NCBI RefSeq assembly: GCF_017161445.1
Contig: NZ_CP071060.1
Coordinates: forward strand, 1,922,001 to 1,986,000
Direction: 5' to 3'
Source of the DNA: Niveibacterium microcysteis
GTDB taxonomy: Bacteria; Pseudomonadota; Gammaproteobacteria; Burkholderiales; Rhodocyclaceae
Length of the DNA stretch: 64,000 nt
Positions 1 to 64,000 of this stretch are shown one piece after another; position 1 is the first letter of the stretch; each line of letters opens with the position of its first letter. The translations under genes and the position numbers were made by a program. The notes beneath the pieces were generated by a model. It did not search any database. It was not told the DNA's origin and saw only the letters and a list, made by a program, of their open reading frames with translations.

Positions 1-1093
1 GCGTGCCTTGAAGGCGCTCGCCACCACCCGGCATGCCCGGTATCAACCACGGCTCCAACCGGCGCAGGCGCTGCAACAACTCGCTAGCGCCATGGGTCTT
101 CAGCACGTCGTTGATGTCTTCGCCTTCTTCCCAATCCTGCATGTCGACCAGCAGGGCCGCGATGTCGCAGGCCGTCAGCCGTTCGGACAATCGCCACGCC
201 GCCGCAAGGCCGGGCCGTTGGCCGGTTCGCTCGTTCACCGCGTCGCAGTGGTCCAGCGCGATCACCACGCGCTTGCCTTTGAGAAACGCCAGGTCGAGTT
301 TGTCGGCGTTGCCGGTTCCGCGAATCGCCAGCGCTGCGGTGCCATTGGGCAGCGCGCAGCTTTCAACCGACAACGCATTGATCGGGCTTTCGACGATGTA
401 GACCGTGTGCGCGCGCCGCAGGCGGGTGGCGTCGCTCGTCCAGGCGTGGGCTTCCTTCTCGCCCTGGCACTGCGTCTTGGCGCCGCCGTTGAGTGCCGGG
501 TCGGCGTAGCGCAGGTCCACGGCCACCACACGGGCGGTGTCGTGCGCCCGCACCAGGAAGGCCGCCGCGGGGCCGCCGTGGCCTTGCTCGCCCGCCGGCA
601 CCTTTTCGCTCTTCCATGCGTTCCAGCCGATCGCGCGGTTCTTCAGTGCGCGGCGCACCACGGCTTCGTCGATACCGCGGCCGACGAGGTAATCCACCAC
701 CGGCTCGGGTGCGGCCAGGCACTTGGTCGCGATGAACTCGACGATGCTCTTCTGCTCGCTCTGCGCTTCGGCCACGCGCCGCGGCTGCGGTATGCCGTAC
801 CACTCGCCGAGCAGGCGGGCGGCTTCCATCGGCGTGCCGAGTTCGGGCTGGCAATACAGCACCAGGTCGATGCAACTGCCGCCTTCCTCGGTCGACCAAT
901 CTTTCCATCCGCGGCCGTTGGGCAAGATCGAGAGCGAGGGCGTGCTGTCCGGGTGGTGCGGGCTGCGGTAGTTGCCCTTGCTGCCTTTGCGCTTGAGGCC
1001 CAAGCGGTCGGCCAGGTCATGCAGGTCGATCTGATCCTTCAGGCGCTCGAACCACTCGCCCACGGCCGAGCTGGGGAATAGTGCGGCGCTCAT
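1..1093 (-). CDS. DNA primase with Toprim domain, N-terminal part (runs off the left edge)
   Basis: Reading the minus strand from an ATG at 1093 gives an open frame of at least 364 codons to the window edge. Near residue 35 is a CHC2-like segment with SPHHPDSTPSLSI, where the first zinc cysteine of the usual CPFH motif is serine; one later cysteine (GGSCIDLV) remains. Further on are Toprim-type motifs: VYIVESPINALS, with the conserved glutamate, and VVIALDHCD. This is the layout of element and phage primases that make primers for element replication; a helicase domain may follow outside the window. The start overlaps the stop of the upstream 135-residue gene by ATGA, which supports this start. 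The family call is firm; the exact subtype is not. Confidence 0.8.
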   Translation of the reverse strand, partial: MSAALFPSSAVGEWFERLKDQIDLHDLADRLGLKRKGSKGNYRSPHHPDSTPSLSILPNGRGWKDWSTEEGGSCIDLVLYCQPELGTPMEAARLLGEWYGIPQPRRVAEAQSEQKSIVEFIATKCLAAPEPVVDYLVGRGIDEAVVRRALKNRAIGWNAWKSEKVPAGEQGHGGPAAAFLVRAHDTARVVAVDLRYADPALNGGAKTQCQGEKEAHAWTSDATRLRRAHTVYIVESPINALSVESCALPNGTAALAIRGTGNADKLDLAFLKGKRVVIALDHCDAVNERTGQRPGLAAAWRLSERLTACDIAALLVDMQDWEEGEDINDVLKTHGASELLQRLRRLEPWLIPGMPGGGERLQGT

Positions 1094-1497
1094 CGGTGGG
1101 CCTCCGACGGGTCGTAGTGCTTGTAGGTGGTGCGCAGTTGGCGCAGCAAGCCCGCGGCGCAGTCGAAGAAGTCGTCAGAGATGCAGTTCCGCAGCTCGCG
1201 TTCGAGCTTCAGCTTGTCGCGCAGGAAGCTCTGCGTGTCGGTCATCATCGGCATCAGCGCATCGAGCAGGCCGCGGATGTATTCGCGGTCGGCTTCGTAG
1301 CGCAGGTGTTCGTTGAACAGCCGGCGCGACTGCTGCAGGCCCACGAACACATCCAGGATGGTGATTGCCTGGTCGCGGCCCGCCATGTAGGCGTTCTCGT
1401 GAAACTGGCGGGCCGTGAGCACCGTTTGGATGCCGAGCTTGCGCTCATCTCTGTTCGAGAAGAGGCGGCGATTCGGACGGGGGTTGTTGTATCGCAT
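1090..1497 (-). CDS. Hypothetical element protein, 135 aa
   Basis: I do not recognise this protein. It is charged and predicted mostly helical, with a basic N-terminus (MRYNNPRPNRRLFSNRDERK) and a C-terminal region containing the only two cysteines (NCISDDFFDCAAG). It has no membrane segment. It ends in an ATGA overlap with the primase gene and so is probably translationally coupled to it, which suggests a replication or regulatory accessory role. That role is an inference from position only. Confidence 0.65.
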   Translation of the reverse strand: MRYNNPRPNRRLFSNRDERKLGIQTVLTARQFHENAYMAGRDQAITILDVFVGLQQSRRLFNEHLRYEADREYIRGLLDALMPMMTDTQSFLRDKLKLERELRNCISDDFFDCAAGLLRQLRTTYKHYDPSEAHR

Positions 1498-1506
1498 GGC
1501 GCCCTC

Positions 1507-1692
1507 TCAGTTCGCCGCGCGGGGCGTTGTGCCCCGCGTCGAAACAGCCGCGAGCAGGGCGGCAAGAAGCGGATGAACGCGGCGGTCGGCCGGTGTGTCA
1601 CCGCCCTGGCGTTCGATCTGCGCGCGGGTGAGCGCGTGCCGGTTGCCGCGGCGCGTGAGCGCTTTGTGCTTGGGTGTGCCGGTCTTGATCAT
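1507..1692 (-). CDS. Hypothetical small basic element protein, 61 aa
   Basis: This is a short, very basic protein (MIKTGTPKHKALTRRGNRHAL) that ends 9 bases before the 135-residue gene. Its start overlaps the stop of the preceding 82-residue gene by ATGA. No domain is recognised. The support for it being real is the coupling on one side and the tight spacing on the other; composition alone does not decide in DNA this GC-rich. Confidence 0.45.
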   Translation of the reverse strand: MIKTGTPKHKALTRRGNRHALTRAQIERQGGDTPADRRVHPLLAALLAAVSTRGTTPRAAN

Positions 1693-1937
1693 GCTTTCAC
1701 CTCCGCCTGTTTGCGGTAGCTACCGGCGAGGTGCGTGGTGAGCTGGCCGTCGCGGTCCATACACACCACAACGGCGCCGATGCATTCACCGTCGACGGTA
1801 CGTGCAAGGCAATCGGTCAGCGTGTCGGCGACGTGCTGAGCATTGACGGAAAGCGGCTCGCGCGGAGCGGTAACCACTTGCACGCGAGGCGTTTTGCGTT
1901 GTCCCGGGCAGGCGCGGCGGGAAGGGTGACGTTTCAT
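1689..1937 (-). CDS. Hypothetical element protein, 82 aa
   Basis: The frame is open further upstream, but the ATG at 1937 is chosen because a strong ribosome site (AGGAGG) lies about 7 bases before it. The protein has a basic N-terminus (MKRHPSRRACPGQRK), then a region that may fold as a small alpha/beta unit (GAVVVCMDRDGQLTTHLAG). No family is recognised. It lies 17 bases after the 125-residue gene and overlaps the next gene by four bases, so it belongs to the same transcript. Confidence 0.6.
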   Translation of the reverse strand: MKRHPSRRACPGQRKTPRVQVVTAPREPLSVNAQHVADTLTDCLARTVDGECIGAVVVCMDRDGQLTTHLAGSYRKQAEVKA

Positions 1938-1954
1938 CTTCGGGCCTCCTGCGA

Positions 1955-2332
1955 TCAATCGACCAGGTCGCCGACATGCGCGGCGGCGTTTTCGATCTGA
2001 CGGACAAAGGGTTGGAGCAGGCAGCACAGCCGGCTTGCGCTGACGTGCTTCGTGTCGCAGTGGTCGAGCAGTTCCAGCACGCCGGTGAGGCCTTCGGAAA
2101 CATGCAGCAGCGCGATGTGCACGCTGTTCAGTACGCCCACCGTCTGGTGGGTGAGGCCGGTGATGGATTCGGCGATCTCGCCAAGCGGTTTGGCGGTGCC
2201 GTGCGCGCAGCGGTTGTTGATCTCGGTGCGGAGCTTGTTGAGGCTGGCCAGCGCGGCGCGCAGGCTATCGAGCTGGCGGCCTTCGAGTTCCGGCAGCGCG
2301 GGCGGCAAGGTAAAGCGCGCGCGATCGTTCAT
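1955..2332 (-). CDS. Hypothetical helical element protein, 125 aa
   Basis: The protein is predicted to be almost entirely helical (for example LDSLRAALASLNKLRTEINN) with a leucine-rich middle and no membrane segment. No known domain is recognised. Its start overlaps the stop of the 38-residue gene by ATGA and it is followed closely by the 82-residue gene, so it is part of the element's primase-side operon. Confidence 0.6.
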   Translation of the reverse strand: MNDRARFTLPPALPELEGRQLDSLRAALASLNKLRTEINNRCAHGTAKPLGEIAESITGLTHQTVGVLNSVHIALLHVSEGLTGVLELLDHCDTKHVSASRLCCLLQPFVRQIENAAAHVGDLVD

Positions 2333-2445
2333 GACGGGCGCCTCCCGTTGCTGAGGGAGCGGCCGAACGACGGCAGGGCGTTTGGAGCGTAATTGCGGAG
2401 CGACGGGGCGCGTGTTTGCGACGCGCGTAGCGATGCGACAGGCAT
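2329..2445 (-). CDS. Hypothetical very small basic protein, 38 aa
   Basis: The reading frame is open much further upstream, but the ATG at 2445 has an excellent ribosome site (AAGGAGG, 5 bases upstream) and overlaps the following gene by ATGA. The product is 38 residues, rich in serine and arginine (MPVASLRASQTRAPSLR), with no known domain. It is probably the first gene of the primase-side operon, because a terminator and a non-coding stretch lie upstream. Confidence 0.55.
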   Translation of the reverse strand: MPVASLRASQTRAPSLRNYAPNALPSFGRSLSNGRRPS

Positions 2446-2826
2446 ATGGGCCTCCTTGTTTGTCGAGGCCTGCCGTTCCGTCGCCAAACGGAGGGTGGCA
2501 GGCACGTGGCAGGGTTGGCGAACCGGAAACAAGGCACCGGCAGGCCCGAAGGCCTCCCCACCACGGCCCACCGTAGAACGGGCGGAACTGTGGTGAACGG
2601 ACGCAAAAAAAGCCGCATGGCGGCTACGTCCGCCTTGTTCTTCCGGGTCGCCAAACCCGTTCGCGGTTGATGCCGCGATGTGGGCATTCTTTCCTCGGTT
2701 CTGTGCGAGTGTCAAGCGCGGGTCTCGAGGTGCTGTGCATCCGAAAATGCCAAGGGCATTTTCGGCGGGCATGCGTATCGAGCGGTTTCGCAAAACGGCG
2801 GGCATGGAGTTCCTTCGGTGTGGGGC
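2446..2826 (-). other. Non-coding interval with leader hairpin and terminator between two element operons
   Basis: About 380 bases carry no convincing gene. The interval holds a terminator for the upstream zinc-finger operon at 2604-2625. Close to the next gene is an imperfect hairpin at 2469-2502, with outer arms CCTGCC/GGCAGG and inner arms TCCGT/ACGGA. A promoter for the primase-side genes must lie here if they form a separate transcript, but I could not pick one with confidence. Confidence 0.5.
2604..2625 (-). terminator. Rho-independent terminator after the zinc-finger operon
   Basis: On the minus strand the sequence reads AGCCGC-CAT-GCGGCT followed by seven T residues. The stem is six perfect base pairs with a three-base loop. 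It stops transcription arriving from the HAD-Ogr fusion gene, about 200 bases upstream. Confidence 0.75.
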
Positions 2827-3414
2827 TTACGGCGAGGGCGTGGCGCGCTTCAGGCGGCTATCGATTTGCTCGGCGACATGGGTGTTCGGCTTGGCGCTCG
2901 GCGAGATGCCTTCGACCACCTCCACCGTGGCCCTGAAGCTGTAGCTGCAGGCCACGTCGGTGCATTGGCAATAAACCTCACGCAGCAGCATGCTCAGTTG
3001 CCGGCTGGTGCGGATCGTGGCAACGCCCATGCAGTGCGGGCACATGATCACCATGCGCGACGCGCCGGGCGCCGGCTTCGCGGGCCGGCGGATGCGCAAC
3101 GGCGCGTCGATTTTGGGTTGCTCTGCTTGGTCGAGCGGGTAGGCGTTCGGGCGGTGAAAAACGGTGGCGGTGTCGTCACTGACGCCCGCTTCCAGCGGTA
3201 GCCCGCCGAGGCCGACTTCCGCCAACCAGCGGGCTGCGCGCTTCGCGTAGTGCGGGTCGGCGGCGTGCTCGGTGACGACCCGCACATCGATGCCGGTAGC
3301 ACGCAGCGCTTGCGCACGCGCCACCAGTTCAGCGTCCGGCGCGCCGATCTGCTGCGCGTCGTTGCTCGGGCGCGCCAGTGTGCCTTCAAGGACGAATGCA
3401 ACCCATCTGGACAT
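2827..3414 (-). CDS. Ogr/Delta-type zinc-finger protein fused to a HAD-like domain
   Basis: The last third is a clear Ogr/Delta zinc finger: CPHCMGVATIRTSR, then CQCTDVACSYSF, matching the CxxC...CxxxxC pattern and the TSR motif of P2 Ogr, which activates late phage promoters by binding DNA and contacting RNA polymerase. The first half looks like a HAD-type fold: WVAFVLEGTLA aligns with the DxDGT loop, and a later strand reads GIDVRVVTEHA. The two catalytic aspartates appear as V and E, so phosphatase activity is unlikely. The ATG at 3414 (195 residues) is preferred over a GTG three codons earlier because GGAG lies about 10 bases before it. The HAD assignment is by eye. Confidence 0.75.
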   Translation of the reverse strand: MSRWVAFVLEGTLARPSNDAQQIGAPDAELVARAQALRATGIDVRVVTEHAADPHYAKRAARWLAEVGLGGLPLEAGVSDDTATVFHRPNAYPLDQAEQPKIDAPLRIRRPAKPAPGASRMVIMCPHCMGVATIRTSRQLSMLLREVYCQCTDVACSYSFRATVEVVEGISPSAKPNTHVAEQIDSRLKRATPSP

Positions 3415-3433
3415 AGGTGCCACGCTCCGCGAA

Positions 3434-3646
3434 TCAGCAGTCGGTGGGCTCGATCGGGCCGCCGGTGTTGAAGCTGCCGACGCGCGACGGCGGGGTCTTC
3501 AGCAGTTCGAGTACACCGGCGAACTTGTGCCGGCACTTCGCGTTCTGGCATTCGAACTGGTACGAGGTGCCGGTGTTCGAGAAGCGTTGCTCGGCCTTCT
3601 TCTGGGCGGGCTGGTTGCACTGCGGGCAGTTGATTGAAACGGTCAT
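3434..3646 (-). CDS. Ogr/Delta-like zinc-finger protein, 70 aa
   Basis: A compact protein with two cysteine pairs, CPQCNQPA and CQNAKCRHKF, spaced as in the phage Ogr/Delta family of late-gene activators. It lacks the TSR motif of classical Ogr, so it may be a diverged activator or a simple zinc ribbon. It overlaps the upstream 250-residue gene by ATGA and lies 19 bases before the HAD-Ogr fusion. Tandem Ogr-type modules recall satellite P4, whose Delta protein contains two Ogr-like units. Confidence 0.75.
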   Translation of the reverse strand: MTVSINCPQCNQPAQKKAEQRFSNTGTSYQFECQNAKCRHKFAGVLELLKTPPSRVGSFNTGGPIEPTDC

Positions 3647-4395
3647 GACGGTTGCTCCATTCCGATGGTGAGGGGGTGTTTGCTGAGGCCGTTGCGCATG
3701 ACGTGCATGTGCGCGTGGCTGATGCGTTCCACGCCTTCCATTCGCGCGGCGACGAGCGCGGAAAGGACGGGGTCGGATGAGGTGTCCAGCTCTGCGATCA
3801 GCAGCGGGCGCAGCCGCTCGCTGACTTGCGCCATCGCGAAGTCCTCGGGCGTGTCGAAGACCCGGTGCCGTGGGTCAAACCCGTCGGCGGCGAACGCGTT
3901 GCAGGCCAGCCGCAAGCCGACAGTGAGCTTCGGAGCGATTTCCGCGATGGCTTCGTCGATGACGGCGCCGGCGTACAAGTCGCGCAGCTGGCGGCGGACC
4001 GCGTCGATGCGGCCCAGCGGTGCTTGCGCTTCGAGGGTGGCGCGTGCGAGTTCGCGCTCCGCTTCAGCGGCGAGGCTGGTGTATTCCTCGTGCATCACGA
4101 TCGCGGCGCGCTGATCGGCTGAGAGGTCGTGCAGTTTCTTCGAGGGTTTGCCCATCGTTTCGCGCAGCACTTCGCGCAGCTTGGCGCGGATGCCTTGCGC
4201 TTCGGTTTCTGACGCTTCGCCGGCCTTGCGCAGCGTGGCGAGGTTCGTGGCGATCTGGCCGCACAGCGCTTTCGCGGTGGCGAAGTCGGACTTCGCCTGC
4301 TGCAGCTCGGTGAGCTTGGCTTCGAGCAGGGCCCGGGTTTCGGGGTTGTTGATCTGCAAGGTGGTTGCCTCTTTACGTTTGTCGTTCGGCCACAC
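3643..4395 (-). CDS. Hypothetical helical element protein, about 238-250 aa
   Basis: This is a long, mostly helical protein with heptad-like stretches in its first half (LEAKLTELQQAKSDFATAKA). The C-terminal part has mixed structure and ends in HMHVMRNGLSKHPLTIG. No family is recognised. The ATG at 4395 overlaps the alpA end by 23 bases. A TTG at 4359, with AGAGG 7 bases upstream, may be the true start because the first twelve residues are untypical. It lies between the AlpA and Ogr-like genes in one operon. Confidence 0.65.
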   Translation of the reverse strand: MWPNDKRKEATTLQINNPETRALLEAKLTELQQAKSDFATAKALCGQIATNLATLRKAGEASETEAQGIRAKLREVLRETMGKPSKKLHDLSADQRAAIVMHEEYTSLAAEAERELARATLEAQAPLGRIDAVRRQLRDLYAGAVIDEAIAEIAPKLTVGLRLACNAFAADGFDPRHRVFDTPEDFAMAQVSERLRPLLIAELDTSSDPVLSALVAARMEGVERISHAHMHVMRNGLSKHPLTIGMEQPS

Positions 4396-4660
4396 GGGTG
4401 GCCATCCAGGTGTGCACTTCGCTCAGCAGCCAGGCGACGCGCCCGCCGCCGAGCGGTACCGGTTTGGGGAAGTAGCCGTCCTTGATCCACTGGTAGAGCG
4501 TGGTGCGGCTGACCGGCACCAGGCCTTGAACTTCGCCGACGCGGATGAAGCGCTCCGGCGAGCGGTCGCCGGCGGCGGGCCGCTGGGCGTTGGGGTTGTC
4601 CGGCGCTTCGGCAAGCCCCGGCGGCGCGGATGCGGTAAGCCCGTCCCGCTTGATCAGCAT
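4373..4660 (-). CDS. alpA: AlpA-family excision/transcription regulator
   Basis: A 95-residue protein whose second half is a typical AlpA/MerR-like winged helix: RFIRVGEVQGLVPVSRTTLYQ, then WIKDGYFPKPVPLGGGRVAW and an SEVHTWM helix. Proteins of this family act in integrated elements as excisionases or as activators of the integrase. The frame is open for 112 more codons upstream, but the ATG at 4660 has GGAGGA at 7 bases and gives the usual length. It is the first gene of the regulatory operon. Confidence 0.85.
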   Translation of the reverse strand: MLIKRDGLTASAPPGLAEAPDNPNAQRPAAGDRSPERFIRVGEVQGLVPVSRTTLYQWIKDGYFPKPVPLGGGRVAWLLSEVHTWMATRVAERQT

Positions 4661-5544
4661 GTTTATTCCTCCGTGTTCCATCAGACACGGCCGAGTATCG
4701 GGAGGCGGTGCGGTGTGGTCACGCGAGGCCTGTTGTGGGGCGCGCTCCCACAACAAGGTGTTTTGACGGCGGCGCGAAGCGGCGCTCGGTGAGGGCGGTT
4801 TCGTGCGGAAAACTTGGGCGAAGTGACCGGCGGCGGCGCGGCACTTTGCGCAGTGGTGGCGTTTGGTGCGGTTAGGCGACTTAGCCGGGCATGCCCCGCG
4901 GCGTGCAATAGCGGCCCCAGGCGCCGCGATGTGGCGGGGAGGGTTCGGAGGCCGGGCGCGGGCGTTTAAACGTGCCAGCGGCCCGGATTCGGCCAACGCG
5001 GGGGTGTTTCGTGCGTTCGAGCGCCTGCGAGGGCTCTGCTACGCGCACCCTGCGCGCGCGCTCGTGACCCCGCCACGCCCGCCCCCTTCAGAGGTCGGAA
5101 AGTGTGCAGTCGCCCAAGTGCCTGCCGGCCTTATGGCGCGGGGCGCTGAAGCGAAGAAACCGAGGCGGAAAAAGCGTGCGGGTTGATGCGCTGGGTGGCT
5201 GGGTCGAGAGGCCGAAATCCGGCCGCCGGCGTGCGGGCTCGGCTTACGGCGCCGGACAGGCTGTTTCGAGGGTTTCTGCGGCGGCCGGCGAGATTGCTTC
5301 GCTGACGGCGATTCGGCTGCGGTGCAAAAACCGCCCGTTTGACCGTCGGTACCAGTGACGGTTGACCACTCTGCGGGTCGCGACCAAGCGGCCGTTCCCC
5401 GGCCAACGGCCGTGGCCGGCGCCGGTACAAGCGCTTCACTATCGCTCTGCAGACGCCGATGTTCACGTCTCGTGGCAACGTTGCGGCTAAGCGGTAGCCC
5501 GCGGGCGGCAAAGCCGGTCGTGGGCTGTTCGCTTGGGCCGCGGA
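4661..5544. other. 884-base gap between alpA and the cargo gene, no supported gene
   Basis: Both strands have open frames here (for example minus 5131-5511), but they are arginine- and proline-rich, have no good ribosome sites and look like GC-rich noise. The stretch must contain the alpA promoter. The replication origin or other cis-acting sites of the element may also lie here. Nothing specific could be identified by eye. Confidence 0.4.
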
Positions 5545-6678
5545 TTAGGCTGCACTCGGCCGGGTATCAACAAACTTGAACCATGCGCTTGTTACCCGTG
5601 CAGATCTCGAATGGCCGGGTCGTTCAATGGCGAAAGTCAGGCGGCACTGTGCGCTCCCTGATTTGAACATGGAACGAATTGTGTCCCCAGCAGGCATGTC
5701 GGCTTGTGTTCGAGTGGTTACAAAATCAAACGTGATGTCACGCTGCGACTGAGTGACCAGCGGTGACTTCGTCCGAACTCTTCGCACGTCACGAGCTGCA
5801 TCTTCCTTTAGTACTACCAGTAAGCATGGTTCGGTGTAGCGACCGCCGCTCAAATCCTTGATCTCGACCATGCCTTCAGTCTGGATCAAGAATGGCGAAT
5901 GCCCAAGGTTTGCAACATACAGCCCAAAGGACCACTGCGAATTCTTGTCGACAATTTCCTGAAGGGGGGGAATCAAATCCTTGGCGAGTCCGAGTTCGGT
6001 CGACAACTCGCGCCCAATTGCCCCAAACACTTGCGCGAGCTTGCCAAACTCTAGGCGACTTACCAGTTCTACAAGGGCCTTTATGCTGCTCCTGTAGAGT
6101 ACAAAGGTGTTTAGCTCGCTACCAAAACGGAGTGTGTTCCCCGGAAATCCAATTGCGAAGGTGCCGCCCCTTGCGTTCCTCTCCTCAACGAAATCGATAA
6201 GGATTGGCAAGTTCTCGTCAAACTGCGGAACCGGCACAGTTCGCTCCCCAACAAGACTACAGATCCAATCATCGAAGTCCTCATCGAGCATCAACTCCTC
6301 CAGAACGCCTTGAGCGATTGCGCTGTCGTTCTTGGCTACAGCAGCCCGGAACGCGTCGATCAGTTCAATAACCTCTTGCGCCCGGCCCTCGACGTTCCTT
6401 GCAGCCTTCAATGACGCCGAGACGTCGTCGAGTCTTGAACGCTCAGACAACGGATCAAACAGATGTGACTTCTTCGAAGCCTTAACGGCCCTGTCAGGGA
6501 CCGGAACTCGGGCAGACACAAGCTTTGACGATCCCACGATTCGAATCACAGAGACAAATGGCTTGGAGCGCGTGAGCCACTCCCTGAGAAAGTACCCAGA
6601 GACCGCTGCAATTACGGTCAGCGCAACCGTGAGCAGCGCAGCAATGATCTGTGGATCTGCAAGTAGTTTGGTGTTCAT
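5545..6678 (-). CDS. Membrane-anchored protein of unknown function (element cargo), 377 aa
   Basis: One membrane helix near residues 10-32 (IIAALLTVALTVIAAVSGYF) is followed by RxWLTRSK, so the remaining 340 residues should be cytoplasmic. A helical region with acidic stretches (EELMLDEDFDDWICSLVGE) is followed by a region likely rich in beta strands (WSFGLYVANLGHSPFLIQTE). No family is recognised. The DNA is visibly lower in GC than its surroundings, which marks separate acquisition. It lies between the integrase and the regulatory genes, the usual place for cargo in P4-like satellites, where anti-phage genes are common. A defence role is only a guess from position. Confidence 0.7.
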   Translation of the reverse strand: MNTKLLADPQIIAALLTVALTVIAAVSGYFLREWLTRSKPFVSVIRIVGSSKLVSARVPVPDRAVKASKKSHLFDPLSERSRLDDVSASLKAARNVEGRAQEVIELIDAFRAAVAKNDSAIAQGVLEELMLDEDFDDWICSLVGERTVPVPQFDENLPILIDFVEERNARGGTFAIGFPGNTLRFGSELNTFVLYRSSIKALVELVSRLEFGKLAQVFGAIGRELSTELGLAKDLIPPLQEIVDKNSQWSFGLYVANLGHSPFLIQTEGMVEIKDLSGGRYTEPCLLVVLKEDAARDVRRVRTKSPLVTQSQRDITFDFVTTRTQADMPAGDTIRSMFKSGSAQCRLTFAIERPGHSRSARVTSAWFKFVDTRPSAA

Positions 6679-6706
6679 GGCGTCACTTGTGCGGCCTAAG
6701 AGTTAT

Positions 6707-6812
6707 TAGGCTGACACCCGCGTCAGCCTACTGTTGATAGCGAAGCGTGGCCACAAGAGCGCAACCCATTGATTCGAAGTGGATCAGACTCCGGCGCCTG
6801 TCAGCCTATTGT
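6707..6812. repeat. Three copies of GTCAGCCTA between cargo gene and integrase
   Basis: A perfect inverted pair, TAGGCTGAC (6707-6715) and GTCAGCCTA (6722-6730), is separated by six bases. A third copy lies at 6800-6808; with flanks, GTCAGCCTACTGT and GTCAGCCTATTGT match at 12 of 13 positions. They lie just upstream of the cargo gene and downstream of the integrase stop. They could be operator sites for the cargo promoter or recombination accessory sites. Confidence 0.55.
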
Positions 6813-6973
6813 GTATCTTACGAGCGTGCCCTCGTGACCGCTTGATCGAACGCGGGATGCAGTGAAGTTTTTCCTCGCTGCTCTGCGCATGGTCCGAGGG
6901 CTCTTGAACCAGCCGTGGCCGAGGCGCCCAACTCCCATGGCCAAAGCTAGCTCGGATCACTGGAAGCTGTCAC

Positions 6974-8266
6974 TCAAGCGTCCGGCTCGTAGGAATAGTA
7001 ATTCTGCATGGTGGTTAGGCCTGCGTTTTGGGTTCCTTCGGTCGAGCGTTCGACTTCTTCGAGGTAGTTCGCCCACCACTGCAGCATCGAACGGCGTTCT
7101 TCCATGTACTGCGCGCGGTTATATGCGGCGCGTACCTGGTTGGCTTCGGTGTGCGAGAGCTGGCGTTCCACTGCGTCGGGGTTGAAGCCGGCCTCGTTGA
7201 GAATCGTCGAGGCGGTGGCCCGGAAGCCGTGCGTGACGACGTTGCCGTTCTCGGTGTTCTTGCCGCCGTAGCCCATGCGTTCGAGCGCTTTGAGCGGTGT
7301 AGATTCGCTCATGTGGGCGCGCACGCCGCGGACGCTCGGGAAGACATACGGGCCGGGCCTGCGATGCTGCTCCAACTCTCGCAACGCGGCGAGGGCTTGG
7401 ATCGGCAGGGGGATGATGTGCGGCGGCGCGGTGAGCTTGAGCTTGTTCTTGAGCTTGCGGTTCTCCGGCGGGATCACCCAGAGGGCGCGATCGAAGTCGA
7501 TGTGTTCCCACTCGGCGCGGACGGTTTCTCCGATGCGAGTGAAGCAGGTGAGCAGCAGCGTGAAGAGCACGCGGGTCTGAAGCGTGATGGTGTCGGTCTG
7601 CGCCAGGGCGCGGAGGAAGGCCGGGAGCTGTTGGGCTGTGAGGGCAGGGCGCGGCTTCACGATGCTGACCTGCATCGCCTCGGCCAGATCAGCGGCGGGG
7701 TTGTGCTTGGCGCGGCCCGAGATCACCGCCAGGCGGAAAATTGCGTCGCAGCGTTCGCGCAGCCGCTTGGCAGTGTCGATCTTGCCGGCGCGCTCGACCT
7801 TTCGCAGCACCTCAAGCAGTTCGAGCGGTTCGATCTCGGCGATCGGGCGTCGCCCCAAATCCGGGAACAGGTAGGTCTTCAGGGTGGCCAGCACGCTGCT
7901 GGCGTGGCCGGGCACCCATTCGGCGGCCTTGGTGCTGTGCCACTCAAGCGCGATGGACTCGAAGCTCAAGTCGGTCGCGCGCCGGGCGGCCGCCTTGTCG
8001 ACGCGCCGTTGCTCGCCGGGGTCGGTGCCTTCCGAGAGCAAACGTCGGGCAGCGTCGCGGCGGTCGCGGGCGTCCTTCAGCGAGACCTCGGGGAACACGC
8101 CGAGCGCCAGCAACTTCTCTTTGCCGCCCCAGCGGTACTTCATCCGCCAGTACCGACTTCCGTTGCCCTTGATCAGCAGGTAGAGGCCGGCGCCGTCGGC
8201 GAGCTTGAGGGGTTTGCCGTCGGCTCGTGGGGGTGTCTTGGAGGCCGCGTTGTGGGTCAGTGCCAT
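6974..8266 (-). CDS. int: P4-type tyrosine integrase
   Basis: A 430-residue phage-type integrase. The N-terminal arm-binding domain has the usual P4-family start (LKLADGAGLYLLIKGNGSRY). The core-binding region follows from about residue 95, and the catalytic domain shows Arg244 (TRIGET), His346 and Arg349 (HGFRAT), His372 (LSH) and Tyr382 (AAYNRAQY). All catalytic residues are present, so the enzyme should be active. It catalyses insertion and excision of the element. It is the last element gene before lysS and faces away from it, as expected for an integrase sitting beside its attachment site. Confidence 0.95.
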   Translation of the reverse strand: MALTHNAASKTPPRADGKPLKLADGAGLYLLIKGNGSRYWRMKYRWGGKEKLLALGVFPEVSLKDARDRRDAARRLLSEGTDPGEQRRVDKAAARRATDLSFESIALEWHSTKAAEWVPGHASSVLATLKTYLFPDLGRRPIAEIEPLELLEVLRKVERAGKIDTAKRLRERCDAIFRLAVISGRAKHNPAADLAEAMQVSIVKPRPALTAQQLPAFLRALAQTDTITLQTRVLFTLLLTCFTRIGETVRAEWEHIDFDRALWVIPPENRKLKNKLKLTAPPHIIPLPIQALAALRELEQHRRPGPYVFPSVRGVRAHMSESTPLKALERMGYGGKNTENGNVVTHGFRATASTILNEAGFNPDAVERQLSHTEANQVRAAYNRAQYMEERRSMLQWWANYLEEVERSTEGTQNAGLTTMQNYYSYEPDA

Positions 8267-8302
8267 CCAATTATGCGAAAAGCATGAAATATGACATTGT
8301 AG

Positions 8303-8322
8303 ATACCCCCAAAAGTACCCCC
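8303..8322. repeat. Short direct repeats upstream of the integrase (possible arm-type sites)
   Basis: ATACCCCC (8303-8310) and GTACCCCC (8315-8322) are repeated with a 12-base period 37 bases upstream of the integrase start. Similar tandem short repeats near integrase genes often bind the N-terminal domain of the integrase. Function is inferred from position. Confidence 0.45.
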
Positions 8323-8372
8323 AGACTTCGATTGCTTGGCCCGTTTTTCACCGAACAGTCCCGGACAACAAA

Positions 8373-8403
8373 AAACCCGCACAGCTAATATCTGTGCGGG
8401 TTT
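8373..8403 (-). terminator. Terminator of lysS
   Basis: A 12-base-pair perfect stem (AAACCCGCACAG / CTGTGCGGGTTT) with a seven-base loop lies 40 bases after the lysS stop. On the minus strand it is followed by more T residues. It separates lysS from the integrated element. Confidence 0.85.
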
Positions 8404-8442
8404 CAGGGGTGATTTCCAAACGGTCCCGAACGGGCCCAAACA

Positions 8443-9948
8443 TCACTCGGGTCGCATTTGCGGGAACAGGATTACGTCGCGGATCGCCGGGCTGTCGGTC
8501 AGCAGCATGACGAGGCGGTCGATACCGATGCCGCAGCCGCCGGTGGGCGGCAGGCCGAATTCCAGTGCGCGCACGTAGTCGGCGTCGTAGTACATCGCTT
8601 CGTCGTCGCCAGCTTCCTTGGCCTTGACCTGCTCGAGGAAGCGCTCTGCCTGGTCTTCCGGATCGTTCAGCTCCGAGAAGCCGTTGGCGATCTCGCGGCC
8701 GACGATGAACAGCTCGAAGCGTTCGGTGATTTCCGGGCGGGTGTCGGACTTGCGGGCCAGTGGGCTGATCTCGGTCGGGTAGTCGACGATGAAGGTCGGT
8801 TCCCACAATTCAGCTTCGGTGTTCTCTTCGAACATCAGCAGCTGCAGCGTGCCGAGGCCGGCGTCGCCCTTGACGTCCACCTTCATCGCGGTCAGCTTTT
8901 CGCGCAGCCATGCGGCGTCGTTGAGCTGCTCCTTCGAGAATCCCGGGTGGTACTTGTGGATCGCCTCGGCCATCGTCAGGCGATGGAAGGGCTTGGACAG
9001 ATCCAGCTCGCGGCCCTGGTACTGGAACACCTCGGTGCCCAGCGCCTCACGTGCGGCGTGGCGCAGCAGGCCTTCGGTGAAGTTCATCAGCAGCGTGTAG
9101 TCCGCGTACGCCTCGTAGAACTCCATCATCGTGAACTCGGGGTTGTGCCGCGTGGACGTCCCTTCGTTACGGAAGTTGCGGTTGATCTCGAAGACCTTTT
9201 CGAAGCCACCGACCACCAGGCGCTTGAGGTAAAGCTCCGGCGCGATGCGCAGGAAGAGCTCCATATCCAGCGTGTTGTGATGCGTCACGAAGGGCTTCGC
9301 GGAGGCGCCGCCGGGGATCGGGTGCATCATCGGCGTCTCGACTTCGAGGAAGCCGTGGCCGTTCATGTAGTTGCGGATCGACTGCACCAGGCGGCTGCGC
9401 GCGACGAAGGTGTAGCGCGACTCTTCCGAGGTGATGAGGTCCAGATAACGCTGGCGGTACTTGGTTTCGACGTCCGTCAGGCCCTTGTGCTTTTCCGGCA
9501 GCGGACGCAAGCACTTGCTCAGCAGGCGGATCTCGTTCGCCTTGACTGACAGTTCGCCGGTCTTGGTCTTGAAGAGGGTGCCGACGCAGCCGACGATGTC
9601 GCCCAGATCCCAGGTCTTGAAGTCGGCGTACACATCCTCGCCCACGGCGTCGCGCGTGACGTAGAGCTGGATGCGGCCGGAAAGATCCTGGATCGTGATG
9701 AACGAGGCCTTGCCCATGACGCGCTTGAGCATCACGCGGCCGGCGACCTTCACTTCAACCGGGGTCGCTTCGAGCGTTTCGTTGTCCTTGTCGCCATACA
9801 GCTCGTCGAGCTTGCCGGCCGTGTTCTCACGCCGGAAGTCGTTCGGGTAGGCTTTGCCGGATTCCCGCCATTTCGCGAGCTTGGCGCGACGCTCGGCAAT
9901 GATGTGGTTCTCGTCCTGAGGGACTTGCGATTCGTTGTTTTCGGACAT
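8443..9948 (-). CDS. lysS: Lysyl-tRNA synthetase, class II
   Basis: A 501-residue class II aminoacyl-tRNA synthetase that charges tRNA-Lys with lysine. The N-terminal OB-fold anticodon-binding domain covers about residues 60-170 ([16 protein letters not shown]). Motif 2 is [19 protein letters not shown] and motif 3 is the C-terminal [16 protein letters not shown], both typical of LysRS. The length matches the family. It is transcribed alone, with a terminator close behind. The element ends beside its 3' end, but no gene damage is seen. Confidence 0.97.
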
Positions 9949-10046
9949 GGCGGAAGCTCAAGGCAGGGCACGCGGCGACCGGCGAAGGCCGGGCGTCCGG
10001 GGCATGGGCGCCCCGCGGTGCAAAGTATTGAATTTTGACATATTCA

Positions 10047-10073
10047 GCGCCCCCTGTGGCTTTGACGGGGCGC
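10047..10073 (-). terminator. Probable terminator after the diguanylate cyclase gene
   Basis: An inverted repeat GCGCCCC / GGGGCGC with a 13-base loop lies between the diguanylate cyclase stop and the lysS start. On the minus strand it is followed by an AT-rich stretch rather than a clean T-run, so termination may be weak. Confidence 0.4.
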
Positions 10074-10129
10074 AGGGATGCTGAAGCGGCGGGCGGCGCG
10101 ATACCGGCACGAGTGCGCCGGCTCAGAGC

Positions 10130-11233
10130 TCAGTCAAAGAGGGCGTCGATATCGGCCTGCAGACCGGTGTTGTCGGCCTGCTTGGGTCCTTCCAGCAAAC
10201 CGCGTGCGACGAGATCTTCGTAGCAGTTCACCTGGTTGCGGCCGTTCTCTTTCGAGAAATACAGGGCTTCGTCCGCGTGGCCCAGCATTTCGGCGGGTGG
10301 AAGCACCGGGTCGATGCGGGTGAAGCCGGCCGATGCGGTGACCTGGCCAACCTGCGGGAATTCATGTGTTTCCACCGCGGTGCGGAAGCGCTCGAAGATC
10401 GCGCGGGCATCCGCTTCGCTGACGTTGCGCAGCAGCACGACGAACTCTTCGCCGCCGAAGCGGAACAGCTTGTCACGCTGGCGAAACGAGTGCTTCATGA
10501 CCTCCGCGACGCGCAGCAACACCTCATCGCCGAACAGGTGGCCAAAGGTGTCGTTGATACGCTTGAACTTGTCGATGTCGATCACGCCCATCCATGAAGG
10601 GCGTGCAGCCAGATCGTCCTGCTGCCGGCGCTCCGGGTCGGTCTGTTGTGCGCGGCCGACGCTGGCGATGAAGCGATCGAAGTTTTCGTCAAAGGTCTTG
10701 CGGTTGAGCAGCTTCGTCAGGGTGTCGAGCTCGGCGTAGTCGAGCAGATCGAGCTGGTTCTGATAGAAGTGCGCAACATGCAGGAAGGCGTCGCGGACGC
10801 GCGCCTCGGGCGCCACATCGCAACGTGCGACGAGCAGGGCGTGCGGGTTGCCCGCGTCCCCCATCGCCAGTGCCAGCCGGTAGATGCCATCCGTGTTGCT
10901 TTCGGCCACGCCATCGCTGGAGCGAATTGCGCCGTCGAGGAAGGCATCTTCATGCAGCGCGACCGGCGGATGATCTTCGTCCTCATTCGCGACCTGCTCA
11001 TGGTCGGGCCGCGCGACGGCAACGATTGCGCCGACCGGGCCTTTCGGCGACGCGCTGACGGCGTAGAGCGTGACTTCCGAGGCGCCGAGCACATCGCGCA
11101 TCGCGGTCACGAGGCGCAAGGTCATCTGCTCGCGATCGCGGCTTGACGACATCGCGCGTACCTGACCAAGCAGCTTGAACATGCTCTGGTCCGGTGCTCC
11201 GGCAAGACTGGCAAGACCCTTTTTTTCGCTCAT
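10130..11233 (-). CDS. Diguanylate cyclase (GGDEF) with N-terminal GAF-like sensor region
   Basis: A 367-residue soluble protein. The first 165 residues resemble a GAF domain (TLRLVTAMRDVLGASEVTLY). The GGDEF domain covers roughly residues 170-335: DIDKFKRINDTFGHLFGDEV, then the active-site loop FRFGGEEF. An inhibitory I-site, RQRD, lies five residues before that loop. It should make cyclic di-GMP from two GTP, with product inhibition. There is no membrane segment or phosphoacceptor domain. It begins 58 bases after the SMC-like gene and may be co-transcribed with that operon. Confidence 0.9.
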   Translation of the reverse strand: MSEKKGLASLAGAPDQSMFKLLGQVRAMSSSRDREQMTLRLVTAMRDVLGASEVTLYAVSASPKGPVGAIVAVARPDHEQVANEDEDHPPVALHEDAFLDGAIRSSDGVAESNTDGIYRLALAMGDAGNPHALLVARCDVAPEARVRDAFLHVAHFYQNQLDLLDYAELDTLTKLLNRKTFDENFDRFIASVGRAQQTDPERRQQDDLAARPSWMGVIDIDKFKRINDTFGHLFGDEVLLRVAEVMKHSFRQRDKLFRFGGEEFVVLLRNVSEADARAIFERFRTAVETHEFPQVGQVTASAGFTRIDPVLPPAEMLGHADEALYFSKENGRNQVNCYEDLVARGLLEGPKQADNTGLQADIDALFD

Positions 11234-11291
11234 GTCAGCACAGGCTGTGTGGGTTAGTCGCTTAACGGCAGGTGCTGCAAGGGCTTGAGGG

Positions 11292-14081
11292 CTAGATTTC
11301 GCGTCTCAGCACGCCAATTGGGGGTGCCCAGTCCTCGCCGCCTTTCTTCTTGCGCGTCACCAGGGTGAGCTGGGCCGGCTGGAAGACGTTGGCATTATGC
11401 GTCACTGGCGTCGTAATCAGGTATTGGGCCCGTGTTGCACGCAAGAAGGCACCAACCCGGTCGATGTTGGCAACGTCGAGGTGCGCGAAGGGCTCGTCGA
11501 TGAAGACGAAGCCGCCAGGGCGGGCGTCGTCCATCAGCAGGCCCACCAGCAGGATCAGCGATTTCATCACCTGCTGGCCACCGGATGCCTCGCCGTCGTT
11601 GAGCGTCTGCACGCCCTTCTGGTCGAAATCGAAAGCCACTTCAAGCCCGGCCGAAGAGAGCGTCGCGTCTTCGTTCTCCAGCAGCGGGGTGGGGCATTCG
11701 ACGTGGATGCCTGCAAGGTCGCCCAAGGCGCGCAGGTTCTTGGCGTACTGACGCACGGTGGCGCGCAGCTTCGCGATGTAGGCGGCGCGCGCCTCGTCCA
11801 CCAGGATGCGGGTGCGTTCGCAGTAGCCGCTGCGTTCGCGGTAGTCGCGCTCGCGGGCGTCGAGTTCGAGCTTGAGCTTGTCGCGTACGATCAGCACCTG
11901 ATCGTCGGTCGCCCAGTCACCTTCGTTGAGCCGGCGCTTGAGGCGTGCCAGTTCGTTGCGCGCGCCAGCAAGGCCATTGAACTGTTCGGCCAGCCCGGCT
12001 AGCGTTTCGGGTGCCAGCCAGTGGCGCGGCATGCCGCGGCGCTTGCCGCGCAGGCGCATCAGGCGCGCTGCCTGTTCGAGCCGTTGCGGCTTGTCGTCGG
12101 CGTTGAGGCGCACGAGCGCCTCGCGTGCAACGCGCAGTTCATCCTTGCGACGATTGGCTTCGATGTCGATGCCGCGCAGGCTCTCTTCGCGACGGGTGAC
12201 TTCGGCGCGGGCTGCTTCGCGTTGCGCTTCGGCGGTCTGCTGGGCGGCTCGCGCAATCGTCTGCTCCTGCGCAGCGGCTTCGAATTCGGATGCTCTTGCG
12301 AGCATCAGCTCTGCGGCTTGCAGGCCGAGCAGCTTTTCGCGGCACGCGCGCAGGCGGGCATCGGCTTCGTCCTGCTGCTTCTGTGCAGCCTGCAGGCGGG
12401 CGTCCAGGTCGCGGACTTCGGCATTCAGCGCATCGACCCGCGCGGTGCGGGCGAGGGCGCCGAACCAGAACTCGTGCGGCACGCCCAAGTGCCGGGCGCC
12501 GCGGCGCTCGCGGTGGTAGCCGTCGCGTGTGATCCAGTCCTGATCCTTCGGCAGGCGCTTGGCAGAGTCGGCGTTCTCGACCCGCTGAATGCGGTTGAGC
12601 AAGTCGGCCAGCCAGCGTGGTGGGTCGCCGGCAAAGCGCACCACTTCCAGCAGGCTGCCGGGCATTGCCCCCGGGCAGGGCGAGCGGTCGGCGACGAGGA
12701 AGTGACGGAAGCGCTCCTGCTCGCCGAGCGACCAGGCCGCATGGCGGTCGTTCTCGTCTTCGAGCAGCAGCAACGAACGGTAGGGTCGCAGGATCGCCTC
12801 GACGGCACCTTGCCAGGCCGGGTCGGTGACCTCGGTGAGTTCGGCCAAGGCGAAGTGTTCGATACCTTCGTCGTTGAGCAGGCTGCGGAAGCGGCGCACG
12901 TCCGCTTCCTGCGGCGGGCCGGCCTTGTCGCGCGCTTGCCGCAACTGCTCGGTCACTTCCTCAAAGCGCGCCTTGAGCGAGCGGACTTCGCTGCGTGCGG
13001 CGTCGGCGGCGGCAAACGCGGCGGAGGCTTCCTCTTCACTGGCGAGGGCATCGGCGCCGTGTTCGCGGCTGACACGCTCGCGCAGCGCGTCGCGCTCGGC
13101 GAGCAGGCGGTCGATGTCGCGCAGGCGGTCGCGTGCGGTCAGCCACAACGCGTCCTGTTCAGCCAGCAGCGCCTTGGCGTTGGCCAGCGCTTCGCGCGCT
13201 TGGGCGCGTTCGCTGTCGAGTTCCGCGAGCCGGGCATTGGCGCTGGCAACGACCGCGGTGCGCTCACGTGTATCGACGCGCGCGCCGCGCAGCTTGCCGC
13301 GTGCTTCGGCGATTTCGCGCGTGAGGTCGGCCACTTCGAGTCGCGGAATGATCTCCGCTTCGAGCGCCTGAGTTTCGCGCGTGAGGTCGCGCCACTCCAT
13401 GTAACGGTCGGCTTCGAGGCGTTTGGCCTCGGCCTGGGCACGGAGCTTTTCAAGATCGAGCGCGAGCGATTCGAGTTCGCGCAGCGCGGTGTGCTGCTCG
13501 GTGCGAGCGGTCTGGTAGTTGTCCAGTACTTCCTTGTCGCCGAACACATCGAAGACCAGGTCGAGCAGGGCGCGCGGCGAGTATTCGCACAGTTTGTCAG
13601 TGTCGCCTTGCTCGAGCGCGAGCACCTTCGCAATGGCGGGGGTCAGGCCGGCGTAGGCGAGCCGCGTCTGGTAGTCGCGCAGGCCCGCCCATTGCGCACG
13701 TTCGTCGAGTTCCTCGATCGCGACGATGCCGTCCTCGATCGTGTATTCGCGCGTCCAGTCGCCGCCGGCGCGTTTGATGCGGCAGGCGAGCGTGACGTCG
13801 TCCTTGAGGCAGGGGAAGAATGGGCGCTTGCCGGTCGGCCCCGGCCGGTTGGCGACGGTCGCGCGGATCCACGCCACACCGGCGTTGGCGCGACGCACAT
13901 AGCGGCGGAACTCGCGTTTGCCGGAGCAGCGCAGCGCGAACAGCGTGCGCAGGGCATCCAGCAGCGTGGTCTTGCCGGAGCCGTTGGGGCCGACGATGGT
14001 GATGATCTGGGCGTCGAGCGGCACCGTGAAGCGGCGCCAGAAGTCCCAGTGGACCAGTTCGATTTCGCGGATGTGGAACAT
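11292..14081 (-). CDS. SMC-like ATPase of a MksB/JetC-type condensin
   Basis: A 929-residue protein with the SMC/Rad50 plan. The N-terminal Walker A is GPNGSGKT (31-38) and long coiled coils follow. A globular hinge-like middle lies around residues 390-540 (DPAWQGAVEAILRPYRSLLL). The C-terminal signature is EASGGQQ (831-837), with Walker B FVFIDEP (858-864) and a D-loop HLD. It should form the ATP-driven arm of a DNA-organising or DNA-extruding complex. The partners are the kleisin-like and KITE-like genes upstream in the same operon. Length and gene order resemble MksB and Wadjet JetC; true SMC/MukB proteins are longer. Confidence 0.85.
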   Translation of the reverse strand: MFHIREIELVHWDFWRRFTVPLDAQIITIVGPNGSGKTTLLDALRTLFALRCSGKREFRRYVRRANAGVAWIRATVANRPGPTGKRPFFPCLKDDVTLACRIKRAGGDWTREYTIEDGIVAIEELDERAQWAGLRDYQTRLAYAGLTPAIAKVLALEQGDTDKLCEYSPRALLDLVFDVFGDKEVLDNYQTARTEQHTALRELESLALDLEKLRAQAEAKRLEADRYMEWRDLTRETQALEAEIIPRLEVADLTREIAEARGKLRGARVDTRERTAVVASANARLAELDSERAQAREALANAKALLAEQDALWLTARDRLRDIDRLLAERDALRERVSREHGADALASEEEASAAFAAADAARSEVRSLKARFEEVTEQLRQARDKAGPPQEADVRRFRSLLNDEGIEHFALAELTEVTDPAWQGAVEAILRPYRSLLLLEDENDRHAAWSLGEQERFRHFLVADRSPCPGAMPGSLLEVVRFAGDPPRWLADLLNRIQRVENADSAKRLPKDQDWITRDGYHRERRGARHLGVPHEFWFGALARTARVDALNAEVRDLDARLQAAQKQQDEADARLRACREKLLGLQAAELMLARASEFEAAAQEQTIARAAQQTAEAQREAARAEVTRREESLRGIDIEANRRKDELRVAREALVRLNADDKPQRLEQAARLMRLRGKRRGMPRHWLAPETLAGLAEQFNGLAGARNELARLKRRLNEGDWATDDQVLIVRDKLKLELDARERDYRERSGYCERTRILVDEARAAYIAKLRATVRQYAKNLRALGDLAGIHVECPTPLLENEDATLSSAGLEVAFDFDQKGVQTLNDGEASGGQQVMKSLILLVGLLMDDARPGGFVFIDEPFAHLDVANIDRVGAFLRATRAQYLITTPVTHNANVFQPAQLTLVTRKKKGGEDWAPPIGVLRREI

Positions 14082-14087
14082 GCGGGA

Positions 14088-14831
14088 TCAGGCGTCCGTG
14101 GAATCGGTTTTGGGGGCGGAGGGCGCAGAGGGCGCGGCGCTGGCTGGTGCGTCGTCGAACGCTTCCTCGCCCTCATCCATGTCTTCGGTCTGCGGCAGCG
14201 CGTGGCCCGCGGCGGCCAGCACGTCGGCCAGGGTACCGTTGACGATGCGGTCGGCGAGCACGCGGTAGTCGAGCAGCACGTCGAGCAGCGGGCCTTCGTG
14301 GATCATGCCGTTGCGACGCTCGATGAAGCCCAGTCGCGCAAGCTTGCCGAGCGCGAAGTTGCGCACCTTGGTCTTGCCGCCCAACTGGCTGCCGAAATCG
14401 GCGAGCAGCGACGCCTCCGAGATCGCGCCCGAAACTTCCTCGCCGTGGGTAATCGGTTTGTCCTGTCCGAACATGTCGTTCTGGCCGTCGTCGTCGCGTT
14501 CGCGGCGCCCGAGCTGGCGTTCGCGCTTGGGCAGGATGATCAGCGCCCAGATCACGATCAGCAGCGCGATCTCGTCGCGCGTCAGGCCCATCGTGCTGGC
14601 CTGGTAGTCACGCCCGCCGAACACGGCATCAAGCATGTCTTCCTGCAAGCCGACCGCGACATGCGCGGCGAACGGGTTGTCCAGTAGCACCAGGCCGACC
14701 TGCGCGAGGCGATGCTCCAGTTCATGCCGGAAGGTTTCGTCGACCAGCGCGCGCTTGACCTGCGTATCGGTTCGGGGCAGCCAGCGATGGGCCAGCAGGC
14801 GCGCGGTAAGCGTTGTGATTTCGTGTTCCAT
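14088..14831 (-). CDS. KITE-like subunit of a MksE/JetB-type condensin
   Basis: A 247-residue protein placed 6 bases before the SMC-like gene. It has winged-helix-like segments (GLTRDEIALLIVIWALIILP and LGKLARLGFIERRNGMIHEG) and an acidic, alanine-rich tail. The size, position and 'LARLGFIERR' wing resemble MksE/JetB proteins, which bind the kleisin as dimers. Assignment rests on context and on these segments; direct sequence identity to MksE is not obvious by eye. Confidence 0.7.
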   Translation of the reverse strand: MEHEITTLTARLLAHRWLPRTDTQVKRALVDETFRHELEHRLAQVGLVLLDNPFAAHVAVGLQEDMLDAVFGGRDYQASTMGLTRDEIALLIVIWALIILPKRERQLGRRERDDDGQNDMFGQDKPITHGEEVSGAISEASLLADFGSQLGGKTKVRNFALGKLARLGFIERRNGMIHEGPLLDVLLDYRVLADRIVNGTLADVLAAAGHALPQTEDMDEGEEAFDDAPASAAPSAPSAPKTDSTDA

Positions 14832-14837
14832 GCCGCG

Positions 14838-15443
14838 TCAGTGAAGTGCAGAAAGCGCTGGGTGGAGGTAGGCGACGGCCGCGACGTTCAGCGCGACGGT
14901 CAACCAGAAGCCAGCCTGGAAGGACATCTTGCGATTCTTGTGGCGGAACATGTGCTGGGCCAGCAGGCCGCCCGGCCACCCGCATGCCACGTCCAGCAGA
15001 TGCAATGTGGACTCCGGAGTCCGTCGCCCCGCGCCTGCTGCTTTGCTTTTGTCGAGGTTGTAGGCGAGTAGCGAGATCACGCTCATCACCGCATAGGCGG
15101 CGCCGAGCAGCATCGTGCCGCTCAACTGCCAGGCCACCAGCGGCACGACCAGCGCAACCAGGCCTGCCAACCAAGGGAATGTCGGTGCTCCGCGGCCGCC
15201 GCGCGGCTGGCGCGACTGGTTGTCGGCAGAACCCATCCACGCGGGCGCCTTGACCGAGGTCGCACGTGCGCGCCCCTTGGCATCGACGCCGGCGAGGTAG
15301 ATCACCGCCAAACCCACTTGGGGTCGTCGCGTCTGCGGCTCAAACGCCTTGATATGGAAGAACAGCGGTTCGCCACGGGTGTCGGGCGCAATGAGCCCCC
15401 AACCCTTGTCGTCATGCCATTGGGTGATCGTGCCTTGGCGCAT
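14838..15443 (-). CDS. Cold-shock domain protein with DUF1294 membrane domain
   Basis: A 201-residue protein. Residues 1-65 form a cold-shock domain (GTITQWHDDKGWGLIAPD, with FFHIKAF as the second RNA-binding motif). After a linker, a DUF1294 domain has about four membrane helices and the typical LDVACGWPGGLLAQHMFRHK motif. The family is common but uncharacterised; a nucleic-acid-binding domain tied to the membrane is implied. It lies inside the condensin-like operon, 12 bases after the kleisin-like gene and 6 bases before the KITE-like gene. Confidence 0.85.
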   Translation of the reverse strand: MRQGTITQWHDDKGWGLIAPDTRGEPLFFHIKAFEPQTRRPQVGLAVIYLAGVDAKGRARATSVKAPAWMGSADNQSRQPRGGRGAPTFPWLAGLVALVVPLVAWQLSGTMLLGAAYAVMSVISLLAYNLDKSKAAGAGRRTPESTLHLLDVACGWPGGLLAQHMFRHKNRKMSFQAGFWLTVALNVAAVAYLHPALSALH

Positions 15444-15455
15444 CGGTAGGCCTGC

Positions 15456-16823
15456 TTAGCTGTCGCGGCGGCGGACCACGCCCGCCGACATGGTGGCGAC
15501 TTCGTCCTGATGCACCGGGATCTGGTGATCCTCAAGAACGAGTTCGTAGGGGAGTTGCGTGAGGTCGGCAACCGGGCCTTCGGCCTGGGCTTCCACACCA
15601 CCCAACAGAGACAGCAGTGAAAGGCGGTAGCTCGCCGGCGCGAACCCGCCACCCAGCACCAGCCGCTGCGCGGGCGCTGTTTCGGCGACGTTGATCAGCC
15701 GGTCGGTGAGCTTCCACAGCAGCGACAGGTCTTCCGATTCGGGCGCGAGGTTCTGGTCGACCGTCTGCGGCGTCGGCAGGCTGTTGTCCGCTTCCATGCG
15801 TTGCACGTCTTCGGACAGCGCGCTTTCGGCACGGTCCAGCAACTCATGACCGCCGGCGACAAATTGCGTCTGCGGTGCGGCACCGAGGGCGTTGTTTGCC
15901 AGTGCGGCGATCTCGGCGGTCGACTTGCCGCGCAGCCAGACCATCACGTCCGATGAGGACACGCCCGATTCGCCCAAGGTGACGCGTTGCGATTCGATCT
16001 TGTTGAGCGCGCGCTGGAAGGCGGCATCAACCCGCGCAAGCTTGCTCTGTGCGAGGCCGATCGCATGGGCGACGCGGCCGATCTCGGGCGTTACCTCTTC
16101 GACATCAAGCAGCGAACGCAGGATGCCGGTGCCCTTGTCGAGCCAGCGCATATTGGCCGAGAGGCGGCTGCGGGCTTCGACGATGCGGAATTCGGAACCG
16201 GAGGCGATCGCTTCCTCGAAGGACTCGCTCAGCGCATTGAGCTTGGCGAGCAGGTGTTGCAGCACTTCGGGCGTGACCGTGCCCGTTACCTGCATGCCGG
16301 CGAGCTGGGTGGTCAGGAAGCCCAGTTCGGCGTCTTCGTCCTCGCCGAAGCGCAGCAGCACGGACACTGCCGCCATTGCGTTACGGCCGGCATCAGTGAG
16401 CTGGTACTGGCGGTCTTCGCCGAACACCATCAGGCCGTTTTCGCGCAAGCGCGCGAGCACGGTTTCGAGCTTGATCGGGTCGAGGTAGGCGAAGTGGCGG
16501 CGCAGTTCGTCCGGGCCCCAGCGCGGGGTCTCGGCGCGGCCGCCCATCTCGCGCAGCACGTGCAGGCGGATGAAGACTTCTTCCTCGCCACCGCGGAACA
16601 GCGTGATGAAGGCGGCGATCAGTGACTGCGCGCGGGCCAGCGACCACAGCGCCGGCACATCGTCGAGCGTGACGCCGGCAGCGAGAAAGTCATCCAGCGC
16701 ACCGCCATCCACCGCGGCCTGCCATGAATCGGTCTGCGCCATGGTGGCGTGACGGCGCGTGCCGCCAATGTCAGTGGCGGTCTTGCGCGGCTGCGCCGGG
16801 TCGTGGATGTGTGCGTCTTGCAT
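15456..16823 (-). CDS. Kleisin-like subunit of a MksF/JetA-type condensin
   Basis: A 455-residue soluble protein. After about 30 untypical residues the N-terminus has winged-helix character (AAFITLFRGGEEEVFIRLHV, then a segment ending YQLTDAGRNAM). A long helical middle and a C-terminal small domain follow. This plan and its place as first gene of the SMC operon fit MksF/JetA kleisins, which bridge the SMC heads. It begins 37 bases after prfB. Met28 (16742) is an alternative start. The assignment is mainly from context and domain layout. Confidence 0.7.
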   Translation of the reverse strand: MQDAHIHDPAQPRKTATDIGGTRRHATMAQTDSWQAAVDGGALDDFLAAGVTLDDVPALWSLARAQSLIAAFITLFRGGEEEVFIRLHVLREMGGRAETPRWGPDELRRHFAYLDPIKLETVLARLRENGLMVFGEDRQYQLTDAGRNAMAAVSVLLRFGEDEDAELGFLTTQLAGMQVTGTVTPEVLQHLLAKLNALSESFEEAIASGSEFRIVEARSRLSANMRWLDKGTGILRSLLDVEEVTPEIGRVAHAIGLAQSKLARVDAAFQRALNKIESQRVTLGESGVSSSDVMVWLRGKSTAEIAALANNALGAAPQTQFVAGGHELLDRAESALSEDVQRMEADNSLPTPQTVDQNLAPESEDLSLLWKLTDRLINVAETAPAQRLVLGGGFAPASYRLSLLSLLGGVEAQAEGPVADLTQLPYELVLEDHQIPVHQDEVATMSAGVVRRRDS

Positions 16824-16860
16824 GCAGGGCGGGGCGGGCAGTACAGCCGCCCCGGTCTCC

Positions 16861-17965
<1,105 letters not shown>

Positions 17966-18081
17966 ATCAGCCTCCGATGAACCGATTCGAGGAGGCGGGC
18001 ACCCCCTTGGGGGGCAGCGCACGCTGCAAGCGTGGGGGCCGGGCCATGGGCGCGCTCCAGACGAATTCGGAAAAACCGCAA

Positions 18082-18087
18082 ATTATA
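18082..18087 (-). promoter_or_regulatory. Likely -10 box of the prfB promoter
   Basis: The minus strand reads a perfect TATAAT about 117 bases upstream of the prfB start, in an otherwise GC-rich gap. The matching -35 region is weak. It would drive prfB and possibly the condensin-like operon. Confidence 0.5.
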
Positions 18088-18145
18088 CATTGCAAGGCCC
18101 GGCACACGCGCAGGCCTTGCTACGGTTGGCGTGAGGCTGTCCGAT

Positions 18146-20146
18146 TTACTGCCCGGGAGGCTGGCGGATGGGCTTCGGCGCGACGAGAAGGTCATGCGGG
18201 CGCTGCGCGATGTGTCGCAGCACCCGCCCGAACAACTGCCGGCTGTAGCCGAAGCGCACCTTGCGCGATTTCATTGCGGTGTAGAGGGCAAGGCTGAAGC
18301 TGACCAGCAGGTTCGTCAGGCCGATCGCCGCAACGCCGACACCGCAGCTGACCAGCAGGTAAAGCGGCACATCGAAACCGAGCGCCGTGATGCCATAGGC
18401 GAAGTTGGCGGCGCCGAACGTGACATGGCGGATATCCAGCGGCAGGCCGAGCAGGAAGCCGATCGTGCCCATGCAACCCAGCATGCAACCGAACAGGAAG
18501 TTACCCATCAGCGCGCCGAGGTTGTTTTCGATGTAACCCGCCATGCGGTTCAGGCGTGACTCACCAAGCCAGCGCCGCAGCCGCGGGATCTGGCGGATGC
18601 GTTGCGGGATCCGCGCATAGACACATTTGTTGTCGTAGTAGCCCGAGATCAGGCCGGCCAGGAACAGGCAGACGCCGGCCACCGCAGCGTGGGGGATGGC
18701 CATGCTCATGACCGGGCGCAGGTCGTGCAGCAAGGAGTTGGCCTTGGTGGCGTCCACGATGGGCTGCCCGAACAGATAGGGCCAGGCGAAGCCGATGCCG
18801 AGGCAGACCGCAAACGCCACGATCACGTTGCCAAGGATCGCGATGAACTGGCTGCGCAGCACATCGATGATGAGCGTCTCCAGGCGATCGAGCGGCGGCT
18901 TGCCGTCCTTGGCTTCGTCCATCGTGGCGGCGATCAGTGCGGCGGTCATGGCCGGCTGCTTGGTCGCAATCGTGAAATGGAACAGGTGCACCACGATGAA
19001 ACCCAGCCCGTAGTTCAGGCTGAATGCCACGGCTTCCCATAGCGGTGGCAGATGCGCCTTGGCGCTGAAGATCTTGATGATTGCCATGAAGGCGACGATC
19101 AAGCCGGCGCCTGCCGCCGCGCGAAACAGCTGACTCTGCTCGGCCGCGTTGCTGGCGACGTAGTGCTCGCCCGTGCGGCTGGCGTGTTCGGTGACCTGCA
19201 GAGCGAGCAGGTCGGTCACGCGCACCAGCACCGCGCGTACGCTGTTCTTTTCCGACTCGTGTTGCAGCAGTTCGCGGAAGAACGCGAGCTTGCGTTGCTG
19301 CTGGGCCTCGGAACTGTCGGGTGCTGCAAGGCGCACCAGCGTGCGCATGCGATCGATGGTTTGGCCGGCGCGCTGCGCGTCGTAAGTCAGTGCGATGCTC
19401 GCGCCTCCCTGCCGCGCGAGCTTGCGGATCCGCGCAATGTGCTTCTCGCATTGATCGAGCAGCACATCGAGGTGGCTTGCATCCGGCCATGGCAGCGTCG
19501 GGTCGGCGAGTGCGGCGAAGGCGGCCGCGGACAGCGCCTGGACTTCGTCGGTCTGGGCTACGAACGGGGATTCACGCGAGGCCGCGTCGCTGTCGTAGCG
19601 AAGGAAGTCGGGCTCGAGGCCAATCGAGGCGAGACGGAACGAGAGGATCCGAAGCGCCTCGATCATTTCGCCGTCCATCCGGCGTTCGTTGGCGGTGCGT
19701 GCGCTGCCAAAGCCGATCACACGCAGCAGTTCAACGATGACCTGTTCCGGAAGCTCGGTGATCCAGTGTTGGTCACGCGCTTCGCGGACCAGTGCGGCGA
19801 AAAGGTCCTGCAGGTAAGTGTCGTCGTGTGCCGGCGGCAGGATCTTGGCCACCAGGCGTTTGGTGATGGCCCCGACGATGCTGTCGTTGGTCAGGATGCC
19901 GAGGTCGGCGAACAGCGAGCGCTGCACGCGCGTGGCGAACACTTCGGAGAGGTAGCTGCGCAGCCCTTCGGCCAGGTGCGGCCGCGTCTGCAGCACGGAG
20001 ATCATCGCCCGCAAGCGTTGGGTGGCCGCGCCGGGGGCTTCAAGTTCGCGCGGGCGTAGGCTGGCAATGATTTCCAGCAACGCGTCGGCCGAACGTTTGT
20101 CGGGCGAGGCGGCGATGTCCTCCAGTATCGGTACGAGTGCTCTCAT
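18146..20146 (-). CDS. Gcr-family 'site-specific recombinase' (polytopic membrane protein)
   Basis: A 666-residue member of the family labelled 'site-specific recombinase' (Gcr type) in many betaproteobacteria. The first 330 residues are soluble and helical. The second half has several clear membrane helices (GLIVAFMAIIKIF, FIAILGNVIVAFAVCLGIGF, AAVAGVCLFLAGLISGYY). No recombinase active site (tyrosine or serine type) can be seen, so the family name is doubtful and a membrane role is more likely. It is monocistronic, divergent from the zinc-ribbon/rpoZ pair. Confidence 0.75.
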   Translation of the reverse strand: MRALVPILEDIAASPDKRSADALLEIIASLRPRELEAPGAATQRLRAMISVLQTRPHLAEGLRSYLSEVFATRVQRSLFADLGILTNDSIVGAITKRLVAKILPPAHDDTYLQDLFAALVREARDQHWITELPEQVIVELLRVIGFGSARTANERRMDGEMIEALRILSFRLASIGLEPDFLRYDSDAASRESPFVAQTDEVQALSAAAFAALADPTLPWPDASHLDVLLDQCEKHIARIRKLARQGGASIALTYDAQRAGQTIDRMRTLVRLAAPDSSEAQQQRKLAFFRELLQHESEKNSVRAVLVRVTDLLALQVTEHASRTGEHYVASNAAEQSQLFRAAAGAGLIVAFMAIIKIFSAKAHLPPLWEAVAFSLNYGLGFIVVHLFHFTIATKQPAMTAALIAATMDEAKDGKPPLDRLETLIIDVLRSQFIAILGNVIVAFAVCLGIGFAWPYLFGQPIVDATKANSLLHDLRPVMSMAIPHAAVAGVCLFLAGLISGYYDNKCVYARIPQRIRQIPRLRRWLGESRLNRMAGYIENNLGALMGNFLFGCMLGCMGTIGFLLGLPLDIRHVTFGAANFAYGITALGFDVPLYLLVSCGVGVAAIGLTNLLVSFSLALYTAMKSRKVRFGYSRQLFGRVLRHIAQRPHDLLVAPKPIRQPPGQ

Positions 20147-20303
20147 CGGGGTCTCGGATACACGCAGGACGGACTATTCTGGCACACTGTCGGAGAACGA
20201 TCCGCTTCCCGGCGAGACGTCAGCCTCAAAACTTGGTAAAGTGCCGCCCCTTTCGCGGGTGGCAAGCATTGCCTCCGTTTCCAGATTGCGGAGACGTACG
20301 AAG

Positions 20304-20507
20304 ATGGATGAAGCAGACGTTGCCCAGCAGGAAGTCGAGCTGAGCCTCAAGTTGGCGCTGGAGCGCAAGGAGCCGTCGTTGGCGGCGACCGGTGTGTGCC
20401 ACTTCTGTGGCGAAACGCTGACCGAAGGGCAGAAATTCTGCGATAGCGACTGCGAGGAAGACTACCGTCGCCTGCAGTGGCAGAAATCACAGCGCGTCCG
20501 CGGCTAA
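20304..20507 (+). CDS. Small zinc-ribbon protein, 67 aa
   Basis: The ATG at 20304 gives 67 residues. The C-terminal half has four cysteines in a C-x2-C-x10-C-x3-C pattern (Cys32, Cys35, Cys46, Cys50; VCHFCGETLTEGQKFCDSDC), typical of small zinc ribbons. An acidic helical N-terminus precedes it. The function is unknown. It lies 33 bases before rpoZ and is probably co-transcribed with it, so a role near RNA polymerase or translation is possible. Confidence 0.75.
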   Translation: MDEADVAQQEVELSLKLALERKEPSLAATGVCHFCGETLTEGQKFCDSDCEEDYRRLQWQKSQRVRG

Positions 20508-20540
20508 GGCCGTAACGCGCAAGCATCACAAGGAAAAGAC

Positions 20541-20747
20541 ATGGCCCGCATCACGGTTGAAGATTGCCTGAAGACGATTCCGAATCGTTTCGAAATGACC
20601 CTCGCTGCCGCCATTCGCGCGCGTCAGCTTGCCCGTGGCCACACCCCGCAGGTGGATGGCAGCAAGAACAAGTTTGCCGTCACCGCGCTGCGCGAAGTCG
20701 CCTCGGGTCACATCGACCGCAGCATCCTTTCGAAGCTCGAAGCCTGA
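20541..20747 (+). CDS. rpoZ: RNA polymerase omega subunit
   Basis: A 68-residue protein with the full omega signature: [31 protein letters not shown] and an [10 protein letters not shown] segment. Omega binds the beta' subunit, helps polymerase assembly and forms part of a ppGpp site. The common neighbours gmk and spoT are absent here; aceK follows convergently. Confidence 0.95.
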
Positions 20748-20757
20748 CAGCTTCAGG

Positions 20758-20805
20758 GCGGGCGCCACGCCGCCCGCTGATTGAACCGGCCGCTTGAGCG
20801 GCCGG
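20758..20805. terminator. Paired hairpins between convergent rpoZ and aceK
   Basis: Two hairpins follow each other: GCGGGCG/CGCCCGC (20758-20764 and 20771-20777) and CCGGCCGC-TTGA-GCGGCCGG (20786-20805). Neither has a good T-run, but their place between two convergent gene ends suggests bidirectional termination. Confidence 0.5.
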
Positions 20806-20819
20806 CTCGGTCCAGCGTT

Positions 20820-22622
20820 TCAATCCTCAGCCTCGGCGAGAAGCTCCGCTTCTCCGGCCGGGGCTTTGGTCGTCTCCGTTGCGTAGAGCTGGCGGAAGCG
20901 CAGGCGTTGCGGGTAGGGGAAGAAGTCCTCGACGTAGCCCTCGCGGATCTTACGCTGCGTGTCCTGCCAGAACGACGCGTCGAGCAGGTCCGGGTGGTAC
21001 TTCATGAAGGCTTGCCGAACCTTGGGCAGGCCGAGCAGGAAGGTGCCGAATTCCTCCGGGAATACGTCGTTGCGGGCGACCGAGTACCACACCTCGCCAC
21101 TCATCTCGATATCCTCGTTCGGCGCGGGCGGGATGCGGCGGAAGTTGCAGTCCGTCATGAACTCGATTTCGTCGTAGTCGTAGAACACGACGCGGCCATA
21201 CCGGGTGACACCAAAGTTCTTCCACAGCATGTCGCCAGGGAAGATGTTGGCCTGCGCCATCTCGCGGATCGCACTGCCGTATTCCTGAACCGCGTGGTCG
21301 GTCTGTGCCGCGTCGGCTTTCTCCAGGAACAGATTCAGCGGGGTCAGCCGGCGCTCGATGTAGAGGTGCTTGATGACGATGGTGTCGCCTTCTTCCTCGA
21401 CACTTTCGCTGCAAACGTCGCGCAGTTCTGCCACGAGGTCCGGATGGAAGCGATGGCGGGGTAGCGCGACGTCTGAGAACTCGAGCGTGTCCGCCATGCG
21501 GCCCACACGGTCAACCTGCTTCACCATCTGATACTTGCGTTTGACGGTGGCGCGGTCCATTTCCTTCTGGATTGCGCGCTGGTCCTTGATGATCTTGAAC
21601 ACGTACGGGTATGAGGGCAGCGTGAATACCGCCATCACCATGCCGCGGATACCAGGCGCGACGATGAACTGGTCGTTCGAATGCAGCAGGTGCGCGATCA
21701 GATCGCGGAAGAACATCGTCTTGCCCTGCTTGCCGAGGCCCAGCATCGTGTAGAGCTCGCTGCGCGGCTTGTTCGGCATGATCGAGCGCAGGAAGTGCAC
21801 ATAGCCGGAGGGCACTTCCATGTCGACCAGGAAGTACGCGCGTGACAACGAGAACAAGAGCGAGATCCGCCACGGTTCGAGCAGGATCGTATCGATGTAC
21901 AGCCGCCCTTCGGGGTTGTGGCGCACGACCACGGCGAAGGGGGTTTCGACATAGCCGTTGATCGCCTTGCCGATGATGTAGGCGGCCTTGTTCCGGTAGA
22001 ACGGCGAGTAGAGCACCTGAATCTGGCTGTTCACCTCGCGCGCAGGCCATTCGCCTAGATGCGCCTCAACGGTGCGAAGAATGTGCTCGACGTCGCGGTC
22101 GAGATCTTCGAATGGCACCTGCCACGCAAAGTCTTCGATGATGCGTTTGACGCTGGCCCGCATCCCCCCTTCGTGGGGGTAATAGCTTGAGTAGGTGGGT
22201 GGGTACGACTGGATGTACTCCGTCGAAATCGCCGGCCGCGCGAAGATGTAGTCGTTGTGAAAGTAGGTGCGGTGCAGGATCTTGCAGCACACCGAGTTGA
22301 AGAAGGTCTCGGCCAGCTCGGGCTGCTTGTGGTTGATCAGAAAGCCGATGTACAGCAGTTTGGCTTGCTGCCAGGTGCGATCGTCGATGCGATCGGCATG
22401 GAATTCGGCGTGCATGCGCATCACCGTCTCGTTCACGCGATCGTCGTAGAACTGCACCCGTTCCCGTACCGCCCGCAACTCACCCTGCCAGTCGGCCTGT
22501 TCGAAGCGCTGTTTTGCGCTGCGAGAGGTCTCGCTGAAGATGCGGTAGTGGCGGTTGAAGCCGTCGATAAGCGCTTGCGCAATGGCCAGCGCGGTGTTGT
22601 TGTCCGCTGCCGGAACGTCCAT
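20820..22622 (-). CDS. aceK: Isocitrate dehydrogenase kinase/phosphatase
   Basis: A 600-residue AceK with the ATG at 22622, which has GGGGGAGA upstream. The ATP-binding stretch is APGIRGMVMAVFTLPSYPYV with a lysine in FKIIKD; the catalytic region has GDMLWKNFGVTRYG and FYDYDEIEFMTDCNFR. AceK phosphorylates isocitrate dehydrogenase on one serine and removes it again, which sends isocitrate to the glyoxylate bypass on acetate. Its target gene icd is 9 kb away in this window and carries the serine. No aceA or aceB is seen beside it. Confidence 0.96.
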   Translation of the reverse strand: MDVPAADNNTALAIAQALIDGFNRHYRIFSETSRSAKQRFEQADWQGELRAVRERVQFYDDRVNETVMRMHAEFHADRIDDRTWQQAKLLYIGFLINHKQPELAETFFNSVCCKILHRTYFHNDYIFARPAISTEYIQSYPPTYSSYYPHEGGMRASVKRIIEDFAWQVPFEDLDRDVEHILRTVEAHLGEWPAREVNSQIQVLYSPFYRNKAAYIIGKAINGYVETPFAVVVRHNPEGRLYIDTILLEPWRISLLFSLSRAYFLVDMEVPSGYVHFLRSIMPNKPRSELYTMLGLGKQGKTMFFRDLIAHLLHSNDQFIVAPGIRGMVMAVFTLPSYPYVFKIIKDQRAIQKEMDRATVKRKYQMVKQVDRVGRMADTLEFSDVALPRHRFHPDLVAELRDVCSESVEEEGDTIVIKHLYIERRLTPLNLFLEKADAAQTDHAVQEYGSAIREMAQANIFPGDMLWKNFGVTRYGRVVFYDYDEIEFMTDCNFRRIPPAPNEDIEMSGEVWYSVARNDVFPEEFGTFLLGLPKVRQAFMKYHPDLLDASFWQDTQRKIREGYVEDFFPYPQRLRFRQLYATETTKAPAGEAELLAEAED

Positions 22623-22713
22623 GCCGTCTCCCCCGGTGGTGTCCGTTTGTGCTCTGCACACAAGGGGATTCTAGCCCGCTGCGCATGGGCTCGGGGATGC
22701 GTGGTTTCCCGCG

Positions 22714-23982
22714 CTACTGGTGCGCGATCACCTGATTGCGGCCATGCTGCTTGGCCTGGTAGGCAGCGGCGTCCGCGCGCCGGAAGAGGGCCTCGAAGTC
22801 TTCGTCGGGTTTCAAAGCCGCCACGCCCATGCTGCAGGTAACCGGGATGTCGCTCGGGCGGAGCCCTTCGATGTGCCGCCGCATGCGGTCGGCGCCAAGC
22901 GCCGCTTGCTTGACGTCGAGGCCTGGCAGCAGCAACAGCAACTCTTCGCCGCCGTAGCGAACGGCAACATCCTCGGATCTTGCGCCGTTGCGCAGCACGC
23001 TGGCCACGGCGATCAGCACCTTGTCGCCCGCGGCATGGCCAAAGGTGTCGTTGATACGCTTGAAATGGTCGAGGTCGATCAGCACCAAGGACAGCGGCTT
23101 GTGCGTGCGGCGGCTTTCTGCCATGAGTTCGGGCGCGAGTTCCTCTAGGCGGTGGCGGTTGTAGAGCCCGGTCAGGCGGTCGCGCTGGGCCATGTCCTTC
23201 ACCATCTGATGCTGCGCATCGAGGCTCGCAAACAGATCGGACAACGTAATCAGGTTGCGAAGCCGGACTTCGAGTTCCTCGGGCAGTACCGGCTTGTGCG
23301 CGAAGTCGTTGGCGCCGGCGCGCAGTATCTCGATCCGCTGGCCCGCGTTGTCGCTCGCGGACAGGGCAAGAATCGGCGTGCGCCCCGCGGCGCCGGGGCG
23401 CGCGCGTATGAAGTGGATCAGGTCGAGGCCCGTTTGCAGGCCGGCCAGAACGAAGTCGGTGACAACCACACTGAAGCTGCGATGGCGAAGCGCATCGACG
23501 GCGGCTTCGGCCGAAGCCTTGACCTCGACCGTCAAACCCATGTGTTGCATGATTTCGCGGCAGAACCGGGCGGTCGCTTCATTGTCCTCGACCAGCAGCA
23601 CGCTGCCGTTGAGCCGCCGGGTTGCGCTCGCTGTCCATGTATCGACGTACGCTTCAAAGGCCGCTTGGTTCGACTTGTGAAAACAGGCCGAGAAACCGGC
23701 GGCGAGCGCAGCGTCGATATGGGCCTTTTCGCGGTCGGACGTGATGGCGACGAAGCTCACTACGTTTGACCTCTGGCGGGCCCGGGCGCACATCAAAAGC
23801 TCGGTGGCGTGCATGTCGCCGAGTTCGAGCGCGACACAGGCGAGGTCGAAGTCTTCGCGTTCCAGTGCGATCAAGGCTTGGCAACCGTTCTCAACGGTCT
23901 GCACCTCGATGTTTCGCGCCAGGAAGATCGATCCGAACACGTTGCGCATGAAGCGCGAAGGGTCGGCGACAAGTACTTTCAC
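22714..23982 (-). CDS. Response regulator REC-REC-GGDEF (diguanylate cyclase)
   Basis: The GTG at 23982 (GGAG 5 bases upstream) gives 422 residues and starts VKVLVADPSRF, as receiver domains do. The first receiver lacks the phosphoacceptor: the strand reads DLACVALELGD where aspartate is expected. The second receiver is intact (LLVEDNEA, VVVTDFVLAG, KPVLPEE). The GGDEF domain has DLDHFKRINDTFGHAAGDKV and the loop RYGGEELLLLL, where the usual final F is L, preceded by an I-site RSED. It should make cyclic di-GMP on phosphorylation of the second receiver. Confidence 0.9.
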   Translation of the reverse strand: MKVLVADPSRFMRNVFGSIFLARNIEVQTVENGCQALIALEREDFDLACVALELGDMHATELLMCARARQRSNVVSFVAITSDREKAHIDAALAAGFSACFHKSNQAAFEAYVDTWTASATRRLNGSVLLVEDNEATARFCREIMQHMGLTVEVKASAEAAVDALRHRSFSVVVTDFVLAGLQTGLDLIHFIRARPGAAGRTPILALSASDNAGQRIEILRAGANDFAHKPVLPEELEVRLRNLITLSDLFASLDAQHQMVKDMAQRDRLTGLYNRHRLEELAPELMAESRRTHKPLSLVLIDLDHFKRINDTFGHAAGDKVLIAVASVLRNGARSEDVAVRYGGEELLLLLPGLDVKQAALGADRMRRHIEGLRPSDIPVTCSMGVAALKPDEDFEALFRRADAAAYQAKQHGRNQVIAHQ

Positions 23983-24036
23983 GCGGGCTCCGGTGGGGTG
24001 GCTGGGGCGATATTCCACCCCGCACAGCCACGATTA

Positions 24037-24074
24037 CGGCAGGCGAGCCAAAATCCTTGAAGGCTCGCCTGCCG
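24037..24074. terminator. Long perfect hairpin between the peptidase and regulator genes
   Basis: A 13-base-pair perfect stem (CGGCAGGCGAGCC / GGCTCGCCTGCCG) with a 12-base loop lies just after the stop of the prolyl oligopeptidase gene. It has no T-run, but its place fits transcription termination or protection of the transcript end. Confidence 0.55.
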
Positions 24075-24082
24075 CAGGGCAC

Positions 24083-26197
24083 TCAGCGTGTCGGCTGGAA
24101 GGCCGGATCGCCCATCTGCCAGAGGAAGAACGACCACACGTCCGCCGTTTCATCGAGCGCCTGCCCGACGTTCGAGCCGATGCCGTGGCCGGCGTCGTAA
24201 TCGACGCGCAGAATCACCGGTTTCCCGTTCGGGTTGGCGGTTTGCAGCCGTGCGGCGAATTTTCCGGGCAGCCATGCGTCAACGCGTGGATCGTTCGCAC
24301 CGGTGGTGACGATGACGGCCGGGTAAGCCACACCATCCTTCACGCGGTGGTACGGGCTGATCGCATACATCGACTTGAAGTGGTCCGGGTTCTTGACGGT
24401 GCCGAACTCTTCGATGTTGGGCGGGCCATTCGGCGTGGTTTCCATCCGCAGCATGTCTGAAATGCCCACTGCGCTCTGCGCCGCGGCCAGCAGATCCGGG
24501 CGTTGTGTGATAGTGCCGCCAATCGTGATGCCGCCGGCGCTGCCACCAACGCCCGCCAGCGTTGCGGGTGAGGTGTAGTGGTTCGCGATCAGCCATTCCG
24601 CGCAGGCGATGAAGTCGCTGACGGTGTTCTGCTTGGTCTGGATGTAGCCGCCCTGGTGCCAGTCTTCGCCCAGTTCGCCGCCGCCGCGTACATGGCAGAC
24701 TGCCTGCACGCCGCCGCGCTCCAACCACGCAAGCCGGGTAGCGGCGAAGCGTGGTTCCATCGAGATACCGTAGGCGCCGTAACCAGACAGGATGGTCGGG
24801 CGCTTGCCGTCATGCGCGACGTTCTTCTGCGACAGGATCGACAGCGGCACCATCGTGCCGTCATGGCTCTTGACCATTACGCGCTGGGCTTCGACGCCCG
24901 AGGTATCGACCTTGAGCGGCTTCTGCAAGCTGGTCGATTCTGCGCGTTTGCCCGTGATCTTCAAGACTTGAGCCGGGCGCGTCCAGCCTTCCAGGCGCAC
25001 AAGCACGCTGCCGTCGTTCCCGGGGCTGATCTCACGCACCGTGCCGTCGAAGGGAAGTGCGACGCTGCTGACCTTGCCGGACTTGTCCACTTTGAACAGG
25101 CGGCTCACGCCACCATCCAGGGCTTTCACGAAGACGGCGTCCTTGGCGGCGATCGGGGCTTGCAGCACGGCGTCGCTCGCGGGCATCGCAACCGTGGCCT
25201 TGCCGCTGGCGAGATCGAACTTGAGCAATTCGCGGCGCGAAGCCCGTTTCTGCGTGACCGCATAGACCGAGGAGCCCGACAGCACGGCATGGGTGACCTT
25301 GTCGTCCGGGCCGATGATGCGGCGCCATGGTGTGTCGCCGGTTTTCACCGTCTCAAGCGGGGCGATCCAGTAGGAGCGATTGACCGAGTCGCCATGCAAT
25401 ACCTCGGCCAGCACCCACTTCGACCCCTTCGAAGTACTCAGATACGGAAGGTCGGCAAGGCCGAATTCGCGCGACGGCGTGGCGCCCCAGCCGAACACGG
25501 CCACATCCTTGGCCGGATCGTTGCCCAGGTGGTGCAGGAAGACGGCGCTCTTGTTGTAACGCTCGTCGGCGGGGTGGCGGTTGTAGTAGAAGCTCTTGCC
25601 ATCCGGTAGCCAGGCAATGCCCGGCTCGTTGAGGCCGGCGCGGTCGATCGCGTCGCCGAGCAGCTTGCCGGTTGCGACATCGATGATGCGCAGTACGCTG
25701 TTCTCCGAGCCACCCATCGAAATGCCCACGGCAAGCAGCTTGCCGTCGGGCGATGCGCTGTACCAGTCGATTGCGTGATGGCCACCTTCGCCCGGCATTG
25801 AATCCGGGTCAAGCAGCAGGCGCTCGGCGCCGTCGCTACCCTTGCGCACCCAAAGCTTGCGGGCGTTTTCGCCGGGTGCCCGCTTCAGGTAGAAGACCTT
25901 GCCGGCAGCTTGCTCATAGCCGCCGGTGATTTCGCCGAGATCAGCCAGTTCGCCGAGGCGCTTGCGCAGCGCGTCGCGGCCAGGGATCTTGGTCAGCACG
26001 CCGTTGGCGTAGTCGGCCTGCGCCTTGAGCCAGGTCTGGAACTCCGGCGACTTCATGTCCTCCATCCAGCGATACGGATCGACGACGGTCACGCCGTGAT
26101 AGACGTCGGTGACGGGGATCTGTGGCGTTGCCGGTGCAGCGGCGAACGAGAGGGCGGGCAGCGCGATCAGCGCGGCAGCGAGGGCGTGGTGTCGCAT
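24083..26197 (-). CDS. Secreted prolyl oligopeptidase (family S9A)
   Basis: The ATG at 26197 has AAGGAGA upstream and begins a signal peptide (MRHHALAAALIALPALSFAA); the mature protein is periplasmic or exported. The 704-residue length fits the S9A family. A beta-propeller fills the first part and the hydrolase domain the last. The nucleophile is in GVGGSAGGITIG, the aspartate in GANDPRVDAW and the histidine in DAGHGIGSN. It cuts short peptides after proline. It is a single gene with a hairpin behind it. Confidence 0.92.
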   Translation of the reverse strand: MRHHALAAALIALPALSFAAAPATPQIPVTDVYHGVTVVDPYRWMEDMKSPEFQTWLKAQADYANGVLTKIPGRDALRKRLGELADLGEITGGYEQAAGKVFYLKRAPGENARKLWVRKGSDGAERLLLDPDSMPGEGGHHAIDWYSASPDGKLLAVGISMGGSENSVLRIIDVATGKLLGDAIDRAGLNEPGIAWLPDGKSFYYNRHPADERYNKSAVFLHHLGNDPAKDVAVFGWGATPSREFGLADLPYLSTSKGSKWVLAEVLHGDSVNRSYWIAPLETVKTGDTPWRRIIGPDDKVTHAVLSGSSVYAVTQKRASRRELLKFDLASGKATVAMPASDAVLQAPIAAKDAVFVKALDGGVSRLFKVDKSGKVSSVALPFDGTVREISPGNDGSVLVRLEGWTRPAQVLKITGKRAESTSLQKPLKVDTSGVEAQRVMVKSHDGTMVPLSILSQKNVAHDGKRPTILSGYGAYGISMEPRFAATRLAWLERGGVQAVCHVRGGGELGEDWHQGGYIQTKQNTVSDFIACAEWLIANHYTSPATLAGVGGSAGGITIGGTITQRPDLLAAAQSAVGISDMLRMETTPNGPPNIEEFGTVKNPDHFKSMYAISPYHRVKDGVAYPAVIVTTGANDPRVDAWLPGKFAARLQTANPNGKPVILRVDYDAGHGIGSNVGQALDETADVWSFFLWQMGDPAFQPTR

Positions 26198-26303
26198 CGT
26201 CTCTCCTTGTGGGATGGCTCGGCGCGGGCTGCGCCGGCGGCAAGGGGGCAATGCTACGACAGGCGCGCGCTGGCTGGATGTCGTTATGTATCGGGTGGTG
26301 TGC

Positions 26304-27365
26304 TCAGCGGGCAACGCCCAGCAGTTCGTCGATATGCGCGAGCGCCGAGTCGTCCTTCACGACTTGGCGCAGCCAATCGTGCAGTGGCATGTTGGCCCAA
26401 CTGGCGGCCTTGTCGGCCAGGTAGGCGACCGGGCTGTGCGGTTCGGTCTGCCGGAAGTACTCGGCCACCTGCGTGAGCATCACGACCGCGTCGGCGCGCG
26501 TCATCGCGCCCGCTTGCCGCGGGGCGTGGTGGGCCACTGGTGCGTGTGCCGTATGCGCCGGTGCGTCGTTGGCGGGCGCTTGGCTGACGAGGGCGCCGGT
26601 GTTGCCGCCGCGCTCAAGGATCAGACGGCTGACCAGGTGGTGGATGCGCTCATGCAGTTCGCGCAACAGGCGGAATGACGGCGCGTCGGCACCCAACACG
26701 GTATCGGCGGCGCGATCCAGCGCGCGGATCGCCTGGTCGAGCGCATCGAGTGCGTCGCGCGTCGCATCAAGGCGGGAAAGCGGCGTGCTGCGCGCCGCAG
26801 CGTCCCAAGCGACGGCCAGGGCCGCGTGTTCGTGTGGCTCGCTGTCTTCACCGCGTGCGCCTGCGGCACGGGCACGTTCGTGGTCGTCCCAACTGAGCGC
26901 GCCACCGTCGCCTTGCAGCAGGGGCGCGGTCTTGAGCACATCGAGTGCGCGCTGGATCAGCCAGCCGAGTGCGCCGGCACGTTCTTCGGCATCCCCGCCT
27001 TCGGGTAGCGGGTGCAGCGTGTCGGGATAGGCGTCGAGCAGGCCGGCCGCGAGTTGCAGGCCTTCGGCGAGCCCGCCAAAACCCTGCAGGCGGCCATTCG
27101 CTTCGGCGTAACGGGCGGCTACGCGCAGATCCTTGGTACGTTGGGTCAGCAGGTTGGTGGCGATATCGATGACGCGGCGCCAGTCTGCGACTTTCAGTGT
27201 GGTGACCCATTCCCCCTGATCCAGGGACGGATCGTCTTCCCGGCGGGCCTCGTCGAGGGCGTCGAATTCCGTGGAAAAGGACATGTCCTCGCCGGTGCTG
27301 CTATGGCCCGGCAGGGGGGCAAGCAGCGGGGCCAACAGGGCGGCGTGGTCGAGTGGTGCGCTCAT
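26304..27365 (-). CDS. tssA: Type VI secretion TssA-like protein (ImpA N-terminal domain), orphan
   Basis: A 353-residue protein with an ImpA N-terminal domain: SFSTEFDALDEARREDDPSL, then ADWRRVIDIATNLLTQRTKD and YPDTLHPLP, all typical of TssA. The C-terminal part has the short TRADAVVMLTQVAEYFRQTE domain, ending PLHDWLRQVV as in the family. TssA caps the growing type VI sheath and recruits baseplate parts. No other type VI gene lies nearby, so it is an orphan or serves a distant cluster. A stable hairpin covers its ribosome site. Confidence 0.88.
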   Translation of the reverse strand: MSAPLDHAALLAPLLAPLPGHSSTGEDMSFSTEFDALDEARREDDPSLDQGEWVTTLKVADWRRVIDIATNLLTQRTKDLRVAARYAEANGRLQGFGGLAEGLQLAAGLLDAYPDTLHPLPEGGDAEERAGALGWLIQRALDVLKTAPLLQGDGGALSWDDHERARAAGARGEDSEPHEHAALAVAWDAAARSTPLSRLDATRDALDALDQAIRALDRAADTVLGADAPSFRLLRELHERIHHLVSRLILERGGNTGALVSQAPANDAPAHTAHAPVAHHAPRQAGAMTRADAVVMLTQVAEYFRQTEPHSPVAYLADKAASWANMPLHDWLRQVVKDDSALAHIDELLGVAR

Positions 27366-27370
27366 GGGTC

Positions 27371-27396
27371 GAATCTCCGGGTAGTCCCGGAGATTC
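27371..27396 (-). promoter_or_regulatory. Hairpin covering the tssA ribosome-binding site
   Basis: An 11-base-pair perfect stem (GAATCTCCGGG / CCCGGAGATTC) with a four-base loop ends 6 bases before the tssA start. Its 3' arm contains the GGAG ribosome site, so the folded leader would hide it. It may instead act as a terminator of the RNA arriving from upstream, but there is no T-run. Confidence 0.55.
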
Positions 27397-27448
27397 TAAT
27401 GTCATGCCGATGCACGCCCCCGTGATGCCATTCGCATTGCGCGCCGAA

Positions 27449-30400
27449 TCACGCGTGTGCGGGCCTGGGTTTGGCGAAACGCGCGCGCAGGTCTTCGAAG
27501 CCGAGGTAGATCACCGGCGTGATGAACAGCGTGATCAGCTGTGAAAAGACCAGGCCGCCCACCACGGAGACGCCGAGCGGCTGACGCAGTTCAGCGCCGG
27601 CACCGATCCCGAGTGCGATCGGCAGTGCGCCGGCCATTGCCGCGAGCGTGGTCATCGTGATCGGCCGGAAGCGGAGCGCGCACGCTTGCCGGATCGCCTC
27701 CAGCGGCGAGGCACCGGCGCGCTGAGCCTCAAGGGCAAAGTCGATCATCATGATCGCATTCTTCTTCACGATACCGATCAGCAGCACGATGCCGATACTG
27801 GCGATGATCGTCAGCTCCATGCCGAACAGCCGCAGGGTGAGCAGCGCACCGACGGCGGCTGAAGGCAGCCCGGCGAGAATCGTGATCGGGTGGATGTAGC
27901 TTTCGTACAGCACGCCCAGCAACACGTAGATGACAAGGATCGCCGCGCCGATCAGCACCACCTGTGCGCCTTGCGACTGCTGGAAGGCCGCCGCGTCACC
28001 GGCGAACGAGGTCAGGATGCCCGATGGCAGGCCGATGCGGTGCTCGGCGTCGCGAATGTGGCGCGTCGCTTCACCCAGCGCCGCGCCCGGGGCAAGGTTG
28101 AACGACACGGTTACCGCCTGCATCTGGCCCTGATGGTTGACCGAGGTCGGGCCAGCGACCCGCTTGACCTCGATCAGGTTGGCCATCGGCACCATTGCGC
28201 CCGCGCTGTTCCTGACTTGCAGCCTTCCCAACGTGCGCTCGTCCTGCCGGAAGGCCTGTGCGAGTTCGAGGATCACCTTGTAGTCGCCCGAAGATGTGTA
28301 GATCGTCGAAACCTGCCGCTCGCCGAACGCGCTGTAGAGCGTGGTGCGCACGTCCGCGAGGGCTACGCCGTAGAGGTTCGCTCGCTCGCGGTTGATTTCG
28401 ACCTGCGCATTGAGGCCCTTGAGCTGCGAGTCTGTCGTGACGTCGCGGAACAATGGATCGGCCATCAAGGCCTGTTTCAGGCGGTCCGCCCAGGCGGTGA
28501 GCTCCTCGCCCCCGACACTCTGCATGACGTACTGGAACTGGCTGCGCGACTGGCGTCCGCCCAGGCGCAGGTTCTGGATCGGCGTGAAGTAAACATCGAC
28601 CCCCGGAATTCCTCGCACCTTTTGCCGCAGGCGTTCGATAACCGCCGGCATCGCTTCACGCTCACCGCGCGGTTTGAGCCGCAGCCACATGCGGGCGCCA
28701 GACTCGCTGACGGCGGCTGAATAGCCCTCGACGGCCGCGTCGCCGCCGATCGTCTTCATCAAGGTTTCGCCATGTTTGAGCAGCGCTTCGAACGATGCGT
28801 CGGTGGCGGCGTCCGCGTTGACCATCACCAGACCGGTGTCTTCCTGCGGGAAGAAGCCTTTGGGGCTCGCGGCGAACAGCCAGACGCTTGCGATCAGCGT
28901 GGCAAGTGCGCCGAGCAGCACCAGCTTGCGATGCGCCAGTGCGCGATCCAACCCGCGGCGATAGCTGGCGAGCACCCGCTCGAACGCGTGTTCGAAGGCA
29001 TTGAGCCAAGCATGCTGCGTTTGCTCCGATTCCCGCCGCATGAAGCGCGCACCCATCAGCGGAATCAGCGTCAATGACACGACCGCGGAGACCAGCACTG
29101 CGAGCGACACGACGACGGCGAACTCGTGGAAGAGCAGGCCGATCACGCCAGGCATGAAGAAGATCGGGATGAATACCGCCACCAGCGAAATCGATATCGA
29201 CACGATCGTGAAGCTCACTTCGCGCGCGCCGGTGATGGCCGCCTGCAGTGGTGCCATGCCATCTTCGATGTGACGGACGATGTTCTCGAGCACCACGATC
29301 GCGTCGTCCACGACGAGGCCAACCGCCAGCGTGAGCCCCAACAGCGAGATGTTGTCGAGGCTGTAGCCCAGCACGTACATCAGGCCCAGCGTGCCAACCA
29401 GCGAGATCGGCAGCGTGACCGACGGAATCAGCGTGGCGGCCGCGTGGCGCAGGAAGATGAACATGACGAGTACGACCAGCGCGATCGTGCCGAGCATCGT
29501 CAGCTTCACGTCGTGGATCGCGTCGCGCACCGACTGCGAACGATCGTTGATGATCTGGATGCTGACCGAGGCGGGCATCTGGGCCTGCAGCCGTGGGAGC
29601 ATCGCGCGGATGGCGTCGACCGTGGCGACGGTGTTTGCGTCGGGTTGCTTCTGCACGCCGATCACGATCGAGCGCTGGCCATCCGCCCAGCTTGCGTTGG
29701 TGGCCGTCTCGACACTGTCGATGACGGTAGCGACTTCCGAGAGCCGCACTGGCTGGCCGTTGCGGGTTGCGATGATGAGCGGCGCGAACTCCGACGCGTG
29801 ACGCAGTTGCCGGTTGGCGTCGATCGTCAGCGTCTGTGCCGGCCCACGCAGTACGCCAAGCGGCGTATTGGTGTTTGCGTCGTGGATTGCGCTGGCAAGC
29901 TGGTCGAGCGTGAGGCCGCGGGCGGCGAGCTTGTCCGGGTCCGCCTGAACCCGAACGGCAAATTTCTTCTGACCGAAGTTGGAAACCTGCGCAACGCCTT
30001 CGATGGTCGAGAGCGCTGGCGCGACGAGGTTGTCGGTGTAGTCGTTGAGCTGTGCGAGCGAGAGCGATGGCGCAGTCAGCGCCATGATGAGAATCGGCGC
30101 ATCAGCCGGGTTCACCTTGCGATAGGAAGGCAGCGTGCTCATCTCGGTCGGGAGCGAGCGCTGCGCTCGCAGCAGGGCCGCCTGCACATCCCCGGCCGCG
30201 GCATCGATGTTGCGGTTCTGCGCAAATTCGAGCGTGATCGAGGTTGAGCCCTGGGTGTTGCTCGAACTCATCGTGACCAGCCCTGCGATCGTCGAGAACT
30301 GCTTCTCGAGCGGCGTCGCAACGGAGGTGGCCATGGTCTCCGGACTGGCGCCGGGCAGCGAGGCGCTGACGCTGATGGTCGGCGTGTCGTAGCTGGGCAG

Positions 30401-30508
30401 CGCCGCAACCGGCAGATACGCGTAGCCCAGCAGGCCGGCAACGACGGCCGAGATCGACAGCAGGACGGTCATCACCGGCCTGCGGATGCAAAGCTCCGAA
30501 ATGTTCAT
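27449..30508 (-). CDS. RND efflux pump, inner-membrane transporter
   Basis: A 1019-residue HAE-1 type RND transporter (MdtC/MuxC-like). It has the start MNISELCIRRPVMTVLL, twelve membrane helices and two periplasmic loops. Proton-relay residues are visible in helix 4 (VVDDAIVVLENIVR) and helix 10 (VKKNAIMMIDFALE). It exports drugs or other toxic compounds using the proton gradient. The start overlaps the stop of the adaptor gene by four bases. No outer-membrane gene is adjacent, so a TolC-type channel elsewhere must be used. Confidence 0.93.
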   Translation of the reverse strand: MNISELCIRRPVMTVLLSISAVVAGLLGYAYLPVAALPSYDTPTISVSASLPGASPETMATSVATPLEKQFSTIAGLVTMSSSNTQGSTSITLEFAQNRNIDAAAGDVQAALLRAQRSLPTEMSTLPSYRKVNPADAPILIMALTAPSLSLAQLNDYTDNLVAPALSTIEGVAQVSNFGQKKFAVRVQADPDKLAARGLTLDQLASAIHDANTNTPLGVLRGPAQTLTIDANRQLRHASEFAPLIIATRNGQPVRLSEVATVIDSVETATNASWADGQRSIVIGVQKQPDANTVATVDAIRAMLPRLQAQMPASVSIQIINDRSQSVRDAIHDVKLTMLGTIALVVLVMFIFLRHAAATLIPSVTLPISLVGTLGLMYVLGYSLDNISLLGLTLAVGLVVDDAIVVLENIVRHIEDGMAPLQAAITGAREVSFTIVSISISLVAVFIPIFFMPGVIGLLFHEFAVVVSLAVLVSAVVSLTLIPLMGARFMRRESEQTQHAWLNAFEHAFERVLASYRRGLDRALAHRKLVLLGALATLIASVWLFAASPKGFFPQEDTGLVMVNADAATDASFEALLKHGETLMKTIGGDAAVEGYSAAVSESGARMWLRLKPRGEREAMPAVIERLRQKVRGIPGVDVYFTPIQNLRLGGRQSRSQFQYVMQSVGGEELTAWADRLKQALMADPLFRDVTTDSQLKGLNAQVEINRERANLYGVALADVRTTLYSAFGERQVSTIYTSSGDYKVILELAQAFRQDERTLGRLQVRNSAGAMVPMANLIEVKRVAGPTSVNHQGQMQAVTVSFNLAPGAALGEATRHIRDAEHRIGLPSGILTSFAGDAAAFQQSQGAQVVLIGAAILVIYVLLGVLYESYIHPITILAGLPSAAVGALLTLRLFGMELTIIASIGIVLLIGIVKKNAIMMIDFALEAQRAGASPLEAIRQACALRFRPITMTTLAAMAGALPIALGIGAGAELRQPLGVSVVGGLVFSQLITLFITPVIYLGFEDLRARFAKPRPAHA

Positions 30509-31632
30509 CGCTTGGCACCTGCCGCCGGGCTGGACTTGTCAGCATCCTTCAGTTTGGAGCCCGGGCGCAGGTTTTGGCCGCCGACCAGCACGATCTGTGC
30601 GCCGGCTTCGATGCCATCAATCACGGCGATCCGCTCGTCCTGGTAGAGGATCTTCACCGGGATTGCTTTGGCGCGCTGGGTTGCGTCCATCACGTACACG
30701 AACTGCCCTTCGGGCCCGACCTGGATCGCCTGCAAGGGCGCCGTCGGCGCGTCGACGTAGCTGTCCAGCGTGAGCGTGACGGTCACCTGTGCGCCGGGCC
30801 ATAGCGTTTGTCCGGCGTTATCGAAACGCGCCTTGACGCGGATGCCACCGGATGTGCTGTCCACGGTGCTGTCGATGAAGCTGAGCTGGCCCGTCACCGT
30901 GCGACCCGATTCGTGTGCGCTGACGCTCACCGGCCCGCGCGCCTGCGCGGCGCGCAGCCGTGCAAGTTGCGTTTCAGGCAATGTGAAACTGACATCGATC
31001 GGGTTGAGTTGCGTAAGGGTCGTCAGCGCTTGTGCGCTGCTCGGCTGCACCAGGCTGCCAACACGGACGTTGATCAGGCCGACCCGACCCGCCTGCGGTG
31101 CGGCGATCACGCCGTAGTCGACTGCCACCTGGGCCTCGGCGACGGCGGCGCGATTGGCCGCCACAGTCGCTTGCAGGGCATCGACGTTGCTGGTGCTGCC
31201 GTCGACCACGCCTTGCGATACAAACCCGCGAGTCTTCAACTCGACGTTGCGCGCCAGAGTGCGCCGGGCATCGGCCAGCAGGGCCTCGTCGCGAAGGGCT
31301 TGGGCCTTGAGTTTGTCGAGTGCAGCGCGTTCCGCGCGACCATCGAGCCGAAAGAGCGGAGTGCCGGCCGCAACGGTGTCGCCTTCCTTGACGAGCACCT
31401 CGCGAATCGTGCTCGCGATTTGCGCGCGCACCTCGACGGTGCTGACCGGGGTGACGAAACCGCTGGTCTCGAACATCACCGGAACCGTGCGGCGCTCGAC
31501 CGCGGCGAAGCGCACGCTGATCGTCGGTTCGCTACTCTTGGCGTTTGCCGTCGGGGCCGGTTTGAAATAGGCATAGCCTGCGATGCCGGCTGCCAGGGCA
31601 AGCGCCGCGATCAGGATTTTCTTGTTGTGCAT
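30505..31632 (-). CDS. RND efflux pump periplasmic adaptor (membrane fusion protein)
   Basis: A 375-residue adaptor with an N-terminal membrane anchor (ILIAALALAAGIAGYAYF). A biotinyl-lipoyl-like region follows (VEVRAQIASTIREVLVKEGD, then VAAGTPLFRLDGRAE), then a coiled-coil hairpin and beta-barrel. It links the inner-membrane pump to an outer-membrane channel. The ATG at 31632 is chosen because it gives the normal start of the family; the frame continues upstream and no clear ribosome site is visible. Confidence 0.9.
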   Translation of the reverse strand: MHNKKILIAALALAAGIAGYAYFKPAPTANAKSSEPTISVRFAAVERRTVPVMFETSGFVTPVSTVEVRAQIASTIREVLVKEGDTVAAGTPLFRLDGRAERAALDKLKAQALRDEALLADARRTLARNVELKTRGFVSQGVVDGSTSNVDALQATVAANRAAVAEAQVAVDYGVIAAPQAGRVGLINVRVGSLVQPSSAQALTTLTQLNPIDVSFTLPETQLARLRAAQARGPVSVSAHESGRTVTGQLSFIDSTVDSTSGGIRVKARFDNAGQTLWPGAQVTVTLTLDSYVDAPTAPLQAIQVGPEGQFVYVMDATQRAKAIPVKILYQDERIAVIDGIEAGAQIVLVGGQNLRPGSKLKDADKSSPAAGAKR

Positions 31633-31985
31633 GGGGGTCGGTGTCGCGAAAAAGGTACGCCCGGAAAGCGCCGGGGCATTGCATTTTGCCAGCGCAGACG
31701 GCGTGCCGATGTGACTCTCGGTAATTGAGTTGGTTCGCAATGTAACGATCCGGCCGTTGCGCGGATAGCACGCCTTGGTGCGGTGCCGCGAAATCGGCGA
31801 TAATTCAGCGCTTGGCCAGCGCGACGTTCGTGGCGCGGCCTGCAGTGCAAGGCCACGGCCACCCTCAAAGGCGGGGGCTGTTCGTGGCGCGGGGGGACGC
31901 ATGGCCGTGCAGCACGCGGTAATGCGACGCGCATCAGCCTTGCCGACAATACATCCAACGACCCAATCCTGAGGAAGCAACAGTC

Positions 31986-33233
31986 ATGAGCGCCCAGTCT
32001 TTGATCACGGTCCCGGCCGGCGGCCAGAAAATCATTCCCGGTCAGCCGACTCCCAACAACCCGATCATTCCGTTCATCGAGGGGGACGGTATCGGTGTCG
32101 ACATCACCCCGGTGATGATCAAGGTGATCGACGCTGCGGTGGCCAAGGCCTACGGCGGCGCGAAGAAGATCCACTGGATGGAGGTCTATGCCGGTGAGAA
32201 GGCGACCGTAAAGTACGGTCCGGATCAGTGGCTGCCGGCTGAAACCTTCCAGGCGCTCAAGGATTACTCGGTCTCGATCAAGGGGCCGATGACCACGCCG
32301 GTCGGCGGTGGCATCCGTTCGCTGAACGTCGCGCTGCGTCAGGAACTCGATCTGTACCAGTGCGTGCGTCCGGTGCAGTACTTCAAGGGCGTGCCGTCGC
32401 CGCTCAAGCAGCCGGAACTGACCAACATGGTCATCTTCCGCGAGAACACCGAAGACATCTACGCCGGTATCGAGTGGCAGGCTGAGTCCGAAGGCGCGAA
32501 GAAGGTCATCAAGTTCCTGACCGAAGAAATGGGCGTCAAGAAGATTCGCTTCCCGGAAACCTCGGGCATCGGCATCAAGCCGGTTTCCAAGCAGGGCACC
32601 GAGCGCCTGGTGCGCGCTGCGCTGCAGTATGTGATCGATAACGATCGCAAGTCGCTGACGATCGTGCACAAGGGCAACATCATGAAGTTCACCGAAGGTG
32701 GCTTCCGTGACTGGGCCTACGCATTGGCGAAGAACGAATTCGGCGCGGTGGAAATCGACGGCGGCCCGTGGTGCAAGTTCACGAACCCGAAGACGGGTCG
32801 TGAAGTGATCGTCAAGGACGCCATCGCCGACGCCTTCCTGCAGCAGATCCTGCTGCGCCCGGCCGAATACGACACCATTGCGACGCTGAACCTGAACGGC
32901 GACTACATTTCCGACGCGCTGGCCGCACAGGTCGGCGGCATCGGTATCGCCCCGGGTGCGAACATCTCCGACAAGTACGCCTGCTTCGAGGCGACCCACG
33001 GCACCGCGCCGAAGTACGCTGGCAAGGACAAGGTGAACCCGGGTTCGCTGATCCTGTCGGCCGAAATGATGCTGCGCCATCTGGGCTGGAAGGAAGCGGC
33101 AGACCTCGTGATCAAAGGCATGGAAGGCGCGATCGCCGCGAAGACCGTGACCTACGACTTCGCCCGCCTGATGGACGGCGCGACCGAAGTGTCGTGCTCG
33201 GCCTTCGGTGACGCGATGATCGCGCAGATGTAA
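31986..33233 (+). CDS. icd: NADP-dependent isocitrate dehydrogenase
   Basis: A 415-residue TCA-cycle enzyme that converts isocitrate to 2-oxoglutarate, carbon dioxide and NADPH. The active-site serine is Ser112 in [13 protein letters not shown], the residue AceK phosphorylates. NADP choice is shown by the lysine and tyrosine in [12 protein letters not shown]. Further catalytic motifs are [15 protein letters not shown] and the lysine region [11 protein letters not shown]. It is divergent from the RND pump and ends at a strong terminator. Confidence 0.97.
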
Positions 33234-33256
33234 TCGCTGTCGGTCTCCGACACGCA

Positions 33257-33284
33257 ACGGGCGCCCTGCGGGGCGCCCGTTTTC
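33257..33284 (+). terminator. Terminator of icd
   Basis: A perfect 10-base-pair stem, ACGGGCGCCC-TGCG-GGGCGCCCGT, is followed by a short T-run. It lies 23 bases after the icd stop. Confidence 0.85.
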
Positions 33285-33330
33285 ATTGGTGTGTCCGGAC
33301 CGGCCGAAGGTGGCTTGATATCATTCGGGA

Positions 33331-34020
33331 ATGAACTGGCTTGCGATAGAAACCTCAGGAAACGCCGCGTCGATCGCCTTGCAGGTGGGTGACCGCATCG
33401 AATCGGATGTGTTGGGTACCGGCAACGCCCCGGCCTCCGGCGAAGTGCTCGCCGGCATTGCTGCGCTGCTCGTGCGTGCAGGCGTGACGCTCGATCAACT
33501 CGATGGCATTGCGGTGGGCGTCGGGCCGGGGGCGTTTACGGGTGTGCGTGTTGCCTGCTCGGTGGCTCAAGGCTTGTCGTTGGCGAAGGGGATTCCGGTG
33601 GTGCCGGTGGTGTCACTCGACGCGGTGGCGCAGTCGGAGCCCGCTGACGCGGTGCTGGCGGTGCTCGACGCCCGCATGGGTGAGGTGTACTGGGCGCGCT
33701 ACCGCCGTGACGCTGGCGGCTTGCTGCAACGTGAAGCGATGGGCGTCTGCGCACCCGACGCACTGGCAGTGCCTGACGATGTGCGCTGGACTGTCTGCGG
33801 CGCAGGTTTCACCGAGTATCGCGAACAGTTCTCGCCGGCCTTGCTGGCGCAGCTCGACACTGGCGATATCACGGCCATTGCGAGCGCTGCGCAATTGCTG
33901 ACCTGGCGTGCCGCGATGCAGGTGGAAGCCGTGGCGCCCGAGGCACTGGCGCCGTGCTATGTGCGCGACAAGGTCGCGCTGACGACGGCAGAACGTGTGG
34001 CGAAAGCCTTGAAGGCATGA
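33331..34020 (+). CDS. tsaB: tRNA threonylcarbamoyladenosine biosynthesis protein TsaB
   Basis: A 229-residue ASKHA-fold protein that partners TsaD and TsaE in making the t6A modification of tRNAs reading ANN codons. Typical motifs are LAIETSGNAASIAL near the start and GVGPGAFTGVRVACSVAQGL in the middle. The stop overlaps the start of rimI by ATGA, a very common pairing. Confidence 0.95.
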   Translation: MNWLAIETSGNAASIALQVGDRIESDVLGTGNAPASGEVLAGIAALLVRAGVTLDQLDGIAVGVGPGAFTGVRVACSVAQGLSLAKGIPVVPVVSLDAVAQSEPADAVLAVLDARMGEVYWARYRRDAGGLLQREAMGVCAPDALAVPDDVRWTVCGAGFTEYREQFSPALLAQLDTGDITAIASAAQLLTWRAAMQVEAVAPEALAPCYVRDKVALTTAERVAKALKA

Positions 34021-34481
34021 ACGCTGTGCTGCGGATTCGCCCGATGACCGCCGACGATCTGGACTGGGTCTGCGCGGCCGAATCGGTGTTGCATGCGTTT
34101 CCTTGGACCCGCGGAAATTTCTGCGACTCGCTTGAGGCCGGCCACGCCTGCTGCGTGCTGGAGCGCGACGGCGAACCGCTTGGTTACGCAATCTGCCTGA
34201 AGATCGTCGACGAAGCACATCTGCTCAACATCAGCGTAATGCGGGCGGTGCAGGGGCAGGGCCTTGGGCGCTGGTTCCTGGATGTGCTGGGCCACGGCCT
34301 CTGGGAGCATGGCGCGAGGCAGATGTTTCTCGAAGTGCGGCCCTCCAACGTGGCGGCTCTGCGGCTTTACGAACGTGCCGGCTTCGCGCCGATCGGCCGT
34401 CGGCGCGACTACTACCCCGCGGCGGACGGCCGCCGCGAAGACGCGATCGTCATGCGGCGGGAACTGACATCAGGTGCTTAG
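34017..34481 (+). CDS. rimI: Ribosomal protein S18 alanine N-acetyltransferase
   Basis: A 154-residue GNAT acetyltransferase starting at the ATG that overlaps the tsaB stop. The acetyl-CoA motif is VQGQGLGRWFLD, and LEVRPSNVAALRLYERAGF is the family's characteristic C-terminal segment. It acetylates the N-terminus of ribosomal protein S18. Gene order tsaB-rimI supports the call. Confidence 0.92.
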   Translation: MNAVLRIRPMTADDLDWVCAAESVLHAFPWTRGNFCDSLEAGHACCVLERDGEPLGYAICLKIVDEAHLLNISVMRAVQGQGLGRWFLDVLGHGLWEHGARQMFLEVRPSNVAALRLYERAGFAPIGRRRDYYPAADGRREDAIVMRRELTSGA

Positions 34482-34499
34482 CCGCCCGGGCTGAAGCGC

Positions 34500-35114
34500 T
34501 CAGGTGCTGCGCAGGCCGTTGAAGAACACTCGCGTGAGGTAGGGCGCCATGTCGGCGAGGTCGTAGTCGCCGTCCAGCACCCAGTCGTGCATCAGGCCGC
34601 CGACGAAGGCCGTCACCGCGATGGCCGCCTTGGCGGGGCTGACGTCGGGCGGCAATTGGCCGCGCGCTCCAGCGGCTTCAAGCACGGACTCGATCTGGCA
34701 ACGGCAGTCCCGCTTGCTCTCTTCCTCGCGTGCGAGGTATTCGGCGAACTCCGGGCCGCCATCGAAGCCGCGGAAGAGGATTTCGAGCACCGCGCGCATC
34801 CGTGCGTCGCGCGCGATCAGTTGAAGGATCTCGCAGGCCTGGCGCTCAAGCGAGCCGAGCGGGTCTTCGCCTGGCTCGGCCACCAGGGTGTCGAGCATGG
34901 TTTCCATCGGTGACGTCGCGCGGTCACATACCGCCTCGAAAATCTCCGCTTTGTTCTTGAAGTGCCAATAGACGGCGCCACGGGTGACGCCGGCCGCACG
35001 CGCAATCATGTCCAGTGTGGTCGAGGCGACGCCCTTGTCGCAAAAAAGCGCCTCCGCTGCGTCCAGCAGTTGGGCGCGGGTGGCTTCGGCTTGTTCTTTG
35101 GTTCGTCTGACCAT
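34500..35114 (-). CDS. TetR/AcrR-family repressor of the adjacent RND pump
   Basis: A 204-residue repressor. The N-terminal helix-turn-helix has GVASTTLDMIARAAGVTRGA and YWHFKNKAEIF, a close match to AcrR/TtgR-type proteins. The C-terminal domain binds small ligands. It is divergent from the pump operon; the operator at 35209-35228 lies in the shared gap, so it probably represses the pump and its own gene until a ligand binds. Confidence 0.93.
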   Translation of the reverse strand: MVRRTKEQAEATRAQLLDAAEALFCDKGVASTTLDMIARAAGVTRGAVYWHFKNKAEIFEAVCDRATSPMETMLDTLVAEPGEDPLGSLERQACEILQLIARDARMRAVLEILFRGFDGGPEFAEYLAREEESKRDCRCQIESVLEAAGARGQLPPDVSPAKAAIAVTAFVGGLMHDWVLDGDYDLADMAPYLTRVFFNGLRST

Positions 35115-35206
35115 GATCTCGTTGTTCTACGTTGCTTTGTTTGGCGCTTCGTTGCGCTGACGCGGGTCAAGCATGTGCGGTTGATACACAACGACACGTT
35201 CCGCGA

Positions 35207-35236
35207 TTTACAAACATTCTTGTATGTATCTAAAAT
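35207..35236 (+). promoter_or_regulatory. Promoter of the acrAB-oprM-type operon, overlapped by the repressor operator
   Basis: TTTACA (35207-35212) and TAAAAT (35231-35236) are separated by 18 bases, each five of six from consensus. The spacer is filled by an inverted repeat, TACAAACA / TGTATGTA (35209-35228), very like the AcrR operator. Repressor binding there would block RNA polymerase directly. Confidence 0.75.
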
Positions 35237-35310
35237 CCGCCTTGCTTGTCAATTCGGATTGTCCCGGTACGCCCGGCGGCAACGCTTCTCCCCTTGCAGA
35301 GGACACCACC

Positions 35311-36525
35311 ATGCATCCCACCCCGATTCTTCCCCCATCGGCCCGCAGCGCGTTTGCGCTGGCGGTGCTTTCGCTCGTGCTTGTTGCCTGCGGCAAGCAG
35401 GGTGGCCAGCAGGAACATGGCGGCATGCCGCCTGCCGACGTAGCCGTCACCACGGTTGCCTTGCGCGATGTGCCGGTCGATTTCGAGTATGTCGGCCAGG
35501 TCGCGGGTTCGCGCGAGATCGAGGTACGTGCGCGCGTGACCGGCATCATTGAAAAGCGCCTGTATGAGGAAGGCACCCTGCTCAAGGCCGGGCAACCGAT
35601 GTTCCTGATCGACCAGGCGCCGTTCCGCGCGCGCGTGGCTTCTGCCGAAGCGGCGCTGACGCAGGCGCAGGCGCGCCTGAAGCAGGCGGAACGCGAGTAC
35701 AACCGGATCAAGCCGCTGGCCGCTGAACAGGCCGTGAGCCAGAAGGATGCGGATGACGCCGCTTCGGCCTTCGAGCTCGCGCGGGCGGCGGTGAAATCTG
35801 CCGAAGCGGATCTGACCACCGCACGCATCGACCTTGGCTATACCGAAGTCCGCGCACCGCTCGGCGGTGTCGCCGGGCGCGCGCTGAAGGTGGAGGGCGG
35901 TCTTGCTGCTGCTGGCGGCGACAGCCTGCTCGCGACGCTGGCGCAGACCGATCCGGCGCATGTGAACTACGGCGTGGGCGAGGAAGAAGCACTGCGCCTG
36001 CGCGACGAAGCCGCCAACGGCAAGCTGGTGCTGCCGAAGGACGGTTTCGCGGTGAAGCTGAAGCTCTCCGACGGCTCGATGCTCGATCGTGTGGGTCGCA
36101 TCGACTTTCATGACTACAAGGCCGATTCGAATACCGGCAGCTTTGCCGCGCGTGCGAGCGTGCCGAACGCTGATGGCAAGCTGGCGCCGGGACAGTTCGT
36201 GCGCGTGATTTTGAGTGGCGCGACGCGGCCGCAGGCCGTGGTACTGCCGCAGCGCGCGGTGCTGGATTCGCCCAATGGCAAGTACGTTTACGTGGTGGGC
36301 CAGGGCAAGGAAGGCGCGACGATCGCGCAGCCGCGCCCGGTGCAGGTGGGCGAGTGGGTCAAGCTGGAGGGTGACCTGGCCAATGCCTGGGTGATCCGCG
36401 ACGGCCTCAAGCCGGGTGATCAGGTCATCGTCGATGGCACCGCCCGTATCTTCTTCCCCGGCGCGCCGATCAAGGTTGGCGGCGCAGCGCCGGCAGCCCA
36501 ATCCGCCCCCGCTGGCAAGCACTGA
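35311..36525 (+). CDS. acrA: RND efflux adaptor lipoprotein (AcrA/MexA type)
   Basis: The ATG at 35311 has AGAGGA upstream and gives 404 residues. A lipoprotein signal ends in LVACGKQ, so the protein is lipid-anchored at the periplasmic face. Lipoyl, coiled-coil hairpin (TQAQARLKQAEREYNRIKPL) and beta-barrel regions follow, typical of AcrA/MexA. It joins the transporter and outer-membrane channel encoded next in the same operon. Confidence 0.95.
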   Translation: MHPTPILPPSARSAFALAVLSLVLVACGKQGGQQEHGGMPPADVAVTTVALRDVPVDFEYVGQVAGSREIEVRARVTGIIEKRLYEEGTLLKAGQPMFLIDQAPFRARVASAEAALTQAQARLKQAEREYNRIKPLAAEQAVSQKDADDAASAFELARAAVKSAEADLTTARIDLGYTEVRAPLGGVAGRALKVEGGLAAAGGDSLLATLAQTDPAHVNYGVGEEEALRLRDEAANGKLVLPKDGFAVKLKLSDGSMLDRVGRIDFHDYKADSNTGSFAARASVPNADGKLAPGQFVRVILSGATRPQAVVLPQRAVLDSPNGKYVYVVGQGKEGATIAQPRPVQVGEWVKLEGDLANAWVIRDGLKPGDQVIVDGTARIFFPGAPIKVGGAAPAAQSAPAGKH

Positions 36526-36542
36526 GCCGGAGGCAAGCAGCC

Positions 36543-39500
36543 ATGTTCTCCCGATTCTTCATAGATAGGCCGATCTTCGCCTTCGTCATCTCCATCTTCA
36601 TGGTGTTGGCGGGCCTGGCGGCCATGCGCAGTCTGCCGATTGCGCAATACCCCGAGATCGCACCACCTGTAGTGCAGGTGACTGCGGTTTACCCCGGCGC
36701 CTCGGCCAACGTGCTTGAGCAGACCGTCGCTGCGACGCTGGAAAACGCCATCAACGGCGTCGAAGGCATGATGTACATGCAGTCGACCTCGACCTCCAGC
36801 GGCGTGATGACGATTGCAGTGACCTTCGAGATCGGCACCAACGTCGATCAGGCGGCGCTCAACGTCAATAACCGCGTCAAGCAGGTTGAAGCCAAGCTGC
36901 CGCTGGAAGTACGACGCCAGGGCGTGACGGTGGAGAAGGGCTCTTCGTCCTTCCTGCAGGTGCTCGCGTTCTACTCGCCGGATGGCCGTTACGACGATCT
37001 CTACACCTCCAACTACGTCACCCTGAACGTGCTCGATGCGTTGAAGCGCATCCCGGGTACGACCAACGTGCAGATCTTCGGCGCGAAGGATTACGCGATG
37101 CGCGTGTGGATCCGCCCGGATCGCATGACGCAGCTGAAGGTGACGGTGGCGGACATCGCTGCCGCGCTGAACGAGCAGAACGCGCAGTTCGCGGCCGGCA
37201 AGGTGGGTCAGGCGCCGACCGGTGGCGGGCAGGAAATGGTCTACACCGTGACCACCAAGGGCCGGCTGTCGAGCGTCGAAGAGTTCGAAAACATCATCGT
37301 GCGCGCCAATCCGGACGGCTCCTCGCTGCGTCTGAAGGATGTCGCACGCGTCGAACTGGGCTCGAAGGACTACGACTTCATCGGCCGCATCAACGGCCAT
37401 CCGGCAACCCTCGTCGGCATCTTCCTGCAGCCTGGTGCCAATGCACTGGATGTGGCGGCGGAGGTGAAGAAAACCGTGTCCGGCATGTCGGAGCGCTTCC
37501 CGCAAGGCTTCACCTACAGCGTTCCTTACGACACCACGCGCTTTGTCGAAGTCTCGATCCGCGAAGTGCTCAAGACGCTTGGCGAAGCAATGGTGCTGGT
37601 GTTCCTTGTCGTCTTCCTGTTCCTGCAGAACTGGCGTGCGACGCTGATCCCGACGATGGCGGTGCCGGTATCGCTGATCGGCACCTTCGCCGGCCTGCAT
37701 CTGCTCGGCTATTCAATCAACACGCTGACGCTGTTCGGCATGGTGTTGTCGATCGGTATCGTCGTCGATGATGCGATCGTGGTGCTCGAAAACGTCGAAC
37801 GGATCATGCACGAGGAAGGGCTGCACGCCCGCGAGGCGGCGATCCAGGCGATGAAGGAAGTGACTGGCCCGGTCATCGCGATCGTGCTGGTGTTGTGTTC
37901 GGTGTTCGTGCCGATTGCCTTCCTGGGTGGCCTGACTGGCGAGTTGTTCCGTCAGTTCGCGATCACGATTTCGATCTCGGTCACGCTGTCGGGCATCATC
38001 GCACTGACGATGACGCCGGCGCTGTGCGTGCTGATTCTCAAGCACGAGCACAAGCAGACCAACCCGTTCTTTCTGCGCTTCAACGACTGGTTCCACCGTG
38101 CCACCGGCCGCTACATCGGCGGTGTGACCTGGGTGATCCGTCGCTCGGGCATCGGTGCGGCGCTGTTCCTCGGCATGGTTGCGGTGACGGCGGGGCTGTG
38201 GAAGTTCACGCCGGGCTCGCTGGTGCCGGACGAGGACCAGGGCTTCTACATCTCGGCGGTGTTCCTGCCGGACGGCGCATCGCTTGAGCGCACCGACAAG
38301 GTCGTCAAGCAGGTCATCGACGCAGTGAAATCCAACCCGGCCAACCAGGACGTCGTGGCCTTCACGGGTTTCGACTTCATCGGTGGCGGTTACAAGAACA
38401 GTGCCGCGACGCTCTTCGTCACCCAGAAGCATTGGGACGAGCGCAACGTGCCGGTGACCGCCCTGGTCGGCGAGCTGTATGCCAAGACCGCGGGCATCAA
38501 GGAGGCGCTGGTGCTGGCCTTCCCGCCGCCGGCGATCTTTGGCCTGGGCAGCACCGGTGGCTTCGAGTTCTACATCCAGAACCGTGGTGACGGTGGCTCG
38601 AAGAAGATGGCCGAGGTCGTTGGCGCGTTCCAGGCCGCGGCTTCGCAGAGCAAGGTGCTCGCTGGCGTGCAGACGCTGTGGCGCGCCAACTCGCCGCAGC
38701 TGTACGTGGATGTGGATCGCAACAAGGCCAAGGCGCTGGGCGTGAATATCGACGATGCGTTCAATACGCTCGCAGCGTCCATGGGCACTTACTACGTCAA
38801 TGATTTCAACAAGTCGGGGCGTGCCTGGCAGGTGTTGATGTCGGCCGATTCGAGCTATCGCAAGCGGCCGGACGACATCGGGCGCATCTACGTGAAGAGC
38901 AGCAAAGGCGGGATGGTGCCGCTGTCTGCCTTCGCCCATGTCGACTACACCGCGGGCCCGGATCTGCTGGAGCGCTACAACAACCTGCCGGCCGTGAAGC
39001 TGCTGGGCAATGCCGCACCGGGCTACAGCTCGGGCCAGGCCATCGCCGAGGTTGAGCGGATCGCGAAGGAAGTGCTGCCGCCGGAATTCAGCTACGACTG
39101 GACGGGCTCGTCCTACCAGGAGAAGCGGTCTTCGGGTACCTCCGGCCTTGCGCTGGGCATGGCGGTGGTGATGGTGTTCCTGATCCTGTCGGCTCTGTAC
39201 GAGAAATGGTCGCTGCCGTTGTCGGTGCTGCTGGCGCTGCCGTTCGGCACCTTCGGCGCGCTGGCTGCGGTGTGGCTGCGCGGCTTCACGAACGATGTGT
39301 ACTTCCAGATCGGTCTCGTGACGCTGCTGGGGCTTGCGGCCAAGAACGCGATCCTGATCGTCGAGTACGCGTTGCTGAAGAACCAGGAGGGCTTCCCGCC
39401 CGCCGCGGCAGCGATCGAAGCGGCACGCCTGCGCTTCCGCCCGATCATCATGACCTCGCTGGCCTTCATTCTCGGTGTGCTGCCGTTGGCAATCTCGCAC

Positions 39501-39704
39501 GGTGCCGGCGCCGGGGCGCGGCAGAGCGTGGGTACCGGGGTGATGGGCGGCATGCTGGCGGCCACCTTCCTCGCGGTGTTCTTCGTGCCGCTGTTCTACA
39601 AACTCGTGATCGACCGCCGCCTGAAGACGCCGGACGATGAACTGATTGCACCCCCGCATCACCCGCTCGCCGAACTGGAGCAGGAAGGGAAGAGCCATGA
39701 CTGA
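36543..39704 (+). CDS. acrB: RND multidrug efflux transporter (AcrB/MexB type)
   Basis: A 1053-residue HAE-1 transporter with the family start MFSRFFIDRPIFAFVISIFM and twelve membrane helices. The proton relay is visible in VVDDAIVVLENVERI and AAKNAILIVEYA. It exports hydrophobic drugs, dyes and detergents from the membrane and periplasm, driven by protons. It lies 17 bases after the adaptor gene and overlaps the channel gene by 8 bases. Confidence 0.96.
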   Translation: MFSRFFIDRPIFAFVISIFMVLAGLAAMRSLPIAQYPEIAPPVVQVTAVYPGASANVLEQTVAATLENAINGVEGMMYMQSTSTSSGVMTIAVTFEIGTNVDQAALNVNNRVKQVEAKLPLEVRRQGVTVEKGSSSFLQVLAFYSPDGRYDDLYTSNYVTLNVLDALKRIPGTTNVQIFGAKDYAMRVWIRPDRMTQLKVTVADIAAALNEQNAQFAAGKVGQAPTGGGQEMVYTVTTKGRLSSVEEFENIIVRANPDGSSLRLKDVARVELGSKDYDFIGRINGHPATLVGIFLQPGANALDVAAEVKKTVSGMSERFPQGFTYSVPYDTTRFVEVSIREVLKTLGEAMVLVFLVVFLFLQNWRATLIPTMAVPVSLIGTFAGLHLLGYSINTLTLFGMVLSIGIVVDDAIVVLENVERIMHEEGLHAREAAIQAMKEVTGPVIAIVLVLCSVFVPIAFLGGLTGELFRQFAITISISVTLSGIIALTMTPALCVLILKHEHKQTNPFFLRFNDWFHRATGRYIGGVTWVIRRSGIGAALFLGMVAVTAGLWKFTPGSLVPDEDQGFYISAVFLPDGASLERTDKVVKQVIDAVKSNPANQDVVAFTGFDFIGGGYKNSAATLFVTQKHWDERNVPVTALVGELYAKTAGIKEALVLAFPPPAIFGLGSTGGFEFYIQNRGDGGSKKMAEVVGAFQAAASQSKVLAGVQTLWRANSPQLYVDVDRNKAKALGVNIDDAFNTLAASMGTYYVNDFNKSGRAWQVLMSADSSYRKRPDDIGRIYVKSSKGGMVPLSAFAHVDYTAGPDLLERYNNLPAVKLLGNAAPGYSSGQAIAEVERIAKEVLPPEFSYDWTGSSYQEKRSSGTSGLALGMAVVMVFLILSALYEKWSLPLSVLLALPFGTFGALAAVWLRGFTNDVYFQIGLVTLLGLAAKNAILIVEYALLKNQEGFPPAAAAIEAARLRFRPIIMTSLAFILGVLPLAISHGAGAGARQSVGTGVMGGMLAATFLAVFFVPLFYKLVIDRRLKTPDDELIAPPHHPLAELEQEGKSHD

Positions 39705-41127
39705 ACGAAACAACAACGCTGACGCAATGCGCCGTGGCCGCTTTGCGCTGACGCTGGGTGCCGCCCTGGTGCTGGCCGCCTGCGCCGGTACGCCGAAGGC
39801 ACCGCCGCAAATGGAACTGCCCAAGGCGGCCGAGCAAACCGCACCCGCCGCGATCACCGAGTGGTGGCACAGCTTCGGCGACCCGGTGCTGGACGCCTAC
39901 GTCGCGGAAGCGCTCGCGCACAACAGCGACGTCGAACTGGCCGCCGCCCGCGTGCGCCAGTCGCGCGGTGCGCTGGCCGCGGCGCGCACCAACCTGCTGC
40001 CGACGGTGGATGTAGGTGTCACCGGCGCACGGGTGCGCAGTGCGGACGACACGCGCCAGCCGGGTCAGCCGAAGTTTGCCAACACCTTCACTGGCGGCTT
40101 CACGGTGGCGTACGAGATCGACCTGTTCGGCCGCCTTGCTGCCGAACGCGAAGTGGCAGCGCAGAACCTGGCCGCCAGCCAGTACGGCCAGGAGGTAACC
40201 CGCAGCGCGATTGCAGCGCAGACTGCACGCGCCTACTTCACGCTACGCGCGCTGGATGCCGACGAGACGCTCTACGCCGGTACCCTGAAAACCCGCGACG
40301 AGTTGCTTGCGTTGCAGAAACGCCGCTTCGATGCCGGTGTGATCGGCGCTTACGCTTACGCGCTGGTGGAGGCCGAACGTGCCAGTGTGGCCGCGGCACT
40401 GCCGAAGATCCGTGCTGCACGGGAGCAGGCTGAAGTGGCGCTCTCGCTCTTGCTCGGCCGCAGCCCCCGCGAACTTGCGGAGCGCTTGCCGGAACGCGGC
40501 AGTCCGGTGGATGTGCTGGCGCGCGCGCCGGAGATTCCGGCTGGGCTGCATGCGGAACTGCTGCAGCGTCGCCCGGATGTGCGTGCGGCCGAAGCGCAGC
40601 TCGCTGCGTCCAGCGCCAACGTCGAAGCAGCGCGGGCGCGCTGGTTCCCGTCAATCAGCCTGACTGGCTTCTTTGGTGGCGAAAGCGGCTCGCTGTCGGA
40701 TCTGCTGTCGGGCGCGGCGCGCAGCTGGAACGTGGCCGGCGCGATTGCGCAGCCGCTGGTGGGGCTTGCACGCGTGTCGGCCGATGTGGATCAGGCCAAG
40801 GCTCAGCGTGATCAGGCGGAGCTTACCTACCGCCAGGCAGCGCGCCAGGCCTATGCCGATGCCTTGTCGGCGTTGTCGTCCGCACGTGGGGCACGTGAAG
40901 CCTTGCAGGCGACCGAAACCCTGCGCGACAGTCGTACCCGCGTCTATGAGCTGGCGGCGAAGACCTTCGGGGCAGGGCAGACCAGCCGGCTTGATCTGCT
41001 GGATGCGGAGCGCGAACGGCTGGAATCCGAGCGCCAGCTCGTGACAGCACGGCGCGACCGGCTGACCTCGCTGGTCGACGTCTATCAGTCGCTTGGCGGC
41101 GGCTGGAGCGAACAGCCGGGCAGCTAA
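39697..41127 (+). CDS. oprM: Outer-membrane efflux lipoprotein (OprM/NodT type)
   Basis: The ATG at 39697 gives 476 residues. A lipoprotein signal ends in LAACAGT. Two outer-membrane efflux repeats follow (EWWHSFGDPVLDAYVAEALA near the start, and TYRQAARQAYADALSALSSA in the second). It forms the trimeric outer-membrane channel of the tripartite pump. The start lies within the last codons of acrB, so the genes are translationally coupled. Confidence 0.94.
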   Translation: MTERNNNADAMRRGRFALTLGAALVLAACAGTPKAPPQMELPKAAEQTAPAAITEWWHSFGDPVLDAYVAEALAHNSDVELAAARVRQSRGALAAARTNLLPTVDVGVTGARVRSADDTRQPGQPKFANTFTGGFTVAYEIDLFGRLAAEREVAAQNLAASQYGQEVTRSAIAAQTARAYFTLRALDADETLYAGTLKTRDELLALQKRRFDAGVIGAYAYALVEAERASVAAALPKIRAAREQAEVALSLLLGRSPRELAERLPERGSPVDVLARAPEIPAGLHAELLQRRPDVRAAEAQLAASSANVEAARARWFPSISLTGFFGGESGSLSDLLSGAARSWNVAGAIAQPLVGLARVSADVDQAKAQRDQAELTYRQAARQAYADALSALSSARGAREALQATETLRDSRTRVYELAAKTFGAGQTSRLDLLDAERERLESERQLVTARRDRLTSLVDVYQSLGGGWSEQPGS

Positions 41128-41136
41128 AGCGGGACG

Positions 41137-41201
41137 CGCGGCGCGCGGAACCGGCCAGGCCTCTTCAACAAGGCTCGGACGGCTACGCGCGCCGCGTTTT
41201 T
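41137..41201 (+). terminator. Probable terminator of the efflux operon
   Basis: CGCGGCGCGCG (41137-41147) can pair with CGCGCGCCGCG (41186-41196), with a T-run directly after. The 38-base interior is long, and the 3' arm can instead pair with ACGCGGCGCG at 41206-41215, so the structure is ambiguous. Confidence 0.45.
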
Positions 41202-41259
41202 GTTTACGCGGCGCGGACGCAATCGCCGCTGGCCGCGGCGGCTGTCGTTTGATCCGGCG

Positions 41260-41715
41260 TTAGCCGGGCGCCCTGACCACGAACACCGAACAATCCACCT
41301 TGCGCGCAACGCGCTCGGCGACCGAGCCCAGCACCAGGCGCTGGAACCCGCGTCTGCCGTGGGAGCCGATCACCACGAGGTCGACGCCGTTGGCGGTGAC
41401 TGCGTGGGCGATCTGATCGTCGGCCCGTTCGTTATCCGATTCGAGCAGTACGGTTTCAATTCTCAGGCCGGGCCGATCGAGCTTGGCGCGGGCCTCGGCA
41501 AGCACCGCTTCGCCTTCCGCTTTCCATACGCGTTTGACATCGGTGCGCGAGAGCAGCAAAGGGTCGCTGCTCTGGCGGATCGGCATTTGCCCTTCGTCGA
41601 GGGCGTGGGCAACGATAAGCAGTGCTTCATTGGCGACTGCGAGTCCGGCTGCGACATCGAGCGTTTTGGCTGATGCTTCGCTGCCGTCGATGGCGACCAG
41701 AATCTTGTGGAACAT
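41260..41715 (-). CDS. Universal stress protein, UspA family
   Basis: The ATG at 41715 (GGAGAA upstream) gives 151 residues, the usual size of a single UspA domain. It starts MFHKILVAIDGSEASAK, and the ATP-binding motif GSHGRRGFQRLVLGSVAERV is present near the end (G-2x-G-9x-G-S type), so it should bind ATP. It is thought to protect cells under starvation or respiratory stress; its exact role here is unknown. It is divergent from the binding lipoprotein gene. Confidence 0.92.
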   Translation of the reverse strand: MFHKILVAIDGSEASAKTLDVAAGLAVANEALLIVAHALDEGQMPIRQSSDPLLLSRTDVKRVWKAEGEAVLAEARAKLDRPGLRIETVLLESDNERADDQIAHAVTANGVDLVVIGSHGRRGFQRLVLGSVAERVARKVDCSVFVVRAPG

Positions 41716-41897
41716 GGTGTCTTCTCCAGGCTGGCTTGGGCGCGGCCACACGATCGGGTGCACGCCGCGTTCATGGCTCGCATGCTGAACCGATAACGCC
41801 ATGAGGGCTTTGTTTTGGCGCAAACGGCCCCAGCCGGCTTCAAGTCCGGGCGCCGGCGGCCGTAGATAAAGCCGGATGCCGTAAGAAGGGGAGGCCG

Positions 41898-43019
41898 ATG
41901 CGAGCGATAACCGGGCGGGTGTGGCGAGTCGCGTTACTCGGCGTGCTGCTCGGCGTCGCATCCTGCAGCGCGCCGGAACCGGTGAAGCTGGGCTTCGTCG
42001 GCGGGTATTCCGGCCGTGTCGCCGATCTGGGCATCGACGGTCGCAACGGCGCGACGATCGCGGTCGAAGAGGTCAATGCGCAGGGCGGCATCCATGGCCG
42101 CCGCGTTGAGCTGGTCGATCGCAATGACGAACAGGATCCCGCACACGCCCGCCGTGCCGTCGAAGAGCTGATTGGCTTGAAGGTGGCCGCGATCGTGGGG
42201 CATACGACCAGCGCCATGTCGGTTGCGACGGTCGAAACCGTGACGCAGCAGCATGTCGTGATGGTGAGCCCGACGTCGACCGCAGACGAGCTGAGCGGCC
42301 GCGATGATTACTTTTTCCGCGTTGTCGCTGCCACCCGATTCAATGCCGCGCGCAACGCCAGCTACTACCTTTCGCGTGGGTTCCGGCGTGCGGCCGTGGT
42401 CTATGACCTCAACAACCGCGCCTATTCCGAGAGCTGGTACAAGGCTTTCGTGGCGCCGTTTGAAGCGGGCGGCGGCAAAGTCGTCAGCGCATTGACCTAT
42501 ACCTCGCGGCCGGATCTGCATTTCAGCACCCTGGCGGAAGGCTTGTTGGCCAAGTCGCCAGACGTCGTGGTGATCGTCGCCAACGGCGTGGATACGGCCC
42601 TGATTGCGCAGCAGGTGCGCAAGCGTAGTCCCACGGTGCAACTGGCTTCTGCAGAGTGGGGCGGCACCGAAAAGCTGATCGACATGGGTGGCAGCGCGGT
42701 CGAGGGCATGCTGGTGTCGCAGTACTACGATCGCTACAGCAATCGCGCCGCCTTCATCGCGTTCAAACAGCGCTATCGGGAACGCTTCTCGGACGAACCC
42801 GGCTTTGCGGCCGTGTGCGGCTACGACGCGGCGAAGATGGTGATCGCCGGGCTGATGGAGCAGCGCCCGCAGGAAGATCTCAAGCAAACGCTGCTACGCA
42901 TGGGGCACTTCGAGTTGTCGCAGGGGCCGATGGCGATCGACCGTTTCGGCGACGCGAAACGCACGATCTACATCACCGCAATTCGTAACGGGCGCTACGA
43001 AGTGGTGCTGCCGCCATGA
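41898..43019 (+). CDS. Periplasmic ligand-binding lipoprotein (branched-chain amino-acid binding type)
   Basis: A 373-residue type I periplasmic binding protein. The lipoprotein signal ends in GVASCSAPE. The start of the mature protein, KLGFVGGYSGRVADLGIDGR, and the GHTTSAMSVATVETVTQQH segment are typical of LivJ-type receptors. No permease or ATPase gene is near. Its stop overlaps the start of the histidine kinase by ATGA, so it most likely acts as the kinase's extracellular sensor partner. The ligand is unknown. Confidence 0.88.
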   Translation: MRAITGRVWRVALLGVLLGVASCSAPEPVKLGFVGGYSGRVADLGIDGRNGATIAVEEVNAQGGIHGRRVELVDRNDEQDPAHARRAVEELIGLKVAAIVGHTTSAMSVATVETVTQQHVVMVSPTSTADELSGRDDYFFRVVAATRFNAARNASYYLSRGFRRAAVVYDLNNRAYSESWYKAFVAPFEAGGGKVVSALTYTSRPDLHFSTLAEGLLAKSPDVVVIVANGVDTALIAQQVRKRSPTVQLASAEWGGTEKLIDMGGSAVEGMLVSQYYDRYSNRAAFIAFKQRYRERFSDEPGFAAVCGYDAAKMVIAGLMEQRPQEDLKQTLLRMGHFELSQGPMAIDRFGDAKRTIYITAIRNGRYEVVLPP

Positions 43020-46000
43020 GCCGCCGTATTTCGCTCAGGCGCATCCTTTCCTGGCAGTTTGCGGCGGCGGGCTTGTTGCCCTTGGTGCTGGTGATCGTCG
43101 CGCTGCTGGGTTACTTGCTGCCGTCGTTTGAACGCACGCTGCGGGCGCGCGATCAGGTGCTCGCCAATGCGATTACCGAGCAGGTGATGAGCTTCCTTGC
43201 GGCGCCGAGCCAGGGGCTGGATACCGGCGCGGCGATGTTGCGCAAGGATTTGCCGCTTAGCCAGATCACCTCCATGTTCGATGCGCTGGCGGCAGCGCGC
43301 GGCCAGACCGGCGCGCTGATGCTGATCGACTTCGAGGGCCGCGTCGCGAGTGTGGGCCTGCCGGAGCGATGGCAGGCCTATCGCGACAACTTCATCGGGC
43401 TCTCACTCGGTAGCCAGCCCTACGTCCGGAAAGCCTTGCGGGACAACCGCCCGGTGTGGTCAGAGACCTACCTCTCGCCCGTCGGCGGGCAGATCTCGGT
43501 GGCGTTGGCGGTACCGGTTGACGGTCAGGTACTGGTGGCGGAGGTGGATGTTGACCGCTTGTCGCAAAGCGTTGCGGCTTTGCGGCAGGGCGGCAACGTT
43601 CTCGCGGTGCTGGTGGACCGGGCCGGCCGGGTGATTGCGCACCCGGATAGCGCCAAGGCGCGCGAGCAGGTCAACCTGAGCGACATCGAGCTGGTGCGAA
43701 AGGGTCTGCGTGGCGAGTCTGCCACCGGGCGTTTCACCCTTGATGGGCGCGACTACCTGGGTAGCGCTGTGCCGATTCCGGCCTTGGGTTGGGCGGCGCT
43801 GATCGGGCAACCGACCGATGAAGTGCTGGGGCCGCTTTATGCGGCGGCGGGTATCACGCTGATCGGCATGCTGCTCGCCGCAGGCCTGCTGCTTTACGTG
43901 GGCAACCGCACGGCGGGCCGCGTTGCCGGGCGCCTGAACCTGGTGGCGGCGCGCGGACGCGCGATTGCTGACGGCCGGCAGCCTGGCGCACTGCCGCCGA
44001 CGAGGGTGAGCGAGTTCGCGCAGATCGGCGATTCGCTCGACACGATCTTCGAGCGGCTCCGCAGCCGCGAGGGCGAAGTGCGCGCCGGCGCAGAGCGACT
44101 GCGCACCTTGCTGGAAGGCGCGCCGATGGGCGTCATCGAGGTGCGGGTCGAGCCGGCTGGCAGGCTGGTTGTGCTTGGCGCCAATCCGCTGGTCGGCAGG
44201 GTGCTGCAGACCGATGTTGATGCGACATTGGGCCATTCGCTGCAGGGCGCTTATCCCGGGTTCGACAACACGGTTGTCGATCACGCCTGCCAGCGTGTGG
44301 TGCAGGAGGGTGGCAACGTCGCGCTGCCGGGCTATGAGTACAGCGCTGCGGGCTGCGAGCGGGTACTGGATCTCGTGATCTTCCGCCACCACGCGGGCGT
44401 GGTGGCGCTGTGCTTCCACGATGTGACCGAGCGTGTGGCCGCCGAGCGCGCGCTGCGTGATTCCGAACTGCGCTTTTCGGCGGCGTTCCTTGCGGTGCCG
44501 GACTACGTGACCTTGTCGCGCGTGTCCGATGGCACGATCTACGATGCCAACGAGGCCTTCGAGCGGATTACCGGCATTCCGCGCGGAAGCGCCATCGGGC
44601 GGACGTCGGTTGAGCTGGGCATCTTTGTGCGGCCGGAGCAACGGGCCGAGATCGGCAAGCGGGTATCAGCGTGCGGCAGGGTGGATCGGTTTCCGGTCGA
44701 GATGCGCCGTGCCGATGGCGAAGTGTTCGAGGGGGTTGTCAGTGCACGCGAGGTGAACATCGGCGGTGAGTCGTGCATGGTCGCCGTGATGCGTGACGAA
44801 ACCGAAGTGCGCCGTGCGCAGCGTGCCTTGGCAGGCCTGGCCGCGGTGGCTGGGGGCAGCTCACTGCGCAGTCTGCTCGACGCGGCGGTCGAAGGGGTGG
44901 GCTCCGGGGCCGTTGCGGCGCTAGCGTGCGCGGTGTCCGACGATGCGGTCGAGCTTTCCGGATTGCTCAGCGTGGATGGCGAGGAACTGCTCGGCCGCAT
45001 TCACTCGCCCGCGGTTGCCGTGGCGGTGCGGGGCGGGAGTTTTGCGGAATGGATGCCGACCGCGGCCGATGCGGCATCGCTTGCGCCCCTGCTGGGTGTG
45101 CGCGCCTACCACCTGATCGTCGCCCCGGTGTCCTCGGAAGCCCGCGGGGCAGACGCCTTGCTGGTGGCCGTGCCGCGCGCGCTGGAGTATCCGGAGACCT
45201 CGCGCTCGCTGATCCGCATGGTGGCCGAGCGTATCGGTCAGGAGTTCGCCCGCTTGCGCGCCGAGGACGACCTGCGCCGCAGCCAGCAATTGTTCAGCCA
45301 GTTGTTCCATGCCTCGCCGGTGGCGTTGTCGGTCAGCGCAATGCCGGGGCACAAACTGCTGGACTGCAACGACGTGTGGTGCCACCAGTTCGGTTATTCG
45401 GTCGAGGAGGTCGTTGGCCACACTGGCCTGGAACTGAACCTCTGGGTGAATGAGTCCGAACGCGAAGCCTTGCTGGAGGATCTGGTTCAGCGTGGCGAGA
45501 GCGCTGATCGCGAAGCCTGGATGCGACGGCGGGATGGCAGCGAGATCCTCTGCACCGTGTCGGCGCGTGTGATGCGCGACGGCGAACGCACACTGGTGAT
45601 CCTGTCGCTGATCGATGTCACCGCGAGCCGTCGCAATGAACAGGCGGTCAGGCAGATCAATGCAACGCTTGAGCAGCGGGTGAGCGAGCGCACTGCACAG
45701 CTGACGCGGGCCAACCGGGATCTATCCGAGGCGCTGAGCCACCTTGAGCAGGCCAAAGATGAACTGGTGCAGTCCGAGAAGATGGCAGCCCTTGGCAGTA
45801 TTGTTGCGGGCGTGGCGCATGAGCTCAACACGCCGATCGGCAACTGCCTGACGGTTACCTCGACCCTGAGCGAGGCCACCAGCGAGCTGGTGCGCGAGGC
45901 GCGCGAGGGCCTGCGGCGTTCGACCCTTCACGAGTATCTCGTAACGGCCGAGCAGGCGAGCGACATCCTGCTGCGCAACCTGTCGCGCGCCGCCGAGCTG

Positions 46001-46516
46001 GTGGCCAGCTTCAAGCAGGTGGCGGTCGATCGCGCGAGTTCGAACCGGCGCAGTTTCCGTGTAGCCGAAGTGATGGACGAGACGCTCCTGATGCTGCGGC
46101 CGACCCTGAAGCTCAAGCCCTACGAGGTGGAGACAACGATCGAGTCGGACTTGTCGATGGACAGCTTCCCGGGGCCACTCGGGCAGGTGCTGACAAACCT
46201 TGTAAACAACGCGATCGTTCACGGCTTCGACGGGCGCACCGAGGGCCGAGTGCGGATCGAGGCGAGGGCCGATGGCGAGCACCAGATCCGGATCTCCGTT
46301 CGCGACGATGGCATCGGCATGAGCGAGGCGATGCAGCGCCGCGTGTTCGACCCCTTTTTCACGACCAAACTCGGGCGTGGCGGAAGCGGGCTGGGCATGC
46401 ACATCGTGCACACCATTGTCACCGGTTTGCTGGGCGGTACCGTTGAGTTGCAGAGTGCCGAAGGGCAGGGAACGACCGTTACGCTGGTGGTGCCGAAGGT
46501 GGCGCCACCTCAATGA
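43016..46516 (+). CDS. Sensor histidine kinase with dCache, HAMP, PAS and GAF domains
   Basis: A 1166-residue membrane sensor. Helix 1 is at residues 12-36, a periplasmic dCache-like domain runs to about 276 and helix 2 is at 277-299, then HAMP. The cytoplasmic part has PAS domains near 360-600, a GAF-like domain near 610-760, another PAS, and a coiled coil (LEQRVSERTAQLTRANRDLS). The kinase core follows, with the phosphorylated histidine in VAHELNTPIGN and the ATP-binding motifs NLVNNAIVHG, DDGIGMSE and GGSGLGMHIV. It has no receiver domain. Its end overlaps the convergent HD-GYP gene by 38 bases. Confidence 0.93.
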   Translation: MSRRISLRRILSWQFAAAGLLPLVLVIVALLGYLLPSFERTLRARDQVLANAITEQVMSFLAAPSQGLDTGAAMLRKDLPLSQITSMFDALAAARGQTGALMLIDFEGRVASVGLPERWQAYRDNFIGLSLGSQPYVRKALRDNRPVWSETYLSPVGGQISVALAVPVDGQVLVAEVDVDRLSQSVAALRQGGNVLAVLVDRAGRVIAHPDSAKAREQVNLSDIELVRKGLRGESATGRFTLDGRDYLGSAVPIPALGWAALIGQPTDEVLGPLYAAAGITLIGMLLAAGLLLYVGNRTAGRVAGRLNLVAARGRAIADGRQPGALPPTRVSEFAQIGDSLDTIFERLRSREGEVRAGAERLRTLLEGAPMGVIEVRVEPAGRLVVLGANPLVGRVLQTDVDATLGHSLQGAYPGFDNTVVDHACQRVVQEGGNVALPGYEYSAAGCERVLDLVIFRHHAGVVALCFHDVTERVAAERALRDSELRFSAAFLAVPDYVTLSRVSDGTIYDANEAFERITGIPRGSAIGRTSVELGIFVRPEQRAEIGKRVSACGRVDRFPVEMRRADGEVFEGVVSAREVNIGGESCMVAVMRDETEVRRAQRALAGLAAVAGGSSLRSLLDAAVEGVGSGAVAALACAVSDDAVELSGLLSVDGEELLGRIHSPAVAVAVRGGSFAEWMPTAADAASLAPLLGVRAYHLIVAPVSSEARGADALLVAVPRALEYPETSRSLIRMVAERIGQEFARLRAEDDLRRSQQLFSQLFHASPVALSVSAMPGHKLLDCNDVWCHQFGYSVEEVVGHTGLELNLWVNESEREALLEDLVQRGESADREAWMRRRDGSEILCTVSARVMRDGERTLVILSLIDVTASRRNEQAVRQINATLEQRVSERTAQLTRANRDLSEALSHLEQAKDELVQSEKMAALGSIVAGVAHELNTPIGNCLTVTSTLSEATSELVREAREGLRRSTLHEYLVTAEQASDILLRNLSRAAELVASFKQVAVDRASSNRRSFRVAEVMDETLLMLRPTLKLKPYEVETTIESDLSMDSFPGPLGQVLTNLVNNAIVHGFDGRTEGRVRIEARADGEHQIRISVRDDGIGMSEAMQRRVFDPFFTTKLGRGGSGLGMHIVHTIVTGLLGGTVELQSAEGQGTTVTLVVPKVAPPQ

Positions 46517-47669
46517 TGGTGCCAACCGCGCGGGCCAGCTGTTCGGTCTTCTGTGCCATGTCGTGATCCGTGTCGACGAAGCGCGCCGCAATCTCGCGGA
46601 AGCGATCCTGGATTGCGAGGAAGGCGTCCACGATATCCGGGTCGAAGTGGCTGCCACGGCCATCCTGGATGATGGCAACCGCTTTCTCGTGCGGCATCGC
46701 CGCCTTGTAGACGCGGCGCGAGATCAGTGCGTCATACACGTCCGCCACCGCCATCAGCCGCGCGGAAAGCGGAATCGCATCGCCGCTCAACCCCTCCGGG
46801 TAGCCACTGCCGTCCCACTTTTCCTGGTGTGAGTACGCGATGTCCTTGGCGTGCTTGAGGAAGGGCACTTCCATGCCGAGCTGCCGTTCCGCATGCAGGA
46901 TCGCGTCGCGCCCGAGCGTTGTGTGCGTCTTCATGATCTCGAACTCATCGGGCTCGAAGCGGCCCGGCTTGAGCAGGATGCGGTCCGGGATGCCAACTTT
47001 GCCGATGTCGTGCAGCGGTGCGGACTTGAACAGCGCGTCGATCGTACGGTCGTCCAGCTCGGCGGCGAAGCGCGGGTGACATTGCAGTTCGCGCGCCAAG
47101 GCGTCGACGTAGAACTGCGTGCGACGAATATGGTTGCCGGTTTCGTTGTCGCGCGTTTCCGCCAGCGAAGCCATCGCAAGGATCGTAACGTCCTGGATCG
47201 CCTGCACTTCGCGGGTGCGCCGCTGAACCTCGGCTTCGAGGAAGGCATTCTTGTCGCGAAGGAAGTCGGCGCTGGCCTTCACCACCAGATGCGTGTGCAC
47301 CCGTGCCAGCACGATCGGCGGGCTGATCGGTTTGGTGATGTAGTCGACGGCGCCCAGATCGAGGCCCTTCTTCTCGTCTTCGGGATCGGTCTTGGCGGTG
47401 AGGAAGATCACCGGGATATCGCGCGTGGCCGGTTGCTCCTTGAGCCGCTGGCAAACCTCGTAGCCGTCCATGCCCGGCATCATGATGTCGAGCAGGATCA
47501 GGTCGGGCGGTGAGGTGGACTCGGCGATCTTCAACGCCTTCTCGCCGTTGTTGGCGATCTTGACCTTGTAGCGGTCCTTGAGCAGTTCGCTCATCAGCGA
47601 GAGGTTGTCCGGCGTGTCGTCTACCACCAGCAGGGTGGGGCGCTTTGCCCCGTCGAGCGTGTTGTCCAT
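46479..47669 (-). CDS. HD-GYP response regulator (cyclic di-GMP phosphodiesterase)
   Basis: A 396-residue regulator. The receiver has Asp61 in LILLDIMMPGMDG and a lysine in YITKPISPP. After a linker helix, the HD-GYP domain shows His220-Asp221 (LHDIGKVGIP), HTTLGRD and HQEKWDGSGYP, all needed for cyclic di-GMP breakdown. It starts 13 bases after the large hybrid kinase gene with a GAGGAA ribosome site, so the kinase is its likely partner. Confidence 0.94.
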   Translation of the reverse strand: MDNTLDGAKRPTLLVVDDTPDNLSLMSELLKDRYKVKIANNGEKALKIAESTSPPDLILLDIMMPGMDGYEVCQRLKEQPATRDIPVIFLTAKTDPEDEKKGLDLGAVDYITKPISPPIVLARVHTHLVVKASADFLRDKNAFLEAEVQRRTREVQAIQDVTILAMASLAETRDNETGNHIRRTQFYVDALARELQCHPRFAAELDDRTIDALFKSAPLHDIGKVGIPDRILLKPGRFEPDEFEIMKTHTTLGRDAILHAERQLGMEVPFLKHAKDIAYSHQEKWDGSGYPEGLSGDAIPLSARLMAVADVYDALISRRVYKAAMPHEKAVAIIQDGRGSHFDPDIVDAFLAIQDRFREIAARFVDTDHDMAQKTEQLARAVGTIIEVAPPSAPPA

Positions 47670-47682
47670 GTCGTTCCTCGCT

Positions 47683-50600
47683 TCAGTCCAGGCTCACGCC
47701 GGCATGCGCCGCTGCAATCTGCAGCGCGCTGAGGGCAGCTTCAAAGTCAAAGCCGCGAATCTGGGCGGCCAGGTTTTGACCTGCTTCGCCGAACGCGGCG
47801 AGCAGTAGGTCGGAGTGCTTCTCGAACAGGTCGCAGGCTTCAGAATCGTCGTCGGCCAGCAGCGCGGCAAGCTCCCGCAGCACTGCACCCAACTGCTCGG
47901 TGTCGACCGTCTGCGCCGTCGCTGACGCTTCTGCGGGCACTGCGGCCTGGAGCTGCTCGACCAGGCTCGTGAGCGGGTGCCGCAGGCGTTCGAGCGCAGC
48001 GTTGATCGCTTCGTCGCCGGCGCGCGTGTGGATTGCTGCTTCCAGCCCCGCAGCGAGTTCCTGAATGGCGGTTGCACCGATGTTTCCCGCTACACCCTTG
48101 GTGGTGTGCGCGATGCGCTCGGCAGTGGCCAGGTCCCCGGCGGCGAGCGCTGCGCGCACATCGTCGCAACTGTTCGCCTGGCCCTTGATGAACTTGCGCA
48201 GCATGTTGAAGTACAGCGCACGCTTGCCCAGCGTGCGGCGCAGGCCGGCTTCGCAGTCCAGGCCGTCAATCAGTGGCAGCGGCAAGGATTCCGCTTCGGC
48301 TGCAGGCGCTCGCGTGTCGGTCGGCTTCGCGGTCGCGGCACTCTGGTCACGCGGCGATATCCACTTGATCAGGGTCGCCCACAGCGCGTCTGGCTCGATC
48401 GGCTTTGCGATGTGGTCGTTCATGCCCGCCTCGATACAGCGCTCGCGGTCCGCCTGCATCGCATTGGCGGTCATGGCCACGATCGGCATGGCGGCAAACT
48501 GCGCGTCGCCGCGAATGCGCCGTGTGGCGGTGACGCCGTCCATCACCGGCATTTGCATGTCCATCAAAACCAGATCGTAGGGCGCGCGGGCGAGACAATC
48601 GATCGCGATCGCGCCATCGTCCGCGATATCAACGATGAAGCCGGCGTCGCGCAGGAGTTCGCTCGCGACTTGCTGGTTGAGGTCGTTGTCTTCAACCAGC
48701 AGGATGCGGGCGCCACGGCGGCTTTCGAGTTGAACCACCAACTCGTCCGGAGCGCGGACAAAGCTCGTGTCGCCGGGTCCGTCGGCATGGCTTCCCAGCG
48801 TACGGATGGCGGTGTCGAACAGCGTCGAGGCGTTCACCGGCTTGATCAGGATCTCGTCGAGGCCGGCGTCTTCCGCGCCGCGCATCACTTCCTCGCGGCC
48901 ATACGCGGTCACCATGACCAGATGCGGCGTCGTGTTCAGCGGCATCGCGCGTATCTTTCGCGCCGTCTCGATGCCATCCATGCCGGGCATGCGCCAGTCG
49001 AGGAATACGATCTCGAACGCGTCGCCGCGCTCGTCGGCCGCCTTGATCTCGTCCAGCGCCTCAAAGCCACTGGGTGCCTGCGCAACGCGGAAGGTCATCG
49101 ACTCGAGCAGATCCGACAGCACCGCGCGGGCGTTGGCGTTGTCGTCGACAACCAGCACTGCGCGGTTGCGCAGATCGGGCGTCGGCACGAGCTTGCGCGT
49201 CTGTGCCTCGCCCTTCAGGAAACGGGCAGTGAACCAGAAAGTGCTGCCTTTGCCCGGTTCGCTGTCGCAGCCGACGCCGCCACCCATCAGCTCCGCCAGC
49301 CGCTTGCTGATCGCCAGCCCGAGCCCGGTGCCACCGTACTTCCGGGTGGTGGAGGTGTCCGCCTGCTGGAAGGACTGGAAGAGGCGCGCGCGCTGCTCTT
49401 CGCTCAGGCCGATGCCGGTGTCGCGCACGGCGAAGCGCAGCAGCACATCGTCCTCCGTGTTCTCGAGCACCCGCACGACGACGTCGATCTCACCCGTCTC
49501 GGTGAATTTGACGGCGTTGTTGGCGTAGTTGATCAGGATCTGGCTGACCCGCAATGGGTCGCCGCGCAGGGTTTCGGGCACCGTCTTGTCGACATCGAAA
49601 ACCAGCTCCAGACCTTTGGCGGTGGCCTTCTCGGCGATCAGGTTCGCGACATTGTCGAGCACCTTCTCAAGCTCGAAATTGGTCGACTCGATACCGAGTT
49701 TGCCGGCTTCGATCTTCGAGAAATCCAGGATGTCGTTGATCACGCCGAGCAGGTGTTGGCCGGACTGCTGGATCTTGCTGATGTAGTCGCGCTGCCGCGG
49801 CGTGAGTTCGGTCTTCATCGCCAGATGCGACATGCCGATGATCGCGTTCATCGGCGTGCGGATCTCGTGGCTCATGTTCGCGAGGAAGTCGGACTTCATC
49901 TGCGTCGCCTCTTCGGCGATCTCGCGTGCGCGGCGCTGAGCCTCAAGCGCAGCGCGCCGCTCGGTCACGTCGTAGAACCAGGACAGCAGGCAACGTTCGC
50001 CCTCGTGCTCGATGAAGCGCGAACTGATCAGGGCCCAGAAGCTCGTACCATCGGTACGCCGGAGTTCCGTTTCCTGGTCGCGGATCTCGCTGCCGTCCCG
50101 CAGCCGTTCGAGCAGCAACTGGCGTTGTTCGGGGTGCGCCCAGAAATCGATGAAGCTGCGGCCCACCGCGGTATCCGATTCCAGCCCCAGCAGGCTTGCG
50201 AGCTTGCGGTTGCAGAAGCGCACCGTGCCGCCCTCGGCGACGATGCCGACGCCGGCCGGACTGTCCTCCAGCATCGCGCGCAGCCGGGCTTCGTTCTCGG
50301 CCACCGCGCGCTCGGCCTGCTTCATGCGGGTGATGTCGACGATGACGCCGACGAGGCCGGCCGGTTTGCCATCGGCGTCCGCAAAACCGGTTGTCGAGTA
50401 GAGCGCGTCGTGTACCCGCCCGTCGGCGAACTGCATCGAGGTTTCGCGTTCCTGATGCGCGATGCGGGCGATGATGTCCTCGTCCTCGCGTTGGTATTCG
50501 ACTCGCGCGGCTTCCGGAATGTAGTCAAGCTCAAGCACCCGCTTGCCGACAAAGGCCTCGCGCTTCACCCCGAAGGTCTGCTCGTAGTTGCGATTGCAGC

Positions 50601-52386
50601 CGATGAAGCGGGTATCCGCGTTCTTGTAGAACACGGCGTTGGGCATCGCATCCATCAGCGCCTGGGTTACCGCAAGCTGGCGTTCAACATTTTCTTGCGC
50701 GGCTTTCAGGTCGGTCAGGTCGCTGGCCATCAGCACGGCGTCGAGGAAGCTGCCGTCGGGCGCGTGGATCGCCGATACCACCAGCTCGGCCCAGCGCGTC
50801 TCACCGGACGCCGCGACGAAGCGCGTGACGACCCGGAAGACCGCTGTTTCGCCGTGCACCAGCCGGGTGTAGCGGGACGCGAAGTCACGGAAATCGTCCG
50901 CATGGACCAGCGCTTCGATGTTGGTGCCCGGCAGCGTGTCGCGCTGAAGCCCAAGCCCCTCTGCAAAGGCCGGGTTGCAGCGTTTGATCGTGCCGCCGGC
51001 ATCGCAGCTCGCGATGCCGGTTCCGGCGTTCTCCACCAATGCACGGAAGTAGGCCTCGCGTTCGGCGAGCTCAGCGGTGCGCAGCGTCACCTTGGCTTCA
51101 AGCGTGCGGTTCGCTTCTTCAAGCTCGCCGGTGGCCGCCTGCAACAAGCCGCGCATGGCCTCCTGCGCCTGCGCCAGTTGCGCGACTTCCGATAGCTTCG
51201 CGCCAACTTCGACGGGGTCCGCCAGTTCCAAGCGTCCGATGCGTTCCGCCTCGCTGGAAAGCTCAGCGAGTGGCTGGCTCACGTTGGCAGCCATGCGCCG
51301 CGCGACAACGAACCCGAGTCCCCACAAGCCGATCAGAATCAGCAGTGCGGGGACGAGCAGGCGCCGGCTGCTGCCGATGAAGTCTGACACCGGCATCACG
51401 GTGACTGCGACAAAACGTTGGTCGCCCGCGTGGATGCGGATCATCCGGGCGAACCAGTCGTCCGATACGCCATTTGGCCGGAAGCGGCTCAGTTGCACGT
51501 CGACGCCGCCGCTTTCCTTCCAATGCTTGAACGCGCCGGCGAGGACTGTGAACGGGGACGTCGCAATCGGTTGCAGCGCAACCTGACGCAGCGCTGCGTC
51601 GTCGCTTGCGGCCGGGTGGTTCGGCGCGCCGATGATCGCACCGTCGTCCATCAACACGGCCACACGGCCGTTGGTGCCAACGGTCATGCTGCTGGTCAGG
51701 CGCGAGAAGTCCTGCAGCAGGACGTCGACCGCATACACATAACGAATCCCGGTTGCCGGATCGCGCCAGCGAGCCGACGCCGTGATGCCTGGTTCGCCAG
51801 TTGTCCGGAAGCGGTAGGGGGCGGTCCACACCACCTGCATGTCGTCCTTGGCCGCCATGGCTTTCTGGAACCAGGGGCGCTTGCGCGGATCGTAGTCAGA
51901 CTGCTCCCAATCTTCCGAAAGCTGATCGAGGGTTGGGCCAAATTCAATCCAGAGGTGCCGGTTGCCCCATTCCGCGATACGTGATACCCGGTTCTTCCAA
52001 CCGCTTGGTGTCTTGAGCAGGAGGATTTCATCGCCGTTCTCGCTCGCGATGTGAACCGATCCGATCAGCGGCCGGCGCAGGATGACTTCCACATTGAGCC
52101 GGTTGAAGGTGGACTGATCGGCGGCATTGATTACGCGGCTCTGGCCCCAGCCCGCCGCCGTCAGGACGTTGCGTTCGACCGATGCCACCGCGTCGCTGAT
52201 GCGCTCTTCAACGCGTGCGCCAGCGCGCTGCGCGTCTGACGATGCGAGGTTGATCAGCATCGGCCGCGCCTGGAGGAAGTAGAACAGCAGCGCGAAGGAC
52301 GTGACCGAAAGCAGCACCAGCAGCACGATCTGTCGCGTCAGACGCTGGCGCAGGCTCGGCAGGCGCTTGGCTGAAGGCGTGGTCAT
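47683..52386 (-). CDS. Hybrid sensor histidine kinase: dCache, HAMP, PAS x3, kinase, REC x2, Hpt
   Basis: The ATG at 52386 gives 1567 residues. Membrane helices lie near 20-42 and 300-325, flanking a periplasmic sensor. HAMP and a coiled coil are followed by three PAS domains (about 440-820). The kinase core has [14 protein letters not shown] near 839, NYANNAVKF near 954 and [12 protein letters not shown]. The first receiver has [11 protein letters not shown] near 1130 and the second [11 protein letters not shown] near 1276. A C-terminal Hpt has [10 protein letters not shown] near 1426. This is a complete BarA-type phosphorelay; the HD-GYP regulator next door may be its output. Confidence 0.94.
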
Positions 52387-52592
52387 CGTTTGCGCATCCT
52401 CCGTCGCGGCGGCCGAAGCCGGAGGTGTCCATGCGGGCCGCAATGCGCGGCAGTATTCCACCGAGTGGCGATCGTGCATAGCGGGATGCCGGCACCCGCG
52501 AGCGTTGCTCCGCATTTTCCTCGCGACGACAGCTCGTCGCGGCCAGCTGAGCTACGCTGGAACTCTTGGACAATCGATGAATGGGGATGTTC

Positions 52593-53342
52593 ATGCAGTT
52601 GGCAGGCAATGTATTCGTCGTAACCGGCGCGGCTTCTGGTCTGGGGGCAGCGGTCGCGCAAGCGTTTGCAGCGGCGGGTGGCAAGGTCGTCGGGATCGAC
52701 TTGCGCGCACCGGAAGTGCTGCCGGAAGGCCTCGCCGCGTTCGAGCAGGCCGATGTGTGCGACGCCGATGCGATGCAGGCGGCGTTGGCGCGGGCTGCCG
52801 AGTTGGGGCCGCTACGCGGCGCGGTTCATTGCGCCGGCATTGCGCCGGCCGCGCGGGTGGTGGGGCGTGAGGGCCCGCATGATCTGGCGCTGTTCCGCAA
52901 GGTGATCGAGGTCAACCTGATCGGCAGCTTCAATCTTGCGCGTCTTGCAGCGGATGCCATGTCGAAGAACGAGCCGCTGGCCGATGGCGAGCGCGGTGTG
53001 ATCGTGATGACCGCGTCGGTTGCGGCCTTTGATGGCCAGATCGGGCAGGCGGCCTACACCGCATCCAAAGCGGGGGTTGCCGGGATGACCTTGCCGATCG
53101 CGCGCGAGCTGGCGCGCTTCGGCGTGCGGGTGGTCACGATTGCGCCCGGCATCATGCAGACGCCGATGATGGCGGGCATGTCGCAGGAGGTTCAGGATGC
53201 ACTCGGCGCCGCGGTGCCGTATCCGCCGCGCCTCGGGCGCCCCGACGAATATGCCGCACTGGCGCGGCATATCGTCGAGAACGTCTATCTCAATGGCGAG
53301 GTGATCCGGCTGGACGGCGCGATCCGCCTCGCGCCGAAGTAG
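52593..53342 (+). CDS. Short-chain dehydrogenase (HSD10 / 3-hydroxyacyl-CoA dehydrogenase type)
   Basis: The ATG at 52593 is chosen over ATGs at 52581 and 52587 because GGGGA lies 5 bases upstream and the start [18 protein letters not shown] then matches the family. The product is 249 residues. The NAD motif is TGAASGLG, with IDLR marking NAD preference. The catalytic residues lie in [11 protein letters not shown] and [10 protein letters not shown]. It resembles type II 3-hydroxyacyl-CoA dehydrogenases that work in branched-chain or fatty acid breakdown. No other degradation genes are adjacent. Confidence 0.88.
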
Positions 53343-53351
53343 TGCGAGGGT

Positions 53352-54896
53352 TCAGTGCCCTGAGGCGCCACGTGCGCCGAAGGGCGGCCGTGCCATCCAT
53401 GCCACGAGGATCAGCGCGCCCATGATCGCGCCGGACAGCATCATCAGGTCGTTGGTGGCCATCAGATGCGCTTGCCCGGTGACGACGCGGTCGACCTGAG
53501 CCAGCGCTCCGGTGCGGTCGCCGATCAGGCTTTGCCACTGACTCAGGTAAAGGTCGGTTGCCGGGTTGCCCGGATTGAAGTTCTCCGACAGCTGGGCGTG
53601 GTGCAGGGTGGTGCGGTGATCCCACAGCGACACCATCACCGCAGTACCGAAACTCGACCCGATGTTGCGCATGAAGCTCTGCAGGCCCGACGCTGCCGCC
53701 ATGTCGGCCGGAGCGATGCCCGAGAGACTGATCGTGAACAGCGGCAGGAAGAAGCAGCTGATCCCCAGGCCGATGAAGAGTCGCGCAAGACCGAGCGTCC
53801 AGAAGTCAACATCCGGCGTGAAACGCGCGCTCCAGACCGAACTGGCGGCGAACACCAGCATGCCGAAGGTCACCACGTAGCGCGCATCGGTGCGGTGGAT
53901 GTTGGCGCCCAGCACCGGGCCCAGCATGACGCCGAACACGCCGGAGAACGCGATCACCTTGCCAGCCCACAGCGGTGTGTAGCCGACCTCGCTTTGCAGC
54001 CACAACGGTTGCACGACCACGACGCCGAAGTAGGCCACCATGCCGATCGTGATGCAGGCAACGCCGATTGAATAGTTGCGATGGCGGAACATGCGCAGAT
54101 CGACCAGCGGGTGCTTTTCGCCCAGTTCCCAGATGACGAGGAAGGTGAGCGCGACAAACGAGATCAGTCCGAGCGTGATGATCTCGGGCGATTCGAACCA
54201 GTCAAGCTCGTTGCCCCGATCCAGCAGCACCTGCAGCGCGCCCACGCCGACCACCAGCAGCGCGAGGCCGATGCGGTCGAGCGGTAGCTGCATGCGTGGT
54301 GTTTCGCGCTTGCGCAGCAAGCTCCACGACATGCCAGCGACCAGCAGCCCGAAGGGCAGGTTGATCAGGAACACCCAGTGCCACGAGTAGTGCTCGGTGA
54401 TCCAGCCGCCGGCAAGGGGGCCGACGATTGGCGCCAGGATGGTGGTCATCGCCCAGAGCCCCATTGCCATGCCGCGCCGGTTCGGTGGATAGATGCTCGC
54501 CATCAGCGTTTGTGACAACGGGATCATCGCCGCCCCGAACGCGCCCTGGGCGACCCGCGCGACAACCAGCATCGGGAAGCTGAATGCAAGGCCGCACACC
54601 AGTGACGTTGCAGTGAACAGCAGCGTCGCGGTGACGAACATGCGTACTTGGCCATAACGCAACGCGAGCCAGCCCGTCATCGGCAACAGGATCGCCTCCG
54701 ACACCGCGTAGGAGGTGATTACCCAAGTTGCCTGTGTGTAGCTGACACCCAGATCACCGGCGATGGTGGGCACCGACACATTCGCGATCGTCAGATCGAG
54801 AATGTTCATGAAGGAGCCGAGCCCGAGTGCGATCGTCGCCAGGATCAGCTGGCCGACGCTCAGTGGCGCCGGTTCGCTGCGACCGTCCAGACTCAT
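53352..54896 (-). CDS. emrB: DHA2-family drug:proton antiporter (EmrB type)
   Basis: A 514-residue, 14-helix major facilitator transporter. The DHA2 motifs are visible: GWLALRYGQVRMF in the first cytoplasmic loop and APIVGPLAGGWITEHYSWHW for antiporters. With EmrA and an outer-membrane channel it exports hydrophobic toxic compounds. Its start overlaps the stop of emrA by ATGA. Its end is 10 bases from the convergent SDR gene. Confidence 0.95.
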   Translation of the reverse strand: MSLDGRSEPAPLSVGQLILATIALGLGSFMNILDLTIANVSVPTIAGDLGVSYTQATWVITSYAVSEAILLPMTGWLALRYGQVRMFVTATLLFTATSLVCGLAFSFPMLVVARVAQGAFGAAMIPLSQTLMASIYPPNRRGMAMGLWAMTTILAPIVGPLAGGWITEHYSWHWVFLINLPFGLLVAGMSWSLLRKRETPRMQLPLDRIGLALLVVGVGALQVLLDRGNELDWFESPEIITLGLISFVALTFLVIWELGEKHPLVDLRMFRHRNYSIGVACITIGMVAYFGVVVVQPLWLQSEVGYTPLWAGKVIAFSGVFGVMLGPVLGANIHRTDARYVVTFGMLVFAASSVWSARFTPDVDFWTLGLARLFIGLGISCFFLPLFTISLSGIAPADMAAASGLQSFMRNIGSSFGTAVMVSLWDHRTTLHHAQLSENFNPGNPATDLYLSQWQSLIGDRTGALAQVDRVVTGQAHLMATNDLMMLSGAIMGALILVAWMARPPFGARGASGH

Positions 54897-56137
54897 TTGC
54901 GTGCGTCGCTCGCGCGGTTGGCGGCAATGATGCGTGCAATGCGGACATCCGCCTCGCGGGCCTGGGCGGCAAACACGTCGGTCTGCTGCGGTGATCCGCT
55001 GCGCACCGCCCGCGCCAGCACCTCACCGTTGCGCGAATGCGTATCGAGCGTGGCATGCATCGACAGCCCGACTCGAAGCGGGTGATCCGCCGTCTCGGCG
55101 GGGTTCAGGGCGATGCGCACCGGTACGCGCTGCACGATCTTGATCCAGTTGCCGGACGCGTTCTGAGCCGGCAGTACGCTGAACACGCCGCCGGTGCCTG
55201 ACGCGAGGCCGACCACGTGGCCTTCGAACTGCACCGAGCTGCCATAGAGATCGGATTTCAACGTAACCGGCTGGCCAATGCGTACGTCCGCAAGCTCGGT
55301 CTCCTTGAAGTTCGCCTCCACCCACATTTGGTCCGGTGGAACGATCGTCATCATCGGCGCGCCTGCGGCCACGCGGGCACCGACCTGCACCGTACGCTTC
55401 GCGATATGGCCGCTTACCGGCGCCACGATCGTCGTGCGTGCCAGCGCAAGCCACGCATCGCGTACCTTGGCCGCTGCCGCGGCGACGCGCGGGTGCCCTT
55501 CGAGCGAGGTATTGTCGACCAGCGCCTGAGCGCCGGCGCGCTGTTGCTGCGCTTGTTCAAGGCCGGACTCCGCCTCGGTCACCGCCGCGCGTGCCGCCAG
55601 TTGGGCGGCTTCGGCGTTTTGCAGTGCTGTCTTTGCGGCCTGCAGTGCTTCCGGCGAGATGAACTTGTCGCGTTGCAGCTTCTCGCGCCGCGCGTACTCG
55701 TCCCGTGCCTGCTGCAGTGCTATCTGGGCCTGTTCGGCCTGGTAGCGCATGCGCTCGATATCGGCACGGCGCTGCGAGACCTGCGCGGCGGACTGGTTTT
55801 CGCCGAGGTAAAGGCCGCGTACGCCGCGCACGGCGTCAGCCAGCGCGGCTTCTGCCGCCTGCAGGGCGACACGGGCGTCCGCATCGTCCAGGCGGACCAG
55901 CGGTTGCCCGGCCCGCACGAAGTCGGTGTCGTCGGCCAACACTGCACTGACGCTGCCGCTGACCTGCGGCGCAATCTGCACCAAGTTGCCGCCGACGTAG
56001 GCGTTATCCGTTGAAACGTAGAACCGACCGTGCAACGCCCAGTAGGCAGCAAAGCTGATTGCGGCAAGCCCGAACAGGCCTGCGACCATGCGCAGGGCGC
56101 GCTTTCGCGGGGCGCCGTTGCCTTGTTGCTGGCTCAT
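54893..56137 (-). CDS. emrA: Periplasmic adaptor of the EmrAB pump (HlyD/EmrA type)
   Basis: The ATG at 56137 (GAGGT 7 bases upstream) gives 414 residues. One membrane helix (MVAGLFGLAAISFAAYWALH) is followed by the EmrA start FYVSTDNAYVGGNLVQIAPQ. A long coiled-coil hairpin and the lipoyl halves (APVSGHIAKRTVQVGARVAA) follow. It links EmrB to an outer-membrane channel. The start overlaps the marR stop by ATGA, making a marR-emrA-emrB operon. Confidence 0.94.
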   Translation of the reverse strand: MSQQQGNGAPRKRALRMVAGLFGLAAISFAAYWALHGRFYVSTDNAYVGGNLVQIAPQVSGSVSAVLADDTDFVRAGQPLVRLDDADARVALQAAEAALADAVRGVRGLYLGENQSAAQVSQRRADIERMRYQAEQAQIALQQARDEYARREKLQRDKFISPEALQAAKTALQNAEAAQLAARAAVTEAESGLEQAQQQRAGAQALVDNTSLEGHPRVAAAAAKVRDAWLALARTTIVAPVSGHIAKRTVQVGARVAAGAPMMTIVPPDQMWVEANFKETELADVRIGQPVTLKSDLYGSSVQFEGHVVGLASGTGGVFSVLPAQNASGNWIKIVQRVPVRIALNPAETADHPLRVGLSMHATLDTHSRNGEVLARAVRSGSPQQTDVFAAQAREADVRIARIIAANRASDARK

Positions 56138-56667
56138 TTGTGCACCTCGTTGCAGCGAGCGGCGTCCGCGCCGGGCAGTTGTTCCATATGGCGTGTCCAT
56201 TTGCGCAGTTGCGCCGCGAGCGCAGCGACATCGCCGCCGCCTGCCGGCGGCACCAATTCGCCATAGAGGCGCCAGATCTGCGGGAAGATCGCGCGAACGC
56301 GCTCGATGCCCTGCGCCGTCATGCGGATATCGATCGAACGCCGGTCGACCGCGCTAGGGACGCGTTCCACCCAACCGCCGGCCACAAGTTCGTCGGTCAG
56401 CCTGGTCATGTGCGGCCGCGAGAGGCACACCGCCTGACTGACGCGCGACGGGTTGTCGGTAGCGTCGTCCGCGCTGTAGATCGACATCAGCACCGACCAC
56501 GCGGTGCTGTTGAGGCCGTGCGAGTGCATCAGCGCATCCACATGCTCTTGGATGCCGCGGGCGAGGTGCGTCACGAGGCGCAGCAACATCACTTCCGGAT
56601 ACGGCAGATCCGGGTGCTGCGCGCGCACGGCATCGATGCGCGCCTGGTAGTGGTCGAATGGGATCAT
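56134..56667 (-). CDS. MarR-family repressor of the emrAB operon
   Basis: A 177-residue MarR-type winged helix protein: LNSTAWSVLMSIYSADDATD, then CLSRPHMTRLTDELVAGGWV and the wing VDRRSIDIRMTAQG. It is the first gene of the operon with emrA and emrB. A perfect palindrome lies 11 bases before its start codon, so it should repress itself and the pump until a phenolic or similar ligand binds. Confidence 0.93.
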   Translation of the reverse strand: MIPFDHYQARIDAVRAQHPDLPYPEVMLLRLVTHLARGIQEHVDALMHSHGLNSTAWSVLMSIYSADDATDNPSRVSQAVCLSRPHMTRLTDELVAGGWVERVPSAVDRRSIDIRMTAQGIERVRAIFPQIWRLYGELVPPAGGGDVAALAAQLRKWTRHMEQLPGADAARCNEVHK

Positions 56668-56677
56668 GTTGGGGTAG

Positions 56678-56697
56678 ATAGTTACTTTGGTAACTAT
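56678..56697. promoter_or_regulatory. Perfect palindromic operator for the MarR repressor
   Basis: ATAGTTAC-TTTG-GTAACTAT is a perfect 8+8 inverted repeat in an AT-rich patch, immediately upstream of marR. Size and place fit a MarR dimer site that covers the operon's promoter or transcript start. Confidence 0.8.
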
Positions 56698-56809
56698 TTT
56701 TGCATGAGCCCGGCTACTTGTCCAAACCGTGTGTTGCCGATCATCTGGGTGCCGCGAACGGGCGATCTGCTAGGCTCGCGCCCGTGCCGCCAGAACCGGA
56801 GTCTTACGT

Positions 56810-59260
56810 TTGACCGAGTATCGCCCTGTCAGTGAGCCGCAGACCTGCTACCACTGCGGCCTTCCGATTGCGCCGGGGACGCAGATCTTCGTTTCCATCG
56901 ACGGTGTGCCGCGCGCCATGTGCTGCGCGGGTTGCGAAGCTGTGGCGAGCGCCATCGTTGCCGGTGGTCTGGCGGATTACTACCGCCACCGCGATGCCTT
57001 GCCGGAGGCCCGCCGCGAGGCGATGCCGGCCGAACTCAAGAACCTCGGTCTGTTTGACCATGCGGAGTTTCAGAAGGGCTTCGTGCGCGAGATTGGCGAG
57101 CATGAGCGCGAGGCGGATCTGATCCTCGAAGGCATCACCTGTGCCGCGTGTGTGTGGCTCAACGAGCAGCATCTCGCACGCCAGCCGGGGGTGACGGCAG
57201 TGCAGGTCAACTACGCCACCCGCCGCGCGCGGGTGCGCTGGGACCCGGCGCAGACCAAGTTGTCCGAGGTGCTGGCCGCGATTGCCTCGATTGGGTATCG
57301 GGCCCACCCCTACGACGCTCGCAAGAGCGAACAACTTGCGGTCAAGGAGCGGCGCACCGCGCTGTGGCGCCTGCTGGTCGCCGGCCTCGGCATGATGCAG
57401 GTGATGATGTACGCCTTTCCGGTGTACATCGCGCGCGATGGCGACATGACGCCCGACGTGCTGTTCCTGATGCGGTGGGCGAGCCTGGCGCTGACGCTGC
57501 CGGTGGTGCTGTATTCGGCGGCACCGTTCTTCCAGCACGCCTGGCGCGACATCAAGCTGCGTCGCTTGGGCATGGATGTGCCGGTGGCGCTAGGCGTCGG
57601 TGCAGCGTTTATCGCAAGTCTGTGGGCCACCTTGGTGGGCGGCGGCGAGGTGTATTTCGACTCGGTCACGATGTTCGTCTTCTTCCTCCTGTGTGGCCGC
57701 TTTCTTGAAATGGTGGCGCGCCAACGCGCAGTGCGCGGTGCCGAGGAACTTGGGCGTGTCGTGCCGACCTTCGCGGCACGCTTCACGAACTGGCCTGCGA
57801 GCCAGACTGAGGACGTTCCGGTCATCTCGCTCGCCGCTGGCGACATGTTGCGCATCAAGCCCGGCGAGGCCATTCCGGCCGACGGCACGGTGGTCGAAGG
57901 GCAGAGCGAAGCCGATGAATCCTGGCTCACCGGCGAGAGCCGTGCGGTGCCGAAGGGCGTTGGCGACCGGGTCGCCTGCGGCAGCATCAACGGCAGCGGG
58001 CCGTTGGTGCTGCGTGCCGAGCATGTCGGTGAGGAAACGCGAATCGCATCGATCCGTCGCTTGATGGAACGTGCTTCCGCGGAGCGCCCTCGTATCGTCG
58101 AACAGGCAGACGCCTTTGCTGCGCGCTTTGTTCTGGCGCTGATTGTTTTGGCCGCCGGCGCCGGGCTTTATTGGTGGATCGTCGAACCATCGCGCGCGAT
58201 CTGGATCTTCGCTTCGGTACTGGTGGTGAGTTGTCCGTGTGCGTTGTCGCTGGCCACGCCTGTCGCGCTGACGGTTGCGACCGATGCGTTGGCCCGGGTT
58301 GGCCTGCTGGTCACTCGCGGTCATGCCATCGAAACCCTGGCGCGTGCAGACCTGTTTGCATTCGACAAGACCGGCACCCTGACGCAGGGGCGTTTGACCT
58401 TGGCTGGTGTTCGTCAGGCGCCCGGCGAATTGAATGCGCTTGCCGTTGCGGCGGCGCTGGAGCAGGCGTCAGAGCATTTGATCGGCCGCGCGGTCGTCCG
58501 TGCGGCGACTGGGGCTCAGCCGGTGAACGTGGATGGTCTCCGTTCAGTGCCGGGGCGGGGCGTGGAAGGCAATCTTGCCGGCGAGCGTTTGCGGGTCGGC
58601 AATCGCGGCTTCGTCGAGGAGGTTGCAGGCAAAGCGCCGTCCTGGGTCGAACTGGACTCTGCCCTGACAACGGTCTACCTGGGTGGCGAGCGCGGCTGGC
58701 GGGCACAGTTTTCGTTCGACGACGCGTTGCGTCCGGATGCGGTGGCGCTTCTCGCGGGGCTGGCGTCCGACGGCGCGACGCTCGCGATGCTCAGCGGGGA
58801 TTCACCTGACGCGGTGCGTGGCGTCGCCCGCCAACTCAATCTTCCGGATGCTCGTGGCGGATTGCTGCCGGAGGATAAGCACGAGGCCGTCCGCAGTTGG
58901 CAGGCGGGGGGGCGGACAGTGGCGATGGTGGGTGATGGCATCAACGATGCGCCGGTCCTCGCGCAAGCCCACGTCTCGGTTGCGATTGGCAGCGGTACCG
59001 AACTGGCACGCACCCAGGCGGACTTGATCCTGCTTGGCGAGACGCTTCGTCCTCTGTTGGTCGGGCGGCACGTTGCGAAGCGCACGCTCGCCGTTATCCG
59101 GCAGAATCTGGCGTGGTCCTTCGCGTACAACGTGCTGGCAATCCCTGCGGCGATGTCGGGTTGGGTGACGCCCTGGATGGCAGGGATCGGTATGTCGGCG
59201 AGTTCGCTCTTGGTGGTGTTGAACGCGCTTCGCCTGCGACGGACCAGCCATCACCACTGA
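56810..59260 (+). CDS. ccoI: Copper-transporting P-type ATPase for cbb3 oxidase assembly
   Basis: An 816-residue P1B ATPase. The N-terminus has the CcoI-type cysteine cluster (CYHCGLPI, MCCAGCEA) and a metal-binding domain with ITCAACVWLNE. Eight membrane helices, the transport motif SCPCALSLATP, the phosphorylation site DKTGTLTQG and the hinge VGDGINDAPVL follow. It moves copper needed for the CuB centre of the cbb3 oxidase. The start is TTG, with GGAG 8 bases upstream. ccoS follows and ccoNOQP lies just downstream. Confidence 0.95.
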   Translation: MTEYRPVSEPQTCYHCGLPIAPGTQIFVSIDGVPRAMCCAGCEAVASAIVAGGLADYYRHRDALPEARREAMPAELKNLGLFDHAEFQKGFVREIGEHEREADLILEGITCAACVWLNEQHLARQPGVTAVQVNYATRRARVRWDPAQTKLSEVLAAIASIGYRAHPYDARKSEQLAVKERRTALWRLLVAGLGMMQVMMYAFPVYIARDGDMTPDVLFLMRWASLALTLPVVLYSAAPFFQHAWRDIKLRRLGMDVPVALGVGAAFIASLWATLVGGGEVYFDSVTMFVFFLLCGRFLEMVARQRAVRGAEELGRVVPTFAARFTNWPASQTEDVPVISLAAGDMLRIKPGEAIPADGTVVEGQSEADESWLTGESRAVPKGVGDRVACGSINGSGPLVLRAEHVGEETRIASIRRLMERASAERPRIVEQADAFAARFVLALIVLAAGAGLYWWIVEPSRAIWIFASVLVVSCPCALSLATPVALTVATDALARVGLLVTRGHAIETLARADLFAFDKTGTLTQGRLTLAGVRQAPGELNALAVAAALEQASEHLIGRAVVRAATGAQPVNVDGLRSVPGRGVEGNLAGERLRVGNRGFVEEVAGKAPSWVELDSALTTVYLGGERGWRAQFSFDDALRPDAVALLAGLASDGATLAMLSGDSPDAVRGVARQLNLPDARGGLLPEDKHEAVRSWQAGGRTVAMVGDGINDAPVLAQAHVSVAIGSGTELARTQADLILLGETLRPLLVGRHVAKRTLAVIRQNLAWSFAYNVLAIPAAMSGWVTPWMAGIGMSASSLLVVLNALRLRRTSHHH

Positions 59261-59285
59261 AACGGCCCGGGGGAGGGGCGCACGG

Positions 59286-59486
59286 GTGGAAATTCTCTAT
59301 TTGCTGATTCCGTTGTCGGTCGTGCTGGTCTTCTTGATCGGCGTCGTCTTGTGGTGGTCGGTGCGTTCGGGTCAGTTCGATGACCTGGAGGGCCCCGGTT
59401 ATAGGGTGCTGATGGATGACGATTCGGCTCCGAAACCCGAAGGAACAACCCCGAAAGATGATGCGTTGCATCAAACGCAACAGTAG
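59286..59486 (+). CDS. ccoS: cbb3 oxidase maturation protein CcoS
   Basis: A 66-residue protein with one membrane helix (LLIPLSVVLVFLIGVVLWW) followed by the CcoS hallmark WSVRSGQFDDLEGPGYRVL. CcoS is needed for insertion of haem and copper into CcoN. The start is GTG with GGAGGGG upstream, 25 bases after ccoI. The tail after the core is longer and more charged than needed. Confidence 0.93.
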   Translation: MEILYLLIPLSVVLVFLIGVVLWWSVRSGQFDDLEGPGYRVLMDDDSAPKPEGTTPKDDALHQTQQ

Positions 59487-59499
59487 TCGCCGGTACCCG

Positions 59500-59513
59500 T
59501 TGACCTCTGTCAA
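59500..59513 (+). promoter_or_regulatory. FNR-type box of a predicted small RNA promoter
   Basis: TTGAC-CTCT-GTCAA is a perfect inverted repeat with the FNR core TTGA-N6-TCAA. Its centre (59506.5) is exactly 41.5 bases before A59548. A -10-like GATACT occupies 59536-59541, the expected -12 to -7 positions for that start. The arrangement is that of a class II FNR-activated promoter. Confidence 0.65.
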
Positions 59514-59547
59514 TGCAGCGAGGCAGCTCTCCGCGGATACTGTTCGC

Positions 59548-59649
59548 AACTGAGTGAGTGGGGCCGCAAAGCCCGTCGGGCTTGCTTGTCCCCGCTCGGT
59601 ACTGTCTCTCTGTTGGGGTTGGGGGTGCGCTGTTGCGCACCCTTTTTTT
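59548..59649 (+). ncRNA. Candidate FNR-controlled small RNA between ccoS and ccoN
   Basis: From the predicted start, the roughly 100-base transcript can fold into a nested 5' structure. The outer stem GAGTGGGG / CCCCGCTC (59556-59563 and 59590-59597) has one G-U pair; the inner hairpin AAGCCC-GTC-GGGCTT spans 59569-59583. An unpaired CU-rich stretch (59598-59622, containing CTGTCTCTCTGTT) follows, then a strong terminator. This is the usual plan of Hfq-type regulatory RNAs, where the unpaired CU-rich part could pair with ribosome sites. It could instead be the 3' end of the ccoIS message. Confidence 0.55.
59623..59649 (+). terminator. Strong rho-independent terminator
   Basis: GGGTGCGC-TGTT-GCGCACCC is a perfect 8-base-pair stem followed by seven T residues. 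It ends the candidate small RNA and any ccoIS read-through. Confidence 0.92.
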
Positions 59650-59702
59650 GTCGACCCTCCGCCACAGCGCTGTTAAAATTTGCAGTGCAACACTACCGCC
59701 AG

Positions 59703-59716
59703 TTGATGGTGGTCAA
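59703..59716 (+). promoter_or_regulatory. FNR-type box of the ccoNOQP promoter
   Basis: TTGAT-GGTG-GTCAA differs from the FNR/Anr consensus at one position. A -10-like TAACAT lies at 59738-59743, which puts a start near 59750 and the box near -41, the class II position. This fits induction of cbb3 oxidase when oxygen is low. Confidence 0.85.
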
Positions 59717-59820
59717 GAAACAGGCGGGAACTCCCAATAACATCGCTCGCACGATGCGCCCGTTTAGTTTCAAGGGGGGTGGTGCATCGTTCTTACATTC
59801 CGCTGCTGAGGAAATCCAAG

Positions 59821-61242
59821 ATGCAATCGCAAGCGACTTACAACTATGGAGTCGTGCGGCAGTTTGCCGTCATGACCGTGGTTTGGGGGATAGTCGGCAT
59901 GCTGGTTGGGGTCATCATTGCTGCCCAACTGGTCTGGCCGGAATTGAATTTTGCCGAGTGGTTCCATTTCGGCCGTTTGCGTCCGCTTCATACAAACGCC
60001 GTGATTTTTGCGTTTGGCGGATGCGCGCTGTTTGCGACGTCTTACTACGTTGTGCAGCGTACCTGTCACACAACCTTGTTTGCGCCCGCGCTGGCTTCCT
60101 TCACCTTCTGGGGTTGGCAGCTGGTGATCGTTCTGGCTGCGATTACGCTTCCGCTCGGCATCACCTCGGGCAAAGAGTACGCGGAGCTGGAGTGGCCGAT
60201 TGACATTCTGATCACGCTGGTCTGGGTGTCCTACGCGATCGTGTTCTTCGGCACCGTTGCCAAGCGCAAGACCTCGCATATCTACGTTGCCAACTGGTTC
60301 TACGGTGGCTTCATCCTCACAGTGGCGCTGCTGCACGTGGTGAACTCGGCTGAAATCCCGGTCACCCTGTTCAAGTCCTACTCCGCTTACGCCGGTGTGC
60401 AGGACGCGATGGTGCAGTGGTGGTATGGCCATAACGCAGTCGGCTTCTTCCTGACCGCGGGCTTTCTCGGAATGATGTACTACTTCGTTCCGAAGCAGGC
60501 CGGCCGGCCGGTGTATTCCTACCGCCTGTCGGTGGTGCACTTCTGGGCGCTGATCTTCACGTACATGTGGGCGGGTCCGCACCACCTGCACTACACGGCG
60601 TTGCCTGACTGGACCCAGTCGCTGGGTATGGCTTTCTCGCTGATCCTGCTGGCGCCGAGTTGGGGCGGCATGATCAACGGCATCATGACCCTCTCGGGCG
60701 CATGGCATAAGCTGCGCGACGATCCAATCCTGAAGTTCCTCGTCACCTCGCTGGCCTTCTACGGCATGTCGACCTTCGAAGGTCCGATGATGTCGATCAA
60801 GACCGTGAATGCGCTGTCTCACTACACCGACTGGACGATTGGCCACGTGCACTCTGGCGCACTGGGTTGGGTGGCCATGGTGTCGATCGGTTCGATCTAC
60901 TACCTGCTGCCGAAACTGTGGGGCCGCAACGAGATGTATTCGACGCCGCTGGTTACGCTGCACTTCTGGGTGTCGACGATCGGTGTCGTGCTCTACATCG
61001 CCTCGATGTGGGTGGCGGGTGTGATGCAGGGCCTGATGTGGCGCGCAACGAACTCCGATGGCACGCTCACTTATGCGTTTGTCGAAGGTGTGAAGGCGAG
61101 CTATCCCTTCTGGCAGATCCGTCTGCTCGGCGGCACGCTCTTCCTCGCAGGCATGTTCATTATGTTCTACAACATGGTGCGCACGATTGCCGGCCAGAAA
61201 GCCTACAACGCTCCGGTGATCGCACCGGCAGCCGCACACTGA
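59821..61242 (+). CDS. ccoN: cbb3-type cytochrome c oxidase subunit I
   Basis: The ATG at 59821 (GAGGA ribosome site) gives 473 residues and the usual start [15 protein letters not shown]; an open GTG 14 codons earlier is rejected. It is the catalytic subunit with twelve membrane helices. Haem and copper ligands are visible in [35 protein letters not shown] and [11 protein letters not shown]. It reduces oxygen to water with high affinity and pumps protons. Confidence 0.97.
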
Positions 61243-61259
61243 GCCAGGAGACCTGAATC

Positions 61260-61871
61260 ATGGCAATGAATCACGAACTGGTCGAAAAGAACCTCGGCTG
61301 GCTCATCGTTCTGACCATCCTGACCGTCAGTGTTGGCGGTCTGGTCGAGATCGTTCCGCTGTTCTTCCAGAAATCAACGACCACGCCCGTCGAGGGCGTG
61401 AAGCCCTACGACCCGGTCCGTCTGGTCGGCCGTGACATCTACATCCGCGAAGGCTGCTACAACTGCCACTCGCAGATGATTCGTCCGTTCCGCGCAGAAA
61501 CCGAGCGCTATGGTCACTACTCGGTGGCAGGTGAGTTTGTGTACGACCACCCGTTCCAGTGGGGTTCCAAGCGCACCGGCCCGGATCTGGCGCGCGTGGG
61601 TGGTCGCTATTCGGATGACTGGCACAAGGTGCATCTGCGCAATCCGCGCGATGTGGTGCCGGAATCGAACATGCCTGCCTTCACCTGGCTGGATCGGCCC
61701 GTCAAGTCGGACGACATCGAGAAGAAGATGTCTGCGCTGCGTACGGTTGGCGTGCCTTACACCGATGCCGAGATCGCTGGCGCCCGCAAGCAGCTTGAGG
61801 GTGTGACCGAGCTGGATGCGCTGGTTGCGTATCTGCAAGGCATGGGCACCGCGCTGAAGAGTGTGAAGTGA
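61260..61871 (+). CDS. ccoO: cbb3-type oxidase subunit II (monohaem cytochrome c)
   Basis: A 203-residue subunit with one N-terminal membrane helix ([20 protein letters not shown]) and a single haem c site, [13 protein letters not shown]. The methionine ligand is probably in the ESNMPAF stretch. It passes electrons from CcoP to CcoN. It starts 17 bases after ccoN with AGGAG upstream and overlaps the open frame leading into ccoQ. Confidence 0.96.
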
Positions 61872-61885
61872 CGGAGGGGGCAGCC

Positions 61886-62065
61886 ATGGATGCGACGACG
61901 ATTCACTCGCTCTCTACGCTAGTCAGCTTCATCCTGTTCATCGGGATCTGCTGGTGGGCCTATAGCGGGCATTCGAAGCGCCGCTTCGATGAAGCTGCCC
62001 GGATTCCGTTCGACGACGAGGAGGGCGACGTGCATGTTGCCGCCTCGGACTCCAACAAAGGATGA
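61886..62065 (+). CDS. ccoQ: cbb3-type oxidase small subunit CcoQ
   Basis: The ATG at 61886 has GGAGGGGG upstream and gives 59 residues. One membrane helix (TLVSFILFIGICWWAY) is followed by SGHSKRRFDEAARIPFDDEE, the CcoQ hallmark. It stabilises the core complex and the link to CcoP. It lies between ccoO and ccoP in the operon. Confidence 0.92.
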   Translation: MDATTIHSLSTLVSFILFIGICWWAYSGHSKRRFDEAARIPFDDEEGDVHVAASDSNKG

Positions 62066-62071
62066 CGCATC

Positions 62072-62980
62072 ATGAGTGATTTCATTTCCCCGTTCTGGGG
62101 CTACTACGTCACGGTGCTGGTCTCGCTGAGTCTGCTGTTCTGCGCGTTTGTGCTCTCGCAGAACATGACCAAGAAGCAGGCTGGCCCCGTCGAGCTGCAC
62201 GGTCATGTGTGGGATGAGAACCTACAGGAATGGAACAACCCGCTGCCGCGGTGGTGGATGTATCTGTTCTGGATCACGATCTTCTTTGCACTCGGCTACT
62301 TCCTGCTGTTCCCGGGCTTCGGTTCGTTCGGCGGCAAGTTCGGCTGGACCGCTCATGGTCAGTACGATCTTGAGAAGGCAAAAGCTGATAAGGCGTTCGA
62401 CGACAAGTTTTCGCGTTTTGCGCAGATGGACGTGAAAGCGATTGCGGCCGATCCCGAAGCTCGCGAAATGGGTAAGCGCCTCTTCCTGACGTACTGCCAG
62501 CAGTGCCACGGTTCGGACGCAAAAGGTGCCAAGGGCTTCCCGAACCTGACTGATACCGATTGGCTCTACGGTGGCGAGCCGGACAAGATCGTCGAGACGG
62601 TAACCGGCGGGCGTCAAGCCGCCATGCCTGTCTGGGCTTCCTTGGGCGCGGACAACATCAAGGACGTCGCGAACTACGTGCGTTCGCTGTCCGGCCTGGC
62701 AAATGACTCGATCCGCGCGCAGCGTGGCAAGGACGTGTTCGCGCAGAACTGCGTGGCGTGTCACGGCGCCGACGGCAAGGGCAATCAGGCGATGGGTGCT
62801 CCGAACCTGACCGACAAGGTCTGGCTCTATGGCTCGTCGGAAGCGACGATCATCGAGACAGTCACCAAGGGTCGGAATGGTCGGATGCCGTCGTTCAACG
62901 AACTCTTGGGCGAAAAGAAGATCAAACTGCTCGCCGCTTACGTGTATGGGCTAAGCCATTCGGAGTCGGGCAAGCAGTAA
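62072..62980 (+). CDS. ccoP: cbb3-type oxidase subunit III (dihaem cytochrome c)
   Basis: A 302-residue subunit with two membrane helices near the N-terminus (the second in WWMYLFWITIFFALGYFLLF) and two haem c sites, CQQCHGS and CVACHGA. Electrons from soluble cytochrome c enter here and go on to CcoO. It begins 6 bases after ccoQ and ends before a strong terminator. Confidence 0.96.
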   Translation: MSDFISPFWGYYVTVLVSLSLLFCAFVLSQNMTKKQAGPVELHGHVWDENLQEWNNPLPRWWMYLFWITIFFALGYFLLFPGFGSFGGKFGWTAHGQYDLEKAKADKAFDDKFSRFAQMDVKAIAADPEAREMGKRLFLTYCQQCHGSDAKGAKGFPNLTDTDWLYGGEPDKIVETVTGGRQAAMPVWASLGADNIKDVANYVRSLSGLANDSIRAQRGKDVFAQNCVACHGADGKGNQAMGAPNLTDKVWLYGSSEATIIETVTKGRNGRMPSFNELLGEKKIKLLAAYVYGLSHSESGKQ

Positions 62981-63034
62981 CGCCTCGATCTATCGGTGCC
63001 GCTAAGTGCGGCGCCGTCCAGAGCAAGCCAAGAT

Positions 63035-63064
63035 CACCCGAGCCCGTGCTCGGGTGTCTTTTTT
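63035..63064 (+). terminator. Terminator of ccoNOQP
   Basis: CACCCGAGC-CCGT-GCTCGGGTG is a perfect nine-base-pair stem followed by TCTTTTTT. It lies 54 bases after the ccoP stop. ccoG begins 31 bases later, so ccoG depends on read-through or on a promoter squeezed into this gap. Confidence 0.9.
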
Positions 63065-63095
63065 CTGCATCGCTAGTTTTGTGGGCTGAGGGGCC

Positions 63096-64000
63096 ATGAA
63101 CGATCCTGTGCAGCGTCCTGCAGACGGACACACGCCAAAACCCAAGGTCAAACCCAAGACCATCCCGATTCGTCCGATTGAGTCGCAGGAAGAGGATCTC
63201 TACGAGGTCCGCAAGAAGGTCTATCCCCGAGCCGTGACTGGGGTATTTGCGACCTGGCGCTGGATTCTGGTGTGGGTGACCCAGTTGGTGTTCTACGGTG
63301 GATGCTGGCTGGAGTGGAACGGCAGGCAAGCAATCCTGTTCGATCTCACTCATCGCAAGTTCTACATCTTTGGTCTTGTTTTCTCGCCTCAGGATGTTTT
63401 CTACCTCGCGATCCTTCTGATCATCTGCGCCTACGCATTGTTTTTGTTCACGGCGATTGCGGGGCGTTTGTGGTGTGGCTTTGCTTGCCCGCAGACCGTC
63501 TACACCCAGATGTTCCTCTGGATTGAGCAGAAGATCGAAGGTAATCGGAACCAGCAGATCAAGCTGGACGCGGAGCCTTGGGGGGTGAGCAAGACGGCCA
63601 AGAAGACGGCCAAGTACTTCGTTTGGGGGGCACTCGCGCTTTGGACCGGGATCAGTTTCGTCGGCTACTTCACGCCGATCAAAGAGCTGATTCCCGCATT
63701 CGTGCGCGGGCTTCTTGGCGGCTGGGAGATGTTCTGGATCGCCTTCTACGGTGGCTTCACCTACCTCATGGCGGGGGTCATGCGCGAGCAGGTATGCAAG
63801 TACATGTGCCCGTACGCGCGTTTCCAGGGGGTCATGTTCGACCCCGATACGCTTGTCATCACCTACGACCAAGAGCGCGGTGATCCGCGCGGTTCGCGCC
63901 GTAAGGCCACCGACTACAAAGCGCAGGGCTTGGGTGACTGCGTCGATTGCGGTATCTGCGTGCAGGTCTGCCCGACCGGCATCGATATCCGGGACGGCTT
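63096..64000 (+). CDS. ccoG: cbb3 oxidase accessory protein CcoG, partial (runs off the right edge)
   Basis: The ATG at 63096 (GAGGGG upstream) opens a frame of 301 codons to the window end. Several membrane helices are present. The CcoG motifs are visible: LWCGFACPQTVYTQMFLWIE and KYMCPYARFQGVMFD. A 4Fe-4S ferredoxin cluster begins at the edge (CVDCGICVQVCPTGIDI). CcoG is an iron-sulfur protein of the oxidase locus thought to reduce copper for the assembly of CcoN. The C-terminal part is missing here. Confidence 0.95.
   Translation, partial: MNDPVQRPADGHTPKPKVKPKTIPIRPIESQEEDLYEVRKKVYPRAVTGVFATWRWILVWVTQLVFYGGCWLEWNGRQAILFDLTHRKFYIFGLVFSPQDVFYLAILLIICAYALFLFTAIAGRLWCGFACPQTVYTQMFLWIEQKIEGNRNQQIKLDAEPWGVSKTAKKTAKYFVWGALALWTGISFVGYFTPIKELIPAFVRGLLGGWEMFWIAFYGGFTYLMAGVMREQVCKYMCPYARFQGVMFDPDTLVITYDQERGDPRGSRRKATDYKAQGLGDCVDCGICVQVCPTGIDIRDG

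Follow-up and report, generated by a model that had tools for sequence, protein, structure and literature searches.

A predicted FNR-controlled small RNA gene between ccoS and ccoN in Niveibacterium microcysteis and its relatives

The region between ccoS and ccoN in the cbb3 oxidase locus of Niveibacterium microcysteis probably encodes a stand-alone, trans-acting base-pairing small RNA (sRNA) that is controlled by FNR and represses mRNAs at the Shine-Dalgarno sequence, with a sulfite/nitrite reductase message as its main target in the genus; we place the probability of this reading at about 0.72. By sequence and comparison, the gene consists of a class II FNR-type promoter, a variable 5′ stem-loop, a nearly invariant segment and a terminator, and it is kept behind ccoS, mostly before ccoN, across one betaproteobacterial family. 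The features of the locus are given below in the coordinates of the window, the whole 64-kb stretch of DNA that was analysed.

56810..59260, + strand: heavy-metal P-type ATPase in the ccoI position (TIGR01525 and TIGR01511 above cutoff; start codon uncertain; the name ccoI is taken from position)
59286..59486, + strand: ccoS, 5′ neighbour of the RNA gene (TIGR00847, 68.3 bits, cutoff 28.35)
59500..59513, + strand: FNR box of the sRNA promoter, TTGACCTCTGTCAA, with its centre, 59506.5, at -41.5
59536..59541, + strand: -10 element GATACT, at box centre +29.5 to +34.5, ending at -7 for a start at 59548
59548..59650, + strand: predicted small RNA, about 100 nt, its start placed from promoter geometry
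59549..59600, + strand: 5′ stem-loop arm, varying in sequence and length among species
59604..59624, + strand: conserved pairing segment GTCTCTCTGTTGGGGTTGGGG, from homologue comparison and antisense sites in mRNAs
59621..59650, + strand: intrinsic terminator, GGGUGCG stem and T7, from a terminator search and paired double-sided changes
59703..59716, + strand: second FNR box TTGATGGTGGTCAA, presumably for ccoN, an exact pattern match between the terminator and ccoN
59821..61242, + strand: ccoN, 3′ neighbour of the RNA gene (TIGR00780, 781.7 bits; ATG 59821 chosen as the start, the listed ORF beginning at GTG 59779)
61260..62980, + strand: ccoO, a 65-aa ccoQ-like ORF and ccoP (TIGR00781 and TIGR00782 above cutoff for ccoO and ccoP; the 65-aa ORF had zero profile matches and is labelled ccoQ by position only)

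A preliminary description of this locus had placed an FNR palindrome 41.5 bases before a transcription start preceded by a -10-like box, and all three positions (59500-59513, 59536-59541 and 59548) agree with our analysis; the predicted start is the A at 59548, at box centre +41.5. A second palindrome, at 59703-59716 before ccoN, went unmentioned there. Exact matches to TTGAYNNNNRTCAA occur only at these two places, 59500-59513 and 59703-59716, in the 64-kb window, and with one mismatch allowed the FNR pattern matches seven times against 3.00 expected. In an alignment of 109 listed homologous loci anchored at the FNR box, no block outside the box is more strongly conserved than that at centre +29.5 to +34.5, its best columns showing A in 66 %, T in 49 % (A in 40 %), A in 68 % and T in 69 % of the loci, accompanied by weaker base biases just 3′ of the start, at centre +43.5 to +45.5. 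This -10 peak sits at precisely the spot that a class II FNR promoter with its start at centre +41.5 requires. The peak provides a separate line of evidence that transcription driven by the box begins between it and the pairing segment. The class II arrangement, a palindrome at -41.5 with a correctly spaced -10 element, is present in the window and conserved in the 109 listed loci, and the oxygen sensor FNR seems to activate the sRNA gene.

The strand from 59548 to 59650 is predicted to fold at -50.1 kcal/mol (z -4.55), a value equalled by none of 200 shuffles, and it ends in a terminator of 10 pairs followed by a T-run. Four terminator-like sites were detected in 59300-59950 against 0.7 expected; the sRNA hairpin accounts for two of them, being counted once at each of two lengths, and the others are on the opposite strand at the end of ccoS. 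Within the CU-rich middle, the minimum free energy structure of the window RNA includes a weak 4-pair hairpin, and over 106 listed homologues the 11-nt pairing segment has a mean unpaired probability of 0.57; the earlier picture of an RNA of ~100 bases with a 5′ structure, an unpaired CU-rich middle and a terminator is therefore retained for both ends and only partly for the middle. The terminator stem was studied in alignment A1, composed of 51 diverse core sequences minus L081, with the window added. Standard pairs fill 99.0 % of its cells, double-sided changes are seen in four of eight pairs, and four out of five measures beat all 500 shuffles, whereas the number of pair types fails (156/500). 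The core is invariant in A1 by construction, because the sequences were selected on the exact 18-mer, and its conservation without such selection is gauged by a BLAST search. The homologues share the layout of base-pairing sRNAs, in which a conserved segment separates a 5′ stem from an intrinsic terminator. The 5′ arm is at its shortest a 20-nt hairpin (in the Dechloromonas/Azonexus type, whose RNA measures about 69 nt) and elsewhere forms long nested stems.

In this BLAST search, made with 59490-59660 over 61 genomes, 28 genomes were matched, comprising 28 of the 37 from the same family and none of the 24 that represent the order's other families. When genera are compared, what still matches is the segment TCTCTCTGTTGGGGTTGGGG and the terminator. 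Among the 29 places found, 28 are RNA genes with a T-run, and 26 of these have a perfect FNR box no more than 160 nt upstream; in L028 the box lies at 179 nt, and the RNA gene L010 (G033) lacks a perfect FNR box in the 300 nt upstream of it. The core, the terminator and the box before ccoN are retained in L010. The 18-base core was also searched by itself, and contigs of named genomes match it exactly in at least 119 places. The preliminary description had held that box, stems and terminator should be conserved in related genomes, and so they proved to be: among the 119 exact-core matches listed, a T-run follows the core in 113 and a perfect box lies within 160 nt upstream in 109, the terminator pairs covary, and the 5′ arms vary in sequence yet are more stable than their shuffles (mean z -2.5, 59 % below -2; n = 106 of 109 listed loci). 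The four T-run loci without a box are L131 and L151, both cut by the end of the stretch, L112, which follows an OmpW-like ORF, and the boxless L138. In L112, at about position 1249, core and terminator come right after the stop codon of the OmpW-like ORF (named by eye), with no box within 160 nt; the RNA in this genome may be derived from a 3′UTR. Six exact-core stretches without a T-run (L072, L074, L127, L161, L171 and L173) were left out of the counts, and the unrelated titles (Nocardioides, Ruegeria, a deltaproteobacterium and Nostoc) belong to four of these six listed stretches. The titles among the matches listed include Azoarcus, Aromatoleum, Thauera, Zoogloea, Dechloromonas, Azonexus, Azospira, Denitromonas, Sulfuritalea and Accumulibacter, and further Uliginosibacterium, Tepidiphilus and Hydrogenophilus, along with numerous MAGs labelled as Rhodocyclaceae or as unplaced proteobacteria.

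The surroundings of these loci bear on whether the RNA is a gene of its own. ccoS was found within 500 nt upstream in 100 of the 106 listed loci having at least 600 nt there, and ccoN within 500 nt downstream in 81 of the 96 listed loci having at least 1 kb there. Such a position, mostly directly before ccoN, would also suit a reading in which the RNA forms the beginning of the ccoN leader, with box 1 as a distal ccoNOQP promoter and the hairpin as an attenuator allowing occasional read-through. We consider this improbable, however, as ccoN usually owns a separate FNR box (in 88 of the 92 named listed loci that have ccoN at most 500 nt away, a perfect box separates ccoN from the core) and the RNA persists behind ccoS where ccoN is 0.7-2.4 kb off (5 of the 96) or not found (10 of the 96). 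In G007, too, the RNA stays behind ccoS with ccoN about 20 kb away, and a leader would need no invariant segment antisense to Shine-Dalgarno regions. Six Zoogloea-titled loci (L128, L147, L160, L162, L170 and L179) carry the RNA behind ccoS, with ccoN not found in the downstream stretch. If the RNA is instead a stand-alone sRNA, a fall in oxygen would let FNR activate it alongside, yet separately from, ccoNOQP, and it would be released as a free molecule. The segment GUCUCUCUGUUGGGGUUGGGG would then pair, presumably assisted by Hfq, with mRNAs bearing a CCCCAACCCCAACAGAGAGA-like sequence on the Shine-Dalgarno, and the pairing would block ribosome binding and thereby repress translation.

For the phylogenetic range, a covariance model, R1, comprising the segment and the terminator was run on 399 genomes of the order. 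All 13 same-family genomes listed score at least 60 bits, and none of that family is found among the no-match genomes listed. Outside the family, only G210 and G229 reach the level of at least 60 bits among the matches listed, both in a cco locus, and the next scores among these matches are 41.8, 37.0 and 34.1 bits. The genomes of these two loci, L266 (G210) and L269 (G229), are assigned to other families; transfer, misplacement or bin contamination are conceivable. Ten weaker R1 loci were examined and gave no ccoS, ccoN or ccoI match. G104, G206 and G081 (34-42 bits) were considered as carriers of distant homologues and rejected, with no ccoS, ccoN or ccoI in the locus and no perfect box within 300 nt; another weaker match, L283, has a perfect box beyond the terminator. 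In a draw of 274 genomes from the class, the window alone scored above 32.4 bits. Among the nine BLAST-negative family members, R1 recovered a single, diverged copy behind an FNR box in the cco locus of G023; together with the 28 BLAST genomes, this places the RNA in 29 of 37 family genomes. ccoN is present in 34 of these 37 (over the cutoff, or as a contig-edge fragment in G006 and G014), and the RNA accompanies it in 29 of the 34 and occurs in none of the three without ccoN (G008, G010 and G018). In G011, G012, G019, G022 and G032, ccoN is present and the RNA is undetected by BLAST or R1; before ccoN in these RNA-less genomes, one or two FNR boxes (one mismatch allowed) are seen in four and none in G032. 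Rhodocyclales-type bacteria are known for denitrification, pollutant breakdown and a part in wastewater treatment. The RNA seems to mark the window's family and to be rare outside it, and would represent an FNR-dependent sRNA family largely confined to Rhodocyclales and close kin.

In the window's genus, the main target would be the mRNA of a sulfite/nitrite reductase of the cysI/nirA type. The reductase gene of the window's genome (G000:C1:3762369-) carries PF01077 and PF03460 and has TauE/SafE and DUF934 as neighbours; the G001 reductase protein scores below every CysI or NirA equivalog cutoff, and the name rests on domains. The site CCCCAATTTCAACAGAGAGAT on the reductase Shine-Dalgarno of G000 forms 21 contiguous pairs with the RNA, four of them G-U, and ends 5 nt 5′ of the ATG, the pairing being worth -39.9 kcal/mol (z -6.65, reached by none of 200 shuffles). 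Reductase start regions were compared in 47 genomes. All seven congeners, which share ancestry, have z -2.5 or lower (mean -4.89), and the mean is -0.46 in 16 other same-family RNA-bearing genomes, the best of these being G016 (z -2.90) and G034 (z -2.53). As controls, nine family members counted as RNA-less, with G023 and its diverged RNA copy placed among them, gave a mean z of -0.91, and 15 other-family genomes -0.08. Crude ORF calls supplied 573 background start regions; the G000 value is attained by none of them, and that of the weakest congener, G002, by four.

A wobble-tolerant search of the whole G000 genome with the 19-nt antisense returned three places, namely the RNA gene, the reductase Shine-Dalgarno and, as a weak third, CTTGGCCCCGATGGAGGGG within a coding region that looks dusC-like by eye, against none for the reversed control in G000 and three in the other six congener genomes. 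The strict 19-mer search finds the reductase site in four of the seven congeners (G000, G001, G004 and G006), and in G002, G003 and G005 it is visible in the energy test only. With a 12-base antisense and one mismatch, 41 sites (seven being the RNA gene) were found in the seven congeners. The reversed control gave 31, which means that there is no enrichment of short complementarity by itself; this search pointed to the reductase and to PilT/PilU-family sites in the window's genus. Among the sites examined in that genus, the one on the reductase surpasses the rest by a wide margin, and on this comparison the reductase mRNA is the main predicted target there, through a site that is largely genus-restricted.

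If this is true, the high-affinity oxidase would have a post-transcriptional arm beside it, and an oxygen-controlled brake on sulfite/nitrite reductase is predicted. A wider interpretation, in which this sRNA, linked to cco and switched by FNR, ties sulfur metabolism and perhaps that of nitrite to the low-oxygen switch by shutting off a siroheme-type reductase in the genus, with the segment frozen family-wide and the antisense-bearing mRNAs changing by lineage, is held tentatively, at somewhat below even odds. As to why the reductase should be lowered at low oxygen, avoidance of nitrite reduction or of siroheme use during denitrification are guesses.

In other lineages, comparable sites are found on different genes. 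In G027, sodB has the antisense site CCCCCAACCCCGACAGAGAGACCTCC-ATG with a pairing z of -6.45. The mean z for sodB is -1.01 in the 28 RNA-bearing genomes, compared with -0.64 in 6 RNA-less family members and -0.29 in 18 other-family genomes (one-sided p 0.039 for RNA-bearing against other families). As a family-wide target sodB was rejected, for its pairing is extreme in G027 only, z is as low as -2.39 in one genome outside the family, and the sodB of the window's genome has z +0.16. A lowering of aerobic enzyme synthesis, mentioned for FnrS and AniS in the preliminary description, is not borne out in that form for this RNA: sodB shows a weak excess beyond G027 and none in the window's genome, and a sulfite/nitrite reductase is the best target found in the genus. 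In G015, an antisense site lies directly 5′ of a TusE/DsrC-like gene, named by eye and giving no NCBIfam or Pfam match, and among the matches listed in the 18-mer scan L072 and L171 have an exact antisense 5′ of the same gene. In G034, the 29th BLAST place (L030, G034:C8:180432-180455) is not an RNA gene and is a 24-nt near-perfect antisense of the RNA segment, situated about 36-60 nt 5′ of the ATG of an ORF that by eye resembles a flavin monooxygenase. In L335, L325 and L328 (G000, G004 and G006), CCAAACAGAGAG occurs 9 nt before the ATG of a PilT/PilU-family gene, a possible second target as judged from the site. L352 (G006:C121) has CCCCAACCCGAACAGAGAGAGA shortly 5′ of an ATG, and the ORF, of which 62 aa are visible, is PAS-like by eye, with no NCBIfam match.

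A search with a gapped 10-mer followed by ATG was set aside as evidence of targets: it gave 18 matches (two being the RNA gene) against 5 for the reversed control in the 37 same-family genomes, and 8 against 4 in the 24 other genomes, with no gene common to several genomes and one gene found twice within G030. No single target is conserved across the family in the sodB, reductase and pattern searches, though the pairing segment is. The constancy of the segment, combined with best sites that differ between lineages (sodB in G027, the TusE/DsrC-like gene in G015, L072 and L171, and further the flavin-monooxygenase-like ORF and the PilT/PilU-family gene) and with the slightly better sodB pairing in RNA-bearing genomes, is what an FNR-activated sRNA with a main role other than the reductase would be expected to show, whether it acts in an FnrS-like manner on many messages with AGAGAGA-like Shine-Dalgarno sequences or titrates a protein. 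This alternative is a real one, if doubtful, as the reductase site lies so far above the other examined sites in the window's genus. Whichever messages are bound, a frozen segment with changing partners is suited to the study of sRNA regulon evolution.

The preliminary description had likened the RNA to FnrS and AniS, a comparison that is useful as an analogy of logic and does not extend to homology, since an Rfam scan of the RNA at 59548-59650 returned no family at threshold. Membership of a known Rfam family (AniS, SorY, FnrS or bdhR1/S17) is accordingly very unlikely; it could appeal to sub-threshold scores for SorY (RF02651, 34.6 bits, E 2.3e-5) and AniS (RF02274, 22.9 bits), but the respective cut-offs are 111 and 50 bits, and neither FnrS nor RF02278 appears among matches at E<=10. 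FnrS is an FNR-controlled base-pairing RNA of anaerobic growth in enterobacteria. It was absent at the gathering threshold as well, and the window RNA may be called FnrS-like in logic, not in sequence. Among the FnrS targets listed in PMC8595263 is sodB, likewise a strong predicted partner of the window-type RNA in G027; the window RNA differs in residing in a cco locus and in having a sulfite/nitrite reductase as the best target in its genus. AniS of Neisseria, according to PMC4423775, is made under oxygen limitation and reported to be FNR-controlled; it is similarly betaproteobacterial, and its Rfam model runs from a 5′ stem through an unpaired middle to a terminator.

SorY of the alphaproteobacterial Rhodobacter has the same layout, and its consensus CUCCCUGUUGG resembles CUCUCUGUUGG of the window RNA, with sub-threshold matches of 28.4-38.6 bits in 7 of 20 relatives scanned; it is, however, a stress RNA dependent on RpoHI/RpoHII (PMC5036791), not under FNR control. 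The same paper reports that overexpression of Pos19, also from Rhodobacter, lowers cysI and cysH mRNA, but Pos19 is 219 nt long, RpoE-dependent, ORF-carrying and known there from R. sphaeroides strains only. SicX of Pseudomonas aeruginosa, a low-oxygen sRNA behind an Anr (FNR-type) box (PMC10247376), is likened here by description and not by sequence, and differs in activating translation of ubiUVT. S17/bdhR1 (RF02278), described in PMC11722255 as a betaproteobacterial sRNA with a fully conserved pairing region, was considered because it is reported there also from Aromatoleum and Ca. Desulfobacillus; homology was rejected because RF02278 is unmatched in the E<=10 list, the two RNAs being set apart by this Rfam model and not by direct alignment. 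In Bordetella, S17 sits between a glycosyltransferase gene and coq7 according to the same paper. Among the papers listed by searches of an open-access library, which leaves most subscription journals outside, none concerned an sRNA at this locus. The window also contains a C4 antisense RNA at 2491-2578 on the - strand (RF01695, 70.8 bits), far from the sRNA locus.
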